From NCBI RefSeq assembly GCF_900079725.1, contig NZ_LT599032.1:4460054-4524053 (forward strand): a stretch of 64,000 bases of DNA. Reading direction: 5' to 3'. Shown here in pieces: positions 1-64,000 of this stretch. The position numbers were made by a program, and so were the translations under genes. This DNA is from an uncultured Dysgonomonas sp. GTDB lineage: Bacteria > Bacteroidota > Bacteroidia > Bacteroidales > Dysgonomonadaceae. How positions within the stretch are numbered: position 1 is the first letter of the stretch; each line of letters opens with the position of its first letter. Under the pieces are notes generated by a model that was not told where the DNA came from, did not search any database, and was given only the letters and a program-made list of their open reading frames with translations.

Positions 1-1
1 G

Positions 2-1183
2 ACTCAGAAAGTAATAGCTAAATATCCGAAAGCAAAGCAGTTTCAGGATTTCAGGGTAATGTTCGATAAAATAGGCAACGAGTTCGAGGCTGTAGCTATA
101 GCTACGCCCGACTTTTCACATTTCCCAATCTGTATGATGGCAATGGCCTATGGAAAGCATGTATATGTGGAGAAGCCTATGGCACGTACTTTTCTTGAAG
201 CGGAATTGTTGATGCAGGCAGCTCGTAAATATCCTAATGTAGTGACGCAAGTGGGTAATCAGGGACACTCCGAAGCCAATTACTTCCAGTTCAAAGCCTG
301 GCAGGATGCAGGCATTATCAAAGATGTAACCTCCGTAGTTGCACACATGAATAATCCACGCAGATGGCATGGATGGGATGTAAATATATATAAGTATCCC
401 GAAGCACAGCCTATACCAAGTACATTAGACTGGATGACATGGCATTGTGCTGTTCCATATCATGAATACAGTGATAAATATCATAACGGAGAATGGCGTT
501 CTTGGTACGATTTCGGTATGGGAGCGCTGGGAGACTGGGGAGCACACATTCTCGATACCGTACATGAATTCCTTGATTTGGGGCTACCTTACGAAATTAA
601 TCCTATAAAACTAACCGGGCATAACGATTATTTCTTCCCTACAGATTCTACTATTCAGTTTAAATTTGGTCCGAGAGGAGATATGCCGCCTTGCGATATT
701 ATGTGGTACGATGGTGTGGACAATCTTCCGCCAATACCGGAGGGATACGGGGAATCGGCCTTAGATCCTAATATTCCGGCTTCGGGGGCAGGTGAAATCA
801 AGAAAACAACGATTAATCCGGGTAAGATCATTTACAGTAAGGAATTGACCTTTAAAGGCGCATCTCACGGCAGTACGCTTTCTATTATTCCTGAGTCGAA
901 GGCTAAAGATATGGCGTCGAAACTTCCGGAAGTTCCGAAAAGCCCTTCAAACCATTTTGCTAACTTCTTGCTGGCTTGTACAGGAGTTGAGAAGACTCGT
1001 TCCCCTTTCGAAATACACGGGCCTCTTAGTCAGGTATTCTCTCTAGGGGTAATGGCGCAGCGTTTGAATACGAAGTTCCATTTCGATAGTCGTACCAAGC
1101 AAATAACAAACAATGCTTTTGCCAACGCGATGCTTACGGGCATTCCTCCACGTAAAGGCTGGGAAGATTTTTATAAAATATAA
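2..1183 (+). CDS. Gfo/Idh/MocA-family oxidoreductase (5' end outside window)
   Basis: NAD(P)-dependent sugar oxidoreductase, partial. The reading frame is open from base 2, and the codons before the ATG at 59 already look like family sequence (AKYPKAKQFQDF), so the true start lies upstream. Visible landmarks are ATPDFSH at the end of the nucleotide-binding fold and EKPMARTF, the usual E-K-P catalytic-site motif of Gfo/Idh/MocA proteins. The C-terminal substrate domain follows and ends ...RKGWEDFYKI. Some family members oxidise sugars at C3. The next gene encodes a DUF1080 protein, a family with 3-keto-glycoside hydrolase members, so the pair may work on keto-glycosides (inference). The missing N-terminus would show whether it carries a Tat or lipoprotein signal. 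Confidence 0.9.
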   Translation, partial: TQKVIAKYPKAKQFQDFRVMFDKIGNEFEAVAIATPDFSHFPICMMAMAYGKHVYVEKPMARTFLEAELLMQAARKYPNVVTQVGNQGHSEANYFQFKAWQDAGIIKDVTSVVAHMNNPRRWHGWDVNIYKYPEAQPIPSTLDWMTWHCAVPYHEYSDKYHNGEWRSWYDFGMGALGDWGAHILDTVHEFLDLGLPYEINPIKLTGHNDYFFPTDSTIQFKFGPRGDMPPCDIMWYDGVDNLPPIPEGYGESALDPNIPASGAGEIKKTTINPGKIIYSKELTFKGASHGSTLSIIPESKAKDMASKLPEVPKSPSNHFANFLLACTGVEKTRSPFEIHGPLSQVFSLGVMAQRLNTKFHFDSRTKQITNNAFANAMLTGIPPRKGWEDFYKI

Positions 1184-1189
1184 ATTATA

Positions 1190-1259
1190 GTAAGTGAAAA
1201 GTGAAGAATGAAAAGTGAGAAACATCTTTCTCTTATCACATATTGATCTTCACTTACAA
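1190..1259. repeat. Degenerate heptamer array with inverted arms
   Basis: Ten 7-bp words lie in phase, for example gtaagtg then aaaagtg. The left half (1190-1217) is rich in aaaagtg-type words and the right half (1232-1259) in their complements, so GTAAGTGAA at 1190-1198 can pair with TTCACTTAC at 1249-1257. It fills most of the gap between the oxidoreductase and the DUF1080 gene. The same words recur near 10.6 and 41.3 kb. Confidence 0.65.
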
Positions 1260-1289
1260 TTTAGAACTTGTTATTTAGATTAAATTAAG

Positions 1290-2642
1290 ATGAATAAGAA
1301 TATATTATTAGCCATTCTTCTGTTGTTTACGGCAGCAATATCTGCACAGGAGAAATGGGAACCATTATTTAATGGAAAGAATTTGAAAGGCTGGAAAAAG
1401 CTCAACGGAAAAGCCGAATATAAAGTTGTGGATGGTACTATTGTCGGCATCTCGAAGATGAATACTCCCAATACTTTTCTAGCTACAGAGAAGAATTATG
1501 GAGATTTTATTCTTGAATTTGACTTCAAGGTAGATGACGGACTTAATTCCGGTGTACAATTTCGCAGTTTGAGCCTCAAAGACTATCAAAATGGGCGTGT
1601 ACATGGTTACCAGTTCGAAATAGATCCTGCCGAACGTGCATGGACCGGAGGTATCTATGACGAAGCTCGCCGCAACTGGCTATATCCAATGACTGTAAAT
1701 CCGTCGGCGCGGACAGCGTTTAAGAACGGCCAGTGGAATAAAGCGAGAATAGAGGCCATAGGCAGTTCTATCCGTACATGGGTAAACGGTGTTGCTTGCG
1801 CTAATATCTGGGATGATATGACGCTCGAGGGGTTCATCGCATTACAGGTTCATGCTATAGGAGATAAGGGTCAGGAAGGAAAAACCGTAAGCTGGAAAGA
1901 TATCCGGATTTGCACTACTGATGTAGAAAAATACAAAATTTCGGATGCTAATGATGCACCTCAGGTCAATTGCATAGTAAATACCATTTCTCCTAAAGAA
2001 GCAAAAGAAGGCTGGACACTTTTGTGGGACGGAAAAACCACAAACGGCTGGCGTGGAGCCAAGATCAGTAATTTCCCTGAAAAAGGCTGGGTAATAGACA
2101 ATGGTATATTGAAAGTGCTGAAAAGTGGTGGCGGTGAATCCACTAATGGTGGAGATATCGTAACCACACGTAAATATAAAAACTTCATACTAAGTGTCGA
2201 TTTTAAAATTACAGAAGGCGCCAATAGCGGTGTCAAATACTTCGTGAATCCGGACCTGAATAAAGGAGAAGGGTCTGCTATCGGTTGCGAATTTCAGATT
2301 CTTGACGATGATAAGCATCCTGATGCTAAATTGGGTGTAAGAGGAAACCGCAAACTTGGATCTCTTTACGACCTTATTCCGGCACCGGAGAATAAGCCTT
2401 TCAATAAGAAAGACTTTAATACAGCCGTAGTTGTAGTAAATGGAAATAAAGTGGAGCACTGGCTGAACGGCGTGAAAATTTTAGAATATGAGCGTAATAA
2501 CGATATGTGGAAGGCTTTGGTTAATTACAGTAAATATCGTGATTGGCCAAACTTTGGAAATGCTGCCGAAGGTAATATCCTTTTACAGGACCATGGTGAT
2601 GAGGTGTGGTTCAAGAACGTGAAGATCAAAGAAATAAAATGA
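1290..2642 (+). CDS. Secreted protein with two DUF1080 (3-keto-disaccharide hydrolase-like) domains
   Basis: 450 aa. The N-terminus [20 protein letters not shown] is a signal peptide, placing the protein in the periplasm or outside the cell. Two DUF1080 domains with a LamG-like beta-sandwich fold follow, about residues 21-205 and 225-448. Each opens with the W-x-x-L-(F/W)-x-GK...GW signature ([13 protein letters not shown] and [13 protein letters not shown]). Each contains an NSGVQF or NSGVKY motif and ends with a [14 protein letters not shown] or VSWKDIRI strand. Some family members hydrolyse 3-keto-glycosides made by Gfo/Idh enzymes, which fits the upstream neighbour 106 bp away. Tandem duplication of the domain is a variant of the more usual single-domain protein. 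The exact substrate cannot be read from sequence. Confidence 0.88.
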
Positions 2643-2660
2643 TGTTATTTTGAATAATAG

Positions 2661-2697
2661 AAAAGCCCGGACATGTAATTTGTCCGGGCCTTCTTAT
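2661..2697. terminator. Bidirectional terminator hairpin
   Basis: A perfect 9-bp stem, GCCCGGACA (2665-2673) with TGTCCGGGC (2681-2689), has a 7-nt loop, A-rich sequence before it and TTCTT after it. It sits between the convergent DUF1080 gene and the amino-acid permease and could serve both. Confidence 0.85.
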
Positions 2698-2777
2698 TTA
2701 TATGTATTGATGTTTTACTTATTGTTTTATAAATCAGTAATTCAAATCCCTTTGTTGTATAAGAATTAAAAGATTAA

Positions 2778-4238
2778 TTACTTCTTATTGATATTATTCA
2801 ATTTGCTATGCTTTATCCCATATGTAAAGTAAATGATAAATCCTATCACAGTCCAGCCGATAAGCCGTTCCCATGTGCTCCACGGTAGAGATAGCATTTG
2901 TACAATACAGATCGCAGCTCCGGCCAAAGGGATAAATGGTACAAGAGGTGTTCTGAACGGACGCTTGAGGTCGGGCTGCGTTTTACGCAGTATGACAATG
3001 GAAATGCACACAATGGTGAAGGCCATCAGGGTACCTATCGATACCAGCTCACTGAGAACATGAAGAGGAAAGAGCCCGGCTATCAAGGCTGTGATAATGC
3101 TGGCAAAAATAGTCGCATTGTGGGGAACTCCATGTTTATCATTTACTTTCGAAAACACCTTCGGTAATAACCCGTCTTTAGAAATAGAATAGTATATACG
3201 TGATTGTCCTAACATCATTACCAAAATTACCGAACTAAGCCCTGCAATTGCTCCCAGTTTAATGAGGGGGCTTAACCAGGCTAAACTTTCGCCTGTACGG
3301 TCTATGGCAAGTGCTATTGGTGCATCTACATTCAAGTCTTTGTAATTGACTATTCCTGTCAATACTGTGGTTACAGCGATATACAGCAGCGCGCATATAA
3401 GCAGTGAAAACAAAATGCCTTTTGGCATATCCTTCTGTGGATTTTTTGCCTCCCCTGCTGCTGTAGACAGAGCGTCGAATCCCAGATATGCATAAAATAC
3501 CACTGCCGCACCCCTGAGGATACCCGTCCATCCGAAATTTCCATAACCTCCTGTATTTTCAGGTATATATGGTGTCCAGTTGCTTGTGTCTATATATGAA
3601 AGGCCAAATCCGATGAATAAGAGGATTACGCTAACTTTGATAACAACGATGATATTATTGACGAATGCTGACTGTTTGATGCCTCCAATCAGGAAGGCGG
3701 ATACTATGGCTACGATAAATGCGGCAGGAAAATTGATGATACGCCCTGTCCATACCCAGCTTCCGTCCTTAAGATGGTCGAATGTGGCCCCGGCAATCTG
3801 ATCTGGGAAATCAATACCCCATCCGTCGAGTAAACTTAACATATAGCCCGACCAGCCTACCGCCACACTAGAGCAGGCGAAAAGATATTCAAGAATCAAT
3901 ATCCAGCCTACAAACCATGCGAGAATTTCACCCATTGTGGTATAGCTGTATGAATATACTCCGCCCGATACGGGTATCATGGCGGCAAATTCCGCATAAC
4001 ACAGTCCTGCCATAATGCAACCCAGTGCCGAAATAACGAATGATATAGTCAGTGCCGGCCCGGCATACATAGCGGCAGCTTGTCCGGTGATAACGAAAAT
4101 TCCGGTTCCTACTATTGCGCCAATTCCCAGAGTAACGAGATTTGTAGCCGATAGGCTTCTTTTAAGCCCGCCCTTAGTTTCTGTGGGCTCGCTGAGTATT
4201 ACTGATATATCTTTTTTCTTGAAAAGTCTTTCTATCAT
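2778..4238 (-). CDS. APC-family amino acid permease (cationic amino acid transporter type)
   Basis: 486 aa integral membrane protein with about 12-13 hydrophobic segments. The first transmembrane helix carries the APC glycine-rich motif GIGAIVGTGIFVITG (about residues 37-51), which lines the substrate site in this superfamily. Later landmarks are the GGVYSYSYTTMGE segment, FYAYLGFDALSTAAGEAKNP and the conserved RIYYSISKDGLLP loop, all typical of CAT/YfnA-like transporters. It imports or exchanges amino acids at the inner membrane; specificity is not readable. It is monocistronic, transcribed away from the DUF488 gene, with its own TAnnTTTG promoter. Confidence 0.92.
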   Translation of the reverse strand: MIERLFKKKDISVILSEPTETKGGLKRSLSATNLVTLGIGAIVGTGIFVITGQAAAMYAGPALTISFVISALGCIMAGLCYAEFAAMIPVSGGVYSYSYTTMGEILAWFVGWILILEYLFACSSVAVGWSGYMLSLLDGWGIDFPDQIAGATFDHLKDGSWVWTGRIINFPAAFIVAIVSAFLIGGIKQSAFVNNIIVVIKVSVILLFIGFGLSYIDTSNWTPYIPENTGGYGNFGWTGILRGAAVVFYAYLGFDALSTAAGEAKNPQKDMPKGILFSLLICALLYIAVTTVLTGIVNYKDLNVDAPIALAIDRTGESLAWLSPLIKLGAIAGLSSVILVMMLGQSRIYYSISKDGLLPKVFSKVNDKHGVPHNATIFASIITALIAGLFPLHVLSELVSIGTLMAFTIVCISIVILRKTQPDLKRPFRTPLVPFIPLAGAAICIVQMLSLPWSTWERLIGWTVIGFIIYFTYGIKHSKLNNINKK

Positions 4239-4253
4239 AAGCTAAAGTTTGCA

Positions 4254-4261
4254 CAAAAATA
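4254..4261 (-). promoter_or_regulatory. -7 box of the permease promoter
   Basis: On the minus strand TATTTTTG matches the Bacteroidetes -7 consensus TAnnTTTG and lies 15 bp before the permease ATG. No clear TTTG box is visible about 20 bp upstream, so the call rests on the -7 box alone. Confidence 0.5.
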
Positions 4262-4426
4262 AGGAAAATGTAATAATAATCTGCGATTCGTTTATTTATT
4301 AGATAAAAAAGAAATATTTGGGGTGGATTAAGTGTCGGAATTGCATCCGAATAGTCCTTATCAAACAAAAAAAGATGTTCTGTTGTTCTAGAATTAATGG
4401 ATAATAATATTAGTACTTCACAATAT

Positions 4427-4792
4427 ATGACAGAGATAAAATTGAAACGGGTTTATGAAGATGTTGAAAATGAAGATGGTTTTCGTATACTGGTCGATCG
4501 CCTGTGGCCCAGAGGAATGAGAAAAGACCAGCTGAAATACGACTTATGGGCGAAAAATATTACTCCGTCTCCTAATTTGCGCAAATGGTTTCATGACGAC
4601 ATAAAAAGCAGATGGGATGATTTTGTGACTATGTACCAAAAAGAATTGGATGGGGCGGATGAAGCAAAGGATTTTATAAAAACAGTGGAATCGCATAATA
4701 TTGTTACGTTGTTATATGCTTCCCGGGAGCCGGTATATAATCATGCAAGTATATTGAAAGCGTATTTGGAGAAAGTACTCAGAAAAATGTAA
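4427..4792 (+). CDS. DUF488 family protein
   Basis: 121 aa from the chosen start. The family core is unmistakable: KLKRVYEDV at the N-terminus, DGFRILVDRLWPRGM, then LRKWFHDD and W-x-x-F. Homologues begin almost directly at the IKLKRVY strand, so the ATG at 4427 is preferred over the in-frame ATG at 4397. The biochemical role of DUF488 is not established. It is a stand-alone gene between the divergent permease and proC. Confidence 0.85.
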   Translation: MTEIKLKRVYEDVENEDGFRILVDRLWPRGMRKDQLKYDLWAKNITPSPNLRKWFHDDIKSRWDDFVTMYQKELDGADEAKDFIKTVESHNIVTLLYASREPVYNHASILKAYLEKVLRKM

Positions 4793-4799
4793 ATTTTGC

Positions 4800-4807
4800 T
4801 ACCTTTG
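4800..4807 (+). promoter_or_regulatory. -7 box upstream of proC
   Basis: TACCTTTG is a perfect TAnnTTTG match beginning just after the DUF488 stop codon. It implies an untranslated leader of roughly 105 nt before proC. No convincing -33 TTTG is seen at the right distance. Confidence 0.55.
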
Positions 4808-4828
4808 TTTTTATCAAAACAGTAAAAA

Positions 4829-4903
4829 ATGAAAACGAGCATGAATAGCAATACGTCAAAACACAGGATCGTTTTGTCATGCGAATTTCCATACATCCTT
4901 TAA
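4829..4903 (+). other. Possible 24-codon leader ORF before proC
   Basis: ATG at 4829 to TAA at 4901-4903 encodes a 24-residue peptide beginning MKTSMNSNTSKHRIV, inside the predicted proC leader and 14 bp before the proC ATG. It spans a hairpin, CAAAAC with GTTTTG around 4857-4876. It has only one proline, so classical proline attenuation is not suggested. An ORF this short is easily due to chance. Confidence 0.2.
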
Positions 4904-4917
4904 AATAGAATCAACGT

Positions 4918-5703
4918 ATGAAAATAACTATTATCGGAGCCGGAAATATGGGAGGAGCCATAGCTTGTGGTTTAGCAGTAAATGGAGGTGTACAGCCTCA
5001 GGATATAACCATTGTCGACCATAAAGGCCGGAATGTACCCCGCCTGAGGGAGGTTCGTGAAGATATAAATGTCGTGGTAGCTGATTACTCTTCACTGGTT
5101 ACGGCAGATATTCTCATTATTGCTGTTAAGCCGTGGATGGTAGAGGACATACTGAAGACGCATAAGACCTTATTGGAAAATCCGAAACAGTTGATCGTAT
5201 CTGTTGCGGCTGTTGTAACATTGGCTCAACTACAGGAATGGACTAGCCCGCGTCAACCTGTATTCCGTGTTGTGCCTAATACTGCTATAGCCGTGCGTCA
5301 GAGCATGACGTATATTGCTTCACAGAATGCGGATAAGGAACAACGCGAGCAAGTGTTCCGCATCTTTTCCCAACTTGGTAAAGTTGAATTTGTGGAAGAA
5401 AAACTTATTCCGGCTATAACTTCGCTTACATCGTGTGGTATAGCCTTTGCCTTCAGATATATCAGGGCAGCTATGGAAGGAGGTATTGAGATGGGAGTAT
5501 ATCCTGACCAGGCTAAAGATGCCGTTTTGCAAACACTTCGTGGTGCAATCGATCTGCTCGAGGCAAATGGGAACCATCCCGAAGCGGAAATAGACAAGGT
5601 GACTACAGCCGGAGGAATCACAATAAAAGGATTGAATGAAATGGAACATGCAGGCTTTTCTTCTGCAGTTATTAAAGGGTTAAAGGCAAGTAATGTAAAA
5701 TAG
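4918..5703 (+). CDS. proC: Pyrroline-5-carboxylate reductase
   Basis: 261 aa cytosolic enzyme that reduces 1-pyrroline-5-carboxylate to proline with NAD(P)H, the last step of proline synthesis. The N-terminus ITIIGAGNMGGAIACGL is the Rossmann dinucleotide-binding motif. IIAVKPWMVEDIL matches the family segment usually read as (V/L)KP. The C-terminal helical dimerisation domain carries TTAGGITIKGLNEMEHAGF, equivalent to the GGTTxxGL signature of P5C reductases. Length is normal. The gene has its own promoter and ends at a strong terminator, so it looks monocistronic. Confidence 0.95.
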   Translation: MKITIIGAGNMGGAIACGLAVNGGVQPQDITIVDHKGRNVPRLREVREDINVVVADYSSLVTADILIIAVKPWMVEDILKTHKTLLENPKQLIVSVAAVVTLAQLQEWTSPRQPVFRVVPNTAIAVRQSMTYIASQNADKEQREQVFRIFSQLGKVEFVEEKLIPAITSLTSCGIAFAFRYIRAAMEGGIEMGVYPDQAKDAVLQTLRGAIDLLEANGNHPEAEIDKVTTAGGITIKGLNEMEHAGFSSAVIKGLKASNVK

Positions 5704-5727
5704 TTGTATTTTAGTGTTATTAAATAT

Positions 5728-5752
5728 AAAGTCCTGGAAACGGGACTTTTTT
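5728..5752 (+). terminator. Rho-independent terminator of proC
   Basis: The stem AAAGTCC (5728-5734) pairs with GGACTTT (5743-5749) over an 8-nt loop and runs directly into a T tract, 25 bp after the proC stop codon. Confidence 0.88.
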
Positions 5753-6021
5753 ATTTATCAGAAGTCTATTATAGAAGTAATAGAACCGGACTATAACCCT
5801 ATCTTCATTATAGATTATTATAATAAAATAAAAAATAAAAATAAGAATCACTAATAGCGTTTTCACATATATATATTATCTTTACAAATTGATAGCAAAC
5901 TACCCTTACTGCTTGTAATGGTGCTATATGGGGTTGATATTCAGTGCATATTAACATTTGCGAATGTTTGAGATATGTTAATTAGCCTCGCTAAGACAGA
6001 AGAAAGAAAAAACGATATAAA
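5753..6021 (+). other. AT-rich recJ upstream region with nested palindromes
   Basis: No gene is seen here. A -7-like TATCTTTA lies at 5877-5884. Nearer recJ, TTAACAT (5951-5957) can pair with ATGTTAA (5975-5981), and inside the same segment ACATT (5954-5958) pairs with AATGT (5963-5967), giving two mutually exclusive hairpins or an operator-like site about 45 bp before the recJ ATG. Confidence 0.4.
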
Positions 6022-7758
6022 ATGATTTACAAATGGAATTACGAAGCCCTAACAACCCAGCAAAAAGAGCAGAGAGATGATCTTGCTAAGAAATTAGGCA
6101 TTAGCCCTGTTCTTTGTCAGCTCTTGATACAGAGAGGAATATCATCTACCGAAGATGCATATAAATTCTTTCATCCAAACCTGAAAGATTTACACGATCC
6201 TTTCCTTTTGCCCGATATGGACAAAGCTATCAAGAGAATTGAGAAGGCGTTGGGACAAAAGCAGCGTATATTGATATACGGTGACTATGATGTGGACGGA
6301 ACAACTGCCGTCGCACTTGTGTATAAATTTCTGCGGAAATTCACAACTAACCTCGATTATTATATCCCCGATCGCTACGATGAAGGCTACGGAATATCGG
6401 AACAAGGGATAGATTACGCCGAAGAGACAGGTGTGAAACTCATTATTGCTCTCGATTGTGGTATTAAAGCCATTGAGAAGGTCGCCTATGCCAAAAGCAA
6501 AGGGATTGATTTTATAATCGGTGATCATCATATGCCGGACGAGATACTTCCCGACGCGGTTGCAGTTATTGATGCCAAACGTGTAGATTCGACTTACCCG
6601 TACGAACATCTTTCAGGATGCGGGGTAGGCTTCAAACTGGTGCAGGCATTGGCCCAGAATAATAAGATAGATTTTTCGGAACTGACCGATTTGCTCGATT
6701 TGGTAGCTGTTAGTGTAGCTTCGGATATTGTTCCCATCACGGGTGAAAACCGGATACTGACATATTTCGGTTTAAAGCAGATTAATTCCAATCCCAGTCT
6801 GGGTCTGAAAGGGATAATTGAGATCTGTGGACTTACTTACAAAAGTATCACCGTGAATGATATTATTTTCAAGATAGGTCCCCGTATTAATGCTTCGGGA
6901 CGTATGATGAAAGGAAAAGAGGCGGTAGACTTACTGCTGGCCAATACGATAGAAGATGCACGGGAGAAGAGTGCTAATATAGACCATTATAACGACGACC
7001 GTCGCGAGCTGGATAAAAGGATAACAGACGAGGCGATACAATTTATCGACGGAACGGTGGATATGTCGAAAAAGAAGAGTCTGGTGATATATGATGAAAC
7101 CTGGCACAAAGGCGTTATCGGTATTGTAGCATCACGTCTTACCGAAAAATATTTGCGCCCTGCTGTAGTACTGACCAAATCTCAGGGACTAATCACCGGG
7201 TCTGCCCGTTCGGTAATGGGTTTTGATGTCTATAAGGCCATAGAAGCCTGTAAAGATATCTTGGAAAATTTCGGAGGGCATACATATGCAGCGGGTTTAT
7301 CGCTGAAAGAAGAAAATCTGGCCGAATTCCAGCGCCGGTTCGAGGCTTTATCACTTGAAATGATAGCACCCGAAATGATGCGCCCTCAGATTTGTATCGA
7401 TGCCGAACTTTCATTCAAAGAGATTACGCCGAAATTTATAAGTGACCTGGCCGGTTTTGCGCCTTTTGGGCCGGAGAACCTGAACCCTATATTTGTTACA
7501 TGGGATGTACAGGATTATGGTACAAGTAAACCTGTGGGAAAAGATAATGTACACCTGAAACTGGAAATGATAGATAAAACGACTACAATTCCGGTGAATG
7601 GTATCGCTTTTCGCCAAAGTGCCAATAGTGAGATGGTAAAAAACGACCAGCCGTTTGACATTTGCTATACACTGGAGGAAAATACGCACAATGGAAAGAC
7701 CAATATCCAGCTTTATGTCAAGGATATAGATACAGGACAGCTTTCGGATTCACACTAA
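6022..7758 (+). CDS. recJ: Single-stranded-DNA-specific exonuclease RecJ
   Basis: 578 aa 5'-to-3' ssDNA exonuclease used in recombinational and mismatch repair. The DHH phosphoesterase core shows motif I LIYGDYDVDGTTA (residues about 84-96), ALDCG, and the DHH motif itself in IIGDHHMPDE (about residue 174). The DHHA1 domain carries INASGRM and GGHTYAAG. A C-terminal OB-like segment with FAPFGPENLNPIF follows, as in full-length RecJ. Length is normal and no catalytic residue is missing. The next gene starts 12 bp downstream and recQ follows, so the two repair genes are probably co-transcribed around the intervening lipoprotein gene. Confidence 0.96.
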   Translation: MIYKWNYEALTTQQKEQRDDLAKKLGISPVLCQLLIQRGISSTEDAYKFFHPNLKDLHDPFLLPDMDKAIKRIEKALGQKQRILIYGDYDVDGTTAVALVYKFLRKFTTNLDYYIPDRYDEGYGISEQGIDYAEETGVKLIIALDCGIKAIEKVAYAKSKGIDFIIGDHHMPDEILPDAVAVIDAKRVDSTYPYEHLSGCGVGFKLVQALAQNNKIDFSELTDLLDLVAVSVASDIVPITGENRILTYFGLKQINSNPSLGLKGIIEICGLTYKSITVNDIIFKIGPRINASGRMMKGKEAVDLLLANTIEDAREKSANIDHYNDDRRELDKRITDEAIQFIDGTVDMSKKKSLVIYDETWHKGVIGIVASRLTEKYLRPAVVLTKSQGLITGSARSVMGFDVYKAIEACKDILENFGGHTYAAGLSLKEENLAEFQRRFEALSLEMIAPEMMRPQICIDAELSFKEITPKFISDLAGFAPFGPENLNPIFVTWDVQDYGTSKPVGKDNVHLKLEMIDKTTTIPVNGIAFRQSANSEMVKNDQPFDICYTLEENTHNGKTNIQLYVKDIDTGQLSDSH

Positions 7759-7769
7759 ATGACAAGAAT

Positions 7770-8567
7770 ATGAAGAGATCTTTAGTATTATCATTAACAA
7801 TCGCTTTATTTTCCTTTGTTGCCTGCGGGAAGAAGGCCAGTACGGCAAATGCCGGAGATAAAGCTACTGATACATTGAGTATGGAACAGGCGGAATATAT
7901 AAAAGCTGACAGCTACGAAACGAGCAAAGGCCCGCTGAAAGTAACACTGGTAGGCCATGGCTCGGTTATGTTTGAATTTGCAGGAAAGGTTATTCAGGTA
8001 GACCCTTATTCTCAAGTCGCAGATTATTCCAGATTACCTAAGGCCGATCTGATTATCCTGACGCATGAGCATGGCGATCACCTTGATACAGCAGCTATCA
8101 ACGCAGTAAAGAAGGCTGACACACACTATATAGTATCGAAGGTATGCAACGAAATACTTGGATATGGAAATGTGGTAAATAACGGTGATAAGACCGAATG
8201 GAGTGGAATAGCCATCGATGTCGTTCCTGCTTATAATATCGTAAATAAGAAACCTGACGGAGAAGCATACCATCCTAAAGGACGGGGCAATGGTTATATC
8301 TTTACATTTGGTGATAAAAAAGTATATGTCGCCGGCGATACCGAAAATATTCCGGAGATGGATAAACTGAAAGGTGTCATCGATATTGCTTTCATACCTA
8401 AGAACCTGCCATATACAATGACAGACGACATGTTTGTGGATGCAGCTAAAAAGGTGATGCCGAAAGTACTCTATCCGTATCATATGTCGGAATTCGATCA
8501 GGAGAAAATAGGTAAAGCCTTGGATGGTACTGATATTAAGATAGAGGTGCGTCCGATGAAAAATTAA
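7770..8567 (+). CDS. Metallo-beta-lactamase-fold lipoprotein (UlaG-like hydrolase)
   Basis: 265 aa. The ATG at 7770 gives MKRSLVLSLTIALFSFVACGKK, a lipoprotein signal with its cysteine near residue 19. A longer in-frame start at 7662 lies inside recJ and is rejected. The mature part is an MBL-fold hydrolase: VTLVGHGSVMFEF, then the metal motif LTHEHGDHLD (H-x-H-x-D-H), AGDTENIPEM and a late YPYHMSEFD. This layout matches the UlaG/YycJ-like L_B_2 group; the substrate is unknown. It sits 11 bp after recJ and before recQ, with no obvious functional tie to DNA repair. Confidence 0.88.
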   Translation: MKRSLVLSLTIALFSFVACGKKASTANAGDKATDTLSMEQAEYIKADSYETSKGPLKVTLVGHGSVMFEFAGKVIQVDPYSQVADYSRLPKADLIILTHEHGDHLDTAAINAVKKADTHYIVSKVCNEILGYGNVVNNGDKTEWSGIAIDVVPAYNIVNKKPDGEAYHPKGRGNGYIFTFGDKKVYVAGDTENIPEMDKLKGVIDIAFIPKNLPYTMTDDMFVDAAKKVMPKVLYPYHMSEFDQEKIGKALDGTDIKIEVRPMKN

Positions 8568-8579
8568 TATACTGATTGA

Positions 8580-8651
8580 CTAATGTGCCAATATGCCAAT
8601 TGAAAACAATCCGATATTGGCACATTGGCATATTAGTTAATTGGCACATAG
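8580..8651. repeat. Octamer-periodic array, imperfect inverted repeat
   Basis: Nine 8-bp words in register, such as ctaatgtg then ccaatatg on the left and gcacattg then gcatatta on the right. The left arm 8579-8600 and right arm 8616-8637 are reverse complements with two mismatches over 22 bp, so the RNA would fold into a long hairpin. It occupies the whole gap between the MBL lipoprotein and recQ. A sister array lies at 45869-45956. Confidence 0.7.
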
Positions 8652-8655
8652 AAGA

Positions 8656-10563
8656 ATGGATACCTATCACAAAATACTCAAACAGTATTGGGGTTATGAA
8701 GAATTTCGCCCTTTACAGGAAGATATTATCCATTCCGTCAGCCAGGGAAAAGATACGCTGGGGCTGATGCCCACAGGCGGAGGAAAATCACTGACCTTTC
8801 AGGTGCCGGCAATGGCAATGGAAGGTCTTTGTCTTGTTGTCACTCCGCTTATCGCCCTGATGAAAGATCAGGTGGATAATCTGCGTCAGAGAAATATAAA
8901 ATCATTGGCCGTATATTCGGGGATGACCCGGCAGGAGATTATCACTACGCTTGAAAACGCCATCTTCGGTGATTATAAATTCCTCTATGTGTCACCCGAA
9001 CGACTGGCTACCCAACTATTCCTGAGTAAACTTCGCGATATGAATGTTTGTCTGCTGGTAGTGGACGAATCGCATTGTATATCCCAGTGGGGTTATGATT
9101 TCCGTCCATCCTATCTCAAGATAGCGGCTATTCGCGAGCATCTGCCCGGTGTGCCTGTTCTGGCTCTCACCGCGACAGCTACCCCGGAGGTGATAGATGA
9201 TATTCAGGAACAATTGCATTTCAGTAAAAAGAATGTCTTCAGGAAAAGCTTTGAGCGTAAGAATCTGGCCTATATTGTCCGTAATACGGAAAATAAGCCG
9301 GAAGAACTTGTCCGGTTGCTTGAGAAAATAAAGGGTTCCACCATCATCTATGTGCGTAGCCGCCAGAAAACGAAGGAGATGTCGGATTTCCTTATACAAC
9401 AAGGTTTTTCCGCCGATTTTTACCATGCCGGACTGAGCAGTGAAGATAAATCACGGAAGCAGAGCTGCTGGAAGAATAATGAAAAACGGATCATTGTTTG
9501 TACCAATGCTTTCGGTATGGGAATTGATAAACCGGATGTGCGGCTGGTAGTGCATACCGACCTGCCCAATTCGGTAGAAGAATACTTTCAGGAAGCAGGG
9601 CGCGCGGGACGCGATGGGGAAAAGGCTTTTGCTGTAATCTTATACCATAAGAACGATAGTGTAAAACTGAAAAAGCGTATAAGGGATGAGTTTCCCGAAC
9701 GGGAATTTATCTCTCAGGTATATGATTCGCTCGCTTACTTTTTCCAGGTGGCCGAAGGTTTCGGGGTGGGTATGGTATATGATTTTAATATACAGCAGTT
9801 CTGTGCTACTTACAAATATCCTCTTCTGCCTACTCATAATGCACTCAGGATATTGGATCTGGCAGGCTATATAGAATACACCGACGAGATAGATAACCGT
9901 TCGCGGGTGATGTTTACAGTTTACAGAGATGATCTGTATCATTACGATTTTGAGCGGGAATATGAGCAACTTGTAAATACTATCCTTCGTCTTTACACAG
10001 GTTTATTTACCAATTATGTAACCATTAACGAGGCCGAAATAGGCCTGAAGACGGACAAAAGCCGGAAAGCTGTATATGAAATGCTGAAAATGCTGGATAA
10101 ACGCAATATTATCGATTATATTCCTCATAAAAAAACGCCTCTGGTAGCATACACCCGTCAGCGGGTGGACAAGAAATACCTGATTATACCACGTCTTGTA
10201 AACGAAGACCGTAAAGACCGTTTCGAAAAGCGGATACTGGCGATGAGTCATTATGCAGAGCAGGATGAGCTGTGTCGCAGCCGTATTTTGTTATCTTACT
10301 TCAATGAGAAAGATATCAGCGATTGCGGACAATGTGATGTTTGCCTGGCCAAGAACGATTCGGGAATGACGAATGCAAAGTTCAATAAGATATCATTGGA
10401 TATAAAAGAATTGCTTAAGGACGGGGAACGATCCATAGATGATATAACAGGTGTATTGTCTGATTACCAGGCGCAGGATGTGACCGGGGCCATCCGTTTT
10501 ATGACGGATAGGGGAGTCCTTGAAATGCAATCGGGGAAGATAAGAATGAAAAACGAAAAATGA
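8656..10563 (+). CDS. recQ: ATP-dependent DNA helicase RecQ
   Basis: 635 aa from the ATG at 8656; the in-frame TTG at 8641 lies inside the octamer array and is not favoured. Superfamily 2 helicase motifs are complete: FRPLQEDII (motif 0), MPTGGGKSLTF (Walker A), VVDESHCISQWGYDFRPSY (DESH box), LALTATAT (motif III) and QEAGRAGRDG (motif VI). The RecQ zinc-binding region appears as CRSRILLSYF...DCGQCDVC, followed by a winged-helix-like tail. There is no HRDC domain, as in the shorter RecQ paralogues. The last codons (...RMKNEK) fall inside a heptamer repeat array, so the C-terminus may have been reshaped by repeat DNA. Confidence 0.93.
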   Translation: MDTYHKILKQYWGYEEFRPLQEDIIHSVSQGKDTLGLMPTGGGKSLTFQVPAMAMEGLCLVVTPLIALMKDQVDNLRQRNIKSLAVYSGMTRQEIITTLENAIFGDYKFLYVSPERLATQLFLSKLRDMNVCLLVVDESHCISQWGYDFRPSYLKIAAIREHLPGVPVLALTATATPEVIDDIQEQLHFSKKNVFRKSFERKNLAYIVRNTENKPEELVRLLEKIKGSTIIYVRSRQKTKEMSDFLIQQGFSADFYHAGLSSEDKSRKQSCWKNNEKRIIVCTNAFGMGIDKPDVRLVVHTDLPNSVEEYFQEAGRAGRDGEKAFAVILYHKNDSVKLKKRIRDEFPEREFISQVYDSLAYFFQVAEGFGVGMVYDFNIQQFCATYKYPLLPTHNALRILDLAGYIEYTDEIDNRSRVMFTVYRDDLYHYDFEREYEQLVNTILRLYTGLFTNYVTINEAEIGLKTDKSRKAVYEMLKMLDKRNIIDYIPHKKTPLVAYTRQRVDKKYLIIPRLVNEDRKDRFEKRILAMSHYAEQDELCRSRILLSYFNEKDISDCGQCDVCLAKNDSGMTNAKFNKISLDIKELLKDGERSIDDITGVLSDYQAQDVTGAIRFMTDRGVLEMQSGKIRMKNEK

Positions 10564-10642
10564 AAAATGAAGAATAACTTGTTTACTCGTATCTTGTATC
10601 TCGTTTACTTGTGACTTGTAACCGCCCATAGGGCAAAGTGAA
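10545..10642. repeat. Heptamer array overlapping the recQ 3' end
   Basis: Fourteen 7-bp words in one register, beginning aatgaaa, aacgaaa within the last recQ codons and continuing with cttgt/tcgta-type words. The segment 10615-10641 is identical over 27 bp to 14322-14348 before the LptF/LptG gene and contains the small palindrome GCCCATAGGGC. Confidence 0.7.
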
Positions 10643-10660
10643 AAGTATTTTGACCCGAAG

Positions 10661-11089
10661 TCAGACCAGACTCTTCTTAAAACGAACGACAGTTAGCAGA
10701 TCTTTTACCTGTTCCTGGCTGCTTATATTAAAAATCATCGGGAGCAAACGGCCTGCCGGTTTTGTTATGGCAAATTCATCTTTAACCGTCTTGGCGATAT
10801 CCAGAGCTGCAATTTTTTCAAGGTGCTTTTCAGTAAAATAGAAACTTGTTTTGAAATATCCTTCCCAGACCGAAAGCCACAATACCGTTTTTTTCTTATA
10901 AAGTACTTTGCCGAACCATGCTTTCCCATCATTATAGAACCGCCATTCAATAACCAGCGCATATTCTTCGTCTGTAATCGTTTCAAGGAAAGAAGCCAGC
11001 ACATGATAGATGCTTTCTCCGAGCACGTTTTCTAGCACTTCTTCGGATGGGAAAATATCCGGGTCTCTCAATAGCATTTTTGGTTCCAT
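10661..11089 (-). CDS. DUF3788 family protein
   Basis: 142 aa. The sequence EWRFYNDGKAWFGKVLYKKKTVLWLSVWEGYF followed by FYFTEKH is the recognisable core of DUF3788, a Bacteroidales and Firmicutes family of unknown function. The start is set at 11089 (MEPKMLLRDPDIFPSEE) because a strong promoter at 11116-11145 lies between it and the longer in-frame start at 11143. The protein is soluble, with no signal or membrane segment. It is monocistronic on the minus strand and converges on recQ. Confidence 0.85.
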   Translation of the reverse strand: MEPKMLLRDPDIFPSEEVLENVLGESIYHVLASFLETITDEEYALVIEWRFYNDGKAWFGKVLYKKKTVLWLSVWEGYFKTSFYFTEKHLEKIAALDIAKTVKDEFAITKPAGRLLPMIFNISSQEQVKDLLTVVRFKKSLV

Positions 11090-11115
11090 GGTTTCAAGAT
11101 TGGTTAGTTTGTTAA

Positions 11116-11145
11116 CAAAGATATGTTTTTTTCTGATTTTCACAA
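11116..11145 (-). promoter_or_regulatory. Promoter of the DUF3788 gene
   Basis: On the minus strand a TTG (11145-11143) is followed by a 19-bp spacer and TATCTTTG (11123-11116), a close match to the Bacteroidetes sigma-ABfr promoter. It ends 26 bp before the preferred ATG and decides the start choice. Confidence 0.75.
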
Positions 11146-11232
11146 TTTTAGTTGCTGCTATTAAGTAAAATCTCAGATATTAATCTTTATTGTTATCAAA
11201 ATCCAATTCATTTATCTATAGTAAAAAACGCT

Positions 11233-11260
11233 GTTAGCTATTGGCCGATAGCTATTCGTT
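11233..11260. repeat. Short heptamer array
   Basis: Four 7-bp words in phase, gttagct, attggcc, then gatagct and attcgtt. TAGCTAT (11235-11241) pairs with ATAGCTA (11248-11254). The words resemble those at 49211-49245 and 58990-59024. The rest of the gap to 11329 holds a CT/GA-rich stretch (11287-11312) with ggaggct, similar to 59040-59070. Confidence 0.5.
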
Positions 11261-11329
11261 TAATTTATTAATCAATGCCTTTTGTCGCCTCTCCTTTGAG
11301 GAAGACGGGAGGCTCAAACCTTTGACATT

Positions 11330-11581
11330 ATGAAATATACCAACAAAACCGCCACACGTATCATTGAAATGATAGAACAAGACCTTTTCGGCGTATCCGA
11401 AATCTGTAAGATCGTCAATATCAATCCTAAGACTTTCTACCACTGGAAGAAAACCCGCCCCGAATTTAATGAAGCGGTGGATAATGCCATCACCCTCCGC
11501 GAAGAAACACTTGTCGCTTCTGCCCGTATTGGACTGAAACAATTACTGGAGGGTTATGTGCAGAAAATAATAGAACATTAA
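11330..11581 (+). CDS. Short helix-turn-helix protein, possible phage terminase small-subunit remnant
   Basis: 83 aa. The helix-turn-helix segment is VSEICKIVNINPKTFYHWKK (about residues 22-41), followed by RPEFNEAVDNAI and REETLVASARIGLKQLLEGY. This resembles the N-terminal homeodomain-like part of phage small terminase or phBC6A51-type proteins, which normally continue well beyond this point. The frame stops abruptly after GYVQKIIEH, so the gene is probably truncated. There are no other phage genes nearby. It may still be expressed as a small DNA-binding protein. Confidence 0.6.
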   Translation: MKYTNKTATRIIEMIEQDLFGVSEICKIVNINPKTFYHWKKTRPEFNEAVDNAITLREETLVASARIGLKQLLEGYVQKIIEH

Positions 11582-11711
11582 AAGATAACTACAGATTCGA
11601 ATTTATAATTGATTTCCGTTACTTTCGTTACATTTTAACGATATATAGTTAATAAATGTAAAGTGTTCTATTTAATATTTATTTATATTTTCGCCGTTGT
11701 TTAATTCGTTT

Positions 11712-11745
11712 TTTGTTAAACGAATACACAATTATATTATCTTTG
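11712..11745 (+). promoter_or_regulatory. Promoter of the CBS/CorC membrane protein gene
   Basis: TTTG at 11712-11715 and TATCTTTG at 11738-11745 are separated by 22 bp, slightly long for the class. The palindrome ATTCGTTT (11704-11711) with AAACGAAT (11718-11725) surrounds the upstream box and could be an operator. Confidence 0.6.
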
Positions 11746-11769
11746 CACTATTATCATTCATATTAAAAT

Positions 11770-13116
11770 ATGGACATTTTCATATCGATTTTAATTACTC
11801 TTTTATTCGTATTTCTTAATGGTTTTTTTGTTGCGGCAGAATTCGCAATTGTAAAAGTTCGGTCTTCTCAACTAGAATTGAAAGCTCAGGCAGGCAGCCG
11901 TGCAGCTATTCTTTCAAAAAAAATAGTAACACACCTCGATTCCTATCTGGCTGCGACCCAGTTTGGTATTACCATAGCCAGTCTTGCTTTAGGTTGGATC
12001 GGTGAGCCTGTGGTATCCAAGATAATCAAAGAAGTAATCGGACTGTTCAATATTGAACTTGCCCCGTCTGTACTGTCTACAGTATCGCTGATTACCGCGT
12101 TTATTATAATCACTATATTGCATATTGTATTGGGAGAGTTGGCTCCTAAATCATTGGCTATCCAGCGTTCGGAGCAGACAACGCTTGCTGTTGCATATCC
12201 TTTGCATGGCTTTTATTGGATTTGCCGTCCTTTCATCTGGTTATTGAATGGCATTGCCAATCTCGTACTCAAGATGGTTGGGCTGCATACTGTTTCGGAA
12301 CAGGAAGTATATAGTAGCGACGAGTTGCGCTATCTGGTAGATCAGGCGAAAGAAAGCGGGAAGGTAGACAGTACCGAATTTGATATCATCCAGAACGCAT
12401 TTGATTTCTCGGAGCGTACCGCCCGCCAGATAATGGTTCCGCGTACACAAGTGGTGGCCATAGACGTGAACGATTACGATGAAAAGACATTGGAATTTGT
12501 AATAGAAGAAGGATATTCCCGTGTACCATGTTACGAAGATAATATCGACAATACCATTGGTGTAGTCCATTTGAAAGATATATTGAAAAAGATGCGTATC
12601 AGTAGTGGAGATGTGAATATACGCTCTATTATACGCCCTGTTTCATTTACGCCCGAGACAAAACGTATCGGGCAGCTCTTGAAAGAGTTTCAGGTAAAAC
12701 ATCAGCAAATAGCTATGGTGCTGAACGAATATGGTGGAGTAGAGGGTGTTATCTCAATGGAGGATATACTCGAAGAATTGGTTGGGGAAATACAGGACGA
12801 ATATGATAATGAAATTCCTTTTGTAGAACAAACCGGAGAAAATACATACTCGGTAATAGCTACGGCTGCCATATCCGACATCAATGATGAGTTGCCGCAC
12901 CCGATAGACAAAGATAAGCAGTATGATACCCTTGCCGGATATCTTATCGATAAATTCGGGCGTATTCCAAATACACATGATAAGCTGGAAGCAGAAGATT
13001 ATCAGTTTACGGTAATAAAGAAAAATAAGACATCGATTGTTGTGGTTCAACTAAAAGACTTAATAGCAAAAGAGGAAGCAGATGATGCTGAACAATCAAA
13101 GACCACTCAAATCTGA
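11770..13116 (+). CDS. CNNM/CorC-family membrane protein (DUF21, CBS pair, CorC_HlyC)
   Basis: 448 aa inner-membrane protein often annotated as a hemolysin-family protein. The DUF21/CNNM transmembrane domain spans about residues 1-190, with FNGFFVAAEFAIVKVR and ATQFGITIASLALGWIGEP. The CBS pair covers about 215-335; its first repeat begins after RQIMVPRTQVVAID and the second carries AMVLNEYGGVEGVISMEDILEELVGEI. A C-terminal CorC_HlyC domain (about 350-435) is present. Family members are linked to Mg2+ or Co2+ transport and efflux; haemolysis is not implied. It starts a plus-strand run, with tgt only 13 bp downstream. Confidence 0.92.
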   Translation: MDIFISILITLLFVFLNGFFVAAEFAIVKVRSSQLELKAQAGSRAAILSKKIVTHLDSYLAATQFGITIASLALGWIGEPVVSKIIKEVIGLFNIELAPSVLSTVSLITAFIIITILHIVLGELAPKSLAIQRSEQTTLAVAYPLHGFYWICRPFIWLLNGIANLVLKMVGLHTVSEQEVYSSDELRYLVDQAKESGKVDSTEFDIIQNAFDFSERTARQIMVPRTQVVAIDVNDYDEKTLEFVIEEGYSRVPCYEDNIDNTIGVVHLKDILKKMRISSGDVNIRSIIRPVSFTPETKRIGQLLKEFQVKHQQIAMVLNEYGGVEGVISMEDILEELVGEIQDEYDNEIPFVEQTGENTYSVIATAAISDINDELPHPIDKDKQYDTLAGYLIDKFGRIPNTHDKLEAEDYQFTVIKKNKTSIVVVQLKDLIAKEEADDAEQSKTTQI

Positions 13117-13129
13117 TTAGAACGGAATA

Positions 13130-14260
13130 ATGGATTTTAAACTTCAATATACTGACGGGCAGACTAAAGCCAGAGCAGGACTTATAACAACCGATCACGG
13201 ACAGATAGAGACCCCTATTTTTATGCCGGTGGGTACTCAGGGGGCGGTGAAAGCCGTACATATGACCGAACTGAAAAATGATATAGAAGCGCAGATCATT
13301 CTGGGGAATACATATCATCTGTATCTGCGTCCGGGCCTGGAAATACTTAAGCAAGCAGGTGGTTTGCATAAGTTTAACAGCTGGGATAAGCCTATACTGA
13401 CCGACAGTGGCGGGTTTCAGGTATTTTCTTTAGCCGAAAACCGGAAACTGACAGAAGAAGGTGCTATATTCCGGTCTCATATAGATGGTTCGAAGCACTT
13501 TTTTACACCCGAATCCGTTATGGATATTCAGAGGGTGATAGGGGCGGATATCATTATGGCTTTCGATGAATGTACACCGGGAGATGCTGATTATGCATAT
13601 GCAAAAAAGTCTCTTGATTTGACAGAACGATGGCTCGACCGATGCTTTACCCAGTTTAACGGCACTGAATGTGAGTATGGGTATAAGCAAGCCTTATTTC
13701 CTATTGTGCAGGGTTGTGTCTATCCTGACTTACGCCGCAGAGCCGCAGAAAATGTAGCTTCGAAAGGTGCAGACGGGAATGCTATCGGAGGATTGGCCGT
13801 GGGCGAACCTACCGAGAAAATGTACGAGATGATTGAAGTGGTAAACGAAATACTACCAGCCGATAAACCCCGTTATCTGATGGGAGTGGGCACACCGGCC
13901 AATATACTGGAAGCCATAGAGCGGGGTGTGGATATGTTCGATTGTATTATGCCTACCCGTAACGGACGCAATGGGCAACTGTTTACCCGTAATGGTATAA
14001 TGAATATGCGTAACAAGAAATGGGCTGACGATTTTTCTCCGATCGAAGAAAATGGAGCGTCATTTGTTGATACTTTATATACAAAAGCATATCTTCGTCA
14101 TCTGTTTATTACGAATGAAATATTAGGATTACAGATAGCTTCTATACATAATCTGGCTTTTTACTTGCAACTGGTTAAAGAAGCACGTGAGCATATTATT
14201 GCAGGAGATTTTTCCGGTTGGAAGAAAGAAATGGTAGAGAATGTTTCAAGAAGGATATAA
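13130..14260 (+). CDS. tgt: Queuine tRNA-ribosyltransferase (tRNA-guanine transglycosylase)
   Basis: 376 aa enzyme that exchanges guanine-34 for a queuosine precursor in tRNAs with GUN anticodons. Diagnostic segments are ILGNTYHLYLRPG, LTDSGGFQVFSL (first catalytic Asp), GGLAVGEP, RYLMGVGTP and DMFDCIMPTRNGR (nucleophile Asp). Residues 300-330 are odd. The CxCxxC zinc ligands of E. coli Tgt are replaced: SFVDTLYTKAYLRHL aligns with the cysteine cluster but has no cysteine, although the later IHN histidine is kept. I recall the same loss in other Bacteroidota Tgt proteins, so this is probably a lineage trait rather than inactivation. Confidence 0.95.
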   Translation: MDFKLQYTDGQTKARAGLITTDHGQIETPIFMPVGTQGAVKAVHMTELKNDIEAQIILGNTYHLYLRPGLEILKQAGGLHKFNSWDKPILTDSGGFQVFSLAENRKLTEEGAIFRSHIDGSKHFFTPESVMDIQRVIGADIIMAFDECTPGDADYAYAKKSLDLTERWLDRCFTQFNGTECEYGYKQALFPIVQGCVYPDLRRRAAENVASKGADGNAIGGLAVGEPTEKMYEMIEVVNEILPADKPRYLMGVGTPANILEAIERGVDMFDCIMPTRNGRNGQLFTRNGIMNMRNKKWADDFSPIEENGASFVDTLYTKAYLRHLFITNEILGLQIASIHNLAFYLQLVKEAREHIIAGDFSGWKKEMVENVSRRI

Positions 14261-14266
14261 ATAATT

Positions 14267-14348
14267 AATTAAGAATTAAGAATTAAGAATTAAGAATTAA
14301 GAATTAAGAATAACTTGTCTACTTGTAACCGCCCATAGGGCAAAGTGA
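14267..14348. repeat. Heptamer array with six perfect aattaag units
   Basis: aattaag is repeated six times without error (14267-14308). It continues in the same 7-bp register through aataact and tgtctac, then runs into the 27-bp segment 14322-14348 that is identical to 10615-10641. It fills the gap between tgt and the permease gene. A perfect short array like this can change length by slippage. Confidence 0.8.
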
Positions 14349-14354
14349 TTGAAA

Positions 14355-15452
14355 ATGAAAATACTTTCGATACTCGACAGATATATTATTAAGAAGTTTC
14401 TGGGGACTTATATATTCTCCATTATTCTTATTATATCCATTGCTGTCGTATTCGATATAAATGAAAAGCTGGATAAGTTTCTGGATAAAAAGGCTCCGTT
14501 GACAGCGATAATATTTGATTATTACGTCAACTTTGTGCCCTATTATACAAACCTGTTTAGTGCTTTGTTTGTATTTATAGCCGTTATATTTTTTACATCA
14601 AAACTGGCCGATAATTCTGAGATTATCGCCATGTTATCGAATGGGATGAGCTTCAAACGGCTGATGAAGCCATATATGATATCGGCCGGGATCATTGCGA
14701 TATTTTCATTCGTTCTCAGTAGTTTTATAATCCCTCCAGCCAATGTGACCCGTATCAAGTTTCAGAATAAGTATGTAAGGGATAAGAGTGTGGAATACGC
14801 TTCAGGTATTCAGCTTCAGGTAGATAAAGGTGTTATTTTATATATAGAGCGGTTCGATAATAAGACGAAGGAAGGATACAACCTGTCTCTCGATAAAATT
14901 GAAGATAAGGAGCTTAAATCTCGTCTGACAGCTCAACGTATAAAATACGACACTGCATATCACTGGGAACTGTATAACTATAAGATACGTGAATTGCAGG
15001 GAATGAAAGAGATTATCAGCAACGGGGATAAGATAGATACTACATTGAATGTAGTGCCCAGCGATTTCCTGATATCTGTAAACGATTTTGAGCAAATGAC
15101 TACCCCTGTATTATATAAATATATACAGCGGCAGAAAGATAAAGGTATTGCAACTGTGGGCGATGTGAGTATCACTCAGTTCGAGATTGAATTTCACAAA
15201 CGCTTTGCTTCTGTTTTCTCTGCGTTTATCCTCACTATTATAGGAGCTTCTTTGTCGGCCCGTAAAGTAAAAGGTGGTATGGGGCTGAATATAGGTATAG
15301 GATTAGGGCTTAGTGTATCATATATTATGTTCCAGACGGTTAGTTCCTCATTTGCCGTATCGGGGACTATGCCTGCGTGGCTGGCTGTGTGGATTCCGAA
15401 TCTGGTGTTTATGGCAATAGCTGCATATCTATATTCCAGAGCTCCGAATTAA
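14355..15452 (+). CDS. LptF/LptG-family permease
   Basis: 365 aa membrane component of the LPS transport (Lpt) ABC system, which extracts lipopolysaccharide from the inner membrane. The ATG at 14355 is preferred over an in-frame TTG at 14349. The family pattern is clear: LDRYIIKKFLGTYIFS leads into helix 1, followed by two more helices to about residue 120 (with NSEIIAMLSNGMSF). A periplasmic jelly-roll region (about 125-265) comes next, then HKRFASVFSAFILTIIGASLSARKVKGGMGLNI and two last helices. LptF and LptG cannot be told apart from this alone. KdsC, also an LPS gene, follows 18 bp later. Confidence 0.9.
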   Translation: MKILSILDRYIIKKFLGTYIFSIILIISIAVVFDINEKLDKFLDKKAPLTAIIFDYYVNFVPYYTNLFSALFVFIAVIFFTSKLADNSEIIAMLSNGMSFKRLMKPYMISAGIIAIFSFVLSSFIIPPANVTRIKFQNKYVRDKSVEYASGIQLQVDKGVILYIERFDNKTKEGYNLSLDKIEDKELKSRLTAQRIKYDTAYHWELYNYKIRELQGMKEIISNGDKIDTTLNVVPSDFLISVNDFEQMTTPVLYKYIQRQKDKGIATVGDVSITQFEIEFHKRFASVFSAFILTIIGASLSARKVKGGMGLNIGIGLGLSVSYIMFQTVSSSFAVSGTMPAWLAVWIPNLVFMAIAAYLYSRAPN

Positions 15453-15470
15453 GAGTTAAAATTTATACAT

Positions 15471-15992
15471 ATGAGTACTGTAAATTATGACCTTAGTAAG
15501 ATTAAGGCATTTATATTTGATGTAGACGGGGTTTTGTCTCCCGATTCTATTCCCTTGTCTCCTGAGGGTGAGCCTATGCGTATGGTGAATATAAAAGACG
15601 GGTATGCCATTAACCTTGCAGTAAAACATGGATATGGCGTAGCGATCATTACAGGAGGCGATACGGAGGCTGTAAGGCTGCGTTTCTCCCGCTTGGGGAT
15701 AAAAGATATCTATATGAAGTCGAAGATTAAGATACATGACTTCAACGACTATATTCAGCGGACAGGCTATAAGCCGGAAGAGATTATGTATGCCGGAGAC
15801 GATATACCTGATTATCATGTAATGCAATCGGTAGGATTGTCTGTTGCCCCGGCTGATGCGGCACATGAAATAAGAAGCATGGCGCGGTATATTTCACATT
15901 GCAAAGGTGGGCATGGAGTCGCTCGCGATATAATCGAGCAGGTAATGAAAGTACATGGTAAATGGATGAGTGAGGAAGCTTTCGGTTGGTAG
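15471..15992 (+). CDS. kdsC: KdsC-type HAD phosphatase (3-deoxy-D-manno-octulosonate 8-phosphate phosphatase)
   Basis: 173 aa HAD hydrolase without a cap domain, the size of KdsC enzymes that remove phosphate from KDO-8-P on the way to lipid A/KDO. Motif I is [11 protein letters not shown], motif II the T of AIITGGDT, then KIKIHDF for the conserved Lys region and motif [13 protein letters not shown]. The segment [34 protein letters not shown] is typical of KdsC. It lies directly after the LptF/LptG permease. The related N-acylneuraminate cytidylyltransferase-associated phosphatases are the main alternative. Confidence 0.88.
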
Positions 15993-16004
15993 TAATATAT
16001 TTGT

Positions 16005-16766
16005 CTATTGGCTCATTCTGTGAATATTTTCGCTTATTAGCTTATATATTTTCTTTATCTTCTCGTCCTCTATCATTTCCATATGCTTGTCAATGATATT
16101 CTTGTCGTAGCGGATGGCGGGACCGGTTTGTGCTTCACCCGGAGTTAATGAATGTACCTTTGATGCGGTTTCATCTATAAGTGGTAAGGCTACATCAAAG
16201 GGAAGGTTTACTTTCTTCAGGAACAGTTCGGACAGAGCGTACATATGATTGGTGAAGTTACAAGCAAATACCCCGGTCAGGTGTATATATTTCCTGTCTT
16301 CGGATGATAGTTCGGATACTTTACCGGATAGTTGGCTGGCAATAGCATGTAATATATTCAGACTTTTTGTATCGGATGCTTCTACAAAAACAGGAATATT
16401 ATGCCAATCCACATTTCTGTCTTTACTGAATGTCTGGAATGGATAGATTACTCCATAGTTGTCTGTATATTTACTGAAGATATCCATCGGTACGCTTCCT
16501 GCAGTATGGATCCATGTACCATCGTTGTTTGGTAATTGAGAAGCTATACTATCCAGTACAGAATCTTTTACCGAAAAGATATACAAATCGGCATCATTGA
16601 TTACCGAAGTGATGTCTGTAGTAGGGACAGCATGTACCTGTTCAGCTAAGACGAATGCAGACTCCAAAGTGCGGCTATAAACTTGTATAATATCAAAGGA
16701 TTTTTTATACAGTTCTGTAGCCAGATGGGTTGCTACATTTCCGGCACCTATGAATACGACTTTCAT
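16005..16766 (-). CDS. Rossmann-like and DUF2520 domain protein
   Basis: 253 aa. The N-terminal Rossmann motif VVFIGAGNVATHLATELYKK resembles NADP-dependent F420 oxidoreductases. WIHTAGSVPMDIF and GVIYPFQTFSKD mark the junction, and the C-terminal half is a helical DUF2520 domain with HLTGVFACNFTNHMYALSE and GPAIRYDKNIIDKH. The function is unestablished, though the fold suggests an NAD(P)-linked reductase. It overlaps the upstream small membrane protein gene by a single base, so it is the last gene of the minus-strand topA run. It is convergent with kdsC at a 12-bp gap. Confidence 0.87.
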   Translation of the reverse strand: MKVVFIGAGNVATHLATELYKKSFDIIQVYSRTLESAFVLAEQVHAVPTTDITSVINDADLYIFSVKDSVLDSIASQLPNNDGTWIHTAGSVPMDIFSKYTDNYGVIYPFQTFSKDRNVDWHNIPVFVEASDTKSLNILHAIASQLSGKVSELSSEDRKYIHLTGVFACNFTNHMYALSELFLKKVNLPFDVALPLIDETASKVHSLTPGEAQTGPAIRYDKNIIDKHMEMIEDEKIKKIYKLISENIHRMSQ

Positions 16767-17104
16767 CAGTTTTTCTTTGCGGTGAGTACCATTGCTACAC
16801 CTGCTATGATCAGACCTAGTGGTACTATCAGATTGGAATAGTCACTTAGCCATCCGAAAAACAAGTCGGCATTGAGTATGATGCCTATCCCCAGAAATAT
16901 CCAGCCAAGGATCTTTTTGGGTTGTGTAATCAGAAATACGATTCCTCCTATAAGGAAGAATACACCGACACTAATAAGTTTCTGCCCGTAAGGTATCTGT
17001 CTGAGAAACCCTAGCTTGTCTAATAAGAATAATACCCCGAAGATGAGGATGGTTATTCCGTAAGATAGGCGGTCGTTGGATGCTTTATTCGAACTTGTTG
17101 CCAT
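16766..17104 (-). CDS. Small membrane protein, LiaF/DUF5668-like transmembrane domain
   Basis: 112 aa with four predicted hydrophobic helices: YGITILIFGVLFLLDKLGF, LISVGVFFLIGGIVFLI, ILGWIFLGIGIILNADLFF and LIVPLGLIIAGVAMVLT. The gap between this pattern and the LiaI/LiaF transmembrane domain (DUF5668-type) is small, but the cytosolic regulatory part is absent. Role unknown. It starts 3 bp after the nitroreductase stop and overlaps the DUF2520 start, which indicates translational coupling. Confidence 0.75.
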   Translation of the reverse strand: MATSSNKASNDRLSYGITILIFGVLFLLDKLGFLRQIPYGQKLISVGVFFLIGGIVFLITQPKKILGWIFLGIGIILNADLFFGWLSDYSNLIVPLGLIIAGVAMVLTAKKN

Positions 17105-17107
17105 AAT

Positions 17108-17656
17108 TTATTCGGCTAATTGGTCTATATTAAATTTACCGATATGTATCTTCTCCCATTGCAGTTTTTCCTGATCGAATGGCGGACGCTCCTGAGCTTT
17201 GTGTCCTATTGCTATTACAGATAAGACCTGAAGTTGTAACGGGATATCGAATAGTTCCCTGATATATTCATCAGATGGAGTGTCGCTCATCGTATGTCGT
17301 TGGCGTATTTGTACCCAGCAGCTACCCAAGCCTAAGTCTTCGGCTTGTAACTGTATCATAATGGATGCTATAGAAGAGTCTTCTATCCAGACATCACTGG
17401 TCAGAGGATCGGCTAATACAACAATAGCCAAAGCGCATCCGGCAATCAGTCTGCTACTCGATTTTTTGCAATACGACAGTTTATCCAGCATTTCCTTATC
17501 TTCTACCAAAAGGAATTGCCACGGATTGGCACTTTTGGAAGCAGGGGACATTAATGCGGCCTTCATTATTGTTTCCACCTGTTCCGGGCTAAGCGGCTCG
17601 TCCGTAAATTTACGAGTGCTGCGCCGGCTTATTATTAATTGTTGAAAATCAGTCAT
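17108..17656 (-). CDS. Nitroreductase family protein
   Basis: 182 aa flavoprotein of the NADH:FMN oxidoreductase type. RRSTRKFTDEPLSPEQVETI with ALMSPASKSANPWQFLLVED is the FMN-binding N-terminal pattern. DVWIEDSSIASIMIQLQAEDLGLGSCWVQIR and PLQLQVLSVIAIGHK complete the nitroreductase fold. The ATG at 17656 (MTDFQQLI) is preferred; an in-frame ATG at 17668 abuts the stop of the upstream sugar transferase. Physiological substrate unknown. It lies inside the topA-wcaJ transcription unit. Confidence 0.88.
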   Translation of the reverse strand: MTDFQQLIISRRSTRKFTDEPLSPEQVETIMKAALMSPASKSANPWQFLLVEDKEMLDKLSYCKKSSSRLIAGCALAIVVLADPLTSDVWIEDSSIASIMIQLQAEDLGLGSCWVQIRQRHTMSDTPSDEYIRELFDIPLQLQVLSVIAIGHKAQERPPFDQEKLQWEKIHIGKFNIDQLAE

Positions 17657-17668
17657 AAGAGTATACAT

Positions 17669-19048
17669 TTAGTGTCTGGTAAGACGTTCTATCTCATCAC
17701 CAAGTTCTTCTACACTTTTAACTCCTTCCGTACTGTTGCTACGGAGTAATATATTCAGTGTCTGCATGATTAACTTTATGTCTAGAGCCAGAGAATAACC
17801 ATTGATATACAACAAGTCATATTTTAATTTGTCCCTTACGGAAGTATTATATTTTCCCTGAACCTGAGCCAACCCTGTCAATCCGGCCTTTACTCTGTGG
17901 CGGAGATTATATTCAGGCATTTCTTCGCAAAACTGTTCAACAAAAAACGGACGTTCGGGACGTGGCCCAACAATACTCATATCCCCGATAAGGATATTAA
18001 ATATCTGAGGAATTTCGTCCAGGCGTGTCGCTCTCAGTATATGTCCCAGTCTGGTGATACGTTTATCTACATCCTGAGCTAAGACAGGACCGGAAATGGC
18101 TTCGGCATTCTCAACCATCGTCCTGAATTTGTATATTTTGAATACCTTATTGTCTCGGGTAATTCTTTCCTGTACATAAAAAGCCGTGCCTCCTCCTATT
18201 TTTAGAGCCAGGTAAACAAATACAAATGGGATGAAAAATATAACGAGTGCTATGCTCCCTAACAGAACATCAATGATTCTTTTAGTCGTTTCACTTCCTT
18301 GCGAAAGACCGAATTCCCTGACATCTAATACTGGAGAGTCGTCTATTTGCAGGAAGTTGGCATTAAATTGTAGTATCTCCAGATTTTTTGGCTGATAGAG
18401 AACTGTATGGTCGTTTTCGACACAGTAAAGTATTATTTCTTGTTTCAACGATTCTTCTACATCTTCTGTAATGAATGTAATATCACATTCGTCGATGAGT
18501 TCGTACACTTTAGGATATGCCGGTGAACAAACATGCTTGATCTGAGACCACATTCCTCTCGATTCCAGTAGTTTATAGGCGAGGGCCTGAGATTTTTCAT
18601 AACCAATGACCAGTACCGATTTTCCCTTGTTTACCCGGAAATACATGCGGCTGGCAAATAAATGCCAAAAGGTTATGACTACCACCTGAAAGATGGTCCC
18701 GGCCAAAAGGATACTTCGGGGGAATGCAAATTCCCGGATAAAGAAACTGATAGCCATTGTTGTAAACAAAAGTGATCCTACAGCCAATACAACAGTATAA
18801 CCAACTCCAAAAAGAGTAAAGTCTTTAGGCTTGTCGAGTTCGAATATGTGGCTTAGAATAAGATAGCTGATGATAATGAATGGTATACTCGCTTTAAAAG
18901 CATTGTAGTTGAGCGTAAAATTATCCAGGGCATCTTTGAACAGATAAAAGGCTAAGATGTATGAGCCGTAAATCACAGCTAAATCTATCAGGGGAATTAT
19001 AATTCTATATCCCCTATACCCAAATATCTTTTCTAAGATCTTATTCAT
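17669..19048 (-). CDS. Polyprenyl-phosphate sugar-1-phosphate transferase (WcaJ/WbaP-like)
   Basis: 459 aa. It moves a hexose-1-phosphate onto undecaprenyl phosphate to start a capsule or O-antigen unit. The N-terminal half has about four transmembrane helices and a CoA-binding-like domain (FRVNKGKSVLVIGYEKSQALAYKLL). The catalytic bac_transf domain begins after a reentrant helix at about residue 250 (KRIIDVLLGSIALVIFFIPF). It holds YKFRTMVENAE, RLGHILRATRLDEIPQIFNIL, DMSIVGPRPERP and GLTGLAQVQGKY. No glycosyltransferases adjoin it; the nearest such cluster is at 29-37 kb. It begins 44 bp after topA and is tightly linked to the nitroreductase gene. Confidence 0.92.
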   Translation of the reverse strand: MNKILEKIFGYRGYRIIIPLIDLAVIYGSYILAFYLFKDALDNFTLNYNAFKASIPFIIISYLILSHIFELDKPKDFTLFGVGYTVVLAVGSLLFTTMAISFFIREFAFPRSILLAGTIFQVVVITFWHLFASRMYFRVNKGKSVLVIGYEKSQALAYKLLESRGMWSQIKHVCSPAYPKVYELIDECDITFITEDVEESLKQEIILYCVENDHTVLYQPKNLEILQFNANFLQIDDSPVLDVREFGLSQGSETTKRIIDVLLGSIALVIFFIPFVFVYLALKIGGGTAFYVQERITRDNKVFKIYKFRTMVENAEAISGPVLAQDVDKRITRLGHILRATRLDEIPQIFNILIGDMSIVGPRPERPFFVEQFCEEMPEYNLRHRVKAGLTGLAQVQGKYNTSVRDKLKYDLLYINGYSLALDIKLIMQTLNILLRSNSTEGVKSVEELGDEIERLTRH

Positions 19049-19092
19049 TCAATGTGCTTTAATAATCTAAGAACAAACAGAGTTATTACCGC

Positions 19093-21426
19093 TTATTTCT
19101 TTTTCCCTTTTCCTTTAGTCTTAGTAGCTTTTTCTTCTGTAGAGTTTACTATCTTCATTGATGCTTCAAAGTCCAGACTCTCAGGTGCTGTGCCTTTCGG
19201 TATCTTGAAATTACTTTTCTTATATGCTATATAAGGGCCGTAACGGCCATTCAGTATTTGCAGGTCGGCATCTTCTGCAAAGGTCTTGATAACCTTTTCC
19301 GCATCTTTTTTCCGTTTGTCGGTAATCAGAGGAATTGCCATTTCAATATCTACTTCGAAAGGATCATAGCCTTTAGGTAGCGATATGAACTTACCATCAT
19401 GCTTAATGTATGGACCAAACCGGCCTGTACCTACACTAACGTCTTTACCTTCGAACTCTCCTATTGAACGGGGAAGTTCAAATAATTTCAAGGCTTCTTC
19501 GAGCGTAATAGAGGCTATCGACTGAGTCTTCTGTAATCCTGCGAAAAGAGGTTTGTCTGTGTCTTCCTGCACACCGATCTGTGCCATAGGGCCAAAACGG
19601 CCTATCTTTACAGAAACCTGGCGACCCGATTTAGGATCGATACCCAGTATGCGCTCTCCAATTTTATGATCGGTTTGCATATTGGTAGCCGATTCTACTA
19701 CAGGATGAAATACCTTGTAGAACTTATCTATCAGCTTAGTCCAGTTTTCTTCTCCTTCAGCCACCTGGTCAAACTCTTTTTCTACATTTGCAGTAAAATT
19801 ATAGTCCAGTATGTCTGGGAAGTATTCTGTAAGGAAGTCATTGACTACCATGCCTGTATCGGTAGGGATCAATTTTCCTTTATCAGTCCCTGTTATCTCG
19901 GTCTTTTCAGAATCTGTTATTTTGTCTTTTCTCAGTGTCAATATGTTGTATTGACGCTCCGTACCTTCTATATTTGATTTTTCTACATACTCGCGGTTCT
20001 GGATTGTCGAGATAGTCGGTGCATATGTAGACGGGCGTCCGATACCAAGTTCTTCCAATTTACGAACTAGCGAAGCCTCGCTGTAGCGGCTGGGGCGTTG
20101 CGTGAAACGTTCAGTAGCAATGCTCTCCTTCATATCCATTGCTTCCTGAGGTTTTACAGGAGGCAACAGGCTGCTTTCACTGTCGATATTTTCATCGTCT
20201 GTTCCTTCAAGGTATACATGCAGGAATCCGTCAAATTTGATAACTTCGCCGACAGCTGTGAATTTAAACTCTTTATTATTGGATATGCCTATTGTAATAG
20301 TTGTTTTCTCCAATTCTGCATCTGCCATCTGAGATGCGATGGTACGTTTCCAAATGAGGTCGTATAATTTTTTTTCCTGAGCCGTACCGGATACAGTATG
20401 TTCCGACATGTATGTGGGGCGAATAGCCTCATGGGCTTCTTGTGCTCCTTTGCTTTTGGTAGAGAATTGACGTACTTTGGAATATTGTTTTCCGTAAACG
20501 GATTCTATTTCATTTTTTGCAGTATTGATAGCCAGTCCCGATAGGTTTACCGAGTCGGTACGCATGTAAGTAATCTTTCCGGATTCGTATAGTTTTTGTG
20601 CTACCATCATCGTTAGTGATACCGGAAAACCCAGTTTGCGGGATGCCTCCTGCTGTAAAGTTGATGTAGTAAAAGGTGCAGCCGGTGATTTTTTCATCGG
20701 TTTTGTTTCTACATCCTCTACTTTAAAACTGGCTTCTTTTAGTTTCTCAAGAAAGTCAAGCGCTTCTTTTTTTGTTTTCAGGCGTTTGCTTAATTCTGTC
20801 TTTATTTCTGTTTCTGATCCATTTTCTTTTTTTACAAAAACAGCCGTAACACGATAAGATGCTTCACTTTGAAAAGCCTGAATCTCACGTTCCCGTTCTA
20901 CGATAAGTCTTACAGCGACAGATTGCACCCGTCCTGCCGATAAAGCAGGCTTTACTTTGCGCCAAAGTACAGGGGACAATTCGAAACCTACGATGCGGTC
21001 GAGTACCCGGCGCGCTTGTTGCGCATCTACAAGATTTATATCTATCTGTCGGGGATTTTCTATCGCATGAAGAATTGCATCTTTGGTTATTTCGTGAAAT
21101 GCGATTCTTTTTGTTTTCTTTTCGTCAAGCTTCAATGTTTTGAATAAATGCCAGGATATAGCTTCTCCCTCCCGGTCTTCATCGGAAGCCAGCCATACTA
21201 TATCGGCATCTTTTGCAGCCTTTTTTAGTTCATCTACCACCTTCTTTTTGTCTCCCGGAACTTCGTATAAAGGTGTATAGCCGTTCTCCAAGTCTATCCC
21301 CAAGTCTTTTTTCTTCAGGTCTCTGATATGTCCATAACTGGACATAACTTTAAAATCTTTGCCCAGAAACTTTTCTATGGTTTTGGCTTTAGCAGGAGAC
21401 TCAACAATTACTAAATTTTTTTGCAT
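19093..21426 (-). CDS. topA: DNA topoisomerase I
   Basis: 777 aa type IA topoisomerase that relaxes negative supercoils. The TOPRIM domain opens with NLVIVESPAKAKTIEKFLG and carries LASDEDREGEAISWHL (metal-binding DxDxE-type residues). The active-site tyrosine is in GKITYMRTDSVNLSG. GIGRPSTYAPTISTIQNREYV and TDTGMVVNDFLTEYFPDILD follow. The C-terminus lacks the four-cysteine zinc ribbons of E. coli TopA. It has three Toprim_Crpt-like repeats (GRFGPMAQIG, GRFGPYIKHDGK, GRYGPYIAYKK) and ends in a lysine-rich tail. Confidence 0.96.
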   Translation of the reverse strand: MQKNLVIVESPAKAKTIEKFLGKDFKVMSSYGHIRDLKKKDLGIDLENGYTPLYEVPGDKKKVVDELKKAAKDADIVWLASDEDREGEAISWHLFKTLKLDEKKTKRIAFHEITKDAILHAIENPRQIDINLVDAQQARRVLDRIVGFELSPVLWRKVKPALSAGRVQSVAVRLIVEREREIQAFQSEASYRVTAVFVKKENGSETEIKTELSKRLKTKKEALDFLEKLKEASFKVEDVETKPMKKSPAAPFTTSTLQQEASRKLGFPVSLTMMVAQKLYESGKITYMRTDSVNLSGLAINTAKNEIESVYGKQYSKVRQFSTKSKGAQEAHEAIRPTYMSEHTVSGTAQEKKLYDLIWKRTIASQMADAELEKTTITIGISNNKEFKFTAVGEVIKFDGFLHVYLEGTDDENIDSESSLLPPVKPQEAMDMKESIATERFTQRPSRYSEASLVRKLEELGIGRPSTYAPTISTIQNREYVEKSNIEGTERQYNILTLRKDKITDSEKTEITGTDKGKLIPTDTGMVVNDFLTEYFPDILDYNFTANVEKEFDQVAEGEENWTKLIDKFYKVFHPVVESATNMQTDHKIGERILGIDPKSGRQVSVKIGRFGPMAQIGVQEDTDKPLFAGLQKTQSIASITLEEALKLFELPRSIGEFEGKDVSVGTGRFGPYIKHDGKFISLPKGYDPFEVDIEMAIPLITDKRKKDAEKVIKTFAEDADLQILNGRYGPYIAYKKSNFKIPKGTAPESLDFEASMKIVNSTEEKATKTKGKGKKK

Positions 21427-21503
21427 ATATTAAGGCTTATCTTGTATTATCAGGATGAATTAAATTATACCTATTCAGAAAGTTATTTTTTCTAATTGAA
21501 CCG

Positions 21504-21511
21504 CAAAAGTA
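21504..21511 (-). promoter_or_regulatory. -7 box of the topA promoter
   Basis: The minus strand reads TACTTTTG, a TAnnTTTG match, about 78 bp before the topA ATG. No clear -33 box is seen. The rest of 21427-21683 is AT-rich and I see no gene in it. Confidence 0.5.
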
Positions 21512-21683
21512 ATGATTTTGTTTTAAAAAGCAGAATAAAAAGTTTTGAACCCTGACAAAGGCTTGAATATTTAAGTAGTGAAGGCTTATTTTAACTAAAA
21601 GATAACAATCTCTAACTTTTTCTGTTTTCTTATGCTGTAACAGTTGCTTTCTATTTTAGTACATAGATAATTCTTTTTTATGA

Positions 21684-21720
21684 AAATGCTCCGGTGAATT
21701 TATTCCCGGAGCATTTTTTT
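21684..21720 (-). terminator. Terminator of the orphan 21.7-22.8 kb gene
   Basis: An 8-bp GC-rich stem, TGCTCCGG (21687-21694) with CCGGAGCA (21706-21713), is bordered by A and T tracts on both sides, just past the stop codon of the minus-strand gene. The symmetry makes it potentially bidirectional. Confidence 0.85.
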
Positions 21721-21723
21721 TAG

Positions 21724-22800
21724 TCAATTAAATATAAGGGGTTTAGTTTCGGCTGAAAAATCAGAGAATCCGGTTTCTTCAAGTTTATAGCCGGATAATA
21801 TTTCTCTCACTATGGGTATGAAGGTTTCATAGTCGTATATAATGAAATCAATATATGAAAAATGAAAACCTGTAGCACCTCCCAAACTATTGGCTATACC
21901 ATAAGGAATGGTAGCGGCTGCGATTTTATCTTCTATCTCACCTCTGAAATTAACAACATTCTCGCGGGGTATATTAATGTTTTCGAAGAAGAGAAAACCG
22001 AACACTACTCCGTTTTCTTCAGCTTCATCAGATCGTTTGCTTTCCCCGTTGTAGTAATCGTTTAATATCGGAGTACATGAGGTGTAACCCGAGAATATAT
22101 CTTCACGTAGTTTCCAGTCCTCGCTTTCGGTCGGCTCCATCCTGTAACCGTTATATATTTCGCAGGGATTATCGAATTTTGGCCAGCCATGATCTTTAAT
22201 AGTTTTGTCGATGAATGGTTTGAGATCGGATATTGTCGAAGACTTTTTGTTTTGTTTTTCTTCTACAAAGTCAATATATCCAATGTATTCCATTGTGTAC
22301 AACTCTCCGATAAATTGATCGAGGTAAATGAAGAACATCGAATAACGATTGTTTTCATCCAATGTCATCAACTTAGGACTATACAATTCGATGTTTACTT
22401 TACTTTTGTCATTATCAATTTCAGGGTAGATGATTATATCGTCTTCTCCAATTCTGATATCGAACATATCTATTATAGCACCTGGTTTGCCGTGGGCTGG
22501 TTTTGTTGAATAAAAGTTCCAATGTTTCTGCAGATGTTGCGGTGCATATTGGAGCCAGTAATACAACAGCATCAATCGGGTACGATCCCCTTCAGGCGTT
22601 AAAATGAGTTCATACTTGCCTTCATTATTCATTCCCATTTCGAAATAAACTTTATTAAAAGCAATTTGTAAAATACTATCCACAAAATTGAGAAGAGTCT
22701 CTCCTTCAACTTTATTATCCATCATTTCCCTAATTTGGTATTCTTCTTCTGAAAAGGATTTCCAGAATTTAGTTACCCTGTTTTTAAAAGAATCTTGCAT
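21724..22800 (-). CDS. Hypothetical protein, soluble, acidic
   Basis: 358 aa; I do not recognise the family. The start is the ATG at 22800 (MQDSFKNRVTKFWKSFSEEE), because the in-frame TTG at 22836 sits within a promoter -7 box. There is no signal peptide or transmembrane helix. Segments such as WLQYAPQHLQKHWNFYSTKPAHGKP and FIYLDQFIGELYTMEYIGYIDFVEE suggest a folded cytosolic enzyme-like or immunity-type domain rather than repeats. YIGYIDF and the later SYIDFIIYDYE look like paired beta strands. It has its own promoter and terminator, so it is a single-gene unit. Confidence 0.75.
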   Translation of the reverse strand: MQDSFKNRVTKFWKSFSEEEYQIREMMDNKVEGETLLNFVDSILQIAFNKVYFEMGMNNEGKYELILTPEGDRTRLMLLYYWLQYAPQHLQKHWNFYSTKPAHGKPGAIIDMFDIRIGEDDIIIYPEIDNDKSKVNIELYSPKLMTLDENNRYSMFFIYLDQFIGELYTMEYIGYIDFVEEKQNKKSSTISDLKPFIDKTIKDHGWPKFDNPCEIYNGYRMEPTESEDWKLREDIFSGYTSCTPILNDYYNGESKRSDEAEENGVVFGFLFFENINIPRENVVNFRGEIEDKIAAATIPYGIANSLGGATGFHFSYIDFIIYDYETFIPIVREILSGYKLEETGFSDFSAETKPLIFN

Positions 22801-22833
22801 ATTTGTGTCTATATAATGTTCTGAACCAATGGT

Positions 22834-22841
22834 CAAAGATA
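22834..22841 (-). promoter_or_regulatory. -7 box of the orphan gene promoter
   Basis: The minus strand reads TATCTTTG, a perfect TAnnTTTG match, 33 bp before the ATG at 22800. It overlaps the TTG that would give the longer ORF, which rules that start out. Confidence 0.65.
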
Positions 22842-22931
22842 GGGATTATAATTGAATGTTAAAATATTTGTTAATTTTTTTTATTTGTTATACTATAACA
22901 CTCGGTAACACTAAATAGCATAGAGGAAGCA

Positions 22932-22960
22932 TTGAGTTTGTGTTCTTGCATTTACATTTG
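22932..22960 (+). promoter_or_regulatory. Promoter retained by a decayed gene
   Basis: TTG (22932-22934), an 18-bp spacer and TACATTTG (22953-22960) form a good Bacteroidetes promoter. It lies 25 bp before the ATG of the signal-peptide remnant at 22986. Confidence 0.6.
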
Positions 22961-22985
22961 TAATATCAGACGTTAAAATATGGGT

Positions 22986-23143
22986 ATGAAACAATTGTTA
23001 TGGGTTTTGCTGTTTTTGATATCTCCATTGGCTTTATCTCAAAACTATTCATAGGGGGTATTCTACTGAATGAATCCAAACTGCCGGAATTCCGACTATA
23101 CAAACAGGCTTTTTATGCAGGGTATGGATTAAGAGTAAATTAA
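22986..23143 (+). pseudogene. Remnant of a secreted protein gene (signal peptide plus C-terminal fragment)
   Basis: ATG at 22986 encodes a clean signal peptide, MKQLLWVLLFLISPLALSQ, then stops at 23052-23054 after three more codons. In another frame, from 23051 to the TAA at 23141-23143, the DNA encodes a 30-residue tail containing LPEFRLYKQAFYAGYGLRVN, which looks like the last strands of an outer-membrane or beta-rich secreted protein. An upstream promoter is intact. The simplest reading is a gene that lost its middle through an internal deletion, leaving both ends. The rest of the 577-bp gap to ileS (23144-23334) is AT-rich without a visible gene. Confidence 0.65.
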
Positions 23144-23334
23144 ATTTGTTAGTTGATAAAGGTAAAGTTTAGCAAGAATAAACAATACCTTCTCTTTCTG
23201 TTGAGACAAATCTAGTTTTCTTAAATTTTATACAATTCATTTCTGATTTATGGAAATCCGGTTTCTCTTTCTAAATAAATCACAATTATATATTGTAAGA
23301 CGTAACACATAATTTATAACTCATAACTTTTTAT

Positions 23335-23342
23335 TATCTTTG
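23335..23342 (+). promoter_or_regulatory. -7 box of the ileS promoter
   Basis: TATCTTTG matches TAnnTTTG exactly and lies 35 bp before the ileS ATG. No convincing -33 box. No T-box leader is apparent, as expected outside Firmicutes. Confidence 0.6.
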
Positions 23343-23377
23343 CCCTCAATTTTTTTAATGCATGTTTTATACACACT

Positions 23378-26300
23378 ATGAGTAAGCAGTTTTCAGAATA
23401 CAATCGGTTTAACTTGTCTGATATCAACAAAGAGATATTGGAAAAGTGGGATAAGGAGAACATATTCCAACAAAGTCTGGATGTACGCGCTGGAGCACCA
23501 TCGTTTGTTTTTTACGAAGGGCCTCCATCGGCAAACGGAATGCCCGGTATTCACCATGTAATGGCACGTGCAGTAAAAGATATTTTCTGCAGGTATAAGA
23601 CAATGAAAGGTTTTCTGGTCAACCGTAAGGCCGGATGGGATACTCATGGCCTACCTGTGGAGCTTTCTGTTGAAAAGAAATTGGGTATAACCAAAGAAGA
23701 TATCGGTAAAAAAATATCGGTAGAAGAATATAACAACGCTTGCCGTAAGGAAGTAATGAAATATACAGGAGAGTGGGAAAACCTGACCCGCATTATGGGG
23801 TACTGGGTAGACATGAACGACCCTTATGTAACATACGACAGCCGCTATATAGAAACGCTTTGGTACTTGCTCAACGAATTATATAAGAAAGGATACCTTT
23901 ATAAAGGATATACTATACAGCCTTATTCTCCTGCCGCAGGTACAGGACTCAGTACACACGAACTGAACCAGCCCGGAGCATATCGTGATGTGAAAGATAC
24001 CACTTGTGTAGCGCAGTTTAAGATCAAATCACCTAAAACAGAGATGTCTCAGTTTGGCGATGCTTATTTCCTTGCATGGACCACTACTCCGTGGACATTG
24101 CCTTCGAATACGGCTTTAGCTGTAGGGCCGGATATCACATATGTTGCCGTTCAGAGCTACAACCCGTATACAGGTAATAAAATGACTGCTGTGCTTGCAA
24201 AATGGCTTATGTTCAGTATGTTCAATGAAAAGGCAAAAGACGTAGCATTGGAAGATTATAAGCAGGGAGATAAACTGATACCGTATAAGATAGTAGGAGA
24301 GTGGAAGGGTTCTGATCTTGTGGGTATGGAGTATGAGCAACTGATACCGTGGATGAATCCGGGTGAGGGTGCATTCCGTGTACTGGGAGGAGACTTTGTA
24401 ACTACCGATGATGGTACAGGTATCGTGCACATAGCGCCTACTTTTGGAGCGGACGACGCCAAGGTTGCCAAAGAAAATGGAGTGCCGGCATTGTTGCTTT
24501 TGGATAAAGATGGTAATCAACGTCCGATGGTAGATCTTACAGGTAAGTACTTCCGCCTCGAAGACATCGATCCGGAATATTTGAAAACGAATGTAAACGT
24601 AGATTTATATAAGGAATACGCAGGCCGTTATGTGAAAAATGAATATGACGATACACTGCCTGCCGATGCCAATACACTCGATATAGACCTTAGTGTAATG
24701 CTCAAGCTGGCTAATCAGGCCTTTAAGATAGAACGTCAGGTGCATAATTATCCGCACTGCTGGCGTACGGACAAACCTGTGTTGTACTATCCGCTGGATA
24801 GCTGGTTTATACGCACAACAGCCAGTCGCGAACGCTTAATGGAGCTGAATGAAACTATCAACTGGAAGCCTCAGTCTACGGGTACAGGCCGTTTTGGTAA
24901 ATGGCTGGAAAACCTGCAGGACTGGAATCTGAGCCGTAGCCGCTATTGGGGCACACCATTACCTATATGGAGGACAGAGGATGGCAAAGAGGAAAAATGT
25001 ATAGGTTCCATAAAGGAACTCTATGCAGAAATGCAAAAGGCTGTTGATGCCGGATTTATGAAAGAAATACCTTGGAAGGGTTTTGAAATAGGAAATCTGG
25101 ACAAGGCTAATTATGAGAAAATAGATCTGCACCGCCCATATGTGGATAATATAGTATTGGTTTCGGAGTCGGGCAAACCGATGAAACGTGAGGCTGATCT
25201 TATAGACGTATGGTTCGATTCGGGCGCTATGCCGTTTGCACAGGTGTTTTATCCGAATATAAGTGAAGAGAAGTTCTCGAAAGTTTATCCTGCCGATTTC
25301 ATAGCAGAAGGGGTTGACCAGACCCGCGGATGGTTCTTCACACTGCATGCTATATCTACAATGGTAAAGGACAGTATATCATTCAAGAATGTCGTTTCCA
25401 ATGGCCTTGTATTGGATAAGAATGGTAATAAAATGTCTAAAAGCCGTGGAAACGGAGTAGATCCGTTCTCTACAATCGAAAAATATGGCTCCGATCCGTT
25501 GCGCTGGTATATGATTACCAATGCTTCGCCTTGGGATAATCTGAAGTTCGATATAGAAGGGGTAGAAGAAGTACGCCGTAAATTTTTCGGAACATTATAC
25601 AATACTTATTCGTTCTTTGCATTATATGCCAACGTGGATGGTTTCACTTTTAGCGAAAAGTTGATACCTGTAAACGAAAGACCGGAAATAGACCGCTGGA
25701 TAATATCTCTGCTGAACACACTTGTAAAAGATGTGGATGAGTATTATGAAACATATGAGCCAACAAAGGCCGGACGTGCGATCTCTGATTTTGTGAATGA
25801 CAATCTGAGTAACTGGTATGTCCGTCTGAACAGAAAACGTTTCTGGGGTGGCGAAATGACAAAAGATAAATTGTCTGCTTACCAGACGTTATATACATGT
25901 CTTGAGACAGTAGCAAAACTGATGGCTCCTATTTCTCCGTTTTACTCGGATAAACTGTTCTGTGACTTGATCGCAGTGACAGGAAAGGAAAAAGCACCAT
26001 CGGTACATCTGTCGGATTATCCGGCATATGACGCTTCCGTTGTGGATAAGACTCTGGAAGAACGTATGCAGATAGCACAGGATATATCATCGGCAGTATT
26101 GGCTCTCCGTCGCAAAGAGAGTGTGAAGGTACGCCAGCCGCTTATGCAGATAATGATACCTATCCTCAACGATAAGCAGGAAAAGGATATAGAAGCCGTA
26201 CGCGACCTTATATTGAATGAGGTGAATGTGAAAGAGCTTAAATATGTCGGTGGTTCGGAAGGTATTTTTGTGAAGAAAGTAAAACCGGATTTCAAGAAAC

Positions 26301-26791
26301 TGGGGCCCCGTTATGGTAAGATAATGAAGCAACTGGCTGTTGAGGTGCAGAATATGCCACAGGATGCAATTGCCGCTTTCGAAAAAGACGGCAGCTATAC
26401 TTTCGATGTGGAAGGCCAAGCAGCTACAATAGAACTGGCTGATGCAGAAATAATATCGGAAGATATACCCGGCTGGTTGGTAGCCAATGCAGGCAAGCTG
26501 ACAGTAGCACTGGATGTAACCATAACCGAAGATTTGCGAAAGGAAGGTATTGCACGCGAATTGGTGAACCGGATACAAAATATCCGTAAATCGAGCGGTT
26601 TCGATATAACAGACCGGATAAATATAAAAATATCTGATCAGGAGCAGGTAAGGACTACAGTATCAGAATATAAGGCATATATAGCATCACAGGTGCTAGC
26701 TGATAATATAGAGCTTGGAAATGTGGAAAACGGTCAGGAAATTGACATGGATGATTATATTTTACAGGTGTCTGTAGATAAAGTCAGATAA
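23378..26791 (+). CDS. ileS: Isoleucyl-tRNA synthetase
   Basis: 1137 aa class I synthetase charging tRNA-Ile. The HIGH-type motif appears in PPSANGMPGIHHVMARAVKD (about residues 49-68). The editing (CP1) domain has TTTPWTLPSNTALAVGPD and GTGIVHIAPTFGADD. KMSKS is present in LDKNGNKMSKSRGNGVDPF. The tRNA-binding helical region and a long C-terminal domain follow, ending LQVSVDKVR. The length and absence of the C-terminal zinc finger place it with the long, eukaryote-like type 2 IleRS, a group often less sensitive to mupirocin (inference for this protein). The dksA-like gene follows at 56 bp. Confidence 0.97.
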   Translation: MSKQFSEYNRFNLSDINKEILEKWDKENIFQQSLDVRAGAPSFVFYEGPPSANGMPGIHHVMARAVKDIFCRYKTMKGFLVNRKAGWDTHGLPVELSVEKKLGITKEDIGKKISVEEYNNACRKEVMKYTGEWENLTRIMGYWVDMNDPYVTYDSRYIETLWYLLNELYKKGYLYKGYTIQPYSPAAGTGLSTHELNQPGAYRDVKDTTCVAQFKIKSPKTEMSQFGDAYFLAWTTTPWTLPSNTALAVGPDITYVAVQSYNPYTGNKMTAVLAKWLMFSMFNEKAKDVALEDYKQGDKLIPYKIVGEWKGSDLVGMEYEQLIPWMNPGEGAFRVLGGDFVTTDDGTGIVHIAPTFGADDAKVAKENGVPALLLLDKDGNQRPMVDLTGKYFRLEDIDPEYLKTNVNVDLYKEYAGRYVKNEYDDTLPADANTLDIDLSVMLKLANQAFKIERQVHNYPHCWRTDKPVLYYPLDSWFIRTTASRERLMELNETINWKPQSTGTGRFGKWLENLQDWNLSRSRYWGTPLPIWRTEDGKEEKCIGSIKELYAEMQKAVDAGFMKEIPWKGFEIGNLDKANYEKIDLHRPYVDNIVLVSESGKPMKREADLIDVWFDSGAMPFAQVFYPNISEEKFSKVYPADFIAEGVDQTRGWFFTLHAISTMVKDSISFKNVVSNGLVLDKNGNKMSKSRGNGVDPFSTIEKYGSDPLRWYMITNASPWDNLKFDIEGVEEVRRKFFGTLYNTYSFFALYANVDGFTFSEKLIPVNERPEIDRWIISLLNTLVKDVDEYYETYEPTKAGRAISDFVNDNLSNWYVRLNRKRFWGGEMTKDKLSAYQTLYTCLETVAKLMAPISPFYSDKLFCDLIAVTGKEKAPSVHLSDYPAYDASVVDKTLEERMQIAQDISSAVLALRRKESVKVRQPLMQIMIPILNDKQEKDIEAVRDLILNEVNVKELKYVGGSEGIFVKKVKPDFKKLGPRYGKIMKQLAVEVQNMPQDAIAAFEKDGSYTFDVEGQAATIELADAEIISEDIPGWLVANAGKLTVALDVTITEDLRKEGIARELVNRIQNIRKSSGFDITDRINIKISDQEQVRTTVSEYKAYIASQVLADNIELGNVENGQEIDMDDYILQVSVDKVR

Positions 26792-26847
26792 AAGGATTAT
26801 CTTTAATAAAATTAAAACAGGATGTTTAACTTTTAAAACGTAAAGTT

Positions 26848-27228
26848 ATGGCAGAAAAGACAAGATACACAGACGAGGAATTGAACGAATTCCGTGATAT
26901 TATCCTTGAAAAGCTAAATAAAGCTAAGAAAGAATACGAAGAATTGAGAGCGGCTATAACAAATGCCGATGGTAATGATGTTACCGATACTTCTCCTACA
27001 TTTAAAGTGTTGGAAGAAGGAGCATCTACACTATCGAAGGAGGAAGCCGGCCGTTTGGCTCAACGCCAGATGAAGTTTATACAAAACTTGCAATCGGCAC
27101 TTATCCGTATCGAAAATAAAACATATGGTATTTGCCGCGAAACAGGTAAGTTGATACCAAAAGAACGTTTACGTGCTGTTCCTCATGCTACTTTAAGTAT
27201 CGAGGCTAAGAATAGCGGAGTAAAATAA
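26848..27228 (+). CDS. TraR/DksA-like protein with degenerate zinc finger
   Basis: 126 aa. An N-terminal coiled coil (LNEFRDIILEKLNKAKKEYEEL) is followed by a globular C-terminal segment in which YGICRETGKLIPKERLRAVPHATLS replaces the usual C-x2-C...C-x2-C finger. Only the first cysteine remains; the others are T, S and A. DksA proteins bind the RNA polymerase secondary channel and modulate transcription with ppGpp, so a related role is likely but unproven. It sits between ileS and lspA. A -7-like TATCTTTA at 26798-26805 may give it separate expression. Confidence 0.88.
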   Translation: MAEKTRYTDEELNEFRDIILEKLNKAKKEYEELRAAITNADGNDVTDTSPTFKVLEEGASTLSKEEAGRLAQRQMKFIQNLQSALIRIENKTYGICRETGKLIPKERLRAVPHATLSIEAKNSGVK

Positions 27229-27253
27229 TAAGAAATAAGCAGTAGATGAAAAG

Positions 27254-27300
27254 GAAGAAAAAATAGATTTAACGATATTTCTGTTTTTTCTTCGTTTTCT
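27254..27300 (+). terminator. Terminator-like hairpin after the dksA-like gene
   Basis: GAAGAAAAAA (27254-27263) pairs with TTTTTTCTTC (27284-27293) over a 20-nt loop, followed by more T-rich sequence. The weak A-T stem suggests partial readthrough into lspA. Confidence 0.5.
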
Positions 27301-27324
27301 TTACGGAACTAGTATATCAATTGT

Positions 27325-27951
27325 ATGGATAATAAAAATCGGGGGCTGATCGCAATATTAGTTATTGCATTAATTATAATTATAGACCAGGCATCCAAAA
27401 TCTGGGTAAAAACTCATATGTCTCTTTACGAGTCTATTGAGATTACCAGTTGGTTCAAGATTTATTTTGTGGAAAATCCCGGTATGGCTTTTGGCTGGAA
27501 GCTGGGAGGCAAATTATTCCTCTCCTTGTTTCGTATTGTGGCCATTTTCTTTATAGGCTATTATCTGTACAGATTAGTGAAGCAGGGTTATAAAAGCGGG
27601 TACATAGCATGTATTGCGCTTATCCTTGCAGGAGCATTCGGCAATATTATCGACAGTGTATTCTATGGGGAGATATTCTCCGCCAGTTATCAGGGGCATG
27701 TGGCATCGTTCGTATCGCTGGGGGAAGGCTATTCCAGCTGGCTTCACGGCAATGTTGTGGATATGCTTTACTTCCCGCTTATAAATGGAACATTCCCGTC
27801 ATGGTTCCCTGTATGGGGTGGTGAGGATTTTATCTTTTTCAGCCCTATATTTAATATTGCAGATTCTGCTATTACGGTCGGTATTTTTATACTTCTTATT
27901 TTCTATCGCAAGACATTATCAATATCTTTGGAGAAAAAAGATAAAGCCTGA
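27325..27951 (+). CDS. lspA: Lipoprotein signal peptidase (signal peptidase II)
   Basis: 208 aa inner-membrane aspartyl protease that cleaves prolipoprotein signals before the lipidated cysteine. Four hydrophobic helices are visible. The first conserved block is IIIIDQASKIWVKTHM, and FVENPGMAFGW is the usual N-x-G-x-A/(M)FG region. Catalytic aspartates lie in AGAFGNIIDSVFYG and FSPIFNIADSAITVG. It is longer than E. coli LspA because of an insertion around residues 118-160, common in Bacteroidetes. A lipoprotein gene starts 2 bp after its stop codon. Confidence 0.95.
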   Translation: MDNKNRGLIAILVIALIIIIDQASKIWVKTHMSLYESIEITSWFKIYFVENPGMAFGWKLGGKLFLSLFRIVAIFFIGYYLYRLVKQGYKSGYIACIALILAGAFGNIIDSVFYGEIFSASYQGHVASFVSLGEGYSSWLHGNVVDMLYFPLINGTFPSWFPVWGGEDFIFFSPIFNIADSAITVGIFILLIFYRKTLSISLEKKDKA

Positions 27952-27953
27952 TT

Positions 27954-28946
27954 ATGCAACAACGTACAGTCATTTATTTCATATTGGCTATAGTGGTACT
28001 CCTCTGCTCGTGCGGGAGAAGGCCTCGTTATGTCATGCATGAGGATAAAATGACAGATGTTCTGTATGATATACAACTTGCCCAAGCCATATATCGGAGC
28101 GGTTCGGATTTCAGTAATGATGAGAAGAAAGATGCTTTATTGAACGGAATACTTCAAAAGTATAATATTACACAGGCAGAGCTCGATTCTTCTTTGTTAT
28201 GGTATTCGGATAATATAGAGATATATAATACGATTAACGACTCAGTTGCTTCGCGTTTGAGGGCGGCAAGCAATGTAATGACATCGTCCCGCTCGAATGT
28301 TTTGGGCCGCGGTTATTCTAACTATCTGGTACCTCCCCTTTCTTATCTGAATGAGCAAACACCTACAATGTCATTCGATATAGATTCGAATAAGATAAAA
28401 ACAATCGATTTGCCTAAGTTCTCTTTAAGATTTGATGTGCAGGGCGTGAACTCATTGCAAAATGCAGAAGCCGCAGTCTTCTTTACATATAAAGATACAT
28501 TGGTGAAAACAATTGTACCTATAGCTGAGAACAGACGCTATATATTTTCAAAACCTCAGTTAGCTGATAGCCTGTTGAAAAATATATCCGGTTATGTGCA
28601 TGTGAAGAATAAGATAAAAGGTATATCGTCCGATGTTATATTATATAACATTTCATATATAGATTCAATAGCTGATATTAAGCCTGCATCGGAAGAAGTA
28701 TCGGATACTGCTCCTTTAGCACAGCCTGAGGATAAGCCGGAAATCACTACGGCTACAGATACTCAAATAAAACCTGATTTGTCGAATGATAAAATGGTGA
28801 CACCGCCACCTGTAACCAATTCTCGGAATAATGACAGGAAAATAGATAACTTACCTGTTGTATCGAGAGATAAGGTAAATCGAAATCCCTCAGTAAATAG
28901 AGGAAGAGACCTCAACTCTTCAAAAAAAGAAGAGGGGCTTAAATGA
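27954..28946 (+). CDS. DUF4296 lipoprotein
   Basis: 330 aa. The signal MQQRTVIYFILAIVVLLCSCGRR is a lipobox with lipidation at Cys near residue 20. The DUF4296 domain covers about residues 27-110: YVMHEDKMTDVLYDIQLAQAI and LQKYNITQAELDSSLLWYSDN are the family hallmarks. Residues 110-235 form a second conserved-looking region. The C-terminal 90 residues are low complexity, rich in D, T, P and N (with VSRDKVNRNPSVNRGRD). Function unknown. It follows lspA by 2 bp and overlaps the next ORF by 4 bp. Confidence 0.87.
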   Translation: MQQRTVIYFILAIVVLLCSCGRRPRYVMHEDKMTDVLYDIQLAQAIYRSGSDFSNDEKKDALLNGILQKYNITQAELDSSLLWYSDNIEIYNTINDSVASRLRAASNVMTSSRSNVLGRGYSNYLVPPLSYLNEQTPTMSFDIDSNKIKTIDLPKFSLRFDVQGVNSLQNAEAAVFFTYKDTLVKTIVPIAENRRYIFSKPQLADSLLKNISGYVHVKNKIKGISSDVILYNISYIDSIADIKPASEEVSDTAPLAQPEDKPEITTATDTQIKPDLSNDKMVTPPPVTNSRNNDRKIDNLPVVSRDKVNRNPSVNRGRDLNSSKKEEGLK

Positions 28947-29239
28947 AACGTTATTTCTCCCACTATACATTTATCTATCCGGATATTTATCTTCGAAATC
29001 ATGTTGTGGAGATAAGTGATGATATGAAGCAGATCAGCTTTTTTCCTTTCGACAGGGAAATAGAAAGGACTGAATTTTACTCAGGTTTACTTATCTTTAT
29101 TCCCGAAAATACCTCTGATAAAACAGACTTTATTATCTCAAAAGTAAAATCTGCTATGATAACGGCTGCAATCTATTCCGGCAATACCCATATTCAATCG
29201 GATACATGTTTTAACTTATACCACGAAGAAAATGTATGA
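28943..29239 (+). CDS. Small conserved-looking hypothetical protein
   Basis: 98 aa; family not recognised. MKRYFSHYTFIYPDIYLRNHVVEI begins with short beta-like strands, and there is no signal or membrane segment. The ATGA overlap with the DUF4296 gene (start codon inside its stop) argues that it is real and translationally coupled. In related genomes an amidohydrolase-type gene often occurs at this place (recalled, not checked), so it may be an N-terminal fragment or partner of that system. Confidence 0.65.
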   Translation: MKRYFSHYTFIYPDIYLRNHVVEISDDMKQISFFPFDREIERTEFYSGLLIFIPENTSDKTDFIISKVKSAMITAAIYSGNTHIQSDTCFNLYHEENV

Positions 29240-29310
29240 TTGTTTTAGGAGACTAACACCTCTTAAAATATAGAACATTCATATAATTTACTACCTTTAC
29301 ATATCAAATT

Positions 29311-29333
29311 AAGGTCACAGACCTATTTATTAC
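29311..29333 (-). repeat. 23-bp AGGTC-palindrome repeat, copy 1
   Basis: On the plus strand AAGGTCACAGACCT then ATTTATTAC. The core AGGTC-aca-GACCT is a 5-bp palindrome with a 3-nt centre. It lies in the 175-bp gap before the glycosyltransferase cluster, just downstream of a -7-like TACCTTTA (29292-29299). Its orientation relative to the next gene is opposite to that of the other three copies. Confidence 0.7.
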
Positions 29334-29414
29334 TTGTGTTATATGTAACAGCAACAATTAGCCAAAACTAAATAATGCTATATTGAATACAGTCTTTTAC
29401 TTAAATAGCTTTCG

Positions 29415-30599
29415 ATGAAAAGGATTCTATACTTCATGCCCTACCTGTCTTTTGAAAATAATGCCGGAAATATAACACGCGTCATATCTTTATTAAAGTA
29501 TTTTAAGCAGCGTAATTTTAAGGTTGATTATTACGGTATAAAGGACTGGTATAAATGGGAAGACGGGGATGATGAACGAATGATGAAATCCGGCTTGATA
29601 GATCGTTTATTCATTGCTTCAACTAAACCTTCTCAGCGTAAGTTTATGCAGCGGTTATTATATAAAGTTCCCGAATATTTTAAACGTAAATTGTATGGGA
29701 TAGATAATGAAGCTTTGAGCAATTATTCTACATGGTATGTATGCCAGCAATTTGAAAAGGTATTGAAAGAAAATGAATATGATTATATCGTTGTAAATTA
29801 TGCATGGTGGGCTTACCTTATTCGAGATAAGGCATTATTAAAAGGTGCACGTACGATTATTGATACACATGATTTATTGACAGTGAATCAATATCATTCC
29901 GAAAAGAAAGGTTTAGGGCGTACTTTTGAACAAGAGATAAAAAGAATGAGCCTTTTTGATGAGGTTTGGGCTGTATCAGTAGATGAATATTATATATTTT
30001 CTCAGTTTTTAGAAAATACGATTCGCTTAGTTCCCAATATATCTTTGTCTAATATAGATAGTTACACTGTGGCATCTGATAAGAAACCAAAGTATGATTT
30101 GGTTTATGTTGCAAGTGATAATCACTGGAATCAAGATTCAGCCAGATGGTTTTTTACCGAAGTTTATCCTTTATTACCTACCGATATAACTATGTGTGTG
30201 ATAGGCAGGATTACAGAATATATCAAAGAGGGGTATCCTAATGTAACAAAAATCAGGTTTATAGAGGATCTGGGGAGTGCCTATGCAGATTCTAAGATTT
30301 CCATTTGCCCGATGCTGGGTGGTTCAGGGATAAAACTGAAGGTGATAGAAGCGATGTCGTTCGGTTTACCTGTAGTCTGCACATTGAGAGGAATAGATGG
30401 ATTGCCGAATAAAATAAATAATGGATGTCTTGTGAGCTTGAATGCCGGAGAATTTGCCTCAAATATCCGGAAACTGCTTGATAACGAAGCATTATACAAA
30501 GAGCAAAGCAAGCAAGGTTATGATTTATACAAAGCCTATTTTAATCCGTCTGTAAGGTATAAACAGTTGGATGAGATCTTCGGGGTAGATATTAAATAA
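29415..30599 (+). CDS. Glycosyltransferase, GT4-like
   Basis: 394 aa GT-B fold glycosyltransferase, first gene of the surface-glycan cluster. The N-terminal domain starts RILYFMPYLSFENNAGNITRVISLLKYF. The C-terminal donor domain shows KYDLVYVASDNHWNQDSARWFF and the retaining-GT motif region SICPMLGGSGIKLKVIEAMSFGLPVVCT, where E-x7-like acidic residues bind the sugar nucleotide. Donor and acceptor are unknown. The second gene begins 9 bp downstream. Confidence 0.87.
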   Translation: MKRILYFMPYLSFENNAGNITRVISLLKYFKQRNFKVDYYGIKDWYKWEDGDDERMMKSGLIDRLFIASTKPSQRKFMQRLLYKVPEYFKRKLYGIDNEALSNYSTWYVCQQFEKVLKENEYDYIVVNYAWWAYLIRDKALLKGARTIIDTHDLLTVNQYHSEKKGLGRTFEQEIKRMSLFDEVWAVSVDEYYIFSQFLENTIRLVPNISLSNIDSYTVASDKKPKYDLVYVASDNHWNQDSARWFFTEVYPLLPTDITMCVIGRITEYIKEGYPNVTKIRFIEDLGSAYADSKISICPMLGGSGIKLKVIEAMSFGLPVVCTLRGIDGLPNKINNGCLVSLNAGEFASNIRKLLDNEALYKEQSKQGYDLYKAYFNPSVRYKQLDEIFGVDIK

Positions 30600-30608
30600 A
30601 TATTACGT

Positions 30609-31697
30609 ATGAAGCTTAAAATTAATATTATACTTCCTTATTTTGGCTCGCGTGCCGGTGGTGGTTTAAAAGTGATGTATGAATATGCTACACGATTATC
30701 TAATCGCGGACATGATATTGTTATATACAATAGCATAAAGACAAACTATGGAAAAGACTATGATAAATCGGATTTTGCATTAAAATACAAGTGTTTTATA
30801 AAAAGCCTGAAAGGCAGGGAGCGTCCCAAATGGTTCGATCTGCCGGATAATGTAAAGTGTAAAATGATCTCTTATGTATCGAATGATTATATTCGCGATG
30901 CGGATATCTGTATTTCCACCTGGTGGGCTACAGCTCACCATATTGCTGAGTTGAATCCATCGAAAGGGATTAAGTTTAATTTTATTCAGGGCTATGAAAC
31001 GATAATGACATCAGAGTCTGAAGATTTTGTCCATGATTCGTATAAGTTACCATTGATTCAAGTAGTCATTTCGCCTTATTTGTTTGATATTGTTTCACCT
31101 TATGCCCGGTATCAGGTCGAAATTATTCCTAACGCTTTAGACTTGAGTATCTACGAATTAGCCAATCCTATTGAAAACAGGAATAATAGAACTCTGATAA
31201 TGAGATATCTTAGCCTGAAATATAAGGCGTGCCAATATGGGGTAGCTGCATTTGTGGAACTGAAGAATAAGTATCCGGATTTGGAAGTTATCATGTTCAG
31301 TTCCGAAAAGAAACCGGAGTTTATACCCGATTGGGTAGCATATTATTATGACAGGAAAGACATTATTCCTTTATATAATGAAGCTGCTATATATGTAGCG
31401 ACAAGTATAACCGAAGGGTGGCATTTACCTCCTATGGAGGCAATGGCATGTGGCTGTGCATGCGTGTGTACAGATATTCCGGCCCACCTTACATATATGG
31501 TTAACGGTGAAAATGCATTGTTGGTGAAACCTGAAGATGTAGATGGCCTTGTGGATAAAATAAGCTACCTGATAGATAATCCAGAGGAAAGAATTCAATT
31601 AGCGAAGCGGGCAAATCAGTCAATTAAAAAATATGATTGGGAATGTTCGGTCGATCAGATGGAAGCCCTGTTTCATAAATATATGAATAAAAAATAA
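30609..31697 (+). CDS. Glycosyltransferase family 4 protein
   Basis: 362 aa retaining GT-B enzyme. The N-terminus INIILPYFGSRAGGGLKVMYEYATRL carries the glycine-rich acceptor-side loop. The donor domain contains YVATSITEGWHLPPMEAMACGCACVCTDIPAH, a good GT4 E-x7-E motif. Residues 100-190 (STWWATAHHIAELNPSKGIKFNFIQGYE) resemble rhamnosyl- or mannosyltransferases of O-antigen loci. It is followed after 6 bp by a GT2 gene in the same operon. Confidence 0.9.
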   Translation: MKLKINIILPYFGSRAGGGLKVMYEYATRLSNRGHDIVIYNSIKTNYGKDYDKSDFALKYKCFIKSLKGRERPKWFDLPDNVKCKMISYVSNDYIRDADICISTWWATAHHIAELNPSKGIKFNFIQGYETIMTSESEDFVHDSYKLPLIQVVISPYLFDIVSPYARYQVEIIPNALDLSIYELANPIENRNNRTLIMRYLSLKYKACQYGVAAFVELKNKYPDLEVIMFSSEKKPEFIPDWVAYYYDRKDIIPLYNEAAIYVATSITEGWHLPPMEAMACGCACVCTDIPAHLTYMVNGENALLVKPEDVDGLVDKISYLIDNPEERIQLAKRANQSIKKYDWECSVDQMEALFHKYMNKK

Positions 31698-31703
31698 AAG
31701 ATA

Positions 31704-32669
31704 ATGAAGGATTACAATCCTATCGTAAGCGTCATTATACCCAATTATAATCATTCCAGATATTTGAAGCGGAGGATAGACAGCGTGCTGAATCAAACAT
31801 ATCGGGATTTTGAGGTAATTATACTAGACGATTGCTCAACAGATAATAGCGTTGAAATTATTCGGGAATATCTGTCTTCGGATAAGTTTTCGCAAATGGT
31901 GGTGAATGAAAAAAACTCCGGATCTACATTTTTGCAATGGGAAAAAGGCTTAAGCCTTGCCCGGGGAAAATACATATGGATTGCTGAAAGTGACGACTAT
32001 GCCGATCCCGCTTTTTTGGAAACACTTATTAGCTTGCTGGAGAAGACTCCGGGTAGTAGTGTGGCATACAGCTATTCTTATCTGGTAGATGAAAATGGGC
32101 ATATCTTGCCAGAGGATTGGGACCGCAGTCATTGGACAAATTATAAAGTGAAAATATTTGAAGGGAAAGACTTTGCTAAAGGGTGGATGTTATTTAATAA
32201 TACTATATATAATACAAGTATGGGGGTATTCCGCAAAGATGCATTCGAGAAGATCGGTAAACGCTATACAGAATATAAATATAGCGGGGATTGGTATTTT
32301 TGGAACAGGTTGTGTCTGGAAGGTAAAGTTATAAGGTCTTGCGACAAGCTTAATTATTACCGTCAGCATACAGAAAAAGTAACATCAAAAGCAGATTTAG
32401 AAGGCTTAGGTTTTATAGAATCGAAATATACAGTAGATGACCTTATTAAGCAGTTATCTTTGACTTCAATACAAAGGACTGTAGTGATAGGCTGGTTCAT
32501 AAAACGTATTGTAAGCTCAACGCTTTTTAAAAATAACGAAGTTAAAAAGAACATTCTGAAAGATGTAATGTCATATTTTAAATGTGGAATGTCTTCTCTG
32601 TATATCTATAAATTAGATAAACGTCTGAACTTTTCTTCATTGAATATTAAGAAAAACAGACGCTTATAA
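31704..32669 (+). CDS. Glycosyltransferase family 2 protein (paralogue A)
   Basis: 321 aa inverting GT-A enzyme. The nucleotide-sugar site shows VSVIIPNYNHSRYLKRRIDS, VIILDDCSTDNS and the DxD-equivalent IAESDDYADP; the acceptor region has FRKDAFEKIGKRY. It is a clear paralogue of the gene at 34061-35020, sharing motif order, length and an almost identical C-terminus (LNFSSLNIKKNR). The two copies flank one GT4 gene, which suggests a duplication within the cluster. It is transcribed with its neighbours. Confidence 0.92.
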   Translation: MKDYNPIVSVIIPNYNHSRYLKRRIDSVLNQTYRDFEVIILDDCSTDNSVEIIREYLSSDKFSQMVVNEKNSGSTFLQWEKGLSLARGKYIWIAESDDYADPAFLETLISLLEKTPGSSVAYSYSYLVDENGHILPEDWDRSHWTNYKVKIFEGKDFAKGWMLFNNTIYNTSMGVFRKDAFEKIGKRYTEYKYSGDWYFWNRLCLEGKVIRSCDKLNYYRQHTEKVTSKADLEGLGFIESKYTVDDLIKQLSLTSIQRTVVIGWFIKRIVSSTLFKNNEVKKNILKDVMSYFKCGMSSLYIYKLDKRLNFSSLNIKKNRRL

Positions 32670-32754
32670 ATCCGGGCTAATGATTTTTTGTTATTATTAT
32701 CGTATGATTCGCATCGGTGAGTTTTTAATAAACTAAAGAATAAGATAAAATATT

Positions 32755-34080
32755 ATGATAAAGTTATTGATATTGACACCATACATACCCTATCCTATAA
32801 ATTCGGGAGGGAATCAGGGCTTTTTCCAGTTAGTGGACAGACTCCGGGCGTATGTTGATGTATCAATCATTATTCCTTGCGTCGAATCAGATTCGGATGC
32901 GATGAAAGCAATAAGGAAGTTATGGGCAAATGTAAATTTCTACTTTTACCATTTAGATGCCAGGGGTGAATCTGAAGCAGAAAGCACTCTTTCATTTAAG
33001 ATACTATCGAAGATAAAGGCCTCGGTAGACAGGAAATTGCAGCGTAGATTAAAGAAAGCAGACTCCGGCGATTTGATCTGGTCTAATTCGATCTTAAAAT
33101 TTAATTCATCGGAGTTAAACGAAGGGTATATTAATTTTGTATATGAAGTGATTCATTCAAACGAATTTGACTTGATACAAGTCGATTTTTTTGGACTTAT
33201 TGATATTGTGAATATCTTACCCGAAGATATAAAGAAGGTTTTCATTCACCATGAGATAAGGTATGTAAGGGCTTATCAGGAACTCAATTTATTGCAGAAC
33301 CCTAAGCCTGTCGCTTACTATTTATTCAATTCTTTGAAAAAATATGAGATTGGAAACCTGAATGCTTATGATGCCATCGTTGCTATGACCGATGTAGACA
33401 AAGCAAAGTTGTCGGATGTATTGAGGAGCGATATCAAAATAGCTACCTCTCCCGCAATAGTAGAGGTGAAAGATTTTGAAATATCGGAAGCGTTTCAATT
33501 CAAAAATAAACTCATTTATCTGGGAGGAAGTGAACATACTCCCAATCTGGATGCTGTGGACTGGTTTCTGAACAATTGCTGGGGCGAAGTTAGAAAGGTG
33601 AAGCCCGAACTGGAATTGCATATTATAGGACAATGGAATTCCAAATTGAAAACATTTTATGCAGAAAAGTTTGAGAATATTCTATTCAGAGGGTTTGTGG
33701 AAGACCTATCTGAAGAATTATCAGGAGCCATAATGATAGTGCCTTTGCGTATTGGCAGTGGGGTAAGGATTAAGATACTGGATGCAATAAGCAAAGGTGT
33801 ACCTATTATATCTACGAGCATAGGGGCGGAAGGTATAATGCTGAACGATAAGGAAGATTGTTTTATTGCTGATAACAATGAGGCTTTCATCGAAGCTGTT
33901 TTAACCTTGACAGGTGATAATAATTTGTGTAATGACTTTCGCTTAAATGCCCGGAAGAAGATGGAACTAAGAGAGACTCCTGATGAGTTGGCATTAAGAA
34001 GATTGCATATTTATGAAGAGATATTAGGTTTGCCATACACTCAAAAGATATCAGATAAAAATGTTATTACCAAAGGTTAG
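32755..34080 (+). CDS. Glycosyltransferase family 4 protein
   Basis: 441 aa GT-B enzyme, longer than its neighbours. The N-terminus LILTPYIPYPINSGGNQGFFQLVDRL is the typical PxPxxSGG loop of this group, and VFIHHEIRYVRAYQELNLL follows mid-protein. The donor domain contains LIYLGGSEHTPNLDAVDWFL and the MIVPLRIGSGVRIKILDAIS segment seen in GT4 proteins of the PssA/ExpE type. An 85-bp gap precedes it, the largest within the cluster. Its last 20 bp overlap the start of the next GT2 gene. Confidence 0.9.
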   Translation: MIKLLILTPYIPYPINSGGNQGFFQLVDRLRAYVDVSIIIPCVESDSDAMKAIRKLWANVNFYFYHLDARGESEAESTLSFKILSKIKASVDRKLQRRLKKADSGDLIWSNSILKFNSSELNEGYINFVYEVIHSNEFDLIQVDFFGLIDIVNILPEDIKKVFIHHEIRYVRAYQELNLLQNPKPVAYYLFNSLKKYEIGNLNAYDAIVAMTDVDKAKLSDVLRSDIKIATSPAIVEVKDFEISEAFQFKNKLIYLGGSEHTPNLDAVDWFLNNCWGEVRKVKPELELHIIGQWNSKLKTFYAEKFENILFRGFVEDLSEELSGAIMIVPLRIGSGVRIKILDAISKGVPIISTSIGAEGIMLNDKEDCFIADNNEAFIEAVLTLTGDNNLCNDFRLNARKKMELRETPDELALRRLHIYEEILGLPYTQKISDKNVITKG

Positions 34081-35020
34081 TGTTATTATCCCCAATTATA
34101 ATCATTCGCAATACTTAAAACAGCGGATAGAAAGTGTTCTGAACCAGACCTGTCAGGATTTTGAACTGATTATACTCGATGATTGCTCTACCGACAACAG
34201 CCGTAATATTATTGATGTGTATGCAGCTAACGAAAAGGTGTCCCATACTGTATATAATGAGGTAAATACAGGCTCTACCTTTGCTCAGTGGCAAAAAGGG
34301 TTCTCTCTGGCTCGTGGAGAATATATCTGGATAGCAGAAAGTGATGATTATTCGGAACTTACCTTTTTAGAGAAGCTAGTTCCTTTACTGGAGGCTAATC
34401 CGGATTGTAATGTCGCTTTTTGTTGTTCCTATGCAGTGGATGGAAATGGAGATATATTACTTGATGACTGGGACAGAAATAGGGAAGAAAGATATACTGT
34501 AAACAAATTTGATGGAAGAGCCTTTGTTAAAGGGCGGATGCTATTTAATAACAGTATTTACAATGCCAGTATGACGCTTTTCAGAAAGTCAGTCTTGGAT
34601 AAGATTGGAAATCAGTATGCAGAGTACAGATATTGTGGCGACTGGTTTTTCTGGAATCGTGTATGCCTGCAAGGCGAAGTAATCAGGTACTGTGATAAAC
34701 TCAATTATTTCAGGCAGCATTCGAATAAGGCTACGCCGAGAGCTAAGTCGGAGGGGCTGATTTTTACTGAAGGAAAATATGTTATTGAGGATATCTCGCG
34801 GAATTTACACCTGGGTTCTTTGCAAAGTTCTATCATTAAAGGACGGTTTTTGAAACGGATTGTAGCCTCGAAGGAGTTTAAGTCATTAGAAGTGAAAAAA
34901 AAAGTCTTGAAAGAGGTCGAAGATTATCTCGGGTGTGGACGATTTTCCATTTTCCTTTATGGCTTGGATAAATTGTTGAATTTCTCATCATTGAATATAA
35001 GAAAGAACAGGTATCTATGA
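34061..35020 (+). CDS. Glycosyltransferase family 2 protein (paralogue B)
   Basis: 319 aa inverting GT-A enzyme, paralogue of the protein at 31704-32669. It has VSVIIPNYNHSQYLKQRIES, LIILDDCSTDNS and IAESDDYSE as donor-site motifs and ends LNFSSLNIRKNRYL, nearly the same as paralogue A. The start codon lies 20 bp inside the preceding GT4 gene, and its stop overlaps the next ATG (ATGA), so translation is coupled on both sides. Divergence in the acceptor half suggests a related but different linkage. Confidence 0.92.
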   Translation: MLLPKVSVIIPNYNHSQYLKQRIESVLNQTCQDFELIILDDCSTDNSRNIIDVYAANEKVSHTVYNEVNTGSTFAQWQKGFSLARGEYIWIAESDDYSELTFLEKLVPLLEANPDCNVAFCCSYAVDGNGDILLDDWDRNREERYTVNKFDGRAFVKGRMLFNNSIYNASMTLFRKSVLDKIGNQYAEYRYCGDWFFWNRVCLQGEVIRYCDKLNYFRQHSNKATPRAKSEGLIFTEGKYVIEDISRNLHLGSLQSSIIKGRFLKRIVASKEFKSLEVKKKVLKEVEDYLGCGRFSIFLYGLDKLLNFSSLNIRKNRYL

Positions 35021-35835
35021 AGAATAATAAACCAAAAGTATCTCTTATAATTGCCACATATAACTGGCCGTCGGCTTTAGATTTATGCCTTTCTAGTGTA
35101 GCGTCACAGACCATCTTACCGGATGAGGTAATAATTGCTGATGACGGTTCTAAAGAAGCTACTACAACATACATACAAGAGATAAGTATGAATTTTCCTT
35201 GTCCTGTGGTTCATGTCTGGCACGAAGATATCGGATTCAGGCTTACTGTTATACGAAATAAGGCAATTGTAAAAGCAACAGGAAATTATATTATTCAGAT
35301 TGACGGCGATGTGATACTGAACAAACACTTTATTGCGGATCACCTGGCAATGGCACAGGATGGATGCTTTGCTACAGGTAGCCGTATTATGATGACGCAG
35401 GATTTAAGTCAGGATCTGTTGAAGAAGAAATCTGTAGTATTAAGCCCTTTTACCAAAGGTTTAAGAAATAAGCTGAATGCCTGCAGGTCTTCTTTATTTG
35501 CCCATTATTTTCGTTTCAGGTATAAAAAAGACAGTCCCCATTATATAAAAGGATGCAATATGGCATTCTGGAAAAAGGATTTACTCGCTGTGAATGGTTA
35601 CAATGAGGATATGACAGGGTGGGGGTATGAAGATAATGAGATCTCGGCCCGGCTTATAAATTCGGGAATAAGGAAACAATACCTCAAATTTTACGGTATC
35701 GTTTATCATATCTATCATCCGCTTAGCAGCCATGACAGGGAAACGATAAATGCCGATATGTTTAATAATGCAGTAGAAAATAAGGCCGTTTGGTGTGAAA
35801 ACGGATTGAATAAGTATTTGGATAGAGAAAAATAA
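35017..35835 (+). CDS. Glycosyltransferase family 2 protein with galactosyltransferase-like C-terminus
   Basis: 272 aa GT-A enzyme. The N-terminal GT2 half shows VSLIIATYNWPSALDLCLSS, EVIIADDGSKE and YIIQIDGDVIL (DxD). The C-terminal half has IKGCNMAFWKKDLLAVNGYNED with MTGWGYEDNEISARLINSG, the Glyco_transf_7C (chondroitin polymerase/galactosyltransferase-like) signature. It is the last plus-strand gene of the cluster and converges on a GT4 gene across a 91-bp gap. Confidence 0.92.
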   Translation: MKNNKPKVSLIIATYNWPSALDLCLSSVASQTILPDEVIIADDGSKEATTTYIQEISMNFPCPVVHVWHEDIGFRLTVIRNKAIVKATGNYIIQIDGDVILNKHFIADHLAMAQDGCFATGSRIMMTQDLSQDLLKKKSVVLSPFTKGLRNKLNACRSSLFAHYFRFRYKKDSPHYIKGCNMAFWKKDLLAVNGYNEDMTGWGYEDNEISARLINSGIRKQYLKFYGIVYHIYHPLSSHDRETINADMFNNAVENKAVWCENGLNKYLDREK

Positions 35836-35926
35836 TTTTCAGCTTTAATAAGGAATTTAATCTGAGGATTATCTATCTGCTGTTTTTATACTGAAATTTT
35901 TTAGGTTAAAAATCTTATTTTTTTAC

Positions 35927-37036
35927 TTAAGGATGAAGCATTTCATAAACTTTCATCAGGGCTGACGTACAATCTTTATCGGAGAATCTTTTCACATATT
36001 CCAGTCCATCCGTTACCATTTGCTTACACGCATCTTCATCATTGAGCAATCTTTTGATTTGATATGCCAGCTCATTTTCATTACAAGGATCTACGTATAC
36101 CGAATGTGGACCACCGGACTCTTCAAGACATGAGCCGGTTGCTCCAATTACAGGTACACCTGAACTTTGAGCCTCTATGATTGGTATTCCAAAGCCTTCG
36201 TATAAAGAGGGATATATAAATATACGGGCAGATTGCAATATTGCCGGCAGGTCAGTCAATGGTACATTGCTGATAAGGTGTACACGATCCGATAATCCGT
36301 GTTCAGCAGCATAATTTAATACAGTTTGAGCATATTCTTTTTGCTTGCCTATAGCTATAAAATGAATATCGGGTACCTCTTTCAGTGCTTTTACTATCAG
36401 CAGGATATTCTTACGCTCTTCTATACTGCCGATAGACAGAAGAAATTCAGAAGGAAGATTATATTTGGTTTTTACTTCTTCCTTTTTCATATTATCAGCC
36501 TGCTCTCTGAATACAGGGAAGCAACCTTGATAAACAACTTCTATTTTCGATGGCTCTATGCCATAGAATTTGATAATATCTCTTTTAGTGCATTCGCTGA
36601 CAGCTATGACCTTGTCTGCCACCTTGCATGCATATTTGGCCTTAACATTGTAAATTGTTCTGTCGACCAGAGAATAGAATTCAGGGTATCTCAGAAATAT
36701 AAGATCATGTATTGTAACAATACTTTTTACTCCGGTTCTGTTTATTCTGAATGGCAACTCATTACTTAGCCCATGATATATATCAATATGTTCTCTCTTA
36801 ATATCTTTGACAATTCCCATCGTACGCCAGAATGGTTTATGGGTATGTTTTAATGAATAAACAGTTTCATCTTGATGTGTATCATTAATCTTACTCTCAT
36901 CATGAAGTTTGGGGATGAAAAGTTTATAAATATTATTGGGGTAATATTCCATCAGGTTGGAGATTACAAATCTGCTGTAATTTCCTAATCCGGTAAAATT
37001 AGAAACAGCTCGCTTGGCGTCAAATCCAATTCTCAT
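35927..37036 (-). CDS. Glycosyltransferase family 4 protein (mannosyltransferase-like)
   Basis: 369 aa from MRIGFDAKRAVSNFTGLGNY; an in-frame ATG at 37048 would add four residues. The N-terminal domain has DIYHGLSNELPFRINRTGVKSIVTIHDLIFLRYPEFYS, as in mannosyl- and glucosyltransferases of LPS cores. The donor domain shows SIGSIEERKNILLIVKAL and YPSLYEGFGIPIIEAQSSGVPVIGA with an intact E-x7-E motif. It runs opposite to the main cluster and follows the WaaP-like kinase gene, making a two-gene unit. Confidence 0.92.
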   Translation of the reverse strand: MRIGFDAKRAVSNFTGLGNYSRFVISNLMEYYPNNIYKLFIPKLHDESKINDTHQDETVYSLKHTHKPFWRTMGIVKDIKREHIDIYHGLSNELPFRINRTGVKSIVTIHDLIFLRYPEFYSLVDRTIYNVKAKYACKVADKVIAVSECTKRDIIKFYGIEPSKIEVVYQGCFPVFREQADNMKKEEVKTKYNLPSEFLLSIGSIEERKNILLIVKALKEVPDIHFIAIGKQKEYAQTVLNYAAEHGLSDRVHLISNVPLTDLPAILQSARIFIYPSLYEGFGIPIIEAQSSGVPVIGATGSCLEESGGPHSVYVDPCNENELAYQIKRLLNDEDACKQMVTDGLEYVKRFSDKDCTSALMKVYEMLHP

Positions 37037-37054
37037 AATATCAGGCATTTATAG

Positions 37055-37810
37055 TTAACCGAGGTATGGTTTTGTCTCAGGATGTTGCTTAGTATAAGTA
37101 TCCCAAAATTTTTTACGATATTCAAATGTTTTCCTTAAGCAGGTTGCTTCATCAAAGTTGCGGGCTTTGGCGTATTCTTTTACTATGAAGCTTATCATTT
37201 CATCACTTCCCCATAGGCGTCTGAAATTAAAGCAGGCGGTATCGAGATTTATAGGTTTATCAAATTTCATTCTGTTCAGATCCACTAAATAGAAAGTATA
37301 GGTATTCCCGTCCTTTTTATAGAGGATATTTCCCGAAGAATAATCTAAATGTAATACTTGCTTTTCGTGTAACTGGGCCGTATATAAAGCAAATTGAGTC
37401 AATAACTCTTCGCGTCCTTTTATTTCTCCATGTTGCAATTCACGCATCATTCCATCAAACTCTTCATGTACTGATATATATAAACTGTATTTTAGCAGAT
37501 TATATTGTTTGAGTTCCATATAAGATACCGGATCGGGTGTGTGGAATCCTCTTCTTTTTAGCATAAATGCATATAAGTATGAGCGCTTTGCCTTCGATTG
37601 CCTGATAGTCGAATATGCTATCTGGTTTATAAATAGTGGCTTTTTGAAAGACTTTACATTCAGTTTCACCCCTTCTACATCAAAGGTCTTGATTATATTA
37701 CGACCCGAATAAATAACTTCTCCGGATTGCAGGAATGCAAGGGGAAGGCCTTCTATGAAGTCTTCTAATTGCCTGTACTCTGCATTTATAACCATTTTTA
37801 TTTTTGTCAT
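37055..37810 (-). CDS. Lipopolysaccharide kinase (WaaP/InaA-like)
   Basis: 251 aa protein-kinase-fold enzyme expected to phosphorylate a core sugar of LPS, often KDO or heptose. The catalytic loop is LHLDYSSGNILYKK (H-x-D...N pattern), followed by FYLVDLNRMKFDKPINLDTACFNFRRL, in which DLN replaces the DFG-type metal site. The N-terminal lobe has VIYSGRNIIKTFDVEGVKLNVKSFKKP with the ATP-binding lysine. It precedes the GT4 gene in the same direction, and an AGGTC repeat lies 21 bp before its ATG. Confidence 0.86.
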   Translation of the reverse strand: MTKIKMVINAEYRQLEDFIEGLPLAFLQSGEVIYSGRNIIKTFDVEGVKLNVKSFKKPLFINQIAYSTIRQSKAKRSYLYAFMLKRRGFHTPDPVSYMELKQYNLLKYSLYISVHEEFDGMMRELQHGEIKGREELLTQFALYTAQLHEKQVLHLDYSSGNILYKKDGNTYTFYLVDLNRMKFDKPINLDTACFNFRRLWGSDEMISFIVKEYAKARNFDEATCLRKTFEYRKKFWDTYTKQHPETKPYLG

Positions 37811-37831
37811 ATCTTTTAAATAAAAGAAAGT

Positions 37832-37853
37832 GAGGTTGCAGACCCGTTTATTC
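37832..37853 (-). repeat. AGGTC-palindrome repeat, copy 2 (diverged)
   Basis: The plus strand reads GAGGTTGCAGACCCG then TTTATTC. Two changes weaken the palindrome. It lies between prfC, whose stop codon it touches, and the kinase ATG 21 bp further on, in the same orientation to the downstream gene as copies 3 and 4. Confidence 0.6.
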
Positions 37854-39434
37854 TTAAAATTCCGATGTGAAATGGAATTTGATGTCTTTAAAGTCTTGCT
37901 GAGCCATCATTAGCACATAGTTAGAGTCGGCAAGGAATACGTCCCGCCCTTCTTTATCTACAGCCATGTATTGCGCTTTGCGTTTTTTAAAATCATCTAA
38001 TTGCTGCTTGTTTTCACTTTCTATCCAACATGCTTTATATAAATTGAGGGATTCCCAGCGACACTGGGCTCCGTATTCATGCAACAGGCGGTATTGAATA
38101 ACTTCAAACTGGAGTTGCCCTACTGTACCTATAATCTTACGCCCGTTGAACTGGTTCGTAAATAACTGGGCAACACCTTCGTCCATTAACTGGTCTATAC
38201 CTTTTTGCAATTGTTTCGACTTCATCGGATCGGCATTCTCAATGTACTTAAACATTTCAGGGGAGAAGCTTGGTAATCCTTTGAAATGCAGGTCTTCTCC
38301 TGAAGTAAGAGTATCGCCGATTTTGAAGTTACCGGTATCGGGAAGTCCTATAATATCACCTGCGTATGCTTCGTCTACAGTCTCTTTTTTCTGAGCCATG
38401 AAGGCAGTAGGAGAGGAGAATTTCAGTTGCCTGTTTAGCCGGATATGCTTGTAGTTTACATTTCGTTCGAATTTGCCGGAGCAGATTTTCACGAATGCAA
38501 TACACGACCGGTGATTAGGGTCCATGTTTGCATGTATCTTAAATATGAATCCGGTGAAAGCATTCTCTTCCGGGTTTACTTCACGCTCTATAGCTTCTAT
38601 CGGGCGTGGAGACGGCGCTATTTTTACAAAGCAATCCAGTAGTTCTTTTACTCCGAAATTATTTAAAGCCGAACCAAAGAATACGGGGGCTATCTGACCT
38701 TTCAGGTATGTATTCATATCCAGCTCCGGATATACTCCGTCTATAAGTTCTATATCTTCTCTTAGTTTCGCTGCAAGCGGGTCTCCGATATGTTTTTCCA
38801 GATCAGGACTGTTTATATCTTTGAACCCGATCGATTCGGTTACTGTCTGCTTGCTGGGTGTATACAGGTCTAATTTCTCCTGATAGATATTGTAAACACC
38901 TTTGAATCGTTGCCCGCTGTCTATTGGCCAGCTTAGGGGGCGTACTCCGATTTTTAGTTCCTCTTCCAGCTCATCGAGCAGTTCGAAAGGGTCGCGTCCT
39001 TCCCGGTCCATTTTGTTTACAAATATCATCACCGGAGTATGGCGCATACGGCAGACTTCCATTAGCTTGCGGGTCTGTGCTTCCACACCTTTGGCGGAGT
39101 CTACCACAATAATAACACTGTCAACCGCAGTGAGTGTACGATAAGTGTCTTCTGCAAAATCCTGGTGGCCGGGGGTATCCAGGATGTTTATTTTATAACC
39201 GTCGTATTCGAATCCCATAACCGATGTAGCAACAGAGATACCACGCTGTTTCTCTATTTCCATCCAGTCCGAGGTGGCGGTTTTCTTTATTTTGTTTGAT
39301 TTTACGGCACCCGCTACATGGATAGCACCCCCGAATAATAATAATTTTTCGGTAAGGGTAGTCTTTCCTGCATCGGGGTGACTGATAATGGCAAATGTTC
39401 GTCTTTTATGAATTTCTTTTTCCAGTTCGCTCAT
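37854..39434 (-). CDS. prfC: Peptide chain release factor 3
   Basis: 526 aa translational GTPase that recycles RF1/RF2 from the ribosome after termination. G-domain motifs are complete: [16 protein letters not shown] (G1), the switch region [20 protein letters not shown] (G3) and [17 protein letters not shown] (G4). [17 protein letters not shown] and the domain II-III segments through [22 protein letters not shown] follow, with normal length and end. A 120-nt leader contains an AGGTC repeat, which raises the possibility of leader-level control. Confidence 0.96.
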
Positions 39435-39457
39435 CGATTACTTTACTTAATAATATC

Positions 39458-39480
39458 AAGGTCTCAGACCTGTTTGTTGC
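39458..39480 (-). repeat. AGGTC-palindrome repeat, copy 3
   Basis: The plus strand reads AAGGTCTCAGACCT then GTTTGTTGC. It sits in the prfC leader, 23 bp before the start codon and downstream of the predicted promoter, so it should be transcribed and can form a small hairpin. Confidence 0.75.
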
Positions 39481-39555
39481 CCATTAAACATAAAACGAAT
39501 ATGCGCTATGTTTTATTTATGCAACATTAAATATTTTCTTTTTACTTGTAAGGTG

Positions 39556-39563
39556 CAAAAGTA
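39556..39563 (-). promoter_or_regulatory. -7 box of the prfC promoter
   Basis: The minus strand reads TACTTTTG (TAnnTTTG) about 122 bp before the prfC ATG. It directly follows the T tract of the terminator of the preceding minus-strand gene, a compact terminator-promoter arrangement. Confidence 0.6.
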
Positions 39564-39599
39564 ATAAAAAAAGCGAAGACAATGGTCTATTATCTTCGC
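39564..39599 (-). terminator. Terminator of the 39.7 kb lipoprotein gene
   Basis: Read on the minus strand, GCGAAGA (39599-39593) pairs with TCTTCGC (39579-39573), followed by a run of seven Ts. It lies about 80 bp after the lipoprotein stop codon. Confidence 0.85.
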
Positions 39600-39679
39600 A
39601 TTGGAGTTATTTATTTAGCAATAATTTCTGCTATATTATTTCTAGCCTGACATATAATCTCAGAGCCCGGTTGTATGTC

Positions 39680-40234
39680 CTAATTGGAGATAAACTTAAA
39701 TTCGGGGCTTATCTGATATTTCGTTATTGCAGTATCGGCTGTACCTCCCGAATCGCTGTTAATTTCATCGTAGGTGTAGTTGATGGTTTGAACGATTATC
39801 TCGTTCGATTTTATTTTAGATGAGACTTCACTGTAATATTCGACCATATCTTCATAAGCGACTATCAGGTTGTCTATCAGATTACCGCTTTTGTCATAAC
39901 TGAGAAGGTATTCTGTAATTTCTCCGTCCGTAACTACTTGTATTGTAATGATTTTTCCATTTTTATTCTCCAGCAGAGTCTGCCCGAGACAGAGGTCACT
40001 GAGCTCGTATCCTTCCAGTCCTTTTACTTTTTCGAGTTGCAGGCTGGTGTATTGTTCAGGTGTAAGCCTTTGTATTTTAGTTAAGTCGATGGTGCTGGAA
40101 CTGCTGTTTAAAGAGATGTCGGCCAGATCGACTTTTAGCGGGTTAAGTTGTGTTTCATATAAGTTTATTTGCTTTTTCTGACAAGAAACAGAGATAACCG
40201 TAAATATAAGCCCAAAAAGATAAATCTTTTTCAT
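39680..40234 (-). CDS. Putative lipoprotein of unknown function
   Basis: 184 aa from the ATG at 40234. The N-terminus MKKIYLFGLIFTVISVSCQKK is a lipoprotein signal with lipidation at Cys-18. The mature part is polar with no recognised domain; it has predicted beta strands such as GKIITIQVVTDGEITEYLLSYDK. A longer ORF to 40297 overlaps rfbD and is rejected. It lies 37 bp after rfbD in the same direction, so it may be co-transcribed, and it ends at a strong terminator. Confidence 0.7.
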   Translation of the reverse strand: MKKIYLFGLIFTVISVSCQKKQINLYETQLNPLKVDLADISLNSSSSTIDLTKIQRLTPEQYTSLQLEKVKGLEGYELSDLCLGQTLLENKNGKIITIQVVTDGEITEYLLSYDKSGNLIDNLIVAYEDMVEYYSEVSSKIKSNEIIVQTINYTYDEINSDSGGTADTAITKYQISPEFKFISN

Positions 40235-40271
40235 TTTGGTTATGGTAGATGTGTAATGTGAATTATTATTA

Positions 40272-41225
40272 CTATATAGATAACAATTCTTTGACACAAA
40301 TGTTTAAACTATTTTCCCATTCGGGAATCGTGATATTGAATGTGGTTTTAATCTTCGTTTTATCCAGTACACTGTATTTTGGCCTTGTTGCTTTAGTCGG
40401 ATATTGATCTGTGGTAATTGGATTTACCTTGCAGTTTGTTATTCCGGCATCTTTGTGTATGGCTAATGTAAAATCATACCAGGTAGTAATGCCCTCATTA
40501 GAATAGTGATAGATACCGGGTTTGAAGCTGTTGGCCTCGCTATAGTCCAGTATTTTTACGATTGCATTGGCCAGATCGGCTGCGTTGGTCGGTGTTCCCT
40601 TTTGGTCGGCAACTACATTGAGCGTATCCCGTTCTTTTCCGTATTTTATCATCGTTTTCACAAAGTTGTTTCCAAATATAGAATACAACCAAGCAGTACG
40701 GATGATAATACTGTCAGGACATGCTTTTATCAGGGCAGCTTCCCCTTCTTGTTTCGATTTTCCGTATACCGATTGCGGGTTCACTGTATCCGTCTCTGTA
40801 TAAGGCTTTGAAGCAGTGCCATCATATACATAATCGGTAGATATATGGATTATCTTGGCTCCGTTATTCGCAGCGGCAATTCCCAGGTTTGCAGCGGCAT
40901 CCCGATTGATTTTGTAGCATAATTCTACATCATCTTCAGCCTTATCTACGGCAGTATAAGCAGCGCAATTGACAATATATTTAATATTGTTTTCTCTTAT
41001 AAAGTCTTCTATGGCTTGCAAATCTGTAATGTCGAGCTCTGCAACATCGGTAAAAAAGAAATGGAAATTGTTCTCATGAAGTGAGGCTATGCGCCTGATT
41101 TCATTTCCTAACTGCCCGTTAGAACCGGTTATTAGGATGTTTTTCTGCACCAATTCAAACATGAAAATGTTTTTTGCAGTTTCATCCTGGTCATCAGCTT
41201 GCTTGTTTCCTGAAAAGAATGCCAT
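40272..41225 (-). CDS. rfbD: dTDP-4-dehydrorhamnose reductase
   Basis: 317 aa SDR-type enzyme, the last step of dTDP-L-rhamnose synthesis for surface glycans. ILITGSNGQLGNEIRRIA is the NADPH-binding motif. NCAAYTAVDKAEDD, HISTDYVYDGTASKPYTETD and the catalytic YGKSK follow, with RTAWLYSIFGNNFVKTM as a further family block. About 27 residues (MAFFSGNKQADDQDETAKN...) precede the usual start; the codons look coding, but an alternative ATG at 41162 would remove 21 of them. No rfbA, rfbB or rfbC is nearby, so it is separated from the rest of the pathway. Confidence 0.92.
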   Translation of the reverse strand: MAFFSGNKQADDQDETAKNIFMFELVQKNILITGSNGQLGNEIRRIASLHENNFHFFFTDVAELDITDLQAIEDFIRENNIKYIVNCAAYTAVDKAEDDVELCYKINRDAAANLGIAAANNGAKIIHISTDYVYDGTASKPYTETDTVNPQSVYGKSKQEGEAALIKACPDSIIIRTAWLYSIFGNNFVKTMIKYGKERDTLNVVADQKGTPTNAADLANAIVKILDYSEANSFKPGIYHYSNEGITTWYDFTLAIHKDAGITNCKVNPITTDQYPTKATRPKYSVLDKTKIKTTFNITIPEWENSLNICVKELLSI

Positions 41226-41235
41226 ATTATTTCAA

Positions 41236-41347
41236 TTATGAGTGATAAGTGAAAAGTGAAGAACTAAAAATGGATTGAAAATCAACGGAGACGAGAGTAA
41301 AAAATATGCTCTGTGTTCCGTTTTTCATTCTTCACTTTTCACTTTTG
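41236..41347. repeat. Heptamer array forming a long inverted repeat
   Basis: The left arm 41243-41263 has words tgataag, tgaaaag, then tgaagaa. The right arm 41320-41347 has gtttttc, attcttc, then acttttc and acttttg. The arms are reverse complements over about 25 bp with few mismatches, separated by about 50 bp. It fills the gap between fabD and rfbD, so the minus-strand transcript could fold into a long stem. Confidence 0.7.
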
Positions 41348-41352
41348 TGCGC

Positions 41353-42234
41353 TTATTGTTTGCCGCTGGTTGCTACATCCGAAGCGATTTTCTTCACCAG
41401 TCCCTGCAGTACATTGCCCGGTCCTAGTTCGATAAATTCTGTTGCTCCGTCAGCTACCATATGCTCTACAGACTGAGTCCATTTTACAGGAGCAGTTAAC
41501 TGAGCAATAAGGTTTGCTTTTATTGTAGCAGGGTCGGTTTCACCTGTGGTAGATACATTCTGATATACAGGACATGATGGTTTGCTTATCGTTGTAGTAT
41601 CGATAGCTTCCGATAATTCTACTTTAGCCGGTTCCATGAGCGGAGAATGGAATGCTCCACCTACTTTTAGCTTCAGTGCACGTTTTGCACCTGCAGCAAG
41701 TAATAATTCGCATGCTTTTTCTATACCTGCATTTGAGCCGGATATAACAATTTGTCCCGGGCAGTTATAGTTTGCCGGTACCACTACCTCATCGGTAATA
41801 GATGCGCATATTTCTTCAACTTTAGCATCGGGTAATCCCAGTACGGCAGCCATTGTTGAAGGATTCAGTTCGCATGCTTTCTGCATAGCAAGCGCACGTT
41901 TATATACGAGTTTCAGTCCATCTTCAAATGATAATGCGTTCGCAGAAACCAATGCGGAAAATTCGCCTAAGGAATGGCCTGCAACCATATCGGGTGCAAA
42001 GTCAGCCCCCATTGTTTTAGCTAATATTACAGAATGAAGGAAGATGGCCGGTTGGGTTACTTTTGTCTGACGAAGATCTTCGTCTGTGCCTGCAAACATC
42101 AGATCTGTGATACGGAATCCCAGTATTTCGTTTGCTTTTTCAAACATTTCTTTAGCAACTGGAGATGTTTCGTACAAATCTTTTCCCATTCCTACAAATT
42201 GAGCTCCTTGCCCCGGAAATACAAATGCTTTCAT
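41353..42234 (-). CDS. fabD: ACP S-malonyltransferase
   Basis: 293 aa enzyme moving malonyl from CoA to acyl carrier protein at the start of fatty-acid elongation. The ATG at 42234 is used; a TTG at 42240 would add two residues. FPGQGAQFVGMGKDLYE is the N-terminal signature, QPAIFLHSV precedes, and the nucleophile is Ser in MVAGHSLGEFSAL. The second catalytic residue is His in GGAFHSPLM. FIELGPGNVLQGL lies near the end. Length is standard. It has its own promoter and is the first gene before rfbD. Confidence 0.96.
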   Translation of the reverse strand: MKAFVFPGQGAQFVGMGKDLYETSPVAKEMFEKANEILGFRITDLMFAGTDEDLRQTKVTQPAIFLHSVILAKTMGADFAPDMVAGHSLGEFSALVSANALSFEDGLKLVYKRALAMQKACELNPSTMAAVLGLPDAKVEEICASITDEVVVPANYNCPGQIVISGSNAGIEKACELLLAAGAKRALKLKVGGAFHSPLMEPAKVELSEAIDTTTISKPSCPVYQNVSTTGETDPATIKANLIAQLTAPVKWTQSVEHMVADGATEFIELGPGNVLQGLVKKIASDVATSGKQ

Positions 42235-42278
42235 TTTCAATATTTAATAGTTAAAATAAGCGGTTAAATTTCAGCCTG

Positions 42279-42286
42279 CAAAATTA
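42279..42286 (-). promoter_or_regulatory. -7 box of the fabD promoter
   Basis: The minus strand reads TAATTTTG (TAnnTTTG) 44 bp before the fabD ATG. A possible TTG lies about 23 bp further upstream, longer than usual spacing. Confidence 0.5.
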
Positions 42287-42516
42287 GTAAAAAATAGAAT
42301 ATGATATGGCAAAATAGATTAAAATAAAAAAGTACAGCATTAAAACCGGTGTCTTATAAAATACTACCATACATATTACAAGTATTGTTATTTGCGGTTT
42401 ACTTCAATGCCAGGTTGGTCTTGGTATAGGAGGGTGAATTGTTGCTGTTCAGTGCAATGATTCAATTTTATTATTATTTAATACACATTAAAGCTACTAA
42501 AAAATTATAAAACACT
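42287..42516. other. Intergenic region with no visible gene
   Basis: Together with its flanking promoters this fills the 316-bp gap between divergent fabD and the pseudouridine synthase gene. It is AT-rich, with stop codons in all frames and no heptamer array or strong hairpin that I can see. Confidence 0.5.
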
Positions 42517-42524
42517 TACCTTTG
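42517..42524 (+). promoter_or_regulatory. -7 box of the pseudouridine synthase promoter
   Basis: TACCTTTG matches TAnnTTTG and lies 26 bp before the ATG at 42551. Confidence 0.6.
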
Positions 42525-42550
42525 CCCCATATATTACATTTTATTACTAA

Positions 42551-43501
42551 ATGAGAAATACTTCAAGAAGAGATATTCCGCTGCAAGAACTGAAAGCATC
42601 GCAACCATGCGAATTGTTAGAGTTTCTGATAGATCAGCAAGTTCGTAAGAGTCGTAATGCTATAAAATCACTGCTGGCGCACAAGCAAATAAAGGTAAAT
42701 GGCAAGCTTGTCACCCAATTCGATCATGAACTCAAGTCCGGAGATAAGGTTTCGGTAATGAAGTTTGACCAATCGCGAAAAGAAAAGAAGCTAAAAGGCC
42801 TGAAAATTGTATTTGAAGATGATGAGATCATCGTTATAGATAAAGAAGCGGGGTTTTTGTCCGTATCCACTGATAAAGAGAAGTTGCGTACCGTTTACGG
42901 GGCACTGAACGAATATGTGAAGAAAAAAGGAAAGAATAAGGCTGATCGGGTGTTTGTTCTTCAGCGTCTCGACAGGGAGGCTTCCGGGTTGATGGTATTT
43001 GCCAGAAGCGCAGAGCTTCAGGAAATATTTCAGAAAAACTGGAACAATCTTGTAAAGGAATATATTTATACTGCGGTTGTGGACGGAAGACCGGAACAAA
43101 AAGAGGGAACAGTGACTTCGTGGCTTACCGAGAATAAAAATTATGTGATGATGTCGTCATCTAGCGACAATGGCGGATTGAAATCAGTCACACATTATAA
43201 AGTGATTAAGTCGACAGGACGCTATTCGTTGCTTGATTTTGATCTAGAAACCAAGCGTAAAAACCAATTGCGTATACATATGCAGACAATCGGCCATTCT
43301 GTAGTGGGAGATAAAAAATACGGTGCATCGAATAATCCGATTAAGCGTATTGCCCTTCATGTACGCGAACTGGTACTGAAGCATCCGGTTACAGGTGAGG
43401 TGTTGGAATTTAAAAGCCCGATACCAAAAGCAATGCTGCAATTGGTAACTGTTCAGCCAAAGAGAGAGACATCTGCCGAATCGGATACTAAAGAACAATA
43501 A
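42551..43501 (+). CDS. RluA-family pseudouridine synthase
   Basis: 316 aa RNA-modifying enzyme converting uridine to pseudouridine in rRNA or tRNA. An N-terminal S4 RNA-binding domain (LLEFLIDQQVRKSRNAIKSLL...HKQIKVNGKLV) precedes the catalytic domain, whose aspartate lies in VLQRLDREASGLMVFARS (HRLD-type motif II, here QRLD). KRKNQLRIHMQTIGHSVVGDKKYG and the late LHVRELVLKHPVTGEVLEF are family markers. The exact RluA/RluC/RluD subtype and target are not assigned. The change from the usual HRLD histidine to Gln is noted; the Asp is kept. Confidence 0.92.
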   Translation: MRNTSRRDIPLQELKASQPCELLEFLIDQQVRKSRNAIKSLLAHKQIKVNGKLVTQFDHELKSGDKVSVMKFDQSRKEKKLKGLKIVFEDDEIIVIDKEAGFLSVSTDKEKLRTVYGALNEYVKKKGKNKADRVFVLQRLDREASGLMVFARSAELQEIFQKNWNNLVKEYIYTAVVDGRPEQKEGTVTSWLTENKNYVMMSSSSDNGGLKSVTHYKVIKSTGRYSLLDFDLETKRKNQLRIHMQTIGHSVVGDKKYGASNNPIKRIALHVRELVLKHPVTGEVLEFKSPIPKAMLQLVTVQPKRETSAESDTKEQ

Positions 43502-43589
43502 GTTTTGAATTCTTCGAACCTTAAAGTGAATAACTGAAAGGATTTAATAATATGTTTTTAATTGTAACATGCTTTGGCTACTTGTTGAA

Positions 43590-43612
43590 GCAATAAACAG
43601 GTCTGCGACCTT
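43590..43612 (+). repeat. AGGTC-palindrome repeat, copy 4
   Basis: Plus-strand GCAATAAACAGGTC then TGCGACCTT, ending 9 bp before the XRE-cupin ATG. Read toward the downstream gene it matches copies 2 and 3. Confidence 0.75.
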
Positions 43613-43621
43613 AAAAGTTTT

Positions 43622-44176
43622 ATGAATATAGATATTAAAGAAATAGGTCAACGTCTCAAAGGTTTGCGTGAGGCTTTGGATATGACACAGGAGCAATTTG
43701 CCGCTTCTTGTAATATTCCTTTAGAAGAGTATATTAAATACGAGTCGGGTGAAAAAGACTTAACTATCAGTGTGCTGAAAGGCATCGCGTCTGCCCATAA
43801 TGTAGATGTGTCGGTGTTGATGTTTGCCGACGAGCCCCGCATGAGTAGTTATTTTCTTACACGTAAGGGAAAAGGGTTGGCTGTGAATAGGGTGGAGGCT
43901 TATAATTACCAGACGCTGGCCGGGGGATTTAATAACCGGAAGGCTGAAGTCTTTGAAGTAACAGTAGAACCTAAAGCCGATGATGTAGAAATTCATCATA
44001 GCATACACACCGGACAAGAATTTAATATGGTGTTGGAAGGGCGTATGCTTTTGCAGATAAATGGAAAGGACCTGATAATGGAAGAAGGGGACAGTATTTA
44101 TTTCGACTCCAGCCTGCCGCACGGAATGAAGGCGCTTGATGGAAAGAAAGTCAGATTTATAGTTGTTGTTCTATAG
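43622..44176 (+). CDS. XRE-family regulator with C-terminal cupin domain
   Basis: 184 aa transcription factor. The helix-turn-helix covers about residues 8-62 (IGQRLKGLREALDMTQEQFAASCNIPLEEYIKYESGEKD). A small cupin domain follows at 105-184, with HHSIHTGQEFNMVLEGRMLLQINGKDLIMEEGDSIYFDSSLPHGMKAL containing candidate metal/ligand residues (H, E, H). Proteins of this layout usually sense a small molecule and control the adjacent metabolic gene. Here that is the acyl-CoA synthetase 43 bp downstream, which is probably its target and operon partner. Confidence 0.92.
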   Translation: MNIDIKEIGQRLKGLREALDMTQEQFAASCNIPLEEYIKYESGEKDLTISVLKGIASAHNVDVSVLMFADEPRMSSYFLTRKGKGLAVNRVEAYNYQTLAGGFNNRKAEVFEVTVEPKADDVEIHHSIHTGQEFNMVLEGRMLLQINGKDLIMEEGDSIYFDSSLPHGMKALDGKKVRFIVVVL

Positions 44177-44219
44177 ATATCATTATTTGTATATATAACC
44201 TAATATAACTAACACGCTC

Positions 44220-45866
44220 ATGTTAGAACGATTTTTAAAACAAACTCATTTTGCTTCAACTCAGGATTTTGCAGAGAATTACCATGTTCAGATACCTGAG
44301 AATTTCAATTTCGGATATGATGTCGTAGATGAGTGGGCAAAGACAGATCCCACCAAAAGGGCTATCTGCTGGGTGAATGACCAGGGGGAACATATCGATT
44401 TTACATTTGCGGATATTAAAGAGCAGAGCGATCGTGCCGCGTCCTATTTTCAATCGTTAGGGATTGGTAAAGGAGATATGGTAATGCTCGTGTTGAAACG
44501 TCGTTACGAATTCTGGTTTGCTGTTATTGCCCTTCACAAAATAGGAGCAGTGGCTATTCCGGCTACACATCTGCTGACGAAGAAGGATTTCATTTACCGT
44601 AATAATGCAGCCGATATAAAGGCGATTATAGCAGTGGACGATGATGTGGTTGTTCAGCATGTAAATGATGCGATGGCTAATTCTCCAACAGTAAAATTTC
44701 GGATTGCCTGTGGTGAAAACATACCGGCGGGCTGGCTCGATTTCCATCAGGGCTTAAGAGATGCAAAGTCATTTGTAAGGCCAGAGCTTGTGAATACGAA
44801 TGAAGATATCTCTTTATTATATTTTACATCGGGGACGACCGGTGAGCCGAAAATGGTAATCCATAACTTTATATATCCACTCGGGCATATTGTGACAGCA
44901 AAATACTGGCATAATCTGAATGAGAATAGTCTGCATCTTACTGTAGCCGATACCGGTTGGGCTAAAGCTGTCTGGGGGAAATTGTACGGGCAATGGATTG
45001 CTGGTGCTGCCGTGATGGTGTATGACCACGAGAAGTTTACCCCGCAGGCTATGCTGCATATGATACAGGATTATAAAGTGACTTCGTTTTGTGCTCCGCC
45101 TACCGTATTCAGATTTATGATAAGGGAAGATTTGTCTCATTTCGACCTGTCTTCACTTCGGTATGCCACTACTGCAGGAGAAGCATTGAACCCTTCGGTA
45201 TACAATGCATTCCTCGAAGGTGCAGGTATTAAAATGATGGAAGCATTCGGCCAGACAGAAACTACCCCTACCATAATCACTTTCCCATGGATGGAGCCGA
45301 AACCCGGTGCGATGGGAGTGCCTAATCCGGCTTATGATATGGACCTTATCGCCGCAGACGGACGTTCCGTCGAAGATGGAGAAGTAGGAGAGGTGGTGAT
45401 TAAAACCGATAGATGGAAACCTTTGGGCTTGTTTATGGGATATTATCGTGACCAAGCTCTTACCAGGCAGGTGTATTATGATGATGTTTACCATACAGGC
45501 GATATGGCCTGGCGTGACGAGGATGGATATTACTGGTTCGTAGGCCGTAGCGACGATGTTATCAAAAGCTCCGGTTATCGCATAGGACCATTTGAAGTAG
45601 AAAGCGCTCTGATGACGCACCCTGCCGTTGTGGAATGTGCCATTACAGGTGTGCCCGACGACGTCAGAGGGCAGGTAGTAAAAGCTACTATTGTGTTGGC
45701 GCAGGATTATAGAGATAAAGCGGATGATCATCTGAAGCATGAGATTCAGAATCATGTGAAGCAGGTTACTGCTCCATATAAATATCCCCGCATTATCGAA
45801 TTTGTTGACGAACTGCCGAAAACGATCAGCGGAAAGATAAAGAGAGCAGAGATAAGGAAGCAATGA
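44220..45866 (+). CDS. AMP-binding acyl-CoA synthetase
   Basis: 548 aa adenylate-forming enzyme that activates a carboxylic acid to its CoA thioester. The P-loop-like motif is LLYFTSGTTGEPKMVIHN (about residue 200), then EAFGQTETTPTI (A5), YHTGDMAWRDEDGYYWFVGRSDDVIKSSGYRIGPFEVESAL (A7-A8) and the catalytic lysine in PKTISGKIKRAEIR (A10). The sequence resembles medium-chain acyl-CoA or acetyl-CoA synthetase-like enzymes; the acid used is unknown. The XRE-cupin gene directly upstream is the likely regulator. Confidence 0.93.
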   Translation: MLERFLKQTHFASTQDFAENYHVQIPENFNFGYDVVDEWAKTDPTKRAICWVNDQGEHIDFTFADIKEQSDRAASYFQSLGIGKGDMVMLVLKRRYEFWFAVIALHKIGAVAIPATHLLTKKDFIYRNNAADIKAIIAVDDDVVVQHVNDAMANSPTVKFRIACGENIPAGWLDFHQGLRDAKSFVRPELVNTNEDISLLYFTSGTTGEPKMVIHNFIYPLGHIVTAKYWHNLNENSLHLTVADTGWAKAVWGKLYGQWIAGAAVMVYDHEKFTPQAMLHMIQDYKVTSFCAPPTVFRFMIREDLSHFDLSSLRYATTAGEALNPSVYNAFLEGAGIKMMEAFGQTETTPTIITFPWMEPKPGAMGVPNPAYDMDLIAADGRSVEDGEVGEVVIKTDRWKPLGLFMGYYRDQALTRQVYYDDVYHTGDMAWRDEDGYYWFVGRSDDVIKSSGYRIGPFEVESALMTHPAVVECAITGVPDDVRGQVVKATIVLAQDYRDKADDHLKHEIQNHVKQVTAPYKYPRIIEFVDELPKTISGKIKRAEIRKQ

Positions 45867-45868
45867 TT

Positions 45869-45956
45869 TAATGTGATGATATGCCAATGTGCCAATGTTT
45901 TCGATTATTGACATATTAGTATATCGGCATGTTGGCACATTAATTAATCGGCACAT
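45869..45956. repeat. Octamer-periodic array, second copy
   Basis: Eleven 8-bp words in one register, for example caatgtgc then caatgttt on the left and cggcatgt then tggcacat on the right, beginning 2 bp after the acyl-CoA synthetase stop. Left and right halves are imperfect reverse complements. It shares words with 8580-8651 in the same 8-bp phase. Confidence 0.7.
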
Positions 45957-45995
45957 TTTCTTATATATTATTATGATATGTAAAGAATAAAAGAT

Positions 45996-46003
45996 TATAT
46001 TTG
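45996..46003 (+). promoter_or_regulatory. -7 box of the secDF promoter
   Basis: TATATTTG followed by C is a strong TAnnTTTG match. It implies a secDF leader of about 125 nt, in which CCTC (46037-46040) and GAGG (46051-46054) could pair. Confidence 0.65.
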
Positions 46004-46022
46004 CACGCCTGAAAGTGTGTAT

Positions 46023-46109
46023 ATGTCTAAGCTTGGCCTCGTTTCGAAGGAAGAGGACTCTGGATATATGCGTATTTTATTTAGTTTGAATGAAATAGAA
46101 ATAATATAA
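46023..46109 (+). other. Possible 28-codon leader ORF before secDF
   Basis: ATG at 46023 to TAA at 46107-46109 encodes a 28-residue peptide beginning MSKLGLVSKEEDSGYMRILF, wholly within the predicted leader and ending 26 bp before the secDF ATG. Secretion monitors upstream of secDF or secA exist in other bacteria (VemP, SecM), but this peptide has no signal or arrest motif that I recognise, and chance occurrence is quite possible. Confidence 0.25.
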
Positions 46110-46135
46110 GTAAATAACAAAAAGTAAAATCTAAA

Positions 46136-49114
46136 ATGCAAAACAAAGGATTTGTAATCACATTTTCCATTCTCCTTACGTTGGTGTGCTTATTTTACCT
46201 GTCTTTTACATTCGTAACCAAAAGTTATGATAATAAAGCGGATGAATTTGCCACAGCCTACGCAGTCGCGAATGCTAAAGGTGATCAACTACTGCAAGAC
46301 GAGTTGTACAACAAACAATACACTCACTATCTTGATTCAATGTCGACTGAAAGAGTTTGGTTAACCTTTGGTACCGACGATATGGGTTATACCCTTAAAC
46401 AATGTCGCGAAAAAGAAATCGGGCTGGGACTTGACCTGAAAGGTGGTATGAGTGTTATCGTAGAAGTAGATGCAGCAGCTGTACTCCGTTCATTGGGTGA
46501 CCCTGAGAACGAAGCGTTTAATACTGCTTTGACTGAAGCTTCTGCTGAAAATAAAAAAGGTAGCAACCGTGACTATATCACTCTCTTTGTCGATAAGTTT
46601 AAAGCAGCGAATGGCAATGATAAACTAGCCGGCGTATTTAGTACTAAACTTAGAGATCAGGTAGGACCTCAAGACAAGGATGATAAAGTTATTTCTGCAC
46701 TGAGAACAGAACTTCAGAGTGTAGCCGATAACTCGTTTAACGTACTTCGTACACGTATCGACCGTTTCGGGGTTGTTGCTCCTAATATTCAAAAATTGGA
46801 CAACCGTGCAGAGCGTATTATGATAGAGCTTCCGGGTATCAAGGAACCGGACCGTGTAAGAAAACTATTGCAGGGTAGTGCAAATCTTGAATTTTGGAAA
46901 ACATATAATCTGAACGAAATACAGGGATATATAAGTGCCCTGACAGAACGTTCGAGAGAAGCATTAGCTGCTCAGAACGTTCAGGGTGCAACAGATACAA
47001 CTGCTGTAAACGATTCTTTGAAAGTTCAGGAAGTTGGAAACTTAGGATTCACCAAACCATTTATTGAGAATTTTATCAGTGGTGGTATGGGAGCTATTGT
47101 CGGTATTGTTCATAAAAACGACACAGCAGCCGTTAATGCAATCCTTAGAAGATTCCAGGACGCATATCCTCCTGACCTGAGATTTGCCTGGGGCTTCAAG
47201 GCTGAAGATATAAGAGAAACTCAGATTACATTATATGCTTTGCGTGGCGACGGTCTTAAAAAAGGCCCGGCATTGGACGGGGATGTGGTTATTTCAGCAA
47301 AGGCTGACCAGTCTCAACATGGTGCAACGTGGGAAGTAAGTATGCAGATGAATTCTGTAGGTACACAACGTTGGGCTACTATTACCGGAGCAGAGAAAGG
47401 CAGAAGTATAGCTATCGTACTCGACGGTTCTGTATATTCAGCGCCTAATGTAAATGACAAGATCGAAGGTGGACAGTCTCAAATCACAGGAAACTTTACA
47501 CCGGAAGATGCAAAAGACTTAGAGAACGTGCTGAAATCGGGTAAGATGAAAGCCGGAGTACACATTGTACAGGAAGATATTGTAGGTCCTTCGTTGGGTC
47601 AGGAAGCTATTAAAGCCGGAGTTATATCTTTCGTACTAGCATTGGTGCTTCTTATGGCATACATCTGCTTGGTTTACGGTTTGATCCCGGGCTTGATTGC
47701 CAATGCGGCTGTTCTTGTCAATCTGTTCTTTACAATTGGTATATTGGCGGCCTTTGGGGCGGTAATGACCCTGCCGGGTATAACGGGACTTGTGCTCTCG
47801 CTCGCTCTTGCGGTCGATGCTAATGTATTGGTTTATGAGCGAACAAAAGAAGAATTAAGAGCCGGAAAGAATACGAAAGTAGCCGTAGTAGATGGTTACA
47901 GACATGCATTCTCCGCTATTTTCGACGGACACGCATCACAGGTAATTACTGCTATTATATTAGCGTATTTCGGTACAGGTCCGATACAGGGTTTTGCAAC
48001 TACATTGATTATCGGTATCGTTGCATCATTCATCACCAATGTATTCCTTACACGTATATTCTATGAATATATGCTTGATAAGGGTCATTTCAGAAATCAG
48101 ACATTCACTACTGCTATCTCACGGAAATTGTTTGTTGATACAAAAATCAATTTCTTGGGTATGACTAAGAAAATCGTGATCTTATCAGCTGTATTATTAG
48201 TAGCAGGTGTAGGCTCTCTATTCATTAACGGTTTGAATGGCGGTATTGACTTTACAGGAGGACGTAACTATCTGGTTCGTTTCGATAAGAATGTAAATGC
48301 CGATGCTATCGAAAAAGTGTTGGTTCCCGAATTTGAAGGTTCTACTGTACTTGTACTTACCAGTGGTTCTGCAAGTCAGTCATCTACTACAAGTCAGGTC
48401 CGTATTACTACAAACTATAAGATCGAAGAGGCTACAGATGAGGTTGAAGATGAGATAAGGGCAAAAATGACTCATGCTCTTACAGCAGCCGGATTCCTTA
48501 CTGATGGAAAAACTATAGATGACTTTGTTCAAAGTTCTCAGCGTGTAGGCCCTAGTGTGGCTGATGACCTGAAAACGGCGGCTACTATAGCAGTATTGAT
48601 TGCTGTAGTCTGTATGGCTCTGTATATCTTATTGCGTTTCCGCGACATTGCCTTCTCTTTGGGTACGCTGATAGCTGTGGCGCATGATGCCGTGATGGTT
48701 ATCTTCCTTTACTCACTGTTGTATAAGATAATGCCGTTCTCTATGGAGATAGACCAGTCGTTTATTGCAGCTGTACTGACAGTGGTAGGTTACTCTATCA
48801 ATGACAAGGTTGTGATCTTTGACCGTATCCGCGAAATCAGGAATATGTATCCGAAACGTAATATCACCGAAACTATTAATGAAGCGCTGAACTCTACATT
48901 AGGACGTACATTGAATACCTCAATAAGTACGATGTTGGTTGTGTTCTGTATCTTCCTTTTAGGTGGTGATACTATCCGTAGCTTTACATTTGCTATATTT
49001 ATCGGTATTGTGATCGGTACTTATTCTTCTGTATTCGTAGCAACTCCTATTGCCTGGGGTATATTCAAGAAAGAAGGGAAGAAGAAAGAAGCTCAGCTAA
49101 AAGAAGCTAAATAA
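46136..49114 (+). CDS. secDF: Fused protein translocase subunit SecDF
   Basis: 992 aa RND-superfamily membrane protein that uses the proton-motive force to pull preproteins through SecYEG. The SecD half (about 1-610) has helix 1 near residues 8-30, LGLDLKGGMSVIVEVD, a large periplasmic region with GVVAPNIQKLDNRAERIMIELPGI, and a helix bundle with LSLALAVDANVLVYERTKEELRAGK. The SecF half (about 670-985) begins ILSAVLLVAGVGSLFINGLNGGIDFTGG and has VVGYSINDKVVIFDRIRE and LNTSISTMLVV. Fusion of SecD and SecF is usual in Bacteroidota. It is followed by a clear terminator. Confidence 0.96.
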   Translation: MQNKGFVITFSILLTLVCLFYLSFTFVTKSYDNKADEFATAYAVANAKGDQLLQDELYNKQYTHYLDSMSTERVWLTFGTDDMGYTLKQCREKEIGLGLDLKGGMSVIVEVDAAAVLRSLGDPENEAFNTALTEASAENKKGSNRDYITLFVDKFKAANGNDKLAGVFSTKLRDQVGPQDKDDKVISALRTELQSVADNSFNVLRTRIDRFGVVAPNIQKLDNRAERIMIELPGIKEPDRVRKLLQGSANLEFWKTYNLNEIQGYISALTERSREALAAQNVQGATDTTAVNDSLKVQEVGNLGFTKPFIENFISGGMGAIVGIVHKNDTAAVNAILRRFQDAYPPDLRFAWGFKAEDIRETQITLYALRGDGLKKGPALDGDVVISAKADQSQHGATWEVSMQMNSVGTQRWATITGAEKGRSIAIVLDGSVYSAPNVNDKIEGGQSQITGNFTPEDAKDLENVLKSGKMKAGVHIVQEDIVGPSLGQEAIKAGVISFVLALVLLMAYICLVYGLIPGLIANAAVLVNLFFTIGILAAFGAVMTLPGITGLVLSLALAVDANVLVYERTKEELRAGKNTKVAVVDGYRHAFSAIFDGHASQVITAIILAYFGTGPIQGFATTLIIGIVASFITNVFLTRIFYEYMLDKGHFRNQTFTTAISRKLFVDTKINFLGMTKKIVILSAVLLVAGVGSLFINGLNGGIDFTGGRNYLVRFDKNVNADAIEKVLVPEFEGSTVLVLTSGSASQSSTTSQVRITTNYKIEEATDEVEDEIRAKMTHALTAAGFLTDGKTIDDFVQSSQRVGPSVADDLKTAATIAVLIAVVCMALYILLRFRDIAFSLGTLIAVAHDAVMVIFLYSLLYKIMPFSMEIDQSFIAAVLTVVGYSINDKVVIFDRIREIRNMYPKRNITETINEALNSTLGRTLNTSISTMLVVFCIFLLGGDTIRSFTFAIFIGIVIGTYSSVFVATPIAWGIFKKEGKKKEAQLKEAK

Positions 49115-49141
49115 AACGTAGAACATTTCTAAATATATGAG

Positions 49142-49176
49142 AAGAGGTTAGTTTAATTGGCTAACCTCTTTTTTTA
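49142..49176 (+). terminator. Terminator of secDF
   Basis: AAGAGGTTAG (49142-49151) pairs perfectly with CTAACCTCTT (49161-49170), followed by TTTTTTATT, 27 bp after the secDF stop. Confidence 0.9.
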
Positions 49177-49194
49177 TTATAAGATCCTTTAAAG

Positions 49195-49446
49195 TTTATC
49201 TATGTGTATAGCTGATGGCCTTTAGTTGTTAGCTTATAGTTCTTTGAAAGATTGAATACGCTCCCTGACGTCTGAAAGGGAAAAGGAGTAAGAATGGTGC
49301 AAAATAAAAAGCTGAAAAGGTTGTTACCTTTGTTACCTTTTAATAAGTAGTAAGTCTTGAGTAATAAGTTGAAAGTTATATGAGATACGAGTAGACAAGA
49401 CACGATATACAAGTTGTTAACTGATAACTGTTGACTGTTAACTGAT
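49195..49446. repeat. Composite heptamer-repeat element, copy A
   Basis: A 250-bp non-coding block. Words gctgatg, gccttta (49211-49245) lead; a GA-rich middle and a gttac-rich part with TACCTTTG (49325-49332) follow. The block then ends in fifteen consecutive heptamers from 49342 to 49446, ending aactgtt, gactgtt and aactgat. Copy B at 58973-59215 has the same order; copy A has two extra heptamers (49356-49369). Nothing in 49115-49572 looks coding. A second TACCTTTG lies at 49455-49462. Confidence 0.8.
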
Positions 49447-49501
49447 ATTTCTGTTACCTTTGTTACTTTTTCTCTTTTGTGCTTAACTGGTATAGGGATT
49501 C

Positions 49502-49545
49502 AAAAAAAAAGTAACAGTTACGAATAATATAGATAACTGTTACTT
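49502..49545 (-). terminator. Terminator of dnaB
   Basis: On the minus strand AAGTAACAGTTA (49545-49534) pairs with TAACTGTTACTT (49520-49509), a perfect 12-bp stem, followed by a run of nine or more Ts. It lies about 28 bp beyond the dnaB stop. Confidence 0.9.
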
Positions 49546-49572
49546 TTGTTACTTTATATAATAGAAGACTTA

Positions 49573-51099
49573 TCAGAATGGCACGAAATCATTTCCTGCA
49601 CCTTGCATTGGCTGAAAGTCCTGACCCGAACTTGGAGCCGAAGCGTCGGTGTTGATTTTAGAAGAGAAATTCTGCCCTGCACCGAAATTGTAGTCATCGT
49701 CAACATTCTGGAAGCGGGCAAATTCACTCTTAAAGCGTAGCAATACATCACCGGTTGCCCCATTACGGTGTTTGGCTATGATAATCTCGGCCAGACCAAT
49801 AAGTGAATTTCCTTTGTCATCTTCCAGTATTTTATAATACTCTGGACGGTGAATAAAGCAAACCATATCGGCATCCTGCTCTATGGCTCCCGATTCACGG
49901 AGGTCGGACAATTGTGGTCGCTTCCCTTCTGCTCCCGCACGGCCTTCCACACCACGGTTGAGCTGCGACAGGGCAATGATGGGAATATTTAGTTCTTTAG
50001 CCAGTCCTTTCAATGAACGGGAAATCATACTCACTTCCTGCTCACGGCTTCCATAATTCATACCGCTGGCATTCATCAACTGAAGGTAGTCGATGATGAT
50101 CATCTTAATACCGTGTTCGCGAACCAGACGGCGGGCTTTTGTCCTTAATTCAAATACGGATAAGCTGGGTGTGTCATCAATGTATAAAGGAGCATCGTAT
50201 AACTCTTTTATCTTAAAGTCGAGTTGTTCCCATTCGTAAGGCAGCAGCTGACCGTTCTTTATCTTCTCACCTGGAATTTCGCAGGTGTTTACGATCAGAC
50301 GGTTAACCAACTGTACATTTGACATTTCAAGAGAGAACAAAGCCACAGGATAGCCATAGCTTACCGCCATGTTTTTTGCCATAGACAACACGAATGCAGT
50401 TTTACCCATTGCTGGACGGGCAGCTATGATAACAAGGTCGGAATTCTGCCATCCCGATGTTATTTTATCCAGAGGGGTGAATCCGGTTTGCAGGCCACTA
50501 AGTCCCTCGGGACGGTTAGCCGCTATTTCAAGCAGGTTTAAAGCTTCTTTTATTACGGGATTGATCTGGGTTACGTCTTTCTTTACATTACCCTGAGAGA
50601 TTTCGAAAAGCTTGCTTTCGGCTTCCTGCATCAGGTCGTCTACATCGGATGTTTCATCGAAAGCTTTATTGGTGATCGTGGATGAAAAGGAAATAAGCTC
50701 TCTTGCCAGATATTTTTGGGCAATGATACGCGCATGGAACTCGATGTGTGCAGCCGATGCTACTTTCTCGGTCAGTTGGGCTATATAGACCGGTCCGCCA
50801 ACCGTTTCCAGTTCACCGTCTTTTTTTAGTTGTTCCACAACAGTGAGCATATCGATAGGTGCCTGACGGACAGCCAAGTCAACTATTGCTCTGTATATTA
50901 TCTGATGAATAGTGTCGTAGAAGCTATCCGGTTTTAAGATGTCACTAACAAGCGAATATGCATCTTTCTCAAGCATTAGAGCTCCGAGTATGGCTTCTTC
51001 CAGTTCCCTCGCCTGAGGCTGTACTTTGCCTATGTCAGGTAATAAATTCGTTTCTTTTGGTTTTCGTCTCCCCTGATTCTTGTTATTTGCGTCAGCCAT
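49573..51099 (-). CDS. dnaB: Replicative DNA helicase DnaB
   Basis: 508 aa hexameric helicase of the replication fork. The N-terminal primase-binding domain begins LPDIGKVQPQARELEEAILGALML (about residues 20-43). The RecA-like C-terminal domain has TPLDKITSGWQNSDLVIIAARPAMGKTAF (Walker A about residue 235), LFSLEMSNVQL, MIIIDYLQLMN (Walker B) and SQLNRGVEGR. KRPQLSDLRESGAIEQDADMV and an acidic, disordered tail ending in NDFVPF follow. No intein interrupts the P-loop. The tail region is longer than in E. coli DnaB, which is common in Bacteroidota. Confidence 0.97.
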   Translation of the reverse strand: MADANNKNQGRRKPKETNLLPDIGKVQPQARELEEAILGALMLEKDAYSLVSDILKPDSFYDTIHQIIYRAIVDLAVRQAPIDMLTVVEQLKKDGELETVGGPVYIAQLTEKVASAAHIEFHARIIAQKYLARELISFSSTITNKAFDETSDVDDLMQEAESKLFEISQGNVKKDVTQINPVIKEALNLLEIAANRPEGLSGLQTGFTPLDKITSGWQNSDLVIIAARPAMGKTAFVLSMAKNMAVSYGYPVALFSLEMSNVQLVNRLIVNTCEIPGEKIKNGQLLPYEWEQLDFKIKELYDAPLYIDDTPSLSVFELRTKARRLVREHGIKMIIIDYLQLMNASGMNYGSREQEVSMISRSLKGLAKELNIPIIALSQLNRGVEGRAGAEGKRPQLSDLRESGAIEQDADMVCFIHRPEYYKILEDDKGNSLIGLAEIIIAKHRNGATGDVLLRFKSEFARFQNVDDDYNFGAGQNFSSKINTDASAPSSGQDFQPMQGAGNDFVPF

Positions 51100-51127
51100 T
51101 TTAGTTTTACCTCTTCAATTTTTTATT

Positions 51128-51135
51128 CAAAGATA
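51128..51135 (-). promoter_or_regulatory. -7 box of the dnaB promoter
   Basis: The minus strand reads TATCTTTG (TAnnTTTG) 28 bp before the dnaB ATG. A TTTG lies only 14 bp upstream (51153-51150), shorter spacing than usual. Confidence 0.6.
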
Positions 51136-51278
51136 ACAGAAATAACGTTCAAAGACGAGTTAAGTTTTGAACATGGTGTTAATAAGTCCGGGGATTTAAG
51201 AGATAATTATTATCTGTTCGCTTTTTTTAGTCATTGATGCTGTTGATAATTGGCTGAAAACGCTATTGTTATTAGTGT

Positions 51279-52271
51279 TTAAGGGTTGTATTTAGCTTCC
51301 TTTAATATTGTCTGGGCATCCATATCTATAATGTTTTGAAGAGAAGCACCTTTCTTTTTTGCGTATTGCTCTATTATTTGCCAGCCAGTCCAGGCTCCGA
51401 TTCTTCCGGGAGAATCTTTTGATACAATTGCTGTATATGCGCCATCGTTTATAAAACGGGTGATAATCATGTGATCGGTAGAATAGAGGTAGTTCTGTTT
51501 TACAATATTCTGCCACGTTGATTTTTCATTCTGTTTGCACCAGTCCATCTGGGCTTTGGTGTATCCTATAATCTCGTCCGCATTCTTTTCAGGGAGTAAA
51601 AGGGACAATGCATATAGTATTTTTCCTTCATCTACCATAGCTGATAGAAGAGTCTGGTCTTCGATATCCGATTTCACAACATCGCTCATTAGCCATGCTT
51701 TCAGATAATCCCTGACTAAATATTCAGGTTGCATTTGTTGGCGCTCGAATGGTTGGAAAAAATCCTTATATGCAGTGTAATTATATCCAAGATATTTATC
51801 TACAGATATAGATATAAGATTATTTACGATGATAGTATTCTCTCTGAAACCCGATACATGCATGGCAAATACAGGGAATTTTTTTTCCGGCAGATTTTGT
51901 GATATGAGTGAAGATACATTGGATAACTCTTCTTCGTATGCAGAGATATTATCGAAAGTAGTTAATGCATCTTTGTATATTTGCATCAGTGCAGGATGGG
52001 AAAAGTAATCTCTGAGGGTAGGGAAGAAAGTGGCAGGATCACTATTGTCTATGGCTATACGTCCGAAGGCAGGAAGCAGGAGTGGATATTTCTCTTTCAA
52101 TCCGGATTCTTTTACGGCGTCAGGTTGCTGAAGATAATTGTATACATCTTTGTCGAAACGTAAGATGGTTATTTTTTCTTGTTGCGATAACCCGCTGTTT
52201 TTCTTTGTTGTGCCTGAGCATCCAATGAAAGACAGGATGATAAAAGTCAGCAGATATACTCTATTTCTCAT
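51279..52271 (-). CDS. gldB: GldB-like lipoprotein
   Basis: 330 aa. The signal MRNRVYLLTFIILSFIGCSG gives a lipidated Cys-18. The mature protein matches the gliding-motility lipoprotein GldB in pattern: ITILRFDKDVYNYLQ near the start, FGRIAIDNSDPATFFPTLRDYFSHPALMQIY, VSGFRENTIIVNNLISISVDKYLGYNYTAYKDFF and GRIGAWTGWQIIEQYAKK. GldB is required for gliding and stabilises GldF in Flavobacterium, but homologues occur in non-gliding Bacteroidales, where the role is unclear; gliding should not be inferred here. No gldF, gldG or gldK-N genes are nearby. Confidence 0.85.
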   Translation of the reverse strand: MRNRVYLLTFIILSFIGCSGTTKKNSGLSQQEKITILRFDKDVYNYLQQPDAVKESGLKEKYPLLLPAFGRIAIDNSDPATFFPTLRDYFSHPALMQIYKDALTTFDNISAYEEELSNVSSLISQNLPEKKFPVFAMHVSGFRENTIIVNNLISISVDKYLGYNYTAYKDFFQPFERQQMQPEYLVRDYLKAWLMSDVVKSDIEDQTLLSAMVDEGKILYALSLLLPEKNADEIIGYTKAQMDWCKQNEKSTWQNIVKQNYLYSTDHMIITRFINDGAYTAIVSKDSPGRIGAWTGWQIIEQYAKKKGASLQNIIDMDAQTILKEAKYNP

Positions 52272-52294
52272 TTGTATCCTTTTATGAATTCTTC

Positions 52295-52326
52295 TTTGCG
52301 AAGGTAATTTATATTTCTTAATTTTG
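52295..52326 (+). promoter_or_regulatory. Consensus Bacteroidetes promoter before the 52.4 kb ORF
   Basis: TTTG (52295-52298), a 20-bp spacer and TAATTTTG (52319-52326) form a near-ideal promoter, 43 bp before the ATG at 52369. It is divergent from gldB. Confidence 0.75.
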
Positions 52327-52368
52327 TACCACTTTTACAAGCCATATAATTAAAAAACGCACAATATT

Positions 52369-52716
52369 ATGCTTTATTTTAAAGAAGATATCCCAAACAA
52401 GGATAATAAACTGATATATATTTATAAGGGTATAACAGTCGTTCAGATGCAGAACGAAGTAGAAATGCTAATGTTATCATTAGGCTATAAACATCTGGGA
52501 CAGGGATTATTCGAAAAGGGAAGCCGGATGATGCGTTTGTTGTTCGGGGCATTCTGTAAATACTTTAAATTCAGAGTGCGTATAGAGGATTATAACAATG
52601 GTGAAGTGAAAGTGACTGTATCGAAAGATACGACAGGATTGTCGGGTGGTGCAATTGGGGCGAATCAGGTGAAAAACGAATTTTACAATTTATCCCGGGC
52701 ATTCCAAACAATATAA
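52369..52716 (+). CDS. Conserved-looking small hypothetical protein
   Basis: 115 aa; function not recognised. It is soluble and beta-rich, with VVQMQNEVEMLMLSLGYKHLGQGLFEKG, RFKFRVRIEDYNNGEVKVTVSKDTTGLSGGAIGANQVKNEF near the C-terminus (read as separate segments). A strong promoter precedes it and tsaD follows 54 bp later, so it is likely a genuine gene leading a two-gene unit. A role in tRNA modification is not implied by position alone. Confidence 0.75.
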   Translation: MLYFKEDIPNKDNKLIYIYKGITVVQMQNEVEMLMLSLGYKHLGQGLFEKGSRMMRLLFGAFCKYFKFRVRIEDYNNGEVKVTVSKDTTGLSGGAIGANQVKNEFYNLSRAFQTI

Positions 52717-52770
52717 TGGAAACGATGTTATAAGTCTTTGGATTTATAATATATAAAATACAATATTTGA

Positions 52771-53787
52771 ATGATAACCATACTAGGCATAGAGTCGTCT
52801 TGTGATGATACTGCGGCAGCAGTTATCAGGGACGGTTTACTTCTATCTAATATAATTTCCAGCCAGAAAGTGCATGAGAACTACGGAGGTGTAGTTCCCG
52901 AACTGGCATCACGCGCACATCAGCAGAATATAATACCGGTTGTAGACCAGGCATTGAAAAAAGCGGGGGTAAACAAGAACGAACTGACGGCGATAGCTTT
53001 CACGCGCGGTCCCGGTCTGATGGGATCCTTGCTGGTAGGTACTTCTTTTGCTAAAGGACTATCTTCCGCGTTGAATATTCCGATGATAGATGTAAATCAT
53101 CTGCACGCTCATGTGTTGGCTCATTTTATTAAGGAGGATAAAGATGATAACAATCAGCCTCAGTATCCTTTCCTGTGCCTGTTGGTGTCGGGTGGTAATT
53201 CACAGATTATCCTTGTCAGATCGTACAAGGAAATGGAGATCATAGGCCAAACAATAGATGACGCAGCTGGTGAAGCTTTCGACAAATGCGCCAAGGTGAT
53301 GGGGCTGGGATATCCCGGAGGGCCTGTTGTTGACCGCTTGGCTAAAGAGGGTGATGCAGATAAATTTAAATTCAACAAACCTCACATATCGGGTTATGAT
53401 TATAGTTTCAGTGGTCTGAAAACTTCTTTCCTGTATTTGCTCCGCGATGAATTGAGAAAGGATCCTGACTTTATAGATAAGAATAAAGCTGACCTTTGTG
53501 CTTCCCTTCAAAAAACGATTATCGATGTATTGATGGAGCAATTACGTAAAGCGGCCAAAGATCTGGGAATTAAAGAGGTTGCCGTAGCCGGTGGTGTGTC
53601 GGCGAACTCGGGACTTCGTGCTGCATTTGAAGATCATGCAAAGCGTTTCGGTTGGAAAATACATATACCTCCGTTTGGCTATACGACGGATAATGCAGCC
53701 ATGATAGCTATGACAGGCTATTTCAAATATGAAGACAAAGAATTTTGTCCGATGGAGGCAGCGCCGTTTTCGAGAGTGGTAATGTAA
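52771..53787 (+). CDS. tsaD: tRNA N6-adenosine threonylcarbamoyltransferase TsaD
   Basis: 338 aa enzyme that transfers threonylcarbamoyl to A37 of ANN-decoding tRNAs, with TsaB and TsaE. ASKHA-fold markers: GIESSCDDTAAAVI at the N-terminus, the metal-binding histidines in VNHLHAHVLAHF, LLVSGGNSQIIL, TIDDAAGEAFDKCAKVMGLGYPGGPVVD and AVAGGVSANSGLR, plus the late FGYTTDNAAMIA aspartate motif. Length is normal and all ligands are present. It converges on marR with a 3-bp gap. Confidence 0.97.
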   Translation: MITILGIESSCDDTAAAVIRDGLLLSNIISSQKVHENYGGVVPELASRAHQQNIIPVVDQALKKAGVNKNELTAIAFTRGPGLMGSLLVGTSFAKGLSSALNIPMIDVNHLHAHVLAHFIKEDKDDNNQPQYPFLCLLVSGGNSQIILVRSYKEMEIIGQTIDDAAGEAFDKCAKVMGLGYPGGPVVDRLAKEGDADKFKFNKPHISGYDYSFSGLKTSFLYLLRDELRKDPDFIDKNKADLCASLQKTIIDVLMEQLRKAAKDLGIKEVAVAGGVSANSGLRAAFEDHAKRFGWKIHIPPFGYTTDNAAMIAMTGYFKYEDKEFCPMEAAPFSRVVM

Positions 53788-53790
53788 TAA

Positions 53791-54240
53791 CTACATTTTC
53801 TCCGCATCTGATAGATTGTTCTCCACTTTTGCCAACAACTTAAGAAAGATATTTATTTCATCTTCCGATAATCCGTTGGTGAATATTGCCGTAGCTTCTG
53901 TCCAGCAGGTAATTACTTCTTGTCTGATGCTCTCGGCGCGAGGCAATAGAAATATGTTATAGCTACGGCTGTCAGTTATGCTTTTTTGCTTGACCACATA
54001 TTTAGCGGTGCATAATTTGTCTATAATGCGTGTTGTATTAGCAAAATCTTTCTTTGATTTCTTTGTAAGTTCACTAAGAGACAGGCCATCATCGAGCCAT
54101 AGATAGTATAAGATTACCCATTGCTCAGGGGTGATATCTAATCCTTTTTCACTGATAAGTCTGAATGCCAGTCGCCGGAGTTGGGCGGCAACAGATGCTA
54201 TCTGGTGATTGATACTGTTTTCGAAATTATATTCCATCAT
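53791..54240 (-). CDS. MarR-family transcriptional regulator
   Basis: 149 aa winged-helix repressor. The core is INHQIASVAAQLRRLAFRL, ITPEQWVILYYLWLDDGLSLSELTK (recognition-helix region) and FANTTRIIDKLCTAKYVVKQKSITDSRSYNIFLLPRA, with the wing carrying D-x-R. Start at 54240 (MMEYNFENS); the ORF extends to 54270 inside the neighbour. It overlaps the DUF169 gene by 14 bp and is co-transcribed with it. Two near-palindromic operators on the operon promoter suggest autorepression relieved by a small ligand. Confidence 0.92.
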   Translation of the reverse strand: MMEYNFENSINHQIASVAAQLRRLAFRLISEKGLDITPEQWVILYYLWLDDGLSLSELTKKSKKDFANTTRIIDKLCTAKYVVKQKSITDSRSYNIFLLPRAESIRQEVITCWTEATAIFTNGLSEDEINIFLKLLAKVENNLSDAEKM

Positions 54241-54946
54241 TGATTCGCGCTTTAACTTTGCCCCATGCATGGGTATCTACAAGGCAGGATTCTTCAAATG
54301 TATTGTACATCTCTTTCAGGCGGGACATTGGTATTGCAAAACTTAATATATTTGCTTCTACATGAGGACGTACCGATGGGTCGAACAGTCCGAGAAATGA
54401 CCGTTTGCCGTTTCTTTGATTTTCGGCAACTACCTGTGAAATAGTGGAGCTGCATCCGGAACCAAATGGAGCAGATACCGCATCTGGTTCATTGGTGTCG
54501 AATAAAGTCCATGAAATCAATCCTGTTAATACATCAGGCGTGGCGAAGAATATAATACCTTCGATATCGTCTAATATATCCAGATTATCTATTCGTGAAA
54601 AATGAAGGTATGCTTTGCCTGTAGGAGAGAAGCCAATATTTTCTACAAACTCTTTGACCATCTCCGGAGTCTTCTTGTATCTTTCTTTTAGTGAGACGAA
54701 AGACGGAATCCGTTCTTCCGGAAATTCAGAGAATCCGGTGTAAAACTTGCCACCCATACAACCGATTGTTTCTCTATCCAAACATATTGGTGCGCCTTTA
54801 CGTACAATATCAAGTGCTTTAAAATAGCACCCATTTACTCTTTGTGGCACAGGTTCGGCTATGTCTGAATACCAGAAAGCTATAGGTAATTCTATATTCT
54901 CACCAAATGCATATTGCAGTTTATTTATTAAATCAGTAGATTTCAT
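54227..54946 (-). CDS. DUF169 family protein
   Basis: 239 aa, first gene of the operon with marR. The DUF169 pattern is clear: IELPIAFWYSDIAEPVPQ, a CYF...KGAPICLDRETIGCMGGKFYTGF segment with conserved cysteines, GKAYLHFSRID, GIIFFATPDVLTGL and APFGSGCSSTISQVVAEN. The cysteines suggest metal or cofactor binding, but the function is unknown. Control by the adjacent MarR-like protein is likely, since operators overlie the promoter. Confidence 0.9.
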   Translation of the reverse strand: MKSTDLINKLQYAFGENIELPIAFWYSDIAEPVPQRVNGCYFKALDIVRKGAPICLDRETIGCMGGKFYTGFSEFPEERIPSFVSLKERYKKTPEMVKEFVENIGFSPTGKAYLHFSRIDNLDILDDIEGIIFFATPDVLTGLISWTLFDTNEPDAVSAPFGSGCSSTISQVVAENQRNGKRSFLGLFDPSVRPHVEANILSFAIPMSRLKEMYNTFEESCLVDTHAWGKVKARINDGI

Positions 54947-54958
54947 GATCTTGTAATT

Positions 54959-55002
54959 TATTTGTTATGACAAATATATTTACATTGTTTGTTATGACAA
55001 AT
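54959..55002 (-). promoter_or_regulatory. DUF169-marR promoter with two MarR-type operators
   Basis: Two copies of the interrupted palindrome TTTGT-tatg-ACAAA lie at 54960-54975 and 54987-55002, centres 27 bp apart. On the minus strand TTTG (55001-54998), a 19-bp spacer and TATATTTG (54978-54971) form a consensus promoter, so one operator covers the -33 box and the other the -7 box. Occupancy of either site should block transcription. Confidence 0.85.
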
Positions 55003-55077
55003 AAATTGACGTTGATAATTCTTAGACTTTATATCTTTTATTGATAATTGTAAATTATCACTCATAATTATAAATCT

Positions 55078-55085
55078 TATCTTTG
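55078..55085 (+). promoter_or_regulatory. -7 box of the M48 protease promoter
   Basis: TATCTTTG (TAnnTTTG) lies 16 bp before the ATG at 55102, implying a very short leader. No -33 box at normal spacing. Confidence 0.55.
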
Positions 55086-55101
55086 TAGAAAAAACGTATC
55101 T

Positions 55102-56343
55102 ATGTCTCTATACTTAAGCATTATCCTACTTGTAGTTGTCCTCGATTTTGTCTGGACGCAATACTTGGCGTATCGTAACCGTAAGCGGATGAGCCCCGAA
55201 ATTCCTCCATTACTGGAAGGGATTTACGATAAAGACGAATATGCCAGACAGCAAGCCTATCAAAAGATAAACAGCCGCTTTGGCTTGTATACAAGCCTTT
55301 TCTCTTTTATCGTAATGTTACTGGTCCTGTCTTTGGGTATTTTTGGCTGGCTCAACGAGTTGCTGAGACAATTTATAAATAATGAAGTCATTCTTACTCT
55401 GGTTTTCTTTGGTATAGTATATATTGTGAACGATATTATCACTTTGCCATTCAGCTATTATGCTACCTTTGTGATTGAAGAACGCTTCGGATTCAATAAA
55501 TCGACTAAAGCTATTTTCTGGTTCGACCAGTTGAAAGGTTTACTGCTCACAACTGTTCTAGGGGGCATTATACTGGCTCTTCTGGTATGGTTTTATGAAA
55601 CTCTGGGTACATATGCATGGTTGTACGCCTGGGGGGCAGTAACCGTATTTTCTTTATTTATGACCTTGTTCTATTCCAATATTATAGTGCCTTTATTCAA
55701 TAAGCAGACTCCGTTGGAAGATGGCGAACTCCGGGATGCAATCGAGGCCTTTTCCCGGGAAGCAGGTTTTTCGATAAAGAATATATACGTAATGGATGCA
55801 TCTAAACGTTCCAGTAAAGCAAACGCTTATTTTACCGGCTTTGGAGTTAAGAAACGTATCGTATTGTTCGATACATTGATTAATGATCTTAGTACGAGTG
55901 AAATAGTCGCTGTACTGGCACACGAAATAGGTCATTATAAAAAGAGGCACACATTGCAGGGTATGTGCATATCCATCTTATATACAGGAATTATTCTTTT
56001 CCTGTTATCATGGTTCCTCGATAATGAAGCCATTGCTTTGGCATTGGGAGGGAAAGAGGCTTCCTTTCATTTGGGTCTGATTGCTTTCTCTGTTCTATTT
56101 ACTCCGGTTTCGATGATTATAGGTCTGTTTTCGAGTATGCACAGCCGTAAGAATGAATATCAGGCAGACGCCTATGCTGCCGGTTTTGGCTTGGCAGATT
56201 CATTGATAAGCGGATTGAAGAAGCTATCGGTAAAGTCACTGAGCAATCTGAATCCTGATCCGCTATATGTATTTTTCTATTATTCACATCCGACTTTGCT
56301 GCAACGGATGGAGGCATTAATGGAAATTGATGATAAAAAGTAA
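55102..56343 (+). CDS. M48-family CAAX prenyl protease-like metallopeptidase (Ste24 type)
   Basis: 413 aa integral membrane zinc protease. Several N-terminal helices (about residues 1-200) precede the zinc site HEIGHYKKRH (H-E-x-x-H, about residue 274). The third ligand is Glu in NEYQADAYAA (about residue 352). YVMDASKRSSKANAYFTGFGVKKRIVLFDTL is the conserved strand before the active site, as in Ste24 homologues. Bacterial members degrade damaged membrane proteins; no prenylated substrate is expected. Single gene, divergent from the DUF169 operon. Confidence 0.93.
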   Translation: MSLYLSIILLVVVLDFVWTQYLAYRNRKRMSPEIPPLLEGIYDKDEYARQQAYQKINSRFGLYTSLFSFIVMLLVLSLGIFGWLNELLRQFINNEVILTLVFFGIVYIVNDIITLPFSYYATFVIEERFGFNKSTKAIFWFDQLKGLLLTTVLGGIILALLVWFYETLGTYAWLYAWGAVTVFSLFMTLFYSNIIVPLFNKQTPLEDGELRDAIEAFSREAGFSIKNIYVMDASKRSSKANAYFTGFGVKKRIVLFDTLINDLSTSEIVAVLAHEIGHYKKRHTLQGMCISILYTGIILFLLSWFLDNEAIALALGGKEASFHLGLIAFSVLFTPVSMIIGLFSSMHSRKNEYQADAYAAGFGLADSLISGLKKLSVKSLSNLNPDPLYVFFYYSHPTLLQRMEALMEIDDKK

Positions 56344-56435
56344 ATTTTTATAAAGTATCATTAAACCTTTTAATTTTATTATATTCATATAATATAAACG
56401 GGGCTGAAAAACAGCTATTCATAATCTAAAAAATA

Positions 56436-57503
56436 ATGCCTATGAAACGCTTTTATATAATTATCATTTCGTGCCTGATATTATTGCCTGTAAATATATA
56501 TGCCCAGGGAGGAAAGAAAGAAAAGGTTAGCAAAGATATTTTCGGTAATACCATTATCGAAGATGAAGACGGAAGTAAAACAACAATAAAGAAAGATATT
56601 TTCGGAAATACTGTGATAGAAGATAATAAGGGCAATAAGAAGACTATCAAAAAGGATATTTTTGGAAATACTGTGATAGAAGATAACAAGGGAAATAAAG
56701 AAACGATCAAAGAAGATATTCATGGGAATACTGTAATCGAAGATAACAAAGGGAATAAGAAAAGAGTAAAAGAGGATATTTTCGGGAATACTATCATTGA
56801 AGACAATAAAGGAAATAAAACGACCATACGAGAGAATATTTTCGGTGATAAAGTAATAGAAGATAATAAGGGGTATAAGAAAACTATCAAAAAGGATGTA
56901 TTCGGAAATACTATCATTGAAGATAATAAAGGAAATAAAACAACTATCGAAGAGGATGTCTTTGGCGATAAAGTGATCGAAGACAACAAAGGGAACAAAA
57001 CGAAAATAGGAAAAGATATCTTCTATAACATGATTGTTGAAACGAACCGGAGAAAAGTAAAAATAGGCCGTGATATATTTGGTTATCTTCAATATGAAGA
57101 GAATAATAGAAGGAAGGCATATCTGAAAAAAGATATTTTCGATGCCTGGATTTTTACGGATGATAATAATAATGAAATAAAGTATTCCATGGAGTTTTGG
57201 GAAGATATTCAGCGTGATTTCAGAGGTGATGAAGAAGAGACCTTTTTCTGGCTGATGGATATGTGCCATGGATTGACGGACTACAAAGAAGAATATAAAG
57301 TTGATATTTTCGGACATCTTCAATTCAGCAACAACAAGAATGAACGGGCGTCACTGTCTAAAAATATTTTTGATGAGATGGTTTATGAAGACACCAAAGG
57401 GAGTAAAATGATATATCCGCAGAATTTTTGGAATAAGATGCGCAAACATAGTTCGGATAAAAAAATATTTATGGATCTTATACAACGCTATCTGTTCGAA
57501 TAG
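56436..57503 (+). CDS. Secreted protein of 20-residue KDIFGN repeats
   Basis: 355 aa; family not recognised. A signal peptide, MKRFYIIIISCLILLPVNIYAQ from Met-3, is followed by eight near-perfect 20-aa repeats (residues 33-192) of the form KDIFGNTVIEDNKGNKKTIK. Three to five degenerate repeats follow to about residue 330, with inserts rich in aromatic residues. Each unit alternates Lys-rich and Asp/Glu-rich stretches and contains two likely beta strands joined by a D-x-x-G turn, which fits a beta-solenoid or extended beta-sheet. Role unknown; surface binding or structural use is a guess. It precedes two other secreted-protein genes on the same strand. Confidence 0.8.
   Translation: MPMKRFYIIIISCLILLPVNIYAQGGKKEKVSKDIFGNTIIEDEDGSKTTIKKDIFGNTVIEDNKGNKKTIKKDIFGNTVIEDNKGNKETIKEDIHGNTVIEDNKGNKKRVKEDIFGNTIIEDNKGNKTTIRENIFGDKVIEDNKGYKKTIKKDVFGNTIIEDNKGNKTTIEEDVFGDKVIEDNKGNKTKIGKDIFYNMIVETNRRKVKIGRDIFGYLQYEENNRRKAYLKKDIFDAWIFTDDNNNEIKYSMEFWEDIQRDFRGDEEETFFWLMDMCHGLTDYKEEYKVDIFGHLQFSNNKNERASLSKNIFDEMVYEDTKGSKMIYPQNFWNKMRKHSSDKKIFMDLIQRYLFE
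56532..57011 (+). repeat. 60-bp in-frame tandem repeat, eight units
   Basis: DNA basis of the KDIFGN protein repeats. Eight direct units of exactly 60 bp sit in frame and are very similar, with mostly third-base differences. The opposite strand is also open through most of this region as a by-product of the repeat. Confidence 0.88.
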
Positions 57504-57573
57504 GGAAATTTATTTATGGAATTTCAGTATTTTCATACTCTATTTAATATCAGAATGAAAAACACGATTGAGT

Positions 57574-58161
57574 ATGAGAATGTATTTCACTTTTCCTCTA
57601 TTTTTGTCTTTTTATTTGTGCATATATTCCCAACAGAATAAAGAAGTCAGACCATTTTACGTGAAAAATGATACACTCATAGAGAATCGGTTACTTTTGG
57701 ATTCAAAGCAATTAAACGAAATAAATATTGAGGAATTCACGGAACCACCAATCTTTATAAGTACAGAAATACTCCCTCAATTTGTAGGCGGAGATAGTGT
57801 GATGGAGGCATTCTTTAATAAGAATATCCGGTATCCCCGTACAGTAACCAAAGGGGAAGTGCAGGGTTTTGTTATTGCAAGGTTTGTTGTATTAAAAGAT
57901 GGCAAAATTGATCCACGAAATATAAAAATAATAACATCTCTTTCGCATGATTGCGACAACGAGGTTGTGCGTCTACTACACAAGATGCCTTCTTGGATGC
58001 CTGGAAGACAAGGAGGATTTCCAGTCCCTTTTTATCAGACTATAGGCGTTTATCTGGGAAAGAAAAAACTTAAGACAGTAAGGCGTTTGGTGCCAGGCGA
58101 AATTAATGTGGATGAATGCAAATGGAACGGTTATCACGAAATTATAGAAAAACGATATTAA
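57574..58161 (+). CDS. Secreted protein with TonB C-terminal-like domain
   Basis: 195 aa from the ATG at 57574. The signal peptide is MRMYFTFPLFLSFYLCIYSQ. Residues 70-165 form a TonB_C-type domain: PQFVGGDSVMEAFFNKNIRYPRTVTKGEVQGFVIARFVVLKDGKID, then VVRLLHKMPSWMPGRQGGFPVPFYQTIGVYL. There is no membrane anchor or proline-rich linker, so it is not a classical energy transducer. Stand-alone domains of this kind are common in Bacteroidota, with unclear roles. It sits 70 bp after the repeat protein gene and 22 bp before the next secreted protein. Confidence 0.82.
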   Translation: MRMYFTFPLFLSFYLCIYSQQNKEVRPFYVKNDTLIENRLLLDSKQLNEINIEEFTEPPIFISTEILPQFVGGDSVMEAFFNKNIRYPRTVTKGEVQGFVIARFVVLKDGKIDPRNIKIITSLSHDCDNEVVRLLHKMPSWMPGRQGGFPVPFYQTIGVYLGKKKLKTVRRLVPGEINVDECKWNGYHEIIEKRY

Positions 58162-58183
58162 TAATAGCCAAAACCTTTATACC

Positions 58184-58948
58184 ATGTTGAAAAAACTACA
58201 TCTTACCTGTTTTGCTTTTGTTTTATTATTTCCTCTTTTTGCTCAGGAACCACAGACTATTCATGTGATGGTGGCTTTGTGCGATAATAAATATCAGGGC
58301 ATAGTGAAAGTACCGAAAGGAATAGGTAACGGGCAAGATCCGAATTCGAATCTGTACTGGGGATGCGGATATGGCATTCGTACTTATTTCAGAAAAAGTT
58401 CTGACTGGAAGGAGGTGAGGCGGCTAAAGGCTGACGATATCCGTCTCGAACGTATTGTCTTCAAACATAAAACGAAAGATTACTACCTTATCGCCGATGC
58501 TTATGACGGACAATACATAAAGAACTGTACAGAAGATTTCCTCAGCTCATGTTCAGGGAGTAAGAAGGATACTGTAATGATCGGGAAAACGGTTGTCGGA
58601 CTCAATGGGAATGCTAAACTACTCGCTTATATAGGGCATAACGGGTTAATGGATTTTTCGTTGGCAAATACTTATAGCACTGTAGATGGTAAAACGCGTG
58701 ATGCGATAATCCTTGCTTGCTATAGTAAGCGGTATTTTACACCGTATCTGCGTTCAGCTAAAGCCAATCCATTGCTTTGGTCTACCCATCTGATGAGCCC
58801 CGAAGCATACACATTACATGATGCAATCGCTACATACATCGCAGGAGGGACGAATGCTGCTGTGCGGGAAAGTGCTGCTGCCGCTTATAATAAATATCAG
58901 AAATGCGGGATAAAAGGCGCCAGAGGATTATTGACTACCGGATTCTGA
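58184..58948 (+). CDS. Secreted protein of unknown function, possible CD-clan-like cysteine peptidase fold
   Basis: 254 aa. A signal peptide (MLKKLHLTCFAFVLLFPLFAQ) is followed by IHVMVALCDNKYQGIVKVP and GNGQDPNSNLYWGCGYGIRTYF. The centre holds LLAYIGHNGLMDFSL and, 33 residues further on, AIILACYSKRYF; then PLLWSTHLMSPEAYTLHDAI and a helical end. A histidine in GHNG followed by a hydrophobic strand ending in AC(Y)S recalls the His-Cys layout of caspase/gingipain-type (CD clan) peptidases, though the usual HG is HN here. I recall similar proteins in other phyla, but no function for them. Assignment is tentative. Confidence 0.6.
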   Translation: MLKKLHLTCFAFVLLFPLFAQEPQTIHVMVALCDNKYQGIVKVPKGIGNGQDPNSNLYWGCGYGIRTYFRKSSDWKEVRRLKADDIRLERIVFKHKTKDYYLIADAYDGQYIKNCTEDFLSSCSGSKKDTVMIGKTVVGLNGNAKLLAYIGHNGLMDFSLANTYSTVDGKTRDAIILACYSKRYFTPYLRSAKANPLLWSTHLMSPEAYTLHDAIATYIAGGTNAAVRESAAAAYNKYQKCGIKGARGLLTTGF

Positions 58949-58972
58949 ATTATGTGAATCAGTATTTGAAAA

Positions 58973-59215
58973 CTTTATCTATGTATATAGCTGATAGCCT
59001 TTAGCTGTTAGCAGATGGTTCTTTGAAGTATTGATCGGCCCCTCCAACCTCCCCAAGGGGAGGCTACAAAGAGGGTAAAAGTAATAGGTAGAAAAAGTGT
59101 TACGTTTGTTACTTTTTAACAAGTAGTAAGCTGAAAGTTATATGAGATACGAGTAGACAAGACACGAGATACAAGCTGCTAACTGATGACTGTTCATTGT
59201 TCACTGATAACTGAA
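58973..59215. repeat. Composite heptamer-repeat element, copy B
   Basis: Same layout as 49195-49446: words gctgata, gccttta (58990-59024), then a GC-rich stretch with CCTCCCC and GGGGAGG (59040-59067). A gttac-rich part with TACGTTTG (59101-59108) follows. Fourteen heptamers end it (59118-59215), lacking two words present in copy A. The remainder to cinA (59216-59497) is also repeat-like, with TACCTTTG at 59229, 59336 and 59460 and reversed aattaag words at 59418-59447. No gene is seen in 58949-59525. Confidence 0.8.
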
Positions 59216-59255
59216 CTGTTATATGTGTTACCTTTGTTACTTTTTATATAGTGTT

Positions 59256-59313
59256 CTTTGTGCTCCTCGTGGTAAAGATATTAACCACTAAGTGCACGAA
59301 GGAAATCACAAAG
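59256..59313. repeat. CACGAAG-type inverted repeat
   Basis: CTTTGTG (59256-59262) pairs with CACAAAG (59307-59313), and inside it CGTGGT is complementary to ACCAC, with CACGAAGG words between. Sequences of this ACCAC...CACGAAG type are, as I recall, scattered in many unrelated bacterial and archaeal genomes; their nature is unresolved. Confidence 0.5.
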
Positions 59314-59497
59314 GGATAAAAGGATAAAAAACTGTTACCTTTGTTACCTTTTTGCACGTTAGAGCCTCTGTGTGAGAATACTGTTTACTGAAACGTTGAT
59401 AATTTTCGGGTTTGCCCTAATTCTTAATTCTTAATTATTCGTTCTTCATTAATTCCTGTTACCTTTGTTACTTTTTAACAGTAAATAAGGCAAAACT

Positions 59498-59505
59498 TAT
59501 ATTTG
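59498..59505 (+). promoter_or_regulatory. -7 box of the cinA promoter
   Basis: TATATTTG (TAnnTTTG) lies 20 bp before the cinA ATG. Three further TACCTTTG words lie upstream in repeat DNA and could be alternative -7 boxes. Confidence 0.6.
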
Positions 59506-59525
59506 TAATAACTGATAGAATAGAA

Positions 59526-60749
59526 ATGAAAGCAGCAATAATTACAATCGGCGATGAAATTCTCATCGGGCAGATTGTCGACACCAATTCGGCATGGATA
59601 GCGCAGAAACTTACACTCGCAGGATTTGAAGTAGAAGAAATGCAATCGATAGGAGACGATGCACAACAGATAAAGGTTACCATAGAAGAGGTATTTTCCC
59701 GTGTAGACGTTATTCTTATGACCGGTGGACTGGGCCCGACGAAAGATGATATAACCAAGAAAACACTTTGCGACTATTTTGGTACGACGATGATTTTTGA
59801 TGACTCTGTTCTCGAAAATATACAGAATGTAATATCCAGTTTTACGACTTTGAATGAACTGACCCGCAATCAGGCCTATGTGCCAAAAGATTGCACAGTG
59901 ATACAGAACAGGGTAGGGACGGCTCCGATTACGTGGTTCGATTATATAGGCAAAGTGCTTGTGTCTATGCCGGGAGTTCCCCACGAAATGCGGTATGTGA
60001 TGGAAAATGAGATCATTCCCCGTCTACAAGCTAAATATGATCCGGATGCATATCTCAAACGTGTATTCATTGTAAAGGGATATACCGAATCGGCATTAGC
60101 GATGTATATTGCCGACTTTGAAGATAATCTGCCCGAGGGTTTCGGATTGGCATATCTGCCTTCTCCCGGATTGATGAAGCTGCGTCTGTTTGTTCGGGGA
60201 GAGCATCGTTTGGAGGAATTGAATGAGCAGGTAAAAAAACTTCAGGATATATTAGGAAGTGCTATTTTGGCAGAGAAAGATATTACGGTAGAGAAGTTGC
60301 TGGGAGAACGCCTTTTCGAAAAGGGCTTGAGCCTGGGTACAGCCGAAAGTTGTACAGGAGGTAATATTGCTCATACCATTACTTCTATTCCGGGTTCGTC
60401 CCGTTATTTTAAAGGTTCTGTCATATCATATGCCAATGAAGAAAAAGTGAATATATTGCATGTATCACAGGATTCATTGGATCGCTTTGGTGCAGTGAGT
60501 GAGGCTGTCGCTGAGGAAATGGCCAAAGGAGCACAGAAGATACTGAATGTGGATTGCTCTATTGCAACTACCGGTATTGCCGGCCCTGATGGAGGTACGG
60601 AAGAGAAACCGGTAGGTACAGTCTGGGTTTGTACAACTTATAAGGATAGATGCGTGGCCCGGAAATATCAACTGGGACAATTTCGCGAAGCAAATATTGT
60701 ACGTGCGACCAACATAGGAATGTTACAATTGCTGGAAATGCTGGAATGA
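59526..60749 (+). CDS. cinA: CinA family protein (ADP-ribose pyrophosphatase/NMN amidohydrolase type)
   Basis: 407 aa. The N-terminal MoCF_biosynth (COG1058) domain shows AAIITIGDEILIGQIVDTNSAWIAQKL and MTGGLGPTKDDITK, with MPGVPHEM later. The C-terminal CinA domain (about 255-400) shows LGTAESCTGGNIAHTITSIPGSSRYF and ATTGIAGPDGGTEEKPVGTVWV, the NMN amidohydrolase signature including the catalytic Ser/Thr. In such two-domain proteins the N-terminal part has ADP-ribose pyrophosphatase activity and the C-terminal part deamidates NMN in pyridine-nucleotide recycling. The name competence-damage protein does not imply competence here. Confidence 0.95.
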   Translation: MKAAIITIGDEILIGQIVDTNSAWIAQKLTLAGFEVEEMQSIGDDAQQIKVTIEEVFSRVDVILMTGGLGPTKDDITKKTLCDYFGTTMIFDDSVLENIQNVISSFTTLNELTRNQAYVPKDCTVIQNRVGTAPITWFDYIGKVLVSMPGVPHEMRYVMENEIIPRLQAKYDPDAYLKRVFIVKGYTESALAMYIADFEDNLPEGFGLAYLPSPGLMKLRLFVRGEHRLEELNEQVKKLQDILGSAILAEKDITVEKLLGERLFEKGLSLGTAESCTGGNIAHTITSIPGSSRYFKGSVISYANEEKVNILHVSQDSLDRFGAVSEAVAEEMAKGAQKILNVDCSIATTGIAGPDGGTEEKPVGTVWVCTTYKDRCVARKYQLGQFREANIVRATNIGMLQLLEMLE

Positions 60750-60904
60750 CAGCAAATTAATAGTTCTCGTGTTATTTTTCAATAAAATTATTGCTTTTAG
60801 CTTTTGTTTAATAAATTTATGAAGCTATATAGTGTTATTAATTTATATCCATATTATATTTATAAAATAATACACATACTCACAAACAATAATATGTACT
60901 GTCT

Positions 60905-61216
60905 ATGAAACTTAACGACGAATCTGACAATAAGCCTGTAATAACCACACGCTATGTTTTGGATGCCAATTCTTTGATTACATATGTAGTATATGATGAA
61001 GATGGTGACTGGCAGTTTTTTAGTGATGAGGATATTACGGAAAGTGATGCCTGCGTAGTTTCTGTAAAGCAAATATTGGAGCTGGATGATAGTCTTAACG
61101 AACTCGAACTGAAGCCGGGGCAGGCAGCTGAAAGAAGTGATGCTGATGCACCCTGGCAAACAATCAAGCAGAAAAGTAGCCGGAATAATTCATTTGCAGA
61201 AGATGATGAAAATTAA
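60905..61216 (+). CDS. DUF2185/immunity-like small protein
   Basis: 103 aa, acidic and soluble. VLDANSLITYVVYDEDGDWQFFSDEDI followed by VVSVKQILELDDSLNEL and ADAPWQ resembles DUF2185-type proteins, which include immunity proteins of polymorphic toxin systems, with the pattern GWxFxSGDE then a conserved (I/L)xxLDxSL. The match is by eye and only moderate. The next gene, 17 bp on, is also immunity-like, but no toxin gene is visible in the window. Confidence 0.6.
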   Translation: MKLNDESDNKPVITTRYVLDANSLITYVVYDEDGDWQFFSDEDITESDACVVSVKQILELDDSLNELELKPGQAAERSDADAPWQTIKQKSSRNNSFAEDDEN

Positions 61217-61233
61217 CTGTCTGGCTATTGTTA

Positions 61234-61515
61234 ATGAATCGATCGGATAATATTTTTAGTAGCATAGGAGACATCTTTTCAAATAATCCTGCTTTTTATG
61301 GGATATTTATAGTCGTTTTGGGGATCATATTTCTGCTTACGGCTATATACGATGCTAAGTGGATTTTTGGAAATACTACATCTTTCAATATACAAAAAGT
61401 ACAGGGGTGGGTAAATCTTTTCGGTCGAAAGACAACCCGGATTGCTGTCGGGATAATGAGTCTTGTGCTCATCTTAACAGGTTTGCTAATAACATACATT
61501 TATGCCTTCGGATAA
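61234..61515 (+). CDS. Small two-helix membrane protein (Imm17-like)
   Basis: 93 aa from the ATG at 61234; a TTG at 61228 would add two residues. Two transmembrane helices (FYGIFIVVLGIIFLLTAIY and IAVGIMSLVLILTGLLITYIY) flank a central loop with WIFGNTTSFNIQKVQGWVNLFGRKTTRI. The order of helix, tryptophan-containing linker, FGRK-x-x-R and helix resembles Imm17-family immunity proteins. It is separated by 17 bp from the DUF2185-like gene, probably in one transcript, and ends before a hairpin. Confidence 0.6.
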   Translation: MNRSDNIFSSIGDIFSNNPAFYGIFIVVLGIIFLLTAIYDAKWIFGNTTSFNIQKVQGWVNLFGRKTTRIAVGIMSLVLILTGLLITYIYAFG

Positions 61516-61517
61516 AA

Positions 61518-61560
61518 AGCGTAGCCTCCGCACGACATCCCGTCTGTAGAGGCTACTTTG
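61518..61560. terminator. Hairpin between convergent genes
   Basis: GTAGCCTC (61521-61528) pairs with GAGGCTAC (61549-61556) over a 20-nt loop, with only a short T run afterwards. It lies between the Imm17-like gene and the outer-membrane receptor. Confidence 0.6.
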
Positions 61561-61614
61561 TAAACACAATCAATATTAAGTTTAGCCCTAATATTATTCT
61601 CTTGTGAAGAACCC

Positions 61615-63936
61615 TTATTTCTTAGTGCCCGACATGATGCCGGCATCTGTATCGTCGTTATTCAGGCGTTTGTTTGCAGCCTTGTACTGGCGTCCGAAGT
61701 TCAGGTTGAGCGTGAAGTTTACCATCACTATCTGTGCCAGATCATCGGAGTAGACATTCGATACATTCGGCGCAAGCCAGGAATAGTTTTTACTACCCTG
61801 TGTATAGTCTTTGCTGAATGGATTGAACATACCTGCTGACAGGCTCCATTTTTCGGCATTATATCCAACCATAAGAACATGAAATTTCTCTCCTATATCC
61901 TGCGTTTCTCCCCAGTAATTGTTCCAGCGGGTCATTAGTTCAAAATTGAGCATCCACCGTTTATAATTAGCGGTTAGAGATGTGCGCATCCGCCAGTTAG
62001 TATATGTATGGGTGTAATCGTTTCCAAGGCTGATGTAACGGTTCAGACCGGGTGATACACTGAGGGTGATATAGTCTTTCCAAGGCTTTAACTTGAATGT
62101 TGTTTCCATATTTATACGATGGAAACCTTTATGGTTCACATTTGAGCGGACAAACTTGCCATCTTCGAATGTTATCTGTTCCATAATCGGTTTGTGATCG
62201 TAGCTGTATCTCATATAAAACTCGGCTCCGAATATGCCTTTATTGAATCCGGCGTTTAATGTATTGGAATAGAACAGTACAGTTTTCAGGTTAGGATTTC
62301 CTCTTCGGATTTGCAATGAGTCTATTTCCTGCTCCACATTATTCAGGTCGGACAAAGACGGTGAATATCCCGATATATACCCGTTGTAGCGTATATAGGC
62401 GTTATCGTTTATGTTGTATGCTACACGCAAAGTAGGACGGAATATATACTTCTCGTTTTTGCCATCACCTTGACTGTTGTATGTCCGCATCACTCCCAGT
62501 CCTAATGTATAGTTGAATTTATCTTTCCTCCACTGGAACTCACCATAACCATACGTTTCAGCAAAGTTGAGACCTATGTTTGTCGATACGTTCCCATCGT
62601 ATACATTGCTGGTATAGCTTTGGGTATGCTTGATTCCTCCTGATAACTTTCCTGTCTTAAGTTTCTTCTCGTAAATACCTTCCATTATGAATGAGTATTT
62701 ATCTCCGGTTACTGATGAGAATATGTCTGTAGTCAGTTCCTCATTCCTGCGTTCTTCGTACAGGCGTGTCGATTTGGAGTCTATATATGTACCTACGGCA
62801 TTGAATATAATCAGCTGGTCATTCTTCAGGTTACGCTGATAATATAAGTCTAAAGACGGCGTGTTGTTATTCCATGTCGAGTGATCCAATATAGATAGCG
62901 GCGTATTATTATCAGATGAGTATATGATACTTTCTCTGTCCGAAAATTGATTAGGGGTTTTCTGATAGTTGTATCTTAAAGTAGCATTGAACAAATATTT
63001 GTCCGGCTCATTCAGATTATAGTTCACAGCCATATTCAGGCGGTCATCTTTAAATTTGGTAGGTTGTCCCTCTTCTATCCGTTGCAGTGTTTTATCGGGC
63101 AATACAAACGTTTCCTGATTTTCGCGGGTCCAGTCTATACCTCGGCGCGACCAGTATGCATTAACTCCGAACTCCGATTTCTTATTGTTCACTTTTGCTG
63201 AAGCGAAGTTCTCACCCCATCCCATGATAGAGGGCGGCACATTTGCGAGGTTTGCAGACACACTTCCGCCCGATTCCCTGCGGCGGGTAATATAATCGAT
63301 TACAGCAGCCGCATTGTTATGTCTCATTCCCGGATCGTCATGATACTCGATGCGGATAATATCTGCGGGCTGAAGCGCAACCACTTCGGCAATAGTAACC
63401 TCAACGCCATTGATTCGTAGTTGTACGGCGTCTCCTCCGGGTACGGTTACTGTATTATTTATCGGGTTGATGATGATACGTGATAGTTGCAGGTTGCGGA
63501 GAAGAGTGACACCACTGTTGGATGCCCTTATCTGAGCATCGGAAGGTACGATGATTTTCCTGTCAGCCTTTTGAATAACGGCATTTGCGGTAACAGTCAC
63601 ATCTTTGAGTGCTATATCCGAGGCCTCTAACGGAATGCTGCCTATATCTGTATTTTTATTGACGTCGTTAACGGGGATATATGCTTTTCTATAACCTACA
63701 AATGCTGCGGATAGTATATAATTTCCGGTTGGTATATTATTGAAGGCAAAAAGTCCTTTTGTATCAGATGATGCTCCGGCTACAAACGTTGAATCCTGAT
63801 TGAGCAAGGCGATATTTACAAACTCCAAAGCATCGTGAGTATCAGTGTCTACTATCGTACCCGATATTTTGATTTGTGCTGTTGATATGGATGTTATGAT
63901 AGCAAAAAGAGTGAGAAGGGTTAATAAACGTTTCAT
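61615..63936 (-). CDS. Outer-membrane beta-barrel receptor (TonB-dependent-like, OMP_b-brl_3)
   Basis: 773 aa. The signal peptide is MKRLLTLLTLFAIITSISTAQ. A carboxypeptidase-like regulatory domain follows (about 23-105: ISGTIVDTDTHDALEFVNIALLNQDSTFVAGASSDTKGLFAFNNIPTGNY, read as family segments). A plug-like region comes next (about 115-220, with GGDAVQLRINGVEVTIAEVVALQPADIIRIEYHDDPGMRHNN). A long beta-barrel (about 225-750) completes it. This matches the OMP_b-brl_3 group rather than SusC: no SusD partner lies next to it and the length is shorter. Ligand unknown. Its ATG is at 63936 and the upstream 64 bp contain no clear promoter box. Confidence 0.9.
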   Translation of the reverse strand: MKRLLTLLTLFAIITSISTAQIKISGTIVDTDTHDALEFVNIALLNQDSTFVAGASSDTKGLFAFNNIPTGNYILSAAFVGYRKAYIPVNDVNKNTDIGSIPLEASDIALKDVTVTANAVIQKADRKIIVPSDAQIRASNSGVTLLRNLQLSRIIINPINNTVTVPGGDAVQLRINGVEVTIAEVVALQPADIIRIEYHDDPGMRHNNAAAVIDYITRRRESGGSVSANLANVPPSIMGWGENFASAKVNNKKSEFGVNAYWSRRGIDWTRENQETFVLPDKTLQRIEEGQPTKFKDDRLNMAVNYNLNEPDKYLFNATLRYNYQKTPNQFSDRESIIYSSDNNTPLSILDHSTWNNNTPSLDLYYQRNLKNDQLIIFNAVGTYIDSKSTRLYEERRNEELTTDIFSSVTGDKYSFIMEGIYEKKLKTGKLSGGIKHTQSYTSNVYDGNVSTNIGLNFAETYGYGEFQWRKDKFNYTLGLGVMRTYNSQGDGKNEKYIFRPTLRVAYNINDNAYIRYNGYISGYSPSLSDLNNVEQEIDSLQIRRGNPNLKTVLFYSNTLNAGFNKGIFGAEFYMRYSYDHKPIMEQITFEDGKFVRSNVNHKGFHRINMETTFKLKPWKDYITLSVSPGLNRYISLGNDYTHTYTNWRMRTSLTANYKRWMLNFELMTRWNNYWGETQDIGEKFHVLMVGYNAEKWSLSAGMFNPFSKDYTQGSKNYSWLAPNVSNVYSDDLAQIVMVNFTLNLNFGRQYKAANKRLNNDDTDAGIMSGTKK

Positions 63937-64000
63937 AATATCATTGTTTTACTTATTTTACTAATATTGATTTTGTTTATTGATATGACGGATATGGATG

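Follow-up and report, generated by a model that had tools for sequence, protein, structure and literature searches.

Seven-base word arrays between Dysgonomonas genes and the dispersed mosaic repeat to which they belong

Two gaps between genes in a 64,000-nucleotide stretch of a Dysgonomonas genome (the window; NZ_LT599032.1, 4,460,054 to 4,524,053) carry long arrays of varied seven-base words. We asked what these arrays are and how they arose.

Two mixed-word arrays in the window

The initial annotation described array A, with 15 seven-base words, and array B, with 14, each in a single register, and we confirmed both (Table 1). Self-matching at lag 7 is 0.59 in A and 0.60 in B, compared with 0.14-0.33 at every other lag in the range 1-13. 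The lag-7 segment of gap A spans 49341-49447 (score 19.9) and that of gap B 59106-59214 (score 20.1); no dinucleotide shuffle of either gap reached these scores (0/2000; shuffle maxima 12.2 and 12.4). The 7-bp unit thus runs head to tail in both arrays, and neither is built from one near-uniform unit, as the words are mixed. In array A, TRF recognised TAACTGA (4.3 copies) and a 14-bp double word (2.1 copies) and nothing else, and it gave no row inside array B.

The arrays had been said to differ by exactly two heptamers. A 14-bp block at 49356-49369 is indeed present in A and missing from B, but the exactness does not hold: towards the 3' end of the alignment B is in turn longer by 12 bp, a second difference. 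Because of this second difference, the flanking motifs lie 111 bp apart in A and 109 bp apart in B. Similarity between the copies begins at the leader (49195 and 58974), ~140 bp ahead of the arrays.

Table 1. Repeat features, in window coordinates.
Feature	Position	Strand	Basis
Leader, composite copy A, TTTATCTATGTG... to GTTCTTTGAA	49195..49248	+	Motif positions, alignment with B, similar leaders at other copies
GTTCTTTGAA of copy A	49239-49248	+	Motif position
Cassette-end motif 1 (GTTACCTTTGTTACCTTTT), before array A	49323..49341	+	Exact-copy count
Mixed-word heptamer array A, 15 words	49342..49446	+	Register and lag-7 score
Cassette-end motif 2, after array A	49453..49471	+	Motif position
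Leader, composite copy B, to GTTCTTTGAA (59018-59027)	58974..59027	+	Alignment with A, motif position
Cassette-end motif (GTTACGTTTGTTACTTTTT), before array B	59099..59117	+	Motif position
Mixed-word heptamer array B, 14 words	59118..59215	+	Register and lag-7 score
Cassette-end motif, after array B	59227..59245	+	Motif position
Cassette with imperfect inverted repeat CTTTGTG...CACAAAG, also in other composites	59256..59313	+	Sequence
Third cassette-end motif, gap B	59334..59352	+	Motif position
Second heptamer array, gap B (TAATTCT words); lag-7 segment extends to 59477	59416..59456	+	
Fourth cassette-end motif, gap B, ahead of cinA	59458..59476	+	Motif position
Word-built hairpin slot, AGTGAAA/AACTAAA words	41226..41352 (genome 4501279-4501405)	.	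Lag-7 segments 41230-41270, 41305-41346
Near-uniform ATTAAGA array; sister has fewer copies	14257..14313	.	
Mixed-word array: AATGAAA words, then CTCGTATCTTGTATCTCGT words	10542..10646	.	

A dispersed mosaic family

A and B had been presented as two copies. Both are real, but they belong to a larger family: they are members of a dispersed mosaic element that comprises the leader TTTATCTAT, then GTTCTTTGAA, and cassettes whose terminal motif is GTTACCTTTGTTACYTTTT. The element is dispersed, intergenic and mosaic in order, and follows the strand of the next gene. BLAST found at least 70 places in the genome similar to the 281-bp region around B, a lower bound with 40 of 222 first-look candidates scored. 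Many inter-gene gaps of this genome contain a patchwork of slightly varying 7-letter words; among 782 gaps of at least 40 bp in the 1.6 Mb analysed, 194 are similar to at least one other gap and a single linked cluster takes in 149, and alignments between different loci reach 498 bp at 88% identity. From parts of this genome and of a sister Dysgonomonas species (~83-92% nucleotide identity in aligned blocks) we extracted 60 array copies (49 and 11, respectively), whose word order is similar by eye.

The end motif GTTACCTTTGTTACYTTTT has 111 exact copies in this genome (reversed control, 0) and 143 copies in the sister. Nearly all end motifs (109/112) lie in gaps between ORFs of at least 100 aa; with the cut-off lowered to 60 aa, 9 of 63 fall inside an ORF. 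In co-directional gaps 43 are sense and 4 antisense to the next gene (34 and 4 in this genome alone). Distances between neighbouring end motifs show no clear 7-quantisation (46 array cassettes, chi-square 10.9, 6 df; not significant).

Of the genes next to 61 composites we scanned 47 and found no shared function, with 8 translation-related by name; a downstream translation-gene theme held for 7 of the first 20 scanned genes but 1 of the next 27, and was dropped. Gap B had no match in either a plasmid or a phage collection, so we rejected carriage by either. A known RNA family at the arrays was likewise rejected: Rfam curated models gave 0 matches in the window and, across seven further loci, a single match (FopS sRNA) that is not at a described array.

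Amplification across the genus is patchy. The end motif occurs in 14 of 25 Dysgonomonas genomes and in 0 of 16 genomes outside the genus. Among eight genomes sampled, only this one and its sister have a strong lag-7 excess; in small samples, four other Dysgonomonas show little or none (G011 borderline, z 3.0). Gap A could be bounded in 13 of the 25 genomes and measures ~464 bp here and 500 bp in the sister; in ten others it is 119-261 bp long, and in G012, where the sequence seems unrelated by eye, 1110 bp. Gap B, boundable in 10 genomes, is 580 bp here and 33-231 in nine others, the 231-bp gap (G004) carrying a short version with two motifs. Composites can be present in one sister and absent from the other: the gap at 1635646 has an extra 449 bp in the sister and contains there a composite that this genome lacks. 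The architecture recurs in G024 as ~145-bp units with a variant motif GTTACATGTGTTACTTTTT and a heptamer hairpin. Three TAACTGN words in a row occur in 10 of 118 Bacteroidota genomes and the reversed control in 8 of 118, a result that does not single out this word.

Seven-base steps, turnover and origin

The heptamer had been proposed as the evolving unit, with autocorrelation and orthologous gaps as the checks, and both checks support it. At lag 7, intergenic DNA exceeds shuffled controls over 1.2 Mb (z 26.9), and it peaks again at 14 and 21. The remaining lags between 2 and 10 are raised as well (z 4.4-25.4; lags 6 and 8, 8.8 and 12.1), and the coding ORFs checked have no lag-7 peak. Indels above 3 bp in orthologous gaps of the sisters are most often 7 bp long, as are 11 of the 28 in the 4-10 bp range (p 0.001), and several 7-bp indels are exact tandem copies. 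When array copies are compared, 229 of their 268 indels of 4 bp or more have a length divisible by 7. Length mostly changes between relatives by whole 7-bp units; one indel inside an array (4561405), a 15-bp tandem copy, is an exception.

Less expected, some inter-gene slots are word-built hairpins whose words differ between the sisters. The slot at 4501279 holds AGTGAAA/AACTAAA words in this genome and a GTTATGA-type hairpin in the sister; words also differ at 1566801 and 4560451, and one arm has changed at 1649516. At 4504230, 4566098 and 1645794 only one sister has a word array. In 15 hairpins the two arms mirror each other's word order only slightly more than permutation gives (mean 19.1 vs 16.6; none individually below 0.05), and folding energies of array gaps and other short gaps are nearly alike (median z -2.21 for 49 vs -1.84 for 60 sampled). 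Mispairs in the arms of array-gap hairpins (G-T 34 vs A-C 28) give no clear sign of RNA-level selection. Loss of SbcD was considered as the cause of persisting hairpins and rejected: sbcD scores above the cut-off in 5 of 25 Dysgonomonas genomes, this one has it and the sister does not, and G014 has it yet shows no lag-7 burst (80 kb sampled).

The account that we consider probable is that A and B are two members of a non-coding mosaic repeat family dispersed in Dysgonomonas, produced by spread together with whole-word slippage and recombination. Such a repeat would comprise the leader and a variable number of cassettes, each closed by TGTTAC-NNN-TGTTAC-YTTTT, with many cassettes being degenerate 7-bp word arrays. 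Copies may spread as non-autonomous DNA, or through recombination between copies at the shared end motif and words, which could also shuffle cassettes. Inside an array, the polymerase would slip by one word and homogenise the period, and point mutations would make the words drift. The repeat would survive in gaps alone, as copies inserted into genes would be lost. If it has a function, this is probably secondary. The template-independent process raised in the initial annotation is not needed, as slippage and recombination can explain the length changes; the two leave unexplained the replaced hairpins and why the unit is 7. A Y1-family search for a mobilising enzyme returned one Y1 transposase (2267469), flanked by other palindromes; this sole gene is unlinked to the arrays, and we rejected RAYT or IS200-type mobilisation.

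The strong sense-strand bias is larger than expected under neutral insertion, a hint of a role in transcription. An unlikely though sizeable alternative is that TTTATCTAT and the boxA-like GTTCTTTGAA mark the start of a transcribed leader, through whose hairpins and end motifs transcription into the next gene is controlled, with the arrays as tolerated spacer. The sense orientation of the end motif in 43 of 47 co-directional gaps fits this, as do the four rRNA leaders, carrying GGTCTTTGAAGG, which resembles GTTCTTTGAA and which we take to be boxA. RGTAACA, which can pair with TGTTAC, lies within 60 nt upstream of 13 of 128 end motifs and downstream of 3 of 128; a partner at only 13 also speaks against the alternative. 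So do the 47 next genes without a common theme, the arm mispairs, the absence of the composite at gaps A and B in most other species, and the differences between sisters.

We think it improbable that the arrays are ordinary intergenic simple repeats that 7-bp polymerase slippage enlarged at each site before mutation set in, the similarity between loci being convergent. The exact tandem 7-bp indels agree with this, as do, in the text available of the sources, the abundance of intergenic heptamers in many prokaryotes (PMC6344855) and a proposed 7-nt polymerase contact (reported in PMC4679880 and PMC4692102). For A and B it is already contradicted, as the 498-bp alignment at 88% between loci, the common leader and end motif and the 60 similarly ordered copies need dispersal; for isolated arrays such as 14257-14313 it is still possible. 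Slippage alone also has no explanation for hairpin slots with different words.

That an enzyme or copying process actively writes short-word hairpins into inter-gene slots is very hard to credit: slots with different words or with an array in one sister only agree with it, but dispersed hairpins inserted and deleted in series produce the same pattern, the arms are only weakly mirrored in word order, array-gap folding energies hardly differ from those of other short gaps, and no enzyme was found. As a speculation about the slots, a copying process such as hairpin-templated strand switching, a reverse transcriptase or a transposase might place hairpins of 7-8-nt words from a small vocabulary over earlier words, with the 7-bp period as its step size; we regard this as improbable, and if true it would mean that the word hairpin of a given slot differs from one sister species to the other.

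The sister pair, rich in arrays, and the quiet other Dysgonomonas form a natural experiment. In the pair one can measure how fast words are gained, lost and replaced, at what lengths and at which positions; comparing burst with quiet lineages, one can look for what sets them apart genetically.

Relation to known repeats

Heptanucleotide repeats of cyanobacteria are known as STRR, and BIME/REP elements are extragenic mosaics of short motifs and palindromes. The initial annotation knew of no described equivalent in Bacteroidota. This did not stand, as heptamer repeats, Bacteroidetes included, have been published (PMC4679880, PMC6344855). In the portions available, TAACTGA repeats are described in Beggiatoaceae, Cyanobacteria and five Bacteroidetes, some of the repeats in the last group sharing gaps with other heptamer repeats (MacGregor 2015, PMC4679880), and heptamers are given as the most abundant intergenic tandem DNA repeats of many prokaryotes, for which no function is clearly indicated (Mori 2018, PMC6344855). 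GGGAATC and GGGGA(C/T)T repeats occur in Xanthomonas and Nostoc (PMC4692102).

Like intergenic heptanucleotide tandem repeats, the Dysgonomonas arrays have a 7-bp unit, lie between genes and vary in length between relatives, and A and B contain TAACTGN words as TAACTGA repeats do; unlike them, the words are mixed and ordered, and an array is one cassette of a dispersed mosaic. The mosaic of short extragenic motifs and palindromes is shared with BIME/REP, whereas the 7-bp word array as unit is not, and the one RAYT-like gene found is unlinked and has a different flanking palindrome. As in MITEs, the repeat is short, non-coding, present in many copies and patchy between relatives; in three composite gaps that we compared between the sisters, neither terminal inverted repeats nor a target duplication was evident. 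A GTAACA...TGTTAC stem ahead of a T run is possible for some end motifs, as in intrinsic terminators or attenuated leaders, but only 13 of 128 have the stem partner. Seven-letter repeats themselves are already known in bacteria, and what is new here is an unusual variant, mixed in its words, mosaic in form and turning over between sister species.

Heptamer arrays within a mosaic element

The initial annotation described two intergenic copies of a heptameric repeat (arrays A and B), with fifteen and fourteen 7-bp words in one register, and self-matching bears this out: at lag 7, array A matches itself at 0.59 and array B at 0.60, with 0.14-0.33 at the remaining lags 1-13. The lag-7 scores of their gaps (19.9 for gap A, 20.1 for gap B) were reached by 0 of 2000 dinucleotide shuffles of either gap. 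The 14-bp block claimed for array A is present, but the arrays do not differ by exactly two heptamers, because there is a further 12-bp length difference close to the 3' end; the lengths between flanking motifs are 111 bp (A) and 109 bp (B).

Both arrays are parts of a larger element. Similarity between the two gaps starts at TTTATCTAT and includes GTTCTTTGAA, and a 19-bp end motif, GTTACCTTTGTTACYTTTT, or near variants of it lie on both sides of each array. Gap B holds four end motifs, with three cassettes closed after the first. We found no clear quantisation in the spacing of successive end motifs.

Palindromes also serve as cassettes in composite copies (CTTTGTG/CACAAAG, CCCCTCC/GGGGAGG and GTAGGGGC/GCCCCTAC), and short palindromes resembling these are known from other phyla. 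The sequence GGTCTTTGAAGG, which we take to be a possible boxA, is found in all four rRNA leaders (loci L192-L195, outside the window) and resembles GTTCTTTGAA of the composite leader.

Positions of repeat features and side observations (w, window; g, genome; L-handles, loci outside the window)
Feature	Position	Description
Start of A/B similarity	w 49195 (A), 58974 (B)	TTTATCTAT
Leader sequence	w 49239 (A), 59018 (B)	GTTCTTTGAA
Array A	w 49342-49446	15 words
14-bp block	w 49356-49369	in array A
Array B	w 59118-59215	14 words; gap B cassette 1
Gap B cassette 2	w 59256-59313	imperfect CTTTGTG/CACAAAG inverted repeat
Gap B cassette 3		stretch with second heptamer array (TAATTCT words) at its end
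Sister insert	g 1635646	sister gap +449 bp, with composite absent from this genome
Insert in this genome	g 1565021	extra 228 bp with array words and palindrome cassette
Differing slot	g 4501279 (w 41226-41352)	AGTGAAA words here, GTTATGA words in sister
Differing slot	g 1566801	AATTAAG/AATGATG words here, eight-base GCCAATAT-type words in sister
Differing slot	g 4560451	TTTTCAAA-like words vs GCCAATGT words
Differing slot	g 1649516	one arm common to sisters, other arm different
Word array in one sister only	g 4504230, 4566098, 1645794
Conserved slot with indel	g 4558701	7 bp
Conserved slot with indels	g 4561341	7 and 15 bp
Conserved slot with indels	g 1690370	14 and 7 bp
Palindrome with AAGGTCT.AGACCT-like ends	g 4506130 (sister insert), 1643821, 1677356	repeated; longer or single-sister
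Coding tandem repeat	w 56535-57000	60/120/240 bp, within 355-aa ORF w 56436-57503
Rfam match	L179:7520-7590 (+)	Bacteroidetes FopS sRNA family
Y1 transposase	L191:1360-2000	GC-rich palindromes on both sides

Seven-base periodicity and indel lengths

In a sample of 132,314 bp of intergenic DNA out of 1.2 Mb, lag-7 self-matching was 0.3207 versus 0.2925 in shuffles (z 26.9), the excess anticipated by the initial annotation. Lags 2-10 all lay somewhat above shuffles (z 25.4, 14.8, 8.8 and 12.1 at lags 2, 4, 6 and 8), lag 7 was higher than its neighbours, and additional peaks appeared at lags 14 (z 7.5) and 21 (z 7.0). The first 600 long ORFs showed period 3 and no lag-7 peak. When segments scoring 12 or more were counted, 782 gaps contained 76 at lag 7 (5,883 bp), with 0, 5, 9 and 9 segments at lags 5, 6, 8 and 9; five shuffles gave 0-2 at lags 6-8. 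The lag-7 excess was +0.027 here (z 25.0) and +0.028 in the genome taken as its sister, G019 (z 11.7). In small samples of 3.5-12 kb of gap DNA each, four other Dysgonomonas genomes (G024 and G001 not among them) gave +0.001 to +0.014 (z 0.3-3.0), the highest of which (G011, z 3.0) yet had lags 6 and 8 raised more, while another Bacteroidia genome gave -0.002 (z -0.4) and E. coli +0.012 (z 1.1). A reversed word pattern used as a control (GTCAAT, one-base spacing) occurred in 8 of 118 Bacteroidota genomes, at 10 places in one of them (G142), and there are therefore other heptamer arrays there.

Of 178 orthologous sister gaps we used the 139 in which both sides reached 30 bp; these held 194 anchored internal indels, 50 of them of at least 4 bp. 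The suggested 7-bp bias was found, with length 7 in excess (p 0.001; 4, 6, 0, 11, 2, 1 and 4 indels of 4, 5, 6, 7, 8, 9 and 10 bp), and multiples of 7 made up 14 of the 42 indels between 4 and 31 bp long (p 0.0015). Part of these indels are exact tandem copies and part are not; one is a 15-bp tandem copy inside an array. Among array copies, 229 of 268 indels of at least 4 bp were multiples of 7 (597 non-independent pairs from 38 of 60 copies, those of 50-130 bp), as were, at exactly 7 bp, 7 of 8 in nearest-neighbour pairs. Because such pairs are non-independent and the aligner favours periodic gaps, the ortholog test is the stronger.

Dispersal, orientation and turnover between sisters

A 281-bp query from the array B region matched at least 70 places in the genome (40 of 222 candidates scored). 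Of the 782 gaps (at least 40 bp, 1.6 Mb of genome), 194 resemble another gap, 149 of them in one linked cluster, and 60 array copies (49 here, 11 in the sister) have a word order similar by eye, with words absent or added. The exact end motif occurs 111 times here and 143 times in G019, at least once in 14 of 25 genomes of the genus and in 0 of 16 outside it; its reversed control was absent from all genomes searched. The array core GATACRAGTAGACRAGATAC (up to two mismatches) was found 66 times here, 120 in G019, 66 in G024, and 59 in G001 (a genome roughly half complete), while each of the other 21 Dysgonomonas genomes has 0-7 matches; its reversed control matched once, in G009. The exact end motif is missing from G001 and occurs nine times in G024, where, in three stretches read, words build hairpins in ~145-bp units with a variant motif, GTTACATGTGTTACTTTTT, between units. 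These uneven counts and the G024 units show that amplification is patchy and that the architecture recurs with altered sequence. Relatives of a neighbouring gene lie on seven contigs (three Dysgonomonas, three Prevotella metagenome assemblies, one cyanobacterium), the nearest in Dysgonomonas sp. UBA7710 (88% protein identity).

For gap A, between the convergent secDF and dnaB, both limits could be placed in 13 of the 25 genomes. Its length is ~464 bp here and 500 bp in the sister; ten others range from 119 to 261 bp, and G012 reaches 1110 bp, with apparently unrelated sequence (by eye). Gap B, bounded in 10 genomes, measures 580 bp here and 33-231 bp in the remaining nine, among which G004 carries a shortened form containing two motifs. 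A 254-aa gene next to cinA was not found in the sister, whose DNA upstream of cinA carries heptamer words and a single exact end motif. Three gaps were inspected, and none showed an evident terminal inverted repeat or target duplication.

In co-directional gaps the end motif is sense in 43 and antisense in 4 (p 3e-9, both sisters pooled; 34 and 4 in this genome alone). Short gaps (40-140 bp) carry a lag-7 segment in 45 of 344 co-directional versus 4 of 111 convergent or divergent cases (p 0.004), and in motif-free co-directional gaps the segment often runs from the stop codon to a few bases before the next start. The 47 downstream genes scanned, from 61 composites, have no theme in common; they include seryl- and threonyl-tRNA synthetase, EF-G, MnmE, chaperonin, sulfatase, glycosidases and transporters.

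Among co-directional gaps of 40-160 bp lacking an end motif, a strong palindrome occurs in 23 of 59 periodic gaps versus 35 of 321 without 7- or 8-bp periodic segments; predicted folding energies differ little, with a median z of -2.21 for array gaps (49) and -1.84 for other sampled gaps (60). Grouped by eye as conserved, differing or single-sister, some orthologous slots hold hairpins of different words in the two sisters. The arms show no clear excess of G-T (34) over A-C (28), and across 15 hairpins mirrored word order exceeds permutation only weakly (individually none below 0.05).

Possible origins and relation to known heptamer repeats

The repeat is genuine and strong both here and in the sister genome, and its dispersal, mosaic order, whole-word length change, presence or absence between sisters and sense bias are established. 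Copies may have moved as a non-autonomous element, or recombination between the motifs they share may have dispersed them, and slippage could act within arrays. No enzyme for the arrays was found, the transposase search covering the Y1 family; the one Y1 transposase, RAYT-like and apparently inserted between a putative cell-wall gene and a putative division gene, is unlinked to them. SbcD was rejected as a factor since its presence does not follow bursts. SbcD scores above the family cut-off in only 5, patchily distributed, of the 25 Dysgonomonas genomes, some of which are incomplete.

Two papers (PMC4679880, PMC4692102) cite a 2007 proposal that a polymerase contact of ~7 nt is the cause of heptamers. 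TAACTGA repeats are described in Beggiatoaceae, Cyanobacteria and five Bacteroidetes, with several heptamers in some gaps and close relatives without repeats (MacGregor 2015, PMC4679880), and in Thiomargarita (PMC4853749). No prior description of the Dysgonomonas element was among the matches listed for the open-licence literature searched. The mosaic architecture and the turnover between sisters make an open question testable. The Dysgonomonas arrays are a variant of the known intergenic heptamer repeats, one with this architecture and turnover.
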